Virus record (IMG/VR): IMGVR_UViG_3300046513_000033
Location: 1-23,674 of that record
Length of the DNA stretch: 23,674 bases
Direction: 5' to 3' (one strand)
Source of the DNA: a virus
The first letter of the stretch is position 1. Each line of letters opens with the position of its first letter. Positions 1 to 23,674 of the stretch are shown in pieces. A program made the translations under genes and the position numbers. The notes beneath the pieces were generated by a model that made no database searches, was not told where the DNA came from, and saw only the letters and a program-made list of their open reading frames with translations.

Positions 1-23
1 TCACCACCTTCACCGCTTCCTAA
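1..23 (+). CDS. 3' end of upstream gene, probably major capsid protein (partial)
   Basis: Only the last six codons are visible: frame 3 reads T-T-F-T-A-S and then TAA at 21-23. The next features are a hairpin and the head-tail connector genes. In siphophages of this gene order the gene just before the connector genes is usually the major capsid protein, so that is the likely identity. The residues themselves are too few to prove it. Confidence 0.45.
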
Positions 24-36
24 TCCAATCTGCTGA

Positions 37-68
37 GGGGTCACCTACGAATTTTCGTGGGTGGCCCC
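37..68. promoter_or_regulatory. 22-bp palindrome (operator-like) inside a GGGG/CCCC hairpin, copy 1
   Basis: The core palindrome at 42-63 has half-sites CACCTACGAA and TTCGTGGGTG around a TT centre. Flanking GGGGT and GCCCC extend it to a 15-bp stem with two or three G.U pairs. There is no T-tract, so a simple rho-independent terminator is doubtful. The same 22-bp sequence recurs at 19923-19944 and, diverged, at 10462, 12620 and 16962. A repressor operator, or an operator that also ends transcription, is the likely role, by analogy with phiC31 conserved inverted repeats. It lies between the capsid end and the connector operon. Confidence 0.6.
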
Positions 69-98
69 CGGCCCCAACTGAGCATAGGAGGTTGACCC

Positions 99-254
99 TT
101 GGCGCTCGTCATCGGTCCCAATGGTGCCGAGGTCTACATCCCGGATGAGGACGCACCCTGCCTAGTCGGTAACGGTGAGCGTGGGCACAGCTACGCACCG
201 GAGCCCAAGCCTGAGCCCGTGAAGCGCACTCCGCGCCGCACGACTTCCAAGTAA
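99..254 (+). CDS. small hypothetical protein of the head region, 51 aa
   Basis: An ORF with a TTG start, seven bases after a strong ribosome binding site (TAGGAGG, 85-91), encodes a 51-residue protein starting MALVIGPNGAEVYIPDED and ending with a basic tail (KRTPRRTTSK). TTG at 92 is too close to the ribosome binding site. The middle carries Pro/Glu/Lys repeats (PEPKPEP). The stop is followed at once by the binding site of the next connector gene, so it belongs to the structural operon. Small proteins at this place are common in actinophages and may be minor head components; I do not recognise a specific family. Confidence 0.7.
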   Translation: MALVIGPNGAEVYIPDEDAPCLVGNGERGHSYAPEPKPEPVKRTPRRTTSK

Positions 255-268
255 GAGAGGTGGCCACG

Positions 269-838
269 ATGGCACTTGCACCGCTGGCCACCATCGCCGA
301 CCTAGAAGCGCGTGGCGTCACTGTCGCGCCCGAAGAGACCGCAGCGGTAAACGTCCACCTAGACGTTGCCTCCACGCTGGTCCGTGATGCCGCCGGTTCG
401 CCTATCAGCGAGTCGGTCAGCACTGTGATCCTGGAAGGTAGGGGCGGGCGCCTGCATCTACCTGGTGGCCCCGTGACGGCCGTCTCTGACGTTGTCGTTG
501 ATGGGGTGACAGTCTCGGACTACAAGCTACTGAGCGGCTCTCTGACGCGCTCCTGTGGCTTTGACTACGGCACAGAGGTTGTCGTCACGTACATGCATGG
601 CCTGTCGACCGTACCCGCTGACATCGTCGACATCGTCTGTCGTCTGGTCGGGCAGGAGCTAGTAGCGCTCCGCAGTGGTGACGTTGCTTCGCGCGGTATC
701 ACGTCCGAGCGTATCGGCGACTACTCGGTTACCTACTCGGACGCCGAGACCGGAACCATGTGTCTGTCTGAGTATCAGCGCAACCGCCTCGCTGCTCGGT
801 TCGGCAACGGCGCAGGGGTCACGGTGAGAAGCCTGTGA
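269..838 (+). CDS. head-to-tail adaptor (connector) protein
   Basis: This 189-residue protein fits the HK97 gp6-like adaptor that docks under the portal and joins the head to the tail. Evidence is position (first large gene after the capsid end), length, a helical N-terminal half (PLATIADLEARG, typical of adaptors), a central beta region (VILEGRGGRLHLPGGPVTAV) and a C-terminal part ending in SEYQRNRLAARFG. ATG at 269 is chosen because AGAGAGG at 254-260 is well spaced for it; an in-frame GTG at 260 overlaps that site. The gene ends in a GTGA overlap with the head closure gene, indicating translational coupling. The family call rests on pattern and synteny. Confidence 0.75.
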   Translation: MALAPLATIADLEARGVTVAPEETAAVNVHLDVASTLVRDAAGSPISESVSTVILEGRGGRLHLPGGPVTAVSDVVVDGVTVSDYKLLSGSLTRSCGFDYGTEVVVTYMHGLSTVPADIVDIVCRLVGQELVALRSGDVASRGITSERIGDYSVTYSDAETGTMCLSEYQRNRLAARFGNGAGVTVRSL

Positions 839-1158
839 GCCTGGCCCGGTTGATGAACGCGAGTGTCTCCGTGTGGCGCATGTCCTCGGTGCCCGATGGT
901 GCCGGGGGAGAGACCACGTCCCTTGTGCAGATCGCCACATCCCGTGCGCTGATCAGCCAACCGTCTGCGTCTGAGCGCATGCTCGCCGACCAGGGCCAGT
1001 CTCAGCACTCGCACACGATCCACACCCCGCCGGGCACTGATGTCCGCCGGGGCGATGAACTGCGGCATGGCTCCCAAGTCTTCCGCGTCCTCTCGGTGTT
1101 CGAGCCTTCCCGCCCCATCTACGTACGCGCTGATGTGGAGCTGACCCAACATGGGTAG
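835..1158 (+). CDS. head closure (stopper) protein
   Basis: This 107-residue protein has the length, order and pattern of the phage head-tail joining/stopper family (HK97 gp7/SPP1 gp16 type), a small beta-barrel that plugs the connector after packaging. Visible family-like features are an N-terminal strand VSVWRMSSVPDGAGG, a central PGTDVRRGDEL segment and a C-terminal FRVLSVFEPSRPIYVRADVEL strand run. The GTG start overlaps the previous stop by four bases; the end overlaps the next ATG by eight bases. These tight overlaps are typical of the connector operon. Confidence 0.75.
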   Translation: MSLARLMNASVSVWRMSSVPDGAGGETTSLVQIATSRALISQPSASERMLADQGQSQHSHTIHTPPGTDVRRGDELRHGSQVFRVLSVFEPSRPIYVRADVELTQHG

Positions 1159-1555
1159 GCACCCGCGCGCGGCCGGTGGTCGGTCTGGTGTGTCCGTGTC
1201 TATCAGCGGTAGTGAGGCTCTGCTCAAGCAGTTGGAGCACACCACTAGCCGGTTGCACCAGGCCGTCCGCAAGGCGGTTGAGGACGCGTCCAAGGAAGTA
1301 GTAGCCAACGCACAGCGACGGGTCCACGTCGACACCGGGAACCTAAAGAGTTCACTGGACTACACCATGTCGGACGGCGCGAAGATCAAGTCAGAGATTG
1401 GCTGGAAGGACCGGGATGACCGGTACGCCGTGTGGCAGGAGTTCGGCACACAAGCCATGCCCGCCCGCCCCGCACTAGGCCCGGCCTTCAACGCTGAGAA
1501 GCGCAAGATAGTACGCCGGATTGGAGACGCCATCAACGCAGTGATCAACGGATGA
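1151..1555 (+). CDS. HK97 gp10-like minor tail/neck protein
   Basis: This 134-residue protein matches the HK97 gp10 family pattern: an N-terminal helix (LLKQLEHTTSRLHQAVRKAV), the segment AQRRVHVDTGNLKSSL (the family's conserved VDTGxLRxS box), then YAVWQEFGTQAMPARPAL (the conserved YA.xxExGTxxxPA.PF/L box) and a C-terminal helix. The family works at the head-tail interface or tail completion stage. The ATG at 1151 lies ten bases after GGAG. The end forms an ATGA overlap with the next gene. The basic first 14 residues are less family-like, so a GTG near 1190 is a possible alternative start. Confidence 0.85.
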   Translation: MGRHPRAAGGRSGVSVSISGSEALLKQLEHTTSRLHQAVRKAVEDASKEVVANAQRRVHVDTGNLKSSLDYTMSDGAKIKSEIGWKDRDDRYAVWQEFGTQAMPARPALGPAFNAEKRKIVRRIGDAINAVING

Positions 1556-1944
1556 TCCCGCTGTTCGCGATTCAGTCCGCTATCTACGCCAAGCTGAACG
1601 CTGATCCGATGCTCGCAGGCAAGGTGTTCGACTACGTCCCAGACGGAACGGCATACCCGTACATCCGCATTGGTGAAGCCTCGGACGCTGAACACAACAG
1701 CCTGGCTTCCCGTGGCTGGTCGACCCTGGTCACCATTCATGTCTGGTCTCAGGCTCACGGATTCTCCGAGGGTCTGGCACTGGCCAACAAGGTTACCGAG
1801 CTGCTCGACCTAAAGCCCCTCACTGTCAACGGGTATGTGCACATCGCCACCCGCTACACATCCACTCAAACGCTCGTCGACCCGGAGCCTCCGGGGGACA
1901 TCCGCCACATCGTCATCAGCTTTACCGTCATCACGGAGGAATAA
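1552..1944 (+). CDS. tail terminator/completion protein (DUF3168-like)
   Basis: This 130-residue protein starts MIPLFAIQSAIYAKLNADP and carries the hallmark layout of the DUF3168/tail terminator family: an N-terminal helix, VFDYVPDGTAYPYIRIGE, a strand VTIHVWSQ, a helix with ALANKVTELLD, and a final strand IRHIVISFTVIT. Such proteins cap the tail tube at its head-proximal end and fix tail length. It is coupled to the previous gene by ATGA and followed directly by the tail tube gene, which is the usual synteny. Confidence 0.8.
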   Translation: MIPLFAIQSAIYAKLNADPMLAGKVFDYVPDGTAYPYIRIGEASDAEHNSLASRGWSTLVTIHVWSQAHGFSEGLALANKVTELLDLKPLTVNGYVHIATRYTSTQTLVDPEPPGDIRHIVISFTVITEE

Positions 1945-1946
1945 CC

Positions 1947-2363
1947 ATGTCTGGAATCAACGCGTTCGGCACCAAGCTACAGCGAGGCGACGGCGCAGCT
2001 ACTGAGGTGTTCGTCAGCATCGCCGACGTCACCGCGCTTACCCCGCCTGCGCTAAGCCGAGACACTCTCGACGTCACGTCGCACGACAGCGTCAACGGGT
2101 GGATGGAGTTTGTGGGCGGCCTGAAGGATCCGGGCGAGTGCTCCGCTGATGTCAACTACCAGCCTGCCGAGCACGACGACCTAGTCAGCGACTTTGAGGA
2201 CGACGTTCCGCGCAACTACAAGATTGTTTTCCCGGACGGCACCACGTGGGCATTCGCCGCGCTGCTGACCGGTTTCGAGCCCGACGCCCCGTACGACGAC
2301 AAGCTAGCGGCCACGCTGACTTGGAAGGTCACCGGCAAGCCGACCATCACCCCCGGAGTCTAA
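1947..2363 (+). CDS. major tail (tube) protein
   Basis: This 138-residue protein is the likely tail tube subunit. It sits between the tail terminator and the chaperone pair, the standard place. Its pattern fits the tube family: an N-terminal arm MSGINAFGTKLQRGDG, then VFVSIADVTALTPPALSRDTLDV, the TSHDS...GWMEFVGGLKDPGE segment common in actinophage tube proteins, and C-terminal strands. The binding site GGAGGA lies just before ATG 1947 and would allow heavy expression. There is no extra Ig-like C-terminal domain, so the tail surface is probably plain. Confidence 0.85.
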   Translation: MSGINAFGTKLQRGDGAATEVFVSIADVTALTPPALSRDTLDVTSHDSVNGWMEFVGGLKDPGECSADVNYQPAEHDDLVSDFEDDVPRNYKIVFPDGTTWAFAALLTGFEPDAPYDDKLAATLTWKVTGKPTITPGV

Positions 2364-2366
2364 GCA

Positions 2367-2768
2367 ATGTCCATTCTCAATCGCGATGCAATCCTCGACG
2401 CCGAGGACAAGAACTACGAAGACGTTGACGTTCCGGAGTGGGGCGGCACTGTCCGTATCGCTGGTATGACCGGCGCTGACCGGAACTCCTACCAGGCTTC
2501 CATGGTCGTGCTCAGTCCGAACGGCACTGTGCAGCGGCTCAACATGCAGGACCAGCTAGCGAAGCTGATTTCTCGCTGCCTCATCGACGAGTCCGGCGAG
2601 CGTCTGTTCAGCGATAAGGACATCAAGGCTCTCTCGGCCAAGTCCGGCGCTGTTCTTGACCGGCTCGGCGATGTTGCCATGCGGCTCTCCGGTCTCCGAA
2701 AGGAAGACGTGGAGGCTGCGGCGGGAAAATCCGGGAAGACCCTGAGCACCGATTCCACTTCCGACTAG
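2367..2768 (+). CDS. tail assembly chaperone, short (G-type) form
   Basis: This 133-residue protein is the unshifted product of a lambda G/GT-type chaperone pair, which coats the tape measure during tail building. Evidence is its position between tube and tape measure, the N-terminal MSILNRDAILDAEDKNYEDV with a VPEWGGTVRIAGMTG strand pair (commonly seen in actinophage chaperones), the acidic helical C-terminus, and the slippery sequence near its 3' end (2723-2729). It starts three bases after the tube gene stop. Translation normally ends at TAG 2766-2768. Confidence 0.85.
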   Translation: MSILNRDAILDAEDKNYEDVDVPEWGGTVRIAGMTGADRNSYQASMVVLSPNGTVQRLNMQDQLAKLISRCLIDESGERLFSDKDIKALSAKSGAVLDRLGDVAMRLSGLRKEDVEAAAGKSGKTLSTDSTSD

Positions 2769-3061
2769 CAGCACATCTTGGGTACACGGTCCCGGAACTA
2801 CTCGCGCGCGTCTCTTCCCGTGAGATCACGGAATGGATGGCGTACGAATCGGTTTCGGGGCCGTTGGGTCCTGAGCGCATGGACTCTCTGATTGCCATGT
2901 TGACGGCGACTGTCGCTAACACTGCCCGTGGCAAGGGCACCAAGGCTTCGACCCCCAAGGACTTCATGCCTAAGTGGGATCGAGGACAGCGGCAGGACTG
3001 GCGGGAGATGCTTTCCGCTGTCAAGACGTACAACCGCCAGATTGGAGGCTCAGAGAAGTGA
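2367..3061 (+). CDS. tail assembly chaperone, -1 frameshifted (GT-type) fusion
   Basis: A -1 shift at 2723-2729 joins the first 121 codons of the short chaperone to an open frame that runs without a stop from 2729 to the TGA at 3059-3061, giving about 231 residues. The new part begins IREDPEHRFHLRLAAHLG and continues YTVPELLARVSSREITEWM, which looks like the T part of actinophage chaperones. A free ORF from ATG 2837 exists in this frame, but it lacks a good ribosome binding site. Expression as a fusion is therefore the better reading. The GT product normally recruits the tape measure and tube subunits. Confidence 0.85.
2723..2729 (+). other. programmed -1 ribosomal frameshift site GGGAAAA
   Basis: The heptamer G GGA AAA is in the exact X XXY YYZ phase relative to the short chaperone frame (GGA at 2724, AAA at 2727). 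After slipping, both tRNAs can re-pair (GGG, AAA). The -1 frame then stays open for 110 codons and carries the expected chaperone extension. This is the conserved lambda G-GT mechanism. Confidence 0.9.
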
Positions 3062-4962
3062 CCCTAGACGACCTAATGGTTTCCATCGGGGTTGATACCA
3101 GCGAGCTAGAAAGTGGAATGGATGACGGTGTCCAGCGTGCTAACAGCAAGCTAGGCGAACTGGGAAAGGGTGCGGCCGGTCTCGCTGCTGGCGTAGGCGT
3201 GGGCGCACTCTTCTCCGAGGGATTGCAGGCAGGCGTAGACCTAACTGCGGTGAACTCCACGCTTCAGAGTCAGTACGGCCTGACCGAGTCTGAAGCGGCC
3301 ACCGCCGGTAAGGCTGCTGGTGCTGTCTACAGTGGTGGGTTCGGCGAGTCCATCACTGAAGTGGGTGACGCCGTTGGCGCTGTCTCTCAGGCTCTAAAGG
3401 GCATGGGCGACATGACCGAGGCCGAGACCACGCAGATGACCGAAGACGCCATGTCGGTTGCCAATGCGCTAGGCGTAGACGTTGCCGACGCTGCCACGGC
3501 CGCAGGCAAGATGATTTCCAACGGCCTGGCCAAGGATGGTACCGAGGCATTCGACCTGCTGACGCAGGCTTCCAAGACGCTGCCCAAGTCCATGGTTGGC
3601 GACATCACTGAAGTGGTCGGCGAGTACGGACAGCAGTTCAAGCGACTGGGTATCAGCGGCGCCGACGCGTTCGGCATGCTGTCTCAGTACGTCAAGGCCG
3701 GTGGTAAGGACATCGACCAGGCCGCCGACATCATCCACGAATTCGGCCGTATCACTACGGAGAACACGGCGCAGGCTTCTACCGCATTCAAGTCCCTGGG
3801 GCTCGACTCCAAGGACATGTTCGCGCGGCTCAAGTCCGGCGGTAAGGATGCCGAGACTGCCATGGGTGACGCCATTACGGCTATCCAGGGTGTCAAGGAC
3901 CCGGCCAAGCAGGCTCAGCTAGCCGTTCAGCTATTCGGCGACATGGCCGGTGAGCAGACGGACGCGCTGTTCGCGATGAACCCTGCGGCTGCTGCTGCGG
4001 CATCGGGCATGGATAAGGCCGCAGGCTCAGCGGCCAAGGCAACTCAGAGCATGTCGGCCACGCAGTCCCTTGATGTGGTCTGGCGCTCCATGGCCACCAC
4101 CATCGGCACGGCCCTACAGCCTGCGTTGCAGTGGCTCGGTGACTTCATGACCGCGCACCCGGAAGTAGTGAAGATCGTTGCTGCCGCGCTGCTGGGTCTG
4201 GCCATTGCATTCGGCATAGCGACTATCGCTGTGTGGGCAATGAACTCCGCGATGCTAGCCAACCCGATTTTCTGGATCATTGGCCTTATCGTGCTGATCA
4301 TCGCCATCGTCATTGCACTGGCGGCGAACTGGGAGGCCGTGAAGGAGCGACTTCTACAGGCGTGGAACGTCATCAAGGCCGGATTCCTGGCCGGTTGGAA
4401 CTACCTAGTCTCCAACGTGTTCGCGCCCCTCGGCCGGTTCTTCACGCAGACCATTCCCGGTTGGGTGTCGACCGGTGCCGCATGGGTCAAGTCAAAGTGG
4501 AACGACCTGGTGGGTTGGTTCAAGAGCATTCCCGGCCGTATTTCCAGCGCGCTGCGTGGCATGTGGGACGGCCTAAAGTCCGGGTTCAAGGACGCTGTCA
4601 ACTTCGTAATCCGTGGTTGGAACAACCTGTCATTCACCATCGGTGGCGGGTCGATCATGGGCGTTGACATTCCGAGCATCACTCTCGGAACACCGAACAT
4701 CCCTTACCTGGCAACGGGTGGTGTGACCACTGGTCCGACCATGGCGATGATCGGTGAGGGCCGCGAGAACGAAGCGGTGCTCCCGCTGTCCAAGCTGAAC
4801 GGCATGCTAAACGCCGCTCGGGTACAGGGCGTAAACGGGCAGGGTGGATCTCAGCGACTAGTCGTTGACGTCACCGGCTCGGATGAAGACATGAAGCGGC
4901 TAATCCGTCGCATCGTGAAGACGCAGGGACGCGGAAGCGTTCAGACTGCATTCGGTAACTGA
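3058..4962 (+). CDS. tail tape measure protein
   Basis: This 634-residue protein sets tail length; at roughly 0.15 nm per residue the tail should be near 95 nm, which is an estimate. GTG 3058 is chosen because GGAGG at 3044-3048 is well spaced and the start overlaps the chaperone stop (GTGA). Upstream in-frame codons overlap the chaperone. The N-terminal part (LMVSIGVDTSELESGM) is typical for tape measures. Long Ala/Gly-rich helices follow, with two hydrophobic segments at about residues 370-395 and 401-425. A late motif, GGVTTGPTMAMIGEGRENEA, is the usual C-terminal signature of actinophage tape measures. No peptidase or lysozyme domain is visible. Confidence 0.93.
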   Translation: MTLDDLMVSIGVDTSELESGMDDGVQRANSKLGELGKGAAGLAAGVGVGALFSEGLQAGVDLTAVNSTLQSQYGLTESEAATAGKAAGAVYSGGFGESITEVGDAVGAVSQALKGMGDMTEAETTQMTEDAMSVANALGVDVADAATAAGKMISNGLAKDGTEAFDLLTQASKTLPKSMVGDITEVVGEYGQQFKRLGISGADAFGMLSQYVKAGGKDIDQAADIIHEFGRITTENTAQASTAFKSLGLDSKDMFARLKSGGKDAETAMGDAITAIQGVKDPAKQAQLAVQLFGDMAGEQTDALFAMNPAAAAAASGMDKAAGSAAKATQSMSATQSLDVVWRSMATTIGTALQPALQWLGDFMTAHPEVVKIVAAALLGLAIAFGIATIAVWAMNSAMLANPIFWIIGLIVLIIAIVIALAANWEAVKERLLQAWNVIKAGFLAGWNYLVSNVFAPLGRFFTQTIPGWVSTGAAWVKSKWNDLVGWFKSIPGRISSALRGMWDGLKSGFKDAVNFVIRGWNNLSFTIGGGSIMGVDIPSITLGTPNIPYLATGGVTTGPTMAMIGEGRENEAVLPLSKLNGMLNAARVQGVNGQGGSQRLVVDVTGSDEDMKRLIRRIVKTQGRGSVQTAFGN

Positions 4963-4977
4963 TAGGAGGGTGGGTCA

Positions 4978-7900
4978 GTGGTCTTTCCGCTGGACATTCG
5001 GACTGAGCTATTGCTCAACGGCGCGTGGTCGGACATCAGCTCTGACGTTTACCTACGCGACGCTAAGCAGATCTCGCGCGGGCGACGTGACCAGGGACAG
5101 AACACTGACCCTTCCCGCCTCTCCCTGACCATCAATAACCGCTCGGGCAAGTACTCCCCGCGCAATGCCGAGAGCCCGCTGTATGGGCAGATCGGCCGTA
5201 ACACTCAGATGCGTGTGTCGGTGCCCGCCACCGATAAGTACCTGAGTCTCAATGGTGACCCTAACGACTACGTCAGTACGCCGGACACTGCGGCGCTGGA
5301 CATCACTGGGGACCTAGACATTCGGGCCGAGATTCAGCCCAACTGGTACGGCCCGGATAACCAGATGATCATGGCTAAGTGGGAGGCGCAAGCCGATCAG
5401 CGGTCATGGTTCCTGAAGGTGTATCAGGGAGTGCTACAGCTTCAGTACACGACCGATGGCACCAAGGCGACGACGTGGTTTCACTCCCGCTCGCTGGCTG
5501 AGATCTCACAGCGCGCGGCCGTACGCGTGACCCTGGACGTCGATAACGGCGCCGGTGGTCGCACGGTCCGCTGGTACACCGCCCCTTCGATAGACGGCCC
5601 CTGGACACAGCTCGGACCTGACTCCGTGCTCGCCGGTACGGTCTCGGTGTTCAACTCCACGGCACCGCTGAAGATCGCCCCGTATGACGACACCAACATC
5701 AAGCCGTACCGTGCGCCGTTCATCGGTCGGGGGTACAAGTTTGAGGTACGCAACGGCATCAACGGCACGGTGGTTGCTAACCCCGACTTCACAGCGCAGG
5801 CCGCTGATGCAACGTCCTTCACGGATGGCGCCGGTCGGCTGTGGAGCATGCATGGCGGAGCCCAGATTCGTGACCGTGAGGACAGGTTCCTAGGGGAAGT
5901 CTCCACCTGGCCCTCTAAGTGGACCCCGGACGAGTCTGATGTCTATGTGCCGGTTGAGGCTAACGGCATCCTGCGCCGACTGGGCCAGGGTCTGAAGGCG
6001 CTTGACTCGACCCTGCGTCGCCGCATCCCGTCCGGCAACCCCGTGGCCTACTGGCCGATGGAGGATGGGAAGTACTCGACCCGTGCATGGTCGCCTATCG
6101 CTGGTGTGGACTCTGCGGCACTGGCCGGAGTTGACTGGGCATCAGCGAGTGATCTGCCATCGTCCGATGCGCTGCCTAAGATCAAGACCGGTGGCACCCT
6201 GTCCGCCCCGATTCCTGCGTCAATGCCGTCCGGGGAATGGCAAGTTGAGTTCGTCTACAACGCCGATGACAAGATTCCCGATGTCGTCACGCCGGGCCCG
6301 GAGTTCATCAGCTTCAGCTCGCCCAACGGCACGGTGAAGCGGTGGGCATTCATCCTCATGAAGGACATTGCCATCATCCGGGGCTATGACAGCTCCACGA
6401 ACATGGTTGTGGATCAGGGTGTGGGCATCGGTGATGACATCTACCACGGCTGGACCCGTATGCGTTTCTGGGTCAAGGAGACGGCGGGCACGGTCACATG
6501 GCGTCTCGACTGGCAGGACGTAGGCGGTAACGCTGGTGGCATCGGCCGGACCTACTCGGGCACCGCTGGGCGCCTCAGCGCGATCACTGCCAACTGGGGT
6601 GCGGCGCACGATGGTTGGGCCTTTGGTCACCTCTCCGTTCTGCCCACGTCGGCATCCACGCTGTACGACGGATCCGATGATGCGTACAACGGCGAGACTG
6701 CATGGAACCGCATCATGCGTCTGGGCACCGAGGAAGGTGTACCGGTCGAGCGCATCCACGGCCAGGACATCACGTCTGAACAGGTCGGCCCGCAGAAGCC
6801 TGAAACCCTGGTGGATCTGTTCGAGGAAGCTGCCGCAGCGGACAATGGATTCTTGCTCGAATCGCTGAACCGCGTGGGTCTCGTCTTCCGTGACCGCGCG
6901 TCGATGTACATGCAGGAACCGGCACTCACGTTGTCCTACAACAAGGCTGGTCTAGCACCGGACTTGGAGCCGGTAGACGATGACAGTGCCGTACGCAACG
7001 ACATCCAAGTCACCCGCGATGGTGGCTCTGCGGCGCGTGCGTTCCTGGCCGACGGTCCACTGTCGGTGCAGGCTCCGCCGCTGGGCATCGGTGTCTATGA
7101 CGAGAGTGTCTCGCTATCCCTCGGCAACGACACACAGCCCGAGCCCATGGCCAACTGGTTGCTACACCTGGGCACGTTCGATGGCGCCCGGTATCCCACG
7201 GTCACGGTCATGCTCCACAAGCCCGGGGCCGAGGTGCTTATCCCGCAGATCCTGAAGCTTCGCGAGGGTGACGTGATCAGGCTGACCGACCTACCGTCCT
7301 TCATCTCTCATGAGGACGTGGACCTGATCGTGAACGGCTACAGCGAAGTACTCGACATGTACCGCTGGGAGATCACTTTCAACTGTTCGCCCGGTGGTCC
7401 CTGGAAGGTGGCGCAGGTCGAGAACACCAGCTATTACGCCAAGGCTGACACGGATGGAACGATCCTCGCTCTACCGGTCGGCGCCACTGACACCACGCTG
7501 ATGACCACGGTCACCGCTGGACCTCAGTGGGTCGAGTCGGCGCAGGAGTTCCCGTTCGATGTCCACGTGTCCGGCGAGCGTATGCGGGTCGAGTCGGTGG
7601 GCCAACTGTTCAACACGAACCCGGACTTCCGGAACGGGATGACCGGTTGGGTTGGGCAGTCGACGGGATCCGTTGCTCTGTCGACAGACTACGTCCACCC
7701 GCGTGGCCTGGTCTCAGCGAAGGTGACGCCGAACGGTGTCTCCACGTCTAACAGCCTCTCCATGAACACACACGTTCCGGCGGTGGCTGGTCAGTCGTAC
7801 ACAGGTGGTTACTGGGTCTACTCGCCCGCAGGCTTCTCGGACTTCCGCGTGTCGTTCGACTGGTACAACGCGAGCAACGTATCCATCTCCACCACGTCAC

Positions 7901-8790
7901 AGTCTGCGCAGGTGATCCCTGCCGGTCAGTGGACGTACCTGTCTTTCACTGCAACTGCCCCCGCCCTTACCGGGTTTATGGCAGTGCGTGTCCGCCAGGG
8001 TGCCACCCCGCCCGCGAGTGCGATCTACTACGCGTGGGGTATCCGGCTGACCTCTCCCACTCTGGGCAAGTCAGTCTCGGATGGCTTCGCCCGGACCACC
8101 ACAAGCGGTTGGGGCAACGCCGAGTCGGGGCAGACGTGGACTACCGCTGCGGTTGGCGGAGTTGCTACGGACTTCACTGTCAGTGGTGGTCTTGGTCGCC
8201 ACATCCACAGCACAAAGAACATCCTCCGTCACACGCTGATCCCTGCACCCTCGGCTGATGTGGACCTGGTCACCGACTGGTCAATGGATAAGACAGCACT
8301 GACTGACTCCAACTACATGTTCCTGTTTGGGCGTTACACCGACTCCACGCACATGTACTTCGCGCGGGTACAGGTGGTCGGGGGTACGCAGGCGATGAAC
8401 CTACAGCTACGCAAGCGCAATGGTGCTGAGACTCAGGTAGGTGGAACCGTCGCGCTGGGCACGTTCGCAGTGAACACCTTTTACACCACACGGCTACAGA
8501 TCAGCGGGTCCACGCTCCGGGCTAAGTCCTGGTTGCGCTCTGCCGCTGAACCGGCCGCATGGCAGCTAGAAGTCACTGACACGGACCTGACTGCCGCAGG
8601 CTCCATCGGCTTCCGCTCGCTGATCGGTAGCACCAGCACGCAGGTTCTGCCGGTCACCATCTCAGCGGACAACTTCAAGGAACTGGGCACTCAACAGTTC
8701 ACGGTTACGCGGTCCGTCAACGGCGTCGTCAAGCCCCAGGTAGCGGGCACTGCAATCGCGCTAGCTGATCCCGCTATCGCTTCACTCTAG
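4978..8790 (+). CDS. large minor tail protein with carbohydrate-binding-type domains
   Basis: This 1270-residue tail-tip protein starts at GTG 4978 after a strong site ATAGGAGGG (4962-4970). The first 80 residues resemble the distal-tail-like N-terminus of actinophage minor tail proteins (IRTELLLNGAW, LTINNRSGKYSPRN). Residues about 87-215 look like a LamG/concanavalin-type domain (TAALDITGDLDIRAEI). A second such region begins near 356 (VAYWPMEDG). Residues 570-830 form a hub-like region. About 880-1025 resemble a CBM4/9-type jelly roll (NPDFRNGMTGW), and 1035-1240 another LamG-like sandwich (DGFARTTTSGWG). It most likely forms the baseplate and binds cell-wall sugars of the host. Domain names are by pattern only. 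Confidence 0.82.
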   Translation: MVFPLDIRTELLLNGAWSDISSDVYLRDAKQISRGRRDQGQNTDPSRLSLTINNRSGKYSPRNAESPLYGQIGRNTQMRVSVPATDKYLSLNGDPNDYVSTPDTAALDITGDLDIRAEIQPNWYGPDNQMIMAKWEAQADQRSWFLKVYQGVLQLQYTTDGTKATTWFHSRSLAEISQRAAVRVTLDVDNGAGGRTVRWYTAPSIDGPWTQLGPDSVLAGTVSVFNSTAPLKIAPYDDTNIKPYRAPFIGRGYKFEVRNGINGTVVANPDFTAQAADATSFTDGAGRLWSMHGGAQIRDREDRFLGEVSTWPSKWTPDESDVYVPVEANGILRRLGQGLKALDSTLRRRIPSGNPVAYWPMEDGKYSTRAWSPIAGVDSAALAGVDWASASDLPSSDALPKIKTGGTLSAPIPASMPSGEWQVEFVYNADDKIPDVVTPGPEFISFSSPNGTVKRWAFILMKDIAIIRGYDSSTNMVVDQGVGIGDDIYHGWTRMRFWVKETAGTVTWRLDWQDVGGNAGGIGRTYSGTAGRLSAITANWGAAHDGWAFGHLSVLPTSASTLYDGSDDAYNGETAWNRIMRLGTEEGVPVERIHGQDITSEQVGPQKPETLVDLFEEAAAADNGFLLESLNRVGLVFRDRASMYMQEPALTLSYNKAGLAPDLEPVDDDSAVRNDIQVTRDGGSAARAFLADGPLSVQAPPLGIGVYDESVSLSLGNDTQPEPMANWLLHLGTFDGARYPTVTVMLHKPGAEVLIPQILKLREGDVIRLTDLPSFISHEDVDLIVNGYSEVLDMYRWEITFNCSPGGPWKVAQVENTSYYAKADTDGTILALPVGATDTTLMTTVTAGPQWVESAQEFPFDVHVSGERMRVESVGQLFNTNPDFRNGMTGWVGQSTGSVALSTDYVHPRGLVSAKVTPNGVSTSNSLSMNTHVPAVAGQSYTGGYWVYSPAGFSDFRVSFDWYNASNVSISTTSQSAQVIPAGQWTYLSFTATAPALTGFMAVRVRQGATPPASAIYYAWGIRLTSPTLGKSVSDGFARTTTSGWGNAESGQTWTTAAVGGVATDFTVSGGLGRHIHSTKNILRHTLIPAPSADVDLVTDWSMDKTALTDSNYMFLFGRYTDSTHMYFARVQVVGGTQAMNLQLRKRNGAETQVGGTVALGTFAVNTFYTTRLQISGSTLRAKSWLRSAAEPAAWQLEVTDTDLTAAGSIGFRSLIGSTSTQVLPVTISADNFKELGTQQFTVTRSVNGVVKPQVAGTAIALADPAIASL

Positions 8791-8798
8791 GAGTACAC

Positions 8799-10460
8799 AT
8801 GGTCGCAATACCGGTCGCGCAATGGCTACCCGGAATGGACATTACCGCCGGTCGGCTGGAGTCTATGAACCAGTCGACCGGGCTAACGGTTACGAACTAC
8901 GGGGCCGACCCGTCCGGTGCTGTGAACTCTGACGCTGCGATACAGCTAGCGCTCAACGATGCACGAGACAGGGGCGGGGCGCTAGTACAGGTCCCGCCCG
9001 GCATCTACCTCCTGGGCGCCACGCTGCGCATCTACGGGAACACTCGGCTATCGCTGTCTCAGGGTGCTGAGTTCCGGCGCAACCACGGCGGCACCATGCT
9101 GCTGAATGGTGACGCTGGTCAGTCGTTCGGTGGGTACACCGGATACAGCAACATCACCATTGAGGGTGGACTCTGGAACATGCGCGGCACCACGCCGGGT
9201 ATGACGTCCTCGGCTATGTGCATCTCAATTGGCCACACCAGCAACGTAGTTGTGCGTGACCTAGAGATTCGCGACCTACCTGGTTACCACGGCGTCGAGT
9301 TCAACAGCACCATTCACGGGCGTGTGACTGACTGTCTGTTCCGTGGCTACGTGGACCCGGGTGGGCGCGACTTCTCCGAGGCTGTCCAGATCGACCTAGC
9401 CAAGAGCTCTGCGGAGTTCGGCGGGTTCGGTCCGTACGACCACACACCCTCGGAAGACATTGCCGTAACCGGCTGCTACTTCGGCGCCTCGGGCACGGCT
9501 GGTACTACCTCCTGGCCCCGTGGTGTGGGCTCTCACGCTGCCACCATCACCAAGTACCACCGCCGGATCCGGATCAGTGACAACACCTTTGAGGGCATCA
9601 CTCAGTACGCCGTGAGCGCCTACAACTGGGAGGACGTCACGGTTACCGGCAACACCTTCAACGGCTGTGGTAGCTCGGTCCGCGTGCGCTCCGTGATCCT
9701 GACTGACACCGAGGACACCAAGGATCCGAACGGTGTGCAGACGAACGCTTCGCAGGTGATGCGTAACTACACCATCACCGGCAACACCATGCGCGAGGGG
9801 ACCGGGTACGACGCTGCGATCATCGTGCGTGGCGAGACCAGCGGCACGGTGCTGAACGTGTCCATCGTGGGTAACACCATCGACACGACCACCAACGGTG
9901 AGCATGGCATTCAGCTAGTGCAGGTGTCCCGCGTCACTGTCGCTGACAACGTCATTGCGAACGTCTCTGCAAGTGGCATCAGCACGGACAGTCTCAACAA
10001 CACGACGATCACCGGCAACGTGGTGTGGACCCCGGGCGCCCACGGAATCACGATGGTGTCCTGTGATCACTCGACCGCCACGGGTAACCAGGTTCGTGAC
10101 GCAGCGAACAACGGCATTCTGATTCAGGGCGGAAGCAACCTGCATCTACGGGGCAACTTCATCAAGGCTCCGGGCCGCGCCACCACCAAGGTTTGGTACG
10201 GCATCCGCCTATCGACTAGCGCATCGTCTGTCTCGATCACTGGCAACAAGTGCCGACCGAACGGCTCGGGCAATGAGGCTAAGTACGGCCTCTCAATCTC
10301 GGCAACGTGTGACCTGGTCCACCGGTACGGGAACGACTTCCGAGGCTCACAGTGGGCGGGTGGCGATGCTGGCTCCGCTGGTGGCACGGCCGTAACCGGC
10401 GCCGGTATCAACGATGAGGGCAGCACGAACCTGAACACGTCGGCCACCGACCTGGTCTAA
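8799..10460 (+). CDS. tail fibre with right-handed beta-helix (pectate lyase-like), possible depolymerase
   Basis: This 553-residue protein carries the pectin-lyase-fold entry motif VTNYGADPSGAVNSDAAIQ at about residues 30-50, then repeated parallel-helix rungs with the pattern VTGNTF, ITGNTM, IVGNTI, VADNVI, ITGNVV and ATGNQV through the C-terminal half. Such proteins form trimeric tail fibres or spikes, and some cut surface glycans. The first 28 residues (VAIPVAQWLPGMDITAGRL) are a likely attachment segment to the minor tail protein. ATG 8799 follows AGGAG, which overlaps the previous stop. Whether it is an active enzyme cannot be told from sequence alone. Confidence 0.85.
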   Translation: MVAIPVAQWLPGMDITAGRLESMNQSTGLTVTNYGADPSGAVNSDAAIQLALNDARDRGGALVQVPPGIYLLGATLRIYGNTRLSLSQGAEFRRNHGGTMLLNGDAGQSFGGYTGYSNITIEGGLWNMRGTTPGMTSSAMCISIGHTSNVVVRDLEIRDLPGYHGVEFNSTIHGRVTDCLFRGYVDPGGRDFSEAVQIDLAKSSAEFGGFGPYDHTPSEDIAVTGCYFGASGTAGTTSWPRGVGSHAATITKYHRRIRISDNTFEGITQYAVSAYNWEDVTVTGNTFNGCGSSVRVRSVILTDTEDTKDPNGVQTNASQVMRNYTITGNTMREGTGYDAAIIVRGETSGTVLNVSIVGNTIDTTTNGEHGIQLVQVSRVTVADNVIANVSASGISTDSLNNTTITGNVVWTPGAHGITMVSCDHSTATGNQVRDAANNGILIQGGSNLHLRGNFIKAPGRATTKVWYGIRLSTSASSVSITGNKCRPNGSGNEAKYGLSISATCDLVHRYGNDFRGSQWAGGDAGSAGGTAVTGAGINDEGSTNLNTSATDLV

Positions 10461-10461
10461 G

Positions 10462-10483
10462 CACATCCGAAAATTCGTAGGTG
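10462..10483. promoter_or_regulatory. 22-bp palindrome (operator-like), copy 2
   Basis: Half-sites CACATCCGAA and TTCGTAGGTG surround an AA centre, with two mismatches between the arms. It lies immediately after the tail fibre stop and before the terminator-like hairpin and the endolysin gene. It matches the family at 42, 12620, 16962 and 19923. Confidence 0.55.
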
Positions 10484-10511
10484 GGTCAGGCGGCATCACG
10501 CTGCCTGGCCC
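10483..10511 (+). terminator. terminator-like hairpin between tail and lysis genes
   Basis: GGGTCAGGCGGC (10483-10494), loop ATCAC, and GCTGCCTGGCCC (10500-10511) form a 12-bp stem with two G.U pairs. The tail is CCTCTCTTG, which is pyrimidine-rich but not a real T-tract, so termination may be partial. Its stem resembles the hairpin at 16923-16947. Confidence 0.55.
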
Positions 10512-10531
10512 CCTCTCTTGAAAGGCTCAAC

Positions 10532-11350
10532 ATGGCTCGCATGTCCGGCGCTACCTGGCGCCCGATTCCCGTCAACTTCACCAAGGGCGGTCAGGACTCC
10601 GTTCGCGGTGTGGTCATTCACATCATGGCTGGCACCCTCGCTGGTACGGATTCCTGGTTCCGCAACTCCGCTGCGCAGGCTTCGAGCCACTTCGGTACCG
10701 GCAAGGCTGGTGCGCTGTACCAGTGGGTTGACACGGCCGACCGTGCATGGGCGCAGGCCGGTGGTAACCGTGACTGGCTCTCCGTCGAGAACGAGGGCAA
10801 GGGCGGCGACTCCCTAACCAGCGAGCAGCTAGACAAGTGCGCGGCGGTGCTGGCTTGGGCGCACAAGACCTACGGCGTCCCGCTACAGCTTGCCTCGGGC
10901 ACCTCGGACAAGGGTCTCGGCTATCACGCCATGGGCGGCGCTGCGTGGGGTGGACACACCTCCTGCCCCGGTACCAAGATCGTGGCTCAGCTAGGCGAGA
11001 TCCTGGCCCGTGCTAAGAAGCTTGCCGGTGTGGTTCCGCCTAAGCCCTCGGCGCCCGCGAAGCGAGTGGACCTGTCCAACGTCATCGCCGCTGCTAAGGC
11101 TGACCCCAAGGCAGCGCAGGGCAAGGGCAAGTTCCCCGCTGACACCAAGCTTGTGGAGGCAGCGCTAAAGGCCGAGGGTCTGCTAGCTGCGGCCTACGCC
11201 TCGGATGGTGCGTTCGGCACTGTCACTGTCAAGGCATTCGCTGCCTGGCAGCGCAAGCTAGGTTTCAGCGGGAGCGATGCAGACGGCATTCCCGGTAAGT
11301 CGTCCCTGACCGAACTAGGCAAGCGGCACGGCTTCACTGTCGTTGCCTAA
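10532..11350 (+). CDS. endolysin, N-acetylmuramoyl-L-alanine amidase
   Basis: This 272-residue enzyme cuts the amide bond between MurNAc and the stem peptide to release phage. The N-terminal Amidase_2/PGRP domain (about 20-165) shows the zinc ligands H30 (VVIH), H132 (LGYHAMGG) and C145 (HTSCPG), with the family's SVENEG segment at 85-90. The linker is Pro/Ala-rich. The C-terminal part (about 190-272, GAFGTVTVKAFAAWQRKLG) is a peptidoglycan-binding-like domain. ATG 10532 is preceded by GAAAGG; an in-frame GTG at 10481 would lie inside the operator and hairpin and is rejected. No signal peptide is seen, so a holin is needed for export. Confidence 0.93.
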   Translation: MARMSGATWRPIPVNFTKGGQDSVRGVVIHIMAGTLAGTDSWFRNSAAQASSHFGTGKAGALYQWVDTADRAWAQAGGNRDWLSVENEGKGGDSLTSEQLDKCAAVLAWAHKTYGVPLQLASGTSDKGLGYHAMGGAAWGGHTSCPGTKIVAQLGEILARAKKLAGVVPPKPSAPAKRVDLSNVIAAAKADPKAAQGKGKFPADTKLVEAALKAEGLLAAAYASDGAFGTVTVKAFAAWQRKLGFSGSDADGIPGKSSLTELGKRHGFTVVA

Positions 11351-11362
11351 CGGGGGACTGGC

Positions 11363-11602
11363 ATGCCCGAGCAGGATCCGCTAGGAGTCAACATCAGCGC
11401 GCGCGAAATCTATGACCAAATCGTTGGTCTACGGGATGACGTGCGTTCGCTGGTCCAGTCAAACGCTGAAGTGGGCAAGGTGCTCGATGACCACGAGACT
11501 CGCCTACGCAGCGTCGAGCGCTGGAAGTACGCCGTTCCCACCGCAACTGTCGGCGCCATAGTCAGCGCCGGTATCACGATAGCTAAGGCACTAGGAGCAT
11601 AA
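11363..11602 (+). CDS. small membrane protein of lysis cassette (XhlA-like layout)
   Basis: This 79-residue protein has an N-terminal coiled-coil-like stretch (EIYDQIVGLRDDVRSLV, DDHETRLRSVE) followed by one C-terminal membrane segment (AVPTATVGAIVSAGITIAKAL). That layout resembles XhlA-type proteins that work with holin and endolysin in Gram-positive phages. It begins 12 bases after the endolysin stop behind GGGGGA and abuts the next membrane gene. The family link is by topology and position. Confidence 0.7.
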   Translation: MPEQDPLGVNISAREIYDQIVGLRDDVRSLVQSNAEVGKVLDDHETRLRSVERWKYAVPTATVGAIVSAGITIAKALGA

Positions 11603-11791
11603 ATGGCAGATCACGCCGCAGGCACTACCGGCATCAAGGCAGCGCTAAGCGACGCAGGGGCGTGGCTATGGACCAACCGGCGAAAGGTGGCTACCGGCGT
11701 TCTCGTCGCGCTGCCATTCGTCTCCCGCTACTTCCCGGCGTTCCCCACGGATGAGATCGTTCACGTGGTCCGTCTGTTCCTTGGCGCCTAG
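11603..11791 (+). CDS. putative holin, 62 aa
   Basis: A 62-residue protein directly after the previous stop, with AGGAG six bases before its ATG. It has a hydrophobic segment at about residues 33-50 (VATGVLVALPFVSRYFPAF) preceded by positively charged NRRK and followed by a second amphipathic end (IVHVVRLFLGA). Size, charge pattern and location in the lysis cassette fit a holin, which would open the membrane for the endolysin. Its partner at 11363 is an alternative holin candidate. Confidence 0.65.
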   Translation: MADHAAGTTGIKAALSDAGAWLWTNRRKVATGVLVALPFVSRYFPAFPTDEIVHVVRLFLGA

Positions 11792-11793
11792 TC

Positions 11794-11810
11794 GGTAACC
11801 CACTCGCTAG
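11794..11810 (+). promoter_or_regulatory. 17-bp dispersed motif, copy A (C-type)
   Basis: GGTAACCCACTCGCTAG lies 52 bp before the dNMP kinase ATG. It is identical to the copy at 14099 and differs by one base from those at 14984, 17414 and 22198. It is a candidate phage-specific promoter or activator site. Confidence 0.65.
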
Positions 11811-11811
11811 T

Positions 11812-11841
11812 CCCTCCCCAGGATTACCAACCTGGGGAGGG
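11812..11841 (+). promoter_or_regulatory. 11-bp hairpin covering the ribosome binding site of the dNMP kinase gene
   Basis: CCCTCCCCAGG (11812-11822), loop ATTACCAA, and CCTGGGGAGGG (11831-11841) form a perfect stem. The 3' arm is the GGGGAGGG ribosome binding site of the gene starting at 11846. With no T-tract, translation control is more likely than termination, although it could also end lysis transcripts. Confidence 0.6.
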
Positions 11842-11845
11842 GCCC

Positions 11846-12382
11846 ATGTACAACATCGGGATCATCGGCAAGGCACGCAGCGGTAAGGACACGGCGGCAC
11901 TCGCGCTAGTCGCTGAACACCACTACACCCGCCTTGCGTTCGCCGACCCGCTCAAGGAACTCGCGCTAGCGATTGACCCGCTGATCCCTACCGGCTACGG
12001 CGTTCACGCTCGGCTCTCTGCGCTCATCCGTGACGTCGGCTGGGAGTACGCCAAGGACCACTACCAGGAAGTCCGGCGCCTGTTGCAGCGGACTGGCGGG
12101 GGAGTGCGCGAGATCGATGAGACGTTCTGGCTCACGGCCACGCGTAAGAAGCTGAACATCGCCGAGGCGTACAACATCCCCGTGGTCGTCACCGATGTCC
12201 GGTACCCCAATGAAGCGAACATGCTGCGATCCCGTGGCTTCCGCCTGATCCGTATCACCCGGCCCGGCGTAGCCGATGACCAGCACGACAGCGAGACGGC
12301 GCTCGACACGTACCCCGCTGATTCCACCATCGAGAACATCGGCACCGTTGAACAGCTTCGCGAAGCCATCCTCTCGTGCTAG
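11846..12382 (+). CDS. deoxynucleoside monophosphate kinase
   Basis: This 178-residue P-loop kinase likely phosphorylates dNMPs to supply phage DNA synthesis. It starts YNIGIIGKARSGKDTAA, a Walker A motif at about residues 8-16 (GKARSGKDT), followed by FADPLKELA, the typical nucleotide-binding segment of T4 gp1-type and phiC31-type dNMP kinases. RRLLQRTGGGVREIDETFW and VVVTDVRYPNEANML are also characteristic of this family. It follows the lysis genes but carries the 17-bp motif upstream, so it may be expressed with the replication genes. Confidence 0.85.
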   Translation: MYNIGIIGKARSGKDTAALALVAEHHYTRLAFADPLKELALAIDPLIPTGYGVHARLSALIRDVGWEYAKDHYQEVRRLLQRTGGGVREIDETFWLTATRKKLNIAEAYNIPVVVTDVRYPNEANMLRSRGFRLIRITRPGVADDQHDSETALDTYPADSTIENIGTVEQLREAILSC

Positions 12383-12391
12383 CTTGAGCAC

Positions 12392-12565
12392 ATGATGAAG
12401 CGAGCGAAGGACCTGACCTTTATGGACAAGCTGATCACCGAGGCTGGCATAGCCGAGGTGCACACGGTCGACACGGACATGGACGCAGGCACAGTCCTGG
12501 TAGGTGTCGTCAACACGCTCCCGCTGATCTTCGGAGCGGAGGAGAGAGTAGAGACCCTGGACTAG
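12392..12565 (+). CDS. hypothetical protein, 57 aa
   Basis: An open frame of 57 codons from ATG 12392 (MMKRAKDLTFMDKLITEAG) to TAG 12563-12565 lies ten bases after the kinase stop and ends just before the terminator at 12574. It is acidic at the C-terminus (GAEERVETLD). The ribosome binding site is weak; an internal ATG at 12422 is an alternative. No family is recognised. Placement between a real gene and a terminator, without a gap, supports it as coding. Confidence 0.6.
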   Translation: MMKRAKDLTFMDKLITEAGIAEVHTVDTDMDAGTVLVGVVNTLPLIFGAEERVETLD

Positions 12566-12573
12566 CAGAGCTT

Positions 12574-12607
12574 CCCCCGGTGAGCCTCACGGCTTGCCGG
12601 GGGTTTT
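12574..12607 (+). terminator. rho-independent terminator
   Basis: CCCCCGGTGAGCC (12574-12586), loop TCAC and GGCTTGCCGGGGG (12591-12603) form a 13-bp stem with two G.U pairs, followed by TTTTCTG. It closes the structural/lysis transcription block. Confidence 0.9.
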
Positions 12608-12619
12608 CTGCGTTTGGGG

Positions 12620-12641
12620 CACCTACGATTTTTCGCATGTG
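12620..12641. promoter_or_regulatory. 22-bp palindrome (operator-like), copy 3, abutting a promoter
   Basis: The left half-site CACCTACGA is perfect and the right half (TTCGCATGTG) is diverged. It ends two bases before the -35 hexamer of the promoter at 12644, so a bound protein would touch RNA polymerase there. Confidence 0.55.
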
Positions 12642-12643
12642 AG

Positions 12644-12673
12644 TTGACACGCCATCAGCGGCAGACATAGTGT
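12644..12673 (+). promoter_or_regulatory. strong host-type (HrdB/sigma70-like) promoter
   Basis: TTGACA (12644-12649), an 18-bp spacer and TAGTGT (12668-12673) match the vegetative promoter consensus, with a perfect -35. It lies between a terminator and the gene at 12712, giving an expected leader of about 30 bases. It is the clearest promoter in the window and is probably used early. Confidence 0.75.
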
Positions 12674-12711
12674 GTACCTCGTAAGGACGACACGGCGAAA
12701 GGGGCGGGGCA

Positions 12712-13869
12712 ATGAACGTAGTCAAGAACGGTGGCAAGGTCCACTACTCGGGCGACCGCCTTCAAGCCCCCGCCTGCAACCCGTGGATCGGTGCCGCTGG
12801 CTTCAAGGCAACGTCCGCCCCGGTTACCTGCATCAAGTGCCTCACGTACATCGAGAAGCACAACATCACTCAGGGAGAGACTGTGACTGACCGTAACGAC
12901 TCCGCCACGATGGATCAGATCGCCGACAACACCGAGCGCGCCAAGTCCCTGGCCGAGGCCGAGAACGCCGAGGGTCTGGCCGAGCTGAGCAAGGAGACCG
13001 AGGCGCTCGTCTCGTCGCTGCCCTCCCGTGGCAAGGCGCCGAACGACCAGACCTGGGCCAAGTACAAGCAGGACGCTCGTAACGCTTTCCGCGCCGCCGC
13101 TCAGGTGCAGGACAAGCCCGAGCCCAAGAACAAGGCCGTGGCTAAGGCGGTGCCTGCCGAGCCTGCCATCGACCCCAAGGATTACAGCATCTACCAGGGT
13201 GTTACCGAGCTGGTGTCCGATGGTGCCGAGCGCGTTGCCGAGGGTGTAAAGCTCCACCTGAAGACCAGCGACCTTGCCAAGGAGGTGGCGGCGATCATGC
13301 TGGACATGTGGCGCCGCATCCCCAACAAGGAGGGACACCCCGACATCATGGGTGCCAGCCACGCAGCGAAGGAGGCGGCTCGCGCGCTGTACAGCAAGGC
13401 GGGCGAGGGATTCCAGGAGACGTACGAGACGACCGATGCTCTCGAAAAGCTACAGCGCTCGGTGCAGACCCACCGTTCGGACGCTCGTGCCAAGTACCTG
13501 CGCGAGCTGGACGAGAACGCCGACGAGCAGCAGCGCTTTGCCAAGGCGCTGGAATCCAAGCCCGAGGATGTCCCGGTCTCGCAGTTCCTCGCGACCCTGT
13601 ACGACACGCAGTTGAAGGGTCACGGAGAGTTGGCGCGGGAGCGCTACCAGCTCAAGAAGGAACTTGGTGCTGATGCGCCCAAGGCGATCGAGGCTGAGAC
13701 CACGCCGGATGAGCGGGTGCAGTCGTTCGTCAAGCGCGTGCGTACCGACTTCGTCAAGGCCACGCCGGAAGACTTCGAGGCAGCGAGCGACGAGACCAAG
13801 CAGTCGGTACGGGATGAGCTTATGGAACTGCGCGACGCAGTGAACGCCATGATCAAGGCCACCCTGTAG
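12712..13869 (+). CDS. charged helical protein of unknown function with N-terminal Cys motif
   Basis: The 385-residue product is not recognised. Residues 1-58 are a small domain with HY, PACNPW and VTCIKC (one His, three Cys), which could bind zinc. The rest is rich in Glu, Lys, Ala and Arg, predicted mostly helical, with TSDLAKEVAAIMLDMWRRI in the middle and long acidic helices near the C-terminus. The ATG follows AAAGGGGCGGGG. An in-frame GTG at 12883 has its own site (AGGGAGA), so a 328-residue form lacking the Cys domain may also be made. It is the first gene behind the strong promoter and ends at its own terminator, suggesting an abundant early protein. Confidence 0.75.
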   Translation: MNVVKNGGKVHYSGDRLQAPACNPWIGAAGFKATSAPVTCIKCLTYIEKHNITQGETVTDRNDSATMDQIADNTERAKSLAEAENAEGLAELSKETEALVSSLPSRGKAPNDQTWAKYKQDARNAFRAAAQVQDKPEPKNKAVAKAVPAEPAIDPKDYSIYQGVTELVSDGAERVAEGVKLHLKTSDLAKEVAAIMLDMWRRIPNKEGHPDIMGASHAAKEAARALYSKAGEGFQETYETTDALEKLQRSVQTHRSDARAKYLRELDENADEQQRFAKALESKPEDVPVSQFLATLYDTQLKGHGELARERYQLKKELGADAPKAIEAETTPDERVQSFVKRVRTDFVKATPEDFEAASDETKQSVRDELMELRDAVNAMIKATL

Positions 13870-13889
13870 GCCGCCTGAGCCCCTCGTAG

Positions 13890-13924
13890 CCCCACCTGGC
13901 CCCAGTGGTCGGGTGGGGTTTTTT
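13890..13924 (+). terminator. rho-independent terminator
   Basis: CCCCACCTGGCC (13890-13901), loop CCAGT and GGTCGGGTGGGG (13907-13918) pair over 12 bp with two G.U pairs, and TTTTTT follows (13919-13924). It ends the transcript of the gene at 12712. Confidence 0.93.
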
Positions 13925-13950
13925 CATGCCCGCAGACGGCCGCTCAGCGC

Positions 13951-14098
13951 TTCTACACAGCGGAGTGGCCGAGGCGCCTGAGCCCGACCCCCTGACCAGC
14001 CCTTATGTAGTTATGTAGTTTCAGACCTAATTTCAAGAATCACATAAGAGTCTCTAAGGGATTCTAGAAACTCACTCCGTTTCTACACTCCTACATCC
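13951..14098. repeat. AT-richer intergenic region with TTATGTAG / CTACA repeats
   Basis: This stretch has no gene. It holds a tandem direct repeat TTATGTAG TTATGTAG (14003-14018), TTCTACAC at 13951 and 14081, CTACATCC at 14091-14098, and an inverted pair CTTATGT (14002-14008) / ACATAAG (14042-14048). The centre (about 14001-14090) is clearly richer in A and T than its surroundings. It precedes the exonuclease and other replication genes, so a replication origin or protein-binding region is possible but unproven. Confidence 0.4.
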
Positions 14099-14115
14099 GG
14101 TAACCCACTCGCTAG
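14099..14115 (+). promoter_or_regulatory. 17-bp dispersed motif, copy B (C-type)
   Basis: GGTAACCCACTCGCTAG lies 50 bp before the GTG of the exonuclease gene and is identical to copy A at 11794. Confidence 0.65.
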
Positions 14116-14118
14116 CCA

Positions 14119-14140
14119 CCTCTTGTAACCAACCGAGAGG
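14119..14140 (+). promoter_or_regulatory. hairpin overlapping the ribosome binding site of the exonuclease gene
   Basis: CCTCTTG (14119-14125), loop TAACCAAC and CGAGAGG (14134-14140) form a 7-bp stem with one G.U pair. The 3' arm contains most of the GAGAGGGG binding site. Placement and the ACCAAC loop resemble the hairpin at 11812-11841. Confidence 0.5.
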
Positions 14141-14148
14141 GGCCCACA

Positions 14149-14979
14149 GTGGCTATCCGCACTATTCAGCGCAGCGGCTCGCGCTTCTACTTCAACGAGA
14201 ACGCCCCGGAGATCAAGTATCCCGGCGTGACGTCCGTTGTCGGCATGCTGCCCAAGCCTTTCCTTGCCTACTGGCAGGCGAAGATGGTGGCCGAACTCGC
14301 CGTTGACTCGCTGGACTTCATCGAGCAGATGGCGCAGCGAGACCGTGACGGCGCAGTTCAGTACCTGAAGGGCGCAGCGACCCGCTACACCAAGACCCGC
14401 GCGAAGGTGGGCAGCGACGCACACGACCTGTTCGAGCGCCTCATCCGGGGTCAGCGCGTCGGGCGCGTACACCCGGACATGGAGCCGTACCGGCGTCACT
14501 TCGAGTCGTTCCTCGCTGATGTCCAGCCCGAACTAGTCCGTGCTGAGGATGTGGCCTGGTCCGACACCCACGAGTACGCCGGTTCGTTCGACGGCATCCT
14601 CCGCCTGAAGCTCGACGAGAACGGCAAGCCCGATGCCTCCGGCGAGAGTGCACTCGTCATGGCCGACTGGAAGACGTCCAAGGCTACCTACCCGGACGTG
14701 GCGTTGCAGATGAGCGCCTACGCACACGCTGACTTCATCGTTGACACCTACGGCAACCGTGAGGCCATGCCGGAGTTTGACGGCGCGGTGGTCCTTCACA
14801 TCACGCAGGATCAGGCAGCGTTCAAGCCTGTCCGGATCGATGAGGCCGACGTGTTCGCTCAGTTCCTGCACCTGCGGCAGACGTTCGAGTGGGACCGGAA
14901 GATCAGTAAGACCGTGCTGGGGGATCCGATCTGGTCCACCGATGGTGCGCTGATCACCGGCACTCAGCGGCGCGCGTAG
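14149..14979 (+). CDS. Cas4/RecB-like PD-(D/E)XK exonuclease
   Basis: This 276-residue protein shows the nuclease core: an early helix with SDAHDLFERLIRG, D148 in AGSFDGIL, D173-x-K175 in MADWKTSKA, and Q187/Y191 in LQMSAYAHA. That order (helical His/Glu region, D, DxK, QxxxY) is the RecB/Cas4-type PD-(D/E)XK signature. In phages such enzymes take part in recombination or end processing. GTG 14149 is set by the GAGAGGGG site and the leader. I see no C-terminal four-Cys iron-sulfur cluster as in true Cas4, so RecB-like exonuclease is the safer name. The next gene is the RDF-like protein. Confidence 0.85.
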   Translation: MAIRTIQRSGSRFYFNENAPEIKYPGVTSVVGMLPKPFLAYWQAKMVAELAVDSLDFIEQMAQRDRDGAVQYLKGAATRYTKTRAKVGSDAHDLFERLIRGQRVGRVHPDMEPYRRHFESFLADVQPELVRAEDVAWSDTHEYAGSFDGILRLKLDENGKPDASGESALVMADWKTSKATYPDVALQMSAYAHADFIVDTYGNREAMPEFDGAVVLHITQDQAAFKPVRIDEADVFAQFLHLRQTFEWDRKISKTVLGDPIWSTDGALITGTQRRA

Positions 14980-14983
14980 CGAC

Positions 14984-15000
14984 GGTAACCGACTCGCTAG
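14984..15000 (+). promoter_or_regulatory. 17-bp dispersed motif, copy C (G-type)
   Basis: GGTAACCGACTCGCTAG starts four bases after the exonuclease stop codon. The downstream gene starts 154 bp away, a far longer leader than the other copies have. Confidence 0.65.
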
Positions 15001-15137
15001 CAACACATCGAAGGGGGAGGGAGCGGCCGGATCGGTCAGCAGATGCGCACTGCGCACGTGGACATGACCGAGTCCCCGCCCCTCCCCGTTCCAACCTCAC
15101 AGACTGCGCGCCTGCGCCTCACAGAATCGAGCCTCAC
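15001..15137 (+). promoter_or_regulatory. structured leader upstream of the RDF-like gene
   Basis: Nested stems are visible: GGGGAGGG (15014-15021) with CCCTCCCC (15080-15087), and inside it TCGGTCA (15032-15038) with TGACCGA (15065-15071). The apex holds two TGCGCA palindromes. After the stem, CCTCACA occurs three times (15095, 15117, 15132), the last touching the start codon. The gene's own ribosome binding site is poor. A regulatory leader RNA is possible. Confidence 0.45.
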
Positions 15138-15866
15138 ATGGCCCTCCGCATCTTTGACACCGACCCCGACGCCAAGCCCCGCAAGCGCGAGACCAAGTCG
15201 AACTACGAGCAGCCGGTGTTCCAGTTCCGATCCGGCATGCAGGTGTTCAACAAGCAGGCACGGCGCAACGACCCGGTTTCGCTTGCCAATTGGCGTGTCC
15301 TGACCGATGACCCGTCGGTGGCGCAGGGGATCGCAGAGCTGATGGGTGGCACTCCCGAGGAGCACAACCCGACCGCGAAGCTTCACCTTCACGTGCTCAC
15401 GGACAGTCCCTCGGTTGAGATCGTGATCAACGGCTCCAAGGCCATTGAGGACAAGCTGATCCAGTGGGGTGCCGGTGGTCCGGTCCACGAGTGTGACGGC
15501 GAGTTCTCGCTCCTGGAAGAGAACCGGGGTGAGCCGTGTGGTTGCCCGACGCTGATGTCTGAGCGTAAGGAGCTTGCCCGTCGCCGCCCGCCGCGTGGTC
15601 CGGCCCCGTCCATCAACGTCACGTTCCGCCTCGCTGGTAAGGGCTACGAACTGGGCGCCGGAAAGCTGATCGCTACGGCCTGGTCCCTCGCTGAGGTCAT
15701 CCACGAGGTCAAGGACGCGCTTGACCAGGTCGACGGCGAGGCGCTTTGCCGACTGGAGATCGAGCACGTGGAGTACGAGACCAAGTCCGGCGAGCACCGC
15801 GAGTTCAAGAAGCCTGTCATCACCGTGCTGGGCAGCTACAACGACGCCATCGGCGAGGAGCGCTAA
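15138..15866 (+). CDS. gp3-like recombination directionality factor
   Basis: The 242-residue protein resembles phiC31 gp3 (about 244 residues), which binds the serine integrase and switches it to excision. The resemblance is from length, the start MALRIFDTDPDAKPRKR, a conserved-looking core VFQFRSGMQVFNKQARRN, the Cys cluster in HECDGEF...EPCGCP (residues about 116-136, possibly metal-binding), and location among early genes. Some homologues occur in phages without serine integrases, so a replication role is also possible. The ATG has no clear ribosome binding site; no upstream in-frame start exists for at least 50 bases. Confidence 0.65.
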   Translation: MALRIFDTDPDAKPRKRETKSNYEQPVFQFRSGMQVFNKQARRNDPVSLANWRVLTDDPSVAQGIAELMGGTPEEHNPTAKLHLHVLTDSPSVEIVINGSKAIEDKLIQWGAGGPVHECDGEFSLLEENRGEPCGCPTLMSERKELARRRPPRGPAPSINVTFRLAGKGYELGAGKLIATAWSLAEVIHEVKDALDQVDGEALCRLEIEHVEYETKSGEHREFKKPVITVLGSYNDAIGEER

Positions 15867-15869
15867 ACC

Positions 15870-16037
15870 ATGGGTGCACTGATCGACTGGGCGACGGTCC
15901 TGCGGGGTGAGTCTGACGAGACGATCAGGCGCCCGCTGTGGATGTTCCCGCCGGACCTACGACAGTCGGTGCTGCATGAGAGGCGCCGACGCTTCAAGAT
16001 CGACGATGAACCTATAGGCGATCCCGAGTACTCTTAG
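15870..16037 (+). CDS. hypothetical protein, 55 aa
   Basis: ATG 15870 follows GAGGAG (15855-15860), which lies within the last codons of the RDF-like gene, and the frame ends at TAG 16035-16037 just before a hairpin. The product begins MGALIDWATVLRGESDETIRR and has a basic patch (HERRRRFK) with an acidic end. No family is recognised. The good ribosome binding site, tight coupling and following terminator make it a real gene. Confidence 0.72.
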   Translation: MGALIDWATVLRGESDETIRRPLWMFPPDLRQSVLHERRRRFKIDDEPIGDPEYS

Positions 16038-16043
16038 CCACTT

Positions 16044-16081
16044 GCCCCGTCCTGGTGCCCTGTGCATCGGGCCGGGGCTTT
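16044..16081 (+). terminator. terminator-like hairpin
   Basis: GCCCCG (16044-16049) pairs with CGGGGC (16073-16078), followed by TTT, with an inner GCCC/GGGC pairing that extends it. It lies directly after the 55-residue gene. The T-tract is short, so termination may be incomplete. Confidence 0.6.
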
Positions 16082-16106
16082 AGGCGGTAGGAGAGAGGGG
16101 CACCCA

Positions 16107-16469
16107 ATGGCATTCATCTTCAACCCTGAGTCTGATCCGAGGAGAGAGAACATGACTGAGACCACCTACCGTGCTGGCAGCAAGGTGAAGTACCGAGGCA
16201 TGACCATGCCCGCTGAGATCATCTCGGGCCCGCACAAGTCGCCCGGTGCCACCCGCTACCTCATCACCAAGGCTGATGGGAACGTGTCCCTTGTCTCCGA
16301 GCATGACCTGTCCCGCATCGTTCCCCGCCTGGACAAGGTTGCCGGAACCCTGGCCATGGTCCTGTACCGGCGTCCCTACTACTCGCTCGACGGTCACGCT
16401 CAGGTGAAGGTGGCGCAGGCCGCCGCCCGTGCAATCGCCATCGCCGATGAGACAAGGGGCGAGGCGTAA
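16107..16469 (+). CDS. small hypothetical protein, SH3-like pattern
   Basis: From ATG 16107 the product has 120 residues. A site GGAGAGAGGGG precedes it. A second in-frame ATG at 16152 has its own AGGAGAGAG site and would give 105 residues starting MTETTYRAGSKVKYRG. The strand-rich stretch KVKYRG, AEIISGPHK, YLITKADGNVSLVSEHDLS looks like a small SH3-type barrel. The C-terminal part is helical and Ala-rich. The longer reading frame back to 16062 would begin inside a terminator and is not used. Function unknown. Confidence 0.7.
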   Translation: MAFIFNPESDPRRENMTETTYRAGSKVKYRGMTMPAEIISGPHKSPGATRYLITKADGNVSLVSEHDLSRIVPRLDKVAGTLAMVLYRRPYYSLDGHAQVKVAQAAARAIAIADETRGEA

Positions 16470-16471
16470 CC

Positions 16472-16636
16472 ATGGAGAAGGCATACGAACGTCTCTACAT
16501 CGCACTACTGGTCTTGCTCGCTGCGGCCCGCATCGTCGGTGGCGTCGAGTTCCCCGGTTGGTTCCTGGTCTCACTGGCTGCGCTGATCGCAGTTCAGTGG
16601 ACCGTGATTGTCTTCAGGATGGTGTCCCGTGGGTAA
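16472..16636 (+). CDS. small two-helix membrane protein, 54 aa
   Basis: ATG 16472 starts right after the previous stop, with GAGG nine bases before. The product has two hydrophobic helices: residues about 8-27 (LYIALLVLLAAARIVGGVEF) and 31-48 (FLVSLAALIAVQWTVIVF), joined by a short PGW turn, and a basic end. No family is recognised. Location outside the lysis cassette argues against a holin, but an accessory holin or a superinfection-related membrane protein is conceivable. The next gene's GTG lies within its last codons. Confidence 0.72.
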   Translation: MEKAYERLYIALLVLLAAARIVGGVEFPGWFLVSLAALIAVQWTVIVFRMVSRG

Positions 16637-16904
16637 GCGTGGAGTTGTGACCGACTATGCAGGCGAGGAGCTTTACGCGGGGGACCTGGTCACCTACGCG
16701 GCTCGCCAGGGCAACCGGGTTCGCATGACAGACGCCGTGGTCCTGGACGTCACCACAGAGAAGATCGCCGGTCGACTCATTCCGATGCTGGAAGTTCAGC
16801 CCACCGGCGCTGAGTCGGGATTCACCCGCAGGCGCACGCTCACTAAGCAGCGGATTGGCGCCGAGCACGTCCGGCTAGTCACGCCGGAGTTCACCGCTCA
16901 GTAA
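16629..16904 (+). CDS. small hypothetical protein, 91 aa
   Basis: GTG 16629 overlaps the end of the membrane protein gene (stop at 16634-16636) and is preceded by AGGA. The product starts MGKRGVVTDYAGEELYAGD and contains GDLVTYAARQGNRVRMTDAV and IPMLEVQP, a beta-rich layout similar in feel to the 16107 protein (SH3-like). A longer frame from ATG 16608 is possible but overlaps the upstream gene more. It ends 18 bases before a terminator. Function unknown. Confidence 0.68.
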   Translation: MGKRGVVTDYAGEELYAGDLVTYAARQGNRVRMTDAVVLDVTTEKIAGRLIPMLEVQPTGAESGFTRRRTLTKQRIGAEHVRLVTPEFTAQ

Positions 16905-16922
16905 CACAGCCACATAACAGTT

Positions 16923-16953
16923 GGGGTCAGGCTTCGTGCCTGGCCCCTTCTTT
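16923..16953 (+). terminator. rho-independent terminator
   Basis: GGGGTCAGGC (16923-16932), loop TTCGT and GCCTGGCCCC (16938-16947) form a 10-bp stem with one G.U pair, then TTCTTT. It ends the small-gene cluster. Confidence 0.85.
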
Positions 16954-16961
16954 GGGTTGAC

Positions 16962-16983
16962 CACATACGAATTTTCGGAGGTG
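16962..16983. promoter_or_regulatory. 22-bp palindrome (operator-like), copy 4, overlapping a ribosome binding site
   Basis: Half-sites CACATACGAA and TTCGGAGGTG surround a TT centre. The right arm contains GGAGGTG (16977-16983), which is also the ribosome binding site of the HNH gene at 16989. TTGACC at 16957 overlaps its left edge, a possible -35, but no matching -10 is clear. Confidence 0.6.
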
Positions 16984-16988
16984 CCGTT

Positions 16989-17408
16989 ATGCAGGTCTGT
17001 CGACTATGCGGGCGGGGAAAGCCCGTTGATCAGTTCCTCGCTGGTAAGGCTAAGAAGCCGAGCAGCGCATGCAGTACGTGCCGACGTAAGGCGCAGGCCA
17101 AGCACGTCAAGAACTACTACCGGTCGCTACCGCCGGACAAGCGCCACACGGTCACCCACAAGCGGCGTGCCGAGTCCTACGGCGTGGAGCACGTGGAGTA
17201 CAGCCGGACCGAGATCCTTCACCGCTGGAATCACAAGTGTGCCTACTGCGGAGCGCATGCCACCCACCTTGACCACGTCGAGCCGCTGAGCCGTGGCGGG
17301 GGAGACGTCGAGTCCAACATCGTTCCGGCGTGCCAGACCTGCAACCTTTCGAAGGGGGCCAAGACCCTGGCTGAGTGGTCAGAGACGTTCGGGGAGCCGC
17401 CGTTCTAG
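16989..17408 (+). CDS. HNH endonuclease-like protein with N-terminal zinc ribbon
   Basis: The 139-residue protein has C4-x2-C7 and C28-x2-C31 (probable zinc ribbon), a basic linker, and an HNH core: C84-x2-C87, H93-L-D95-H96, N110 and C115-x2-C118-N119. HNH proteins nick or cut DNA; free-standing ones in phages may be homing enzymes or assist packaging. This one lies in the early region far from the terminase, so homing or a recombination role is more likely. Its core is about 59% identical (30/51 by hand) to the second HNH protein at 23348. It is followed directly by the motif copy D. Confidence 0.85.
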   Translation: MQVCRLCGRGKPVDQFLAGKAKKPSSACSTCRRKAQAKHVKNYYRSLPPDKRHTVTHKRRAESYGVEHVEYSRTEILHRWNHKCAYCGAHATHLDHVEPLSRGGGDVESNIVPACQTCNLSKGAKTLAEWSETFGEPPF

Positions 17409-17413
17409 ACACC

Positions 17414-17430
17414 GGTAACCGACTCGCTAG
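17414..17430 (+). promoter_or_regulatory. 17-bp dispersed motif, copy D (G-type)
   Basis: GGTAACCGACTCGCTAG lies 48 bp before the primase-helicase ATG, directly after the HNH gene. ACATC follows three bases after it, as in copy E. Confidence 0.65.
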
Positions 17431-17461
17431 GGACATCAGCGAAGCCAAAGAAGGGAACGCA

Positions 17462-19900
17462 ATGCAGATCAATGACCTGTTGAGCCACTTCGCTGATGTC
17501 TCCGAGCAGCCGGATGGCGGGTTTCTCGCTGTATGCCCCAGTCACGGTGACAGTCGCCCGAGCCTGCGTCTGTGGATCGGCGAGGATCGCAAGGTTCGCA
17601 TCACGTGCCGCGCCGGTTGCAAGTCTGACGAGGTGGTGTTCAGTGCCGGTCTCGGGTGGCCGGACATGTTCGACGTTGAGGGAGACGCCCCGACCGTGGC
17701 CAGTGCCAAGCCCGAGCTTGTTGGACCCAAGCACATCGCCGCCCTGACCATGTACGCGGACGATGCCCGTGATGCCCTGGTCGACTACAGCGACGAGTGG
17801 GCGGCGCGAGCGCGTGACTACCTCGCCGACCGGTTCGGTATGAGCGTGGACACGGCCTACGAACTCGGTGTCGGCGTCGATGACACGACCGTGAATCCCA
17901 TGTGGTCGTCGCTGTCTCCCGCCTACAAGCGTTACGCGCGGCTCACGGTTCCGCTCAACGACTTCAACGGCACACCGCGCGGTCTCCAGGGTCGGGACCT
18001 TACCGGCGACTGTCCGGGCCGGTGGGTGTCCCTCACTAACCCTGAGGGCTTCCGCTGGGCCCCGTACGGCGTCTTTCGTGGGCAGGGTGGATACGGAGTC
18101 ACTCTCATCACTGAGGGGCCCGGAGACGGCCTTACAGCGGTTGCGGTGGGATACGACGTCATCATGGTCCGGGGCGCCTCGCTGGTGGCCTCTCCCGAGC
18201 TGCTCGAAGAGATCGCCAACGGCGTGCGTGGCACTCAGGTAATCGCCTGCGGTGACAACGACCCGGCGGGGCAGGCGTTCAACCGGAAGCTTGCCGAGGG
18301 GCTCAAGCCGTTCGGTGTCGATGTCTACGCGCTGAGCATCCCGGACAGCGGACGTAAGTCTGACCTCACGGACTGGCGGAAGCTTGAGCCGGTTGAGTTC
18401 GCCGCTCAGCTCCACTCCGCTGTGAAGACTGCCCGTCCGGTCAAGGATGCGCACGAGGCTCGTCGCGAGGCAGTGACCGAGGAACTCAGCGAGGCAACCG
18501 GCGCCGACATCGTCTCGCGTGACCAGGGAGCCGAGGCCGGACGTATCCTCGCTTCGCTGATCGAGCGTTACGGCGACTCTGATGCGATGAACGCGCATGC
18601 CCTGGTGGCGTGGACCGACGGTCGTATCAAGTTCGCCCCCGGCCTCGGGTTCTACACGTGGAACGGCCGCACCTGGGAGCGCTCCGAGGTCAAGGTACGC
18701 CAGGAGATCCATCGCATGGGCGCCGCACTGGTCATGGCGGGGAAGCTCGCTGAGTCCAAGGGCTTCACCATGACGACGCGCATTGACGCGCTGATGACTG
18801 AGCTTCGCTCGGTGCCCTCGGTGTACGTCGCTCCGCAGGATTTCGACAACCGGCCGGACCTGCTGAGCTTCCGCAACGGCACGGTGGAGCTCCGTACGGG
18901 TCGCCTGCGTCCGCATGCCAAGGAAGACATGTTGACGTACTGCCTCGCGATCGAGTTCGACCCCATGGCGAAGTGTCCGCGATGGGAAGGGTTCCTCACG
19001 GAGATCTTTCCGGAGAACGCTGACCTAGTCCCGTACATGCAGCGGCTCATCGGCTACGGCATCACGGGGTACACCGACGAGCAGTGTTTCGCTGTTCTCT
19101 GGGGCAAGGGTGCAAACGGCAAATCCGTCCTGACCGACACCCTGTCGACCGTGTTCGGCACCATCACTAAGACCACGCCGTTCGCCACCTTCGAGGAGAA
19201 GCAAGGCGGGGGCATTCCCAACGACATCGCCGCCCTGCGTGGTGCTCGATTCGTTATGGCATCCGAGGGTGAGTCCGGCCGTCCGATGTCCGAGGCGGTC
19301 CTGAAGCGGGTCACCGGTAAGGACATGGTCTCGGCTCGGTTTCTGCGGCAGGAATTCTTCGAGTTCAAGCCATCCTTTCTGCTGATGCTCGCCACCAACC
19401 ACAAGCCTAAGTTCCGTGGCCAGGATGATGGCCTCTGGCGTCGAGTCAAGATGATTCCGTTCAAGCGCTTCTTTGCTCCGCACGAGCGTGATCATGACCT
19501 TGACAAAAAGCTCATGGCTGAGGCGCAGGGAATCGCAGCGTGGGCGGTCCGTGGCGCTGGTCTCTGGTTCGCCGAGGGTCTGTCCGACCCTGAGACGATC
19601 AGCAAGGCCACCACCGAGTACAAGGAAACCTCGGACACCCTCGCTGGATTCTTCCCCGGCATCCTGGTTGCTGAGGACGGGGCGCGGCTCGATGGCGCTG
19701 AGGCGTACAACAGTTACCGCGATTGGTGCGAGGCTGAAGGACTTCCCTCCAAGGAGGTGTGGTCGCGTCGTGCGTTCTACAGCGCGATGGAGGAGCGGGG
19801 TATTCAGCGAGTGCGCGTGTCCAAGGGGATGGCGCTGGTCGGTATCCGACTCGCTAGCAGCACCGTGAAGGCGGGTCCTGGCATCTTCGCCAACGACTAA
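17462..19900 (+). CDS. DNA primase-helicase (P4/D5 type)
   Basis: The 812-residue protein combines primer synthesis and DNA unwinding. Residues C25, H28, C49 and C53 form a CHC2-type zinc site. A Toprim-like core follows, with TEGPGD near 217 and ACGDNDPAG near 261. After a linker comes the D5_N-type region and a superfamily 3 helicase with Walker A GKGANGKS (548-555), a Walker B-like RFVMASEGE and the sensor LLMLATNHKPKF. ATG 17462 is set by AAGAAGGG; the open frame extends back to a GTG at 17375 inside the HNH gene. The final codons contain a near-copy of the 17-bp motif (19841). It works with the polymerase next door. Confidence 0.93.
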   Translation: MQINDLLSHFADVSEQPDGGFLAVCPSHGDSRPSLRLWIGEDRKVRITCRAGCKSDEVVFSAGLGWPDMFDVEGDAPTVASAKPELVGPKHIAALTMYADDARDALVDYSDEWAARARDYLADRFGMSVDTAYELGVGVDDTTVNPMWSSLSPAYKRYARLTVPLNDFNGTPRGLQGRDLTGDCPGRWVSLTNPEGFRWAPYGVFRGQGGYGVTLITEGPGDGLTAVAVGYDVIMVRGASLVASPELLEEIANGVRGTQVIACGDNDPAGQAFNRKLAEGLKPFGVDVYALSIPDSGRKSDLTDWRKLEPVEFAAQLHSAVKTARPVKDAHEARREAVTEELSEATGADIVSRDQGAEAGRILASLIERYGDSDAMNAHALVAWTDGRIKFAPGLGFYTWNGRTWERSEVKVRQEIHRMGAALVMAGKLAESKGFTMTTRIDALMTELRSVPSVYVAPQDFDNRPDLLSFRNGTVELRTGRLRPHAKEDMLTYCLAIEFDPMAKCPRWEGFLTEIFPENADLVPYMQRLIGYGITGYTDEQCFAVLWGKGANGKSVLTDTLSTVFGTITKTTPFATFEEKQGGGIPNDIAALRGARFVMASEGESGRPMSEAVLKRVTGKDMVSARFLRQEFFEFKPSFLLMLATNHKPKFRGQDDGLWRRVKMIPFKRFFAPHERDHDLDKKLMAEAQGIAAWAVRGAGLWFAEGLSDPETISKATTEYKETSDTLAGFFPGILVAEDGARLDGAEAYNSYRDWCEAEGLPSKEVWSRRAFYSAMEERGIQRVRVSKGMALVGIRLASSTVKAGPGIFAND
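19841..19857 (+). promoter_or_regulatory. 17-bp dispersed motif, coding-region copy (16/17 match)
   Basis: GGTATCCGACTCGCTAG in the 3' end of the primase gene differs from the G-type motif by one base. It lies 133 bp before the polymerase start, with the palindrome copy 5 in between. It encodes part of VGIRLASS, so it may be a functional site in coding sequence or a chance match. Confidence 0.4.
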
Positions 19901-19917
19901 CACAACACAACGTCTCT

Positions 19918-19949
19918 GGGGTCACCTACGAATTTTCGTGGGTGACCCC
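19918..19949. promoter_or_regulatory. 22-bp palindrome (operator-like) in a perfect GGGGT/ACCCC hairpin, copy 5
   Basis: The 22-bp core (19923-19944) is identical to copy 1 at 42-63. With GGGGT and ACCCC flanks the palindrome reaches about 31 bp, with one G.U pair. It separates the primase-helicase and polymerase genes. There is no T-tract. Confidence 0.6.
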
Positions 19950-19973
19950 TTCGCGTTCCATAGGAGGTACCCC

Positions 19974-21824
19974 GTGAAGATCTACCCTTACGCCATCGCC
20001 GGTGAGCCGGTACAGGTCAAGGTTCCCGAGACGTACGCCGACCTTGAAGAGTTCGCCGAATGGTTCGACCGCGCTAACGCTGCTGGTCCCATCGCGCTGG
20101 ACACGGAGACCACCGGCCTTGACATCTACTCGCCCGGTTACCGCCTACGAACCGTTCAGTTCGGCGACGCGCGTACGGCATGGGTCATCCACTGGGAGCG
20201 AGGCGGGTACTTCGAGCAGTTCGCCCGCGAGGCGCTGAAGCGCGGCAAGTGCTTCCAGATCCACAACGCGCCGTTTGACTGGGCAGTGATCGACCGCCAC
20301 GCAGACGTGAGCATTGAGAGTCTCGCCCCGCGCACCATCGACACCCGCCTAAAGGCCGGACTGGTCGACCCGCGCCAACCGCAGGAAGGTGGACGGGGTA
20401 CGGCACTGAAGCCGAATGCGGCCTACTACATCGACCCTGCGGCCCCGGACACTCAGGGCGACCTTACGGCCGTGTTCCGCTCGCTGAAGCTGACCAAGGC
20501 AACCGGGTGGGCAGGTATCCCGCTGGACCACCCCACCTACAACCTGTACGCCGGTCTCGATGTGCTGCTCACGTCTCGGCTCGACGTGGCCCTAGACAAC
20601 GAACTGCGCTTGCTCGACGTCCGCCCTCGGCTGGTTCAGTACGAGCACGAGATCGCCCGCATCTGCGCCATCATGCAGCGCAAGGGGATGATCCTGGACG
20701 TTGACTACGCGAAGCAACTGTCGTCCACGCTGTCTGATGAGGCGCTCCGATACGAGGCTCAGGCGCTCCGCTACGGGGTCGAGAACATCAACGCGTCCCG
20801 ACAGGTCACCGACGCGCTACAGGCCATGGGGGAGACGCTCACGGACCTGACAGCGTCCGGCGCCTTCAAGGCTGATAAGGCCGTCCTGTGTGCGCTCGCT
20901 GACCTTGACCAAAACAACTGGACGCGACTCGGAGCACGCACCCCCAACCCCCTCGCTGATGCCATCCTGCGAAGCAAGCGGGCAGGCAAGTGGAACAGCG
21001 CATACGCGCAGACGTTCTTGGACGTGGCAGACACCGAGGGTCGCATCCACTGTTTCATCAACAGCATGCAGGCGCGAACGGGAAGGATGTCAATCACCCG
21101 CCCCGCGCTTCAGACTCTCCCGTCCAGTGATCAGACGATCCGCCGCGCCTTGCTCGCTGAGCCTGGTGAGGTCATGGTCTCGACCGACTTTGCGGCGGTT
21201 GAACTGCGCGTGCTCGCTGCCCTCGGTGACGTGAAGAACATGAAGCGGGCAATAGCCAACGGCGAGGATCTCCACTCGTTCACCGCGCGCATGGTGTTCG
21301 GCGAGAACTTCACGGCCAAGCACCGCAAGATCTCCAAGGGCATTGCCTTTGGCAAGGTGTACGGGGGAGGCGCCGCCACCATCTCTCGCCAGACTGGTGC
21401 GCCCCTGGAAGACGTCCGGCGTGCGATGGCTGCTTACGACCGGGTGTATCCGGAGATCAAGCGCATGTCCAACCGCATGCAGCGCGAGGCGTACGAGACC
21501 GGCATGGTGCACGTGTCCGTCACTGGTCGTCGCCTGCCGCTGGACCGTGACCGTACCTACGCCGTTGTGAACTACGGGGTGCAGAGTGCCGCGCGTGACT
21601 GCCTCGGACAGAGCCTGATCAACATGGAGGAATCTGGGCTGCTCGACACGATGCGCCTGCCGATCCACGATGAGGTGCTCTGCTCGGTGCCGCAGGCTGA
21701 AGCGGCCGAGTACGCGCGTGCCATCGAGAAGTGCATGACGTTCGACCTGTACGGCGTACCGATCGAAGCTGAGGCCGAGGTGGGCAAGCGCTCGTGGGGC
21801 TCGCTGTACGGCGCTGATGTGTAG
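19974..21824 (+). CDS. DNA polymerase, family A (proofreading, no 5' nuclease)
   Basis: The 616-residue enzyme replicates the phage genome. The 3'-5' exonuclease domain shows D43-E45 (ALDTETTGLD), HNAPFDW, and YAGLDVLL. The polymerase domain shows motif A (DFAAVELRVLAALG, D405), motif B on the O helix (RKISKGIAFGKVYGGG, about 450) and motif C (IHDEVL, H565-D566). It lacks the N-terminal 5' nuclease of Pol I, as is usual in phages. GTG 19974 sits five bases after TAGGAGGT (19961-19968). The gene follows an operator-like palindrome and ends before a terminator. Confidence 0.95.
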   Translation: MKIYPYAIAGEPVQVKVPETYADLEEFAEWFDRANAAGPIALDTETTGLDIYSPGYRLRTVQFGDARTAWVIHWERGGYFEQFAREALKRGKCFQIHNAPFDWAVIDRHADVSIESLAPRTIDTRLKAGLVDPRQPQEGGRGTALKPNAAYYIDPAAPDTQGDLTAVFRSLKLTKATGWAGIPLDHPTYNLYAGLDVLLTSRLDVALDNELRLLDVRPRLVQYEHEIARICAIMQRKGMILDVDYAKQLSSTLSDEALRYEAQALRYGVENINASRQVTDALQAMGETLTDLTASGAFKADKAVLCALADLDQNNWTRLGARTPNPLADAILRSKRAGKWNSAYAQTFLDVADTEGRIHCFINSMQARTGRMSITRPALQTLPSSDQTIRRALLAEPGEVMVSTDFAAVELRVLAALGDVKNMKRAIANGEDLHSFTARMVFGENFTAKHRKISKGIAFGKVYGGGAATISRQTGAPLEDVRRAMAAYDRVYPEIKRMSNRMQREAYETGMVHVSVTGRRLPLDRDRTYAVVNYGVQSAARDCLGQSLINMEESGLLDTMRLPIHDEVLCSVPQAEAAEYARAIEKCMTFDLYGVPIEAEAEVGKRSWGSLYGADV

Positions 21825-21839
21825 CTGAGCGTGAGATGA

Positions 21840-21871
21840 GGGGCCGACTCCTGTCATGGGGTCGGCCCCTC
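21840..21871 (+). terminator. terminator-like hairpin after the polymerase gene
   Basis: GGGGCCGACTCC (21840-21851), loop TGTCAT and GGGGTCGGCCCC (21858-21869) form a 12-bp stem with one G.U pair, followed by TCTCCTACTTT. The tail is only moderately T-rich, but the stem is strong. Confidence 0.75.
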
Positions 21872-21958
21872 TCCTACTTTCAGCAAACAAATTTTCTGAC
21901 GACGTCTCACCTGCAAATCACAGCCGTTACCTATCCCTCAGCCCTGAGGGGTCGATGG

Positions 21959-21991
21959 TTCCAAGGTAGGAGCCGTGGTCACGCCTTGGAA
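21959..21991. repeat. inverted repeat TTCCAAGG / CCTTGGAA
   Basis: Perfect 8-bp arms (21959-21966, 21984-21991) with a 17-base spacer that itself holds CGTGGTCACG. It could be a protein-binding site or, with low confidence, part of an attachment site. Confidence 0.4.
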
Positions 21992-22050
21992 TCCACTACA
22001 ACGATCTCCCCTAGTAGCTCGTCTTACAGGTAGGCAAGTACGAAAGCGCC

Positions 22051-22080
22051 TTGACCCACCTACGAAAAAACACGTAGAAC
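22051..22080 (+). promoter_or_regulatory. candidate host-type promoter with operator half-site in the spacer
   Basis: TTGACC (22051-22056), 18 bp, then TAGAAC (22075-22080). The spacer begins with CACCTACGAAA, the left half of the 22-bp palindrome, and ends with CACGTAG, a shifted right half. A repressor bound here would block the promoter. Transcription would cross about 160 bases before the sigma-like gene. Confidence 0.5.
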
Positions 22081-22100
22081 TCACCTCAGCGAATCGAGTC

Positions 22101-22189
22101 ATCCGGCCGGAGGCTCGAAGCGCAGACACCCCGCCTGTGGGGTTGCTCTGCTGAACGGTGCTGCCCCTTTGCACACCAATCCGGCCGGA
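22101..22189. repeat. two copies of ATCCGGCCGGA upstream of the sigma-like gene
   Basis: The 11-mer is at 22101-22111 and 22179-22189, spaced 78 bp start to start. Its core TCCGGCCGGA is a perfect palindrome, and the first copy extends into CGAG...CTCG arms (22095-22117). Paired palindromes before a regulator gene suggest binding sites. Confidence 0.45.
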
Positions 22190-22197
22190 CTCCCTCA

Positions 22198-22214
22198 GGT
22201 AACCGACTCGCTAG
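22198..22214 (+). promoter_or_regulatory. 17-bp dispersed motif, copy E (G-type)
   Basis: GGTAACCGACTCGCTAG lies 50 bp before the sigma-like gene ATG. Its last six bases (CGCTAG) pair with CTAGCG at 22220-22225, giving a small inverted repeat unique to this copy. Confidence 0.65.
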
Positions 22215-22247
22215 AGACATCTAGCGACCACCTGAAGGAGTCCCCGA

Positions 22248-23351
22248 ATGTCTCTCACCGTTGCTCAGATCGCTTCCGCTCAGTCCAACGACCTGACCGC
22301 CATCGCCGCCGTTCTGGCCGAGATGGAGCCCACCGTTACTCGCCTCGCGGCTGAGGCTTCCCGCCGCCTGCCGAACGATCAGCGCGAGGATCTGGCACAG
22401 GATGCCCGCGAGGCTCTGTTCGTGGCCCTGGGTCGCTTCGATGGCTCGAAGGTCAAGGGCGATGTGGTCGACGGGTTCAACGGCTTCATGTTCCAGACGA
22501 TTCGGGACGCGCTGAAGGACCGGGTTCGGGAGATGCGCTTCGAGGGTGCGGACAAGGATGCCGTCAAGGTCTTCATGTCCATGCGGGAGCAGGCCGGGGA
22601 CGATCTGTACCTGACCGCCAAGCTCGCTCAGACGGTCCCGCCCAAGGGTCTGCGCCTCTCTGCCGATCGTGCCGAGGCCGCCCGCATGGCGTTCCAGGGA
22701 GCCACCTACCTGATTCAGCAGGACGGCGACGACGAGTACTCGCTCGCTGACTCCCTCGCTGTGGTCGACGAGACGCCGCAGGTCAACCCCAAGGTGGGCC
22801 ACGGTGCCGCACTGGAGGCGCTCGCAGTGCTCCACCGGTACACGTCCGCTCGTGAGGTGCTGCGGAAGCTTCCTGCGACCGCTGAGGACGTTGACACCAT
22901 CGAAGATGCGATTGCCGTTCCGCGTGACGCCGATGTTCGCCGCTACGTGCTCGGTGCAATCTCGATCCTGCGTAGCTACGTGAGCACCGTTGCAGACGGC
23001 GAGCTTGCCACCGACCTGCGTGATGTGTCTGACGACCGGCGCGACGAGCGGGCAGCGAAGATCGGCAACGTTCACACGGCCCTCGGCAAGCTGTCGCCCG
23101 GTCAGCGTGGTGCCCTTCACTTCACGTTCGGTATCGACGGTGCGCAGGAGTTCGGCGAGGGTGACGGCTCGGACCTGGCCGGACTCGCTGAGGCCATGGG
23201 CACCACTGAGAACAGCGCAAAGAAGACCCGCTCTGTCGCCAAGGTGTCGTTCGAGAAGCACTACGTTCCGCTCGTCGCCACCTCCGAGGACGACGCACAG
23301 GAGTGGCACGCTGCCGCCGTTGAGGCTCGCAAGAACGCCGGACGTAAGTGA
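22248..23351 (+). CDS. divergent sigma factor-like protein
   Basis: The 367-residue protein has a region resembling sigma70 region 2 at about residues 42-98 (DQREDLAQDAREALFVALGRFDG, then FNGFMFQTIRDALKDRVREM), matching the EDLxQExxxxLxxAxxxFD...F..Y....IR pattern. Near 280-335 it has a region 4-like helix-turn-helix (LSPGQRGALHFTFG then LAGLAEAMGTTENSAKKTR). The middle is long and unlike host sigma factors. AAGGAG sits eight bases before ATG 22248. It has both a repressible host-type promoter candidate and the 17-bp motif upstream, fitting an autoregulated middle-gene activator. The link to that motif is my inference; other DNA-binding roles are possible. Confidence 0.65.
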   Translation: MSLTVAQIASAQSNDLTAIAAVLAEMEPTVTRLAAEASRRLPNDQREDLAQDAREALFVALGRFDGSKVKGDVVDGFNGFMFQTIRDALKDRVREMRFEGADKDAVKVFMSMREQAGDDLYLTAKLAQTVPPKGLRLSADRAEAARMAFQGATYLIQQDGDDEYSLADSLAVVDETPQVNPKVGHGAALEALAVLHRYTSAREVLRKLPATAEDVDTIEDAIAVPRDADVRRYVLGAISILRSYVSTVADGELATDLRDVSDDRRDERAAKIGNVHTALGKLSPGQRGALHFTFGIDGAQEFGEGDGSDLAGLAEAMGTTENSAKKTRSVAKVSFEKHYVPLVATSEDDAQEWHAAAVEARKNAGRK

Positions 23352-23602
23352 TCGCACCCGCCTATGCCGCCCTGTACCAGTCACGCCGACGGGTCAGGGC
23401 GGCCCCCTACAAGCGCGCTGAGATCTTCGCCCGCTGGGGCAACCTGTGCTGCTACTGCGACGCACCCGCAGAGCACCTAGACCACGTCATCCCGCTGAGT
23501 AAGGGCGGAGCGGACCGGGCTCACAACCTGGTTCCTGCCTGCGCCGGATGCAACTTGACCAAGTCAAACCAGAGTCTCGCCGACTGGGCGAGCACCTTCT
23601 AA
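23348..23602 (+). CDS. HNH endonuclease-like protein, short form
   Basis: The 84-residue protein starts at GTG 23348, overlapping the sigma-like stop (GTGA). The HNH core has C34/C35-x-x-C37, L44-D45-H46, N60, C65-x2-C68-N69, then a helix SLADWASTF. It is nearly a bare HNH domain without the zinc ribbon of its paralogue at 16989. It may be a homing-type or accessory nuclease. It is followed by AAGGAG and the next gene. Confidence 0.82.
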   Translation: MIAPAYAALYQSRRRVRAAPYKRAEIFARWGNLCCYCDAPAEHLDHVIPLSKGGADRAHNLVPACAGCNLTKSNQSLADWASTF

Positions 23603-23612
23603 GGAGATTGTT

Positions 23613-23674
23613 TTGAGCATCACCCACGCCCCCGCCTTTGGCCCCACTGGGCAGACGGTCTACGAGCGGACCTA
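23613..23674 (+). CDS. start of probable class II ribonucleotide reductase (partial)
   Basis: TTG 23613 follows AAGGAG (23601-23606) at ideal spacing and opens a frame that runs off the window. The 20 visible residues begin MSITHAPAFGPTGQTVYERT. The FGPTGxxVYxRTY-type start is characteristic of adenosylcobalamin-dependent ribonucleoside-triphosphate reductases in actinophages, which make dNTP precursors. This would fit the dNMP kinase and replication genes in the window. The identification rests on a short N-terminus only. Confidence 0.5.
   Translation, partial: MSITHAPAFGPTGQTVYERT

Follow-up and report, generated by a model that had tools for sequence, protein, structure and literature searches.

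A phiC31 gp12-like sigma factor of a Streptomyces phage and the 17-bp motif preceding its early genes

What switches on the early genes of phages related to phiC31, a founding Streptomyces phage, from which the most used integrase comes? The phiC31 early promoters are already known: they were reportedly mapped, in work said to be that of Ingham in 1993 and Wilson in 1995, and are said to depend on a phage function. We know of no report that names the factor responsible, nor, to our knowledge, has a published link been made between gp12 and these promoters. The question is raised anew by a viral contig of 23,674 nucleotides (IMG/VR record IMGVR_UViG_3300046513_000033, analysed at its full length and referred to below as the window), which belongs to a Streptomyces phage, a relative of phiC31. 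Its gene order (kinase, repressor locus, exonuclease, RDF, HNH, primase, polymerase, and then a gene starting at 22248) is syntenic with the early region of phiC31, and the 22248 gene occupies the position of gp12, directly 3' of the DNA polymerase gene. In an earlier note on this DNA it had been proposed that the 22248 product is a divergent sigma-like factor, which recognises a 17-bp motif found before several early genes, including its own.

The window contains two HNH endonuclease genes (16989-17405 and 23348-23599), whose products are about 54% identical over 69 residues; the latter gene begins at the stop codon of the 22248 gene.

The product of the 22248 gene

The gene and the parts of its product discussed below are:

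22248-23351, + strand: homologue of phiC31 gp12, sigma70-family factor of 367 aa (phrog_15865 match, identity to gp12, fold)
22248-22547, + strand: N-terminal sigma region 2-like domain, residues 1-100 (profile against PDB, covariation with motif offsets 13-16)
22548-22757, + strand: region 3-like part, residues 101-170 (alignment and regression; tracks motif offsets 7-12 more weakly)
23010-23285, + strand: C-terminal sigma region 4-like domain with helix-turn-helix, residues 255-346 (AlphaFold, Foldseek, covariation with motif offsets 0-6)

The identification of the 22248 product as a sigma factor is well supported by sequence comparison and by predicted structure. The full length of the protein (residues 3-367) aligns with phrog_15865 (“RNA polymerase sigma factor”; E 7.9e-88), and its identity to gp12 of phiC31, phiBT1 and TG1 is 39-45%. 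The sigma annotation of this family is itself already known, and stands in RefSeq and PHROGs. With Pfam Sigma70_r2 the window protein gives a weak match (residues 32-94; 17.1 bits against a cut-off of 24), phiC31 gp12 exceeds the cut-off (26.7), and a region 2 match is present in 42 of 47 relatives. A profile built from the relatives detects region 2 of sigma factors in PDB with an E-value of 2.6e-7 (9.9e-5 with a larger set), and matches region 4 of RpoD weakly; the Pfam region 4 model is matched by just 3/47 members. Region 3 is likewise weak in Pfam (3/47), with an SLD..L.D pattern visible in the alignment of the gp12 family, in which this part of the protein carries a conserved RLSxxRAxAARxAWQGxxSLD.

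Structure prediction, which the earlier note had suggested as a check for sigma folds, bore out the assignment. The AlphaFold model of the whole protein has a mean pLDDT of 85.6, and all 50 PDB matches listed by Foldseek are sigma factors, with E-values of 0.0076 or weaker, their modest level being due to a flexible arrangement of the domains. Folded alone, the C-terminal 92 residues reach a pLDDT of 92; the PDB matches listed for this domain are all sigma region 4, with TM-scores (0.65-0.68 to 3hug) that are clearer than for the whole protein and E-values of only 0.025 or weaker. Both patterns described in the earlier note can therefore be retained, that of region 2 by profile and fold and that of region 4 by a clear fold.

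In one branch (L016, at 30256-31257; also Heather and RemusLoopin) the sigma proteins carry a C-terminal extension resembling the zinc parts of endonuclease VII/HNH proteins.

The repeated motif and its covariation with the two halves of the protein

The copies of the motif in the window, offsets being counted from its first base, are:

22198-22214, + strand: 17-bp motif GGTAACCGACTCGCTAG, before the sigma gene itself, 50 bp upstream of the ATG
11794-11810, + strand: motif with 1 mismatch, before the deoxynucleoside monophosphate kinase gene
14099-14115, + strand: motif with 1 mismatch, before the exonuclease gene
14984-15000, + strand: motif before the RDF gene (phiC31 gp3 homologue)
17414-17430, + strand: motif before the primase gene (ATG at 17462)
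19841-19857, + strand: motif with 1 mismatch, preceding the DNA polymerase gene and lying within the 3' end of that for primase

The copy that the earlier note had placed before the factor's own gene is thus indeed present. The six copies of GGTAACCGACTCGCTAG with at most one mismatch all lie on the + strand, and one extra match, with three mismatches, falls inside the polymerase gene. Only 0.14 matches at up to three mismatches are expected by chance, and none of 100 shuffles reached seven. In phiC31, which shares with the window the gene order and the sigma family (39% identity; gp12 is named a sigma factor in RefSeq), an equivalent motif is repeated at the same position, about 50 bp upstream of the same early genes, but its letters differ (GGTTGCCGACTCCCTTA in place of GGTAACCGACTCGCTAG), as do the operators.

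Repeat searches seeded by gene position only revealed, in every gene-bearing genome examined, one repeated motif before the same early genes, with its own letters in each. Among about 95 gene-bearing loci, nearly all have a site of their own motif version 42-62 bp before the sigma gene, so the co-occurrence of gene and motif anticipated by the earlier note extends across the family. Exceptions are the outgroups phiSASD1, Dubu and an Arthrobacter phage (Adumb2043), in which no motif precedes the sigma gene, and self-activation is therefore not universal. The earlier note had held that related phages keeping the motif without the gene would speak against the pairing; no such phage was found, the apparent exception, Dubu, having a divergent copy of the gene. 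Among the candidates tried as gene-negative controls (Dubu, Arthrobacter and Microbacterium phages) no suitable genome was found: Dubu was ruled out by its divergent gp12, and the Arthrobacter and Microbacterium phages by the presence of both sigma gene and motif. The latter two, Adumb2043 (L109) and IAmGroot (L110), carry a distant sigma gene after the polymerase region, of the phrog_351 type in Adumb2043, and their own repeated motif about 50 bp before early genes (GCTGGCCCTCTCCTC and AGGCGGTCTTCTCAGCG, respectively; that of IAmGroot was recognised by eye in its leaders). A count of phage records with a relative of the Adumb2043 gene gave 195 across Microbacterium, Arthrobacter and Curtobacterium.

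Some motif copies lie elsewhere, at L002 22569 and at L008 41102 and 12347: they are found ahead of the tRNA/right-end region, with CATATAGGTAG after them, and in one case within the tail genes. A sigma54-like reading of the motif, based on GG/GC spacing, was dropped, since phiC31 lacks the GC.

The pairing of factor and motif, offered in the earlier note as inference, is now backed by natural domain swaps. The most telling comparison is that with the relative L007. Its exonuclease, RDF, primase and polymerase are 88-96% identical to those of the window, and so is the C-terminal part of its sigma protein (92-93%), whereas the N-terminal part is only 35-41% identical. The repressor and kinase are also more diverged (71% each), but the N-terminal sigma half is by far the most diverged of the early-protein parts compared. 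The L007 motif is GGTAACCGACTCGACAG: at the five orthologous sites compared it differs from that of the window at offsets 13 and 14 alone, and the changed offsets are borne by 8/8 motif matches in the L007 contig. At the primase-internal site (19841-19857 in the window, 7583-7599 in L007) the 2-bp change forces the replacement of an alanine by an aspartate. A complementary picture is given by L007, L035 and L041, whose N-terminal domains are 91-94% identical and whose motifs all end in ACAG; their C-terminal domains are 40-49% identical, and the 5' parts of their motifs read GGTAACC, GCTAACC and TGCGTTC, respectively.

The same relationship emerged from a distance regression with permutations over 53 non-redundant phages. 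The 5' block of the motif follows the C-terminal domain (beta 0.46, P 0.0005; N-terminal domain -0.06), the 3' block follows the N-terminal domain (beta 0.37, P 0.0005), and the middle block follows region 3 (beta 0.27, P 0.01). The polymerase gene, the only control for phylogeny in a data set in which phylogeny and domain swaps are entangled, had a small independent effect (betas 0.17, 0.17 and 0.01). In discordant pairs with similar N-terminal (at least 65% identity) and dissimilar C-terminal domains (below 55%), the 3' part of the motif is the same in 17 of 24 cases, differing in the other 7, and the 5' part in none of 24; where the C-terminal domains are similar (at least 59%) and the N-terminal ones are not (below 50%), the 5' part is the same in 12/16 and the 3' part in 3/16. 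Judged by eye, the residues of the region 4 recognition helix also sort with the 5' motif type, DAR, EAR or PAR accompanying GGC..TC, and HR, QR, TR or YR accompanying GGT..CC. These comparisons of sequence strongly support a division of labour in which the 5' part of the motif is set by the sigma4 half at the C-terminus of the protein and the 3' part by the sigma2 half at the N-terminus. This half-to-half pairing, and its breadth, are new.

Repressor sites, leader hairpins and promoter geometry

The following elements bear on the control of the sigma gene and on the form of the motif promoters:

22051-22080, + strand: candidate host-type promoter TTGACC-N18-TAGAAC for the sigma gene (unique match, conservation)
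22057-22065, + strand: operator half-site CACCTACGA in the promoter spacer (conservation; full operators elsewhere)
12620-12641, no strand assigned: 22-bp inverted-repeat operator CACCTACGAATTTTCGTRGGTG, beside the repressor promoter
42, 10462, 16962 and 19923: further copies of the 22-bp operator
22190-22200, + strand: 5' arm of the sigma-leader hairpin, CTCCCTCAGGT (z -5.95; arm-swap test)
22230-22240, + strand: 3' arm of this hairpin, ACCTGAAGGAG, containing the Shine-Dalgarno sequence of the sigma gene (arm-swap test)
22208-22227, + strand: inner stem TCGCTAGA/TCTAGCGA, motif end and putative start region
11812-11841, + strand: kinase leader hairpin CCCTCCCCAGG/CCTGGGGAGGG, between the motif and the kinase start (z -3.97)

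The earlier note had pointed to a host-type promoter candidate before the sigma gene, overlapped by a repressor-like half-site. This arrangement, 197 bp upstream of the gene, occurs once in the window, where 0.09 such matches are expected, and is conserved in six relatives (L006, L007, L035, L041, L036 and the distant Rowa), which strengthens the proposal. The site is weak by the E. coli consensus, with which a promoter search returned no match there, but fits the Streptomyces TTGACN/TAGARN promoter type. No such promoter was found upstream of phiC31 gp12, where an operator palindrome lies at about the same place, or in many of the relatives. None of the five full operators of the window overlies a motif promoter, and we therefore infer that blocking the single host-type promoter could silence the whole motif set. 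Some of the 22-bp operators are placed where late-region genes end, and they recall the CIRs and stoperators of phiC31.

The leader of the sigma gene adds a second possible level of control, which was not part of the model in the earlier note. When leaders were folded over a stretch that starts 20 bp upstream of the motif and ends at the start codon, and were compared with shuffles, those of sigma genes gave a mean z of -3.5 (below -2 in 42 of 53); the leaders of the other motif genes (z from -1.3 to 0.1) and control starts (-0.4) showed on average no excess folding. The sigma-leader arms fit each other, the mean energy being -17.5 kcal/mol with own arms and -11.6 kcal/mol with swapped arms (0/5000 permutations). 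A consensus hairpin was not recovered by RNAalifold from a plain MAFFT alignment of the sigma-gene leaders. The predicted pairing probability of the sigma-gene Shine-Dalgarno sequence is 0.77 in the long RNA and 0.36 in the motif-started RNA, pairing in the long RNA being high for the other motif genes too. There is thus good, though not final, support from predicted folding for a conserved leader hairpin that would hide the sigma ribosome site in read-through mRNA and leave it accessible in motif-started mRNA. Such a leader lock is new. At the late/early junction, each of the 16 genomes folded (including those of phiC31, TG1, Samora, Shawty, Sycamore and Sebastisaurus) has a kinase leader hairpin of -15 to -34 kcal/mol that overlies the ribosome site of the kinase gene, with arms of varying sequence.

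Alignment of 155 phiC31-like sites revealed the 17-bp block and a weakly conserved YGARRG at offsets 25-30, in which G26 and A27 are conserved in all groups; no upstream -35 element was found in these sites. The Shine-Dalgarno sequence begins at offsets 26-32 at many motif sites (28 at polymerase sites), and at L075 sites it begins at 26-27, with the start codon at 37-40. The kinase-junction hairpins mostly have their 5' arm at the motif end and their apical loop at about offsets 22-34, so a transcript starting in the loop would escape the hairpin. The early Shine-Dalgarno sequences and the position of the loop both point to a start near offsets 22-28, which would put the motif at about -26 to -8 and suggests an unusually compact promoter, with initiation some 22-28 bases after the first base of the motif. 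For a sigma70-type factor this geometry, as read from the sites, is odd, given that region 4 normally reads a position around -35, some 17 bp upstream of -10. It is also new. The weak YGARRG could be a -10 element rather than a start region.

Alternative readings and the proposed switch

The last point is the core of an alternative which keeps the same factor and motif and assumes a canonical promoter, with offsets 0-6 as the -35, YGARRG as the -10, the conserved middle of the motif as a conserved spacer and the start near offset 36. The 17-18 bp between the two blocks correspond to canonical spacing, and the conservation of G26/A27 in all groups is also in its favour; however, a start at offset 36 would lose the Shine-Dalgarno sequence at many sites, region 2 tracks offsets 13-16, and the apical loops of both kinase and sigma leader hairpins lie near offsets 22-34, so we regard the canonical arrangement as unlikely, but deserving of serious attention. 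Somewhat less probable, in our opinion, is that the pairing is right and the TTGACC/TAGAAC site spurious, the factor first being made in another way, e.g. by read-through from upstream. The -10 lacks its final T and many relatives have no such promoter, but the site is unique in the window, promoter and half-site are kept together in six relatives, the distant Rowa among them, and the phiC31 branch retains an operator palindrome at a similar distance.

Two further readings deny the pairing altogether. The reader of the motif might be a host sigma factor or another phage protein, whether activator or antiterminator, with the covariation reflecting shared ancestry and the sigma-like protein having another role. 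Phages are mosaic, several proteins co-vary with phylogeny and the polymerase has its small independent effect; nevertheless, the protein halves track the motif halves independently, and between the window and L007 the most diverged half is matched by a motif change confined to two bases at all sites, which makes this explanation very improbable. We give even less credence, to the point of near dismissal, to the motif being no promoter at all and instead an RNA or DNA element of another kind (a terminator, processing site or replication element). It does overlap strong hairpins at the kinase and sigma genes, but most of its other sites have no unusual hairpin, and the fixed place upstream of early genes, the single strand and the homologous phiC31 sites fit promoters.

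The whole is, in our judgement, very probably best explained by a sigma70-family factor that directs the host core polymerase to the 17-bp early promoters, including its own, as the sequence evidence indicates. According to this model, the predicted factor would form a holoenzyme with the host RNA polymerase core and guide it to the motif promoters of the early region, its C-terminal region 4 reading the 5' part of the motif, its N-terminal region 2 the 3' part, and the region 3 part probably the middle. In a lysogen, the only host-type promoter, some 197 bp upstream, would have repressor bound to the operator within its spacer, and this would keep the factor off and, through it, the other motif genes. 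Without repression, host polymerase would make a little factor. The factor would then initiate transcripts at its own motif, 50 bp upstream of the gene, thereby feeding back positively on its synthesis, and likewise at the motifs of the kinase, exonuclease, RDF, primase and polymerase genes. The read-through mRNA from the host promoter would fold and mask the ribosome site of the factor, and the motif-started mRNA, lacking the blocking arm, would be favoured. A more specific version of this model is put forward tentatively, at slightly less than even chance: that regions 4, 3 and 2 read, in this order, one contiguous 17-bp element, region 4 binding at around -26 to -20, nearer than the usual -35 by roughly one turn of the helix, and that an RNA lock lets only motif-started mRNA make the factor efficiently, the two together forming a two-layer, self-amplifying lysis switch of actinobacterial phages.

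Phage sigma factors are known from other systems. In Bacillus phage SPO1, gp28 and gp33/34, the middle and late sigmas, redirect the host polymerase to phage promoters; the likeness is functional, SPO1 using a sigma cascade, whereas in the window apparently one self-activating factor also controls early genes. The late sigma of T4, gp55, is likewise a divergent factor and has a short promoter element, but it has no region 4 and needs gp33/gp45, in contrast to the window factor, whose region 4 tracks the 5' part of the motif. In Microbacterium phages of clusters EC/EI, a repeated asymmetric 18-bp motif occurs upstream of start codons in genomes that carry a phage sigma factor gene; the authors called the role of the motif unclear, and their survey noted motifs and sigma gene without joining them (PMC7302621). 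These phages resemble that of the window in having both a repeated motif and a sigma gene, and differ in motif sequence and distance (21-30 bp).

To conclude, the natural domain swaps described above allow the correspondence between the halves of the protein and those of the promoter to be read as a code, for whose testing two proteins and two templates suffice. They could also yield a family of orthogonal sigma/promoter pairs useful in the engineering of actinomycetes. If the compact geometry is true, it would also change the view of how region 4 of a sigma factor is positioned.
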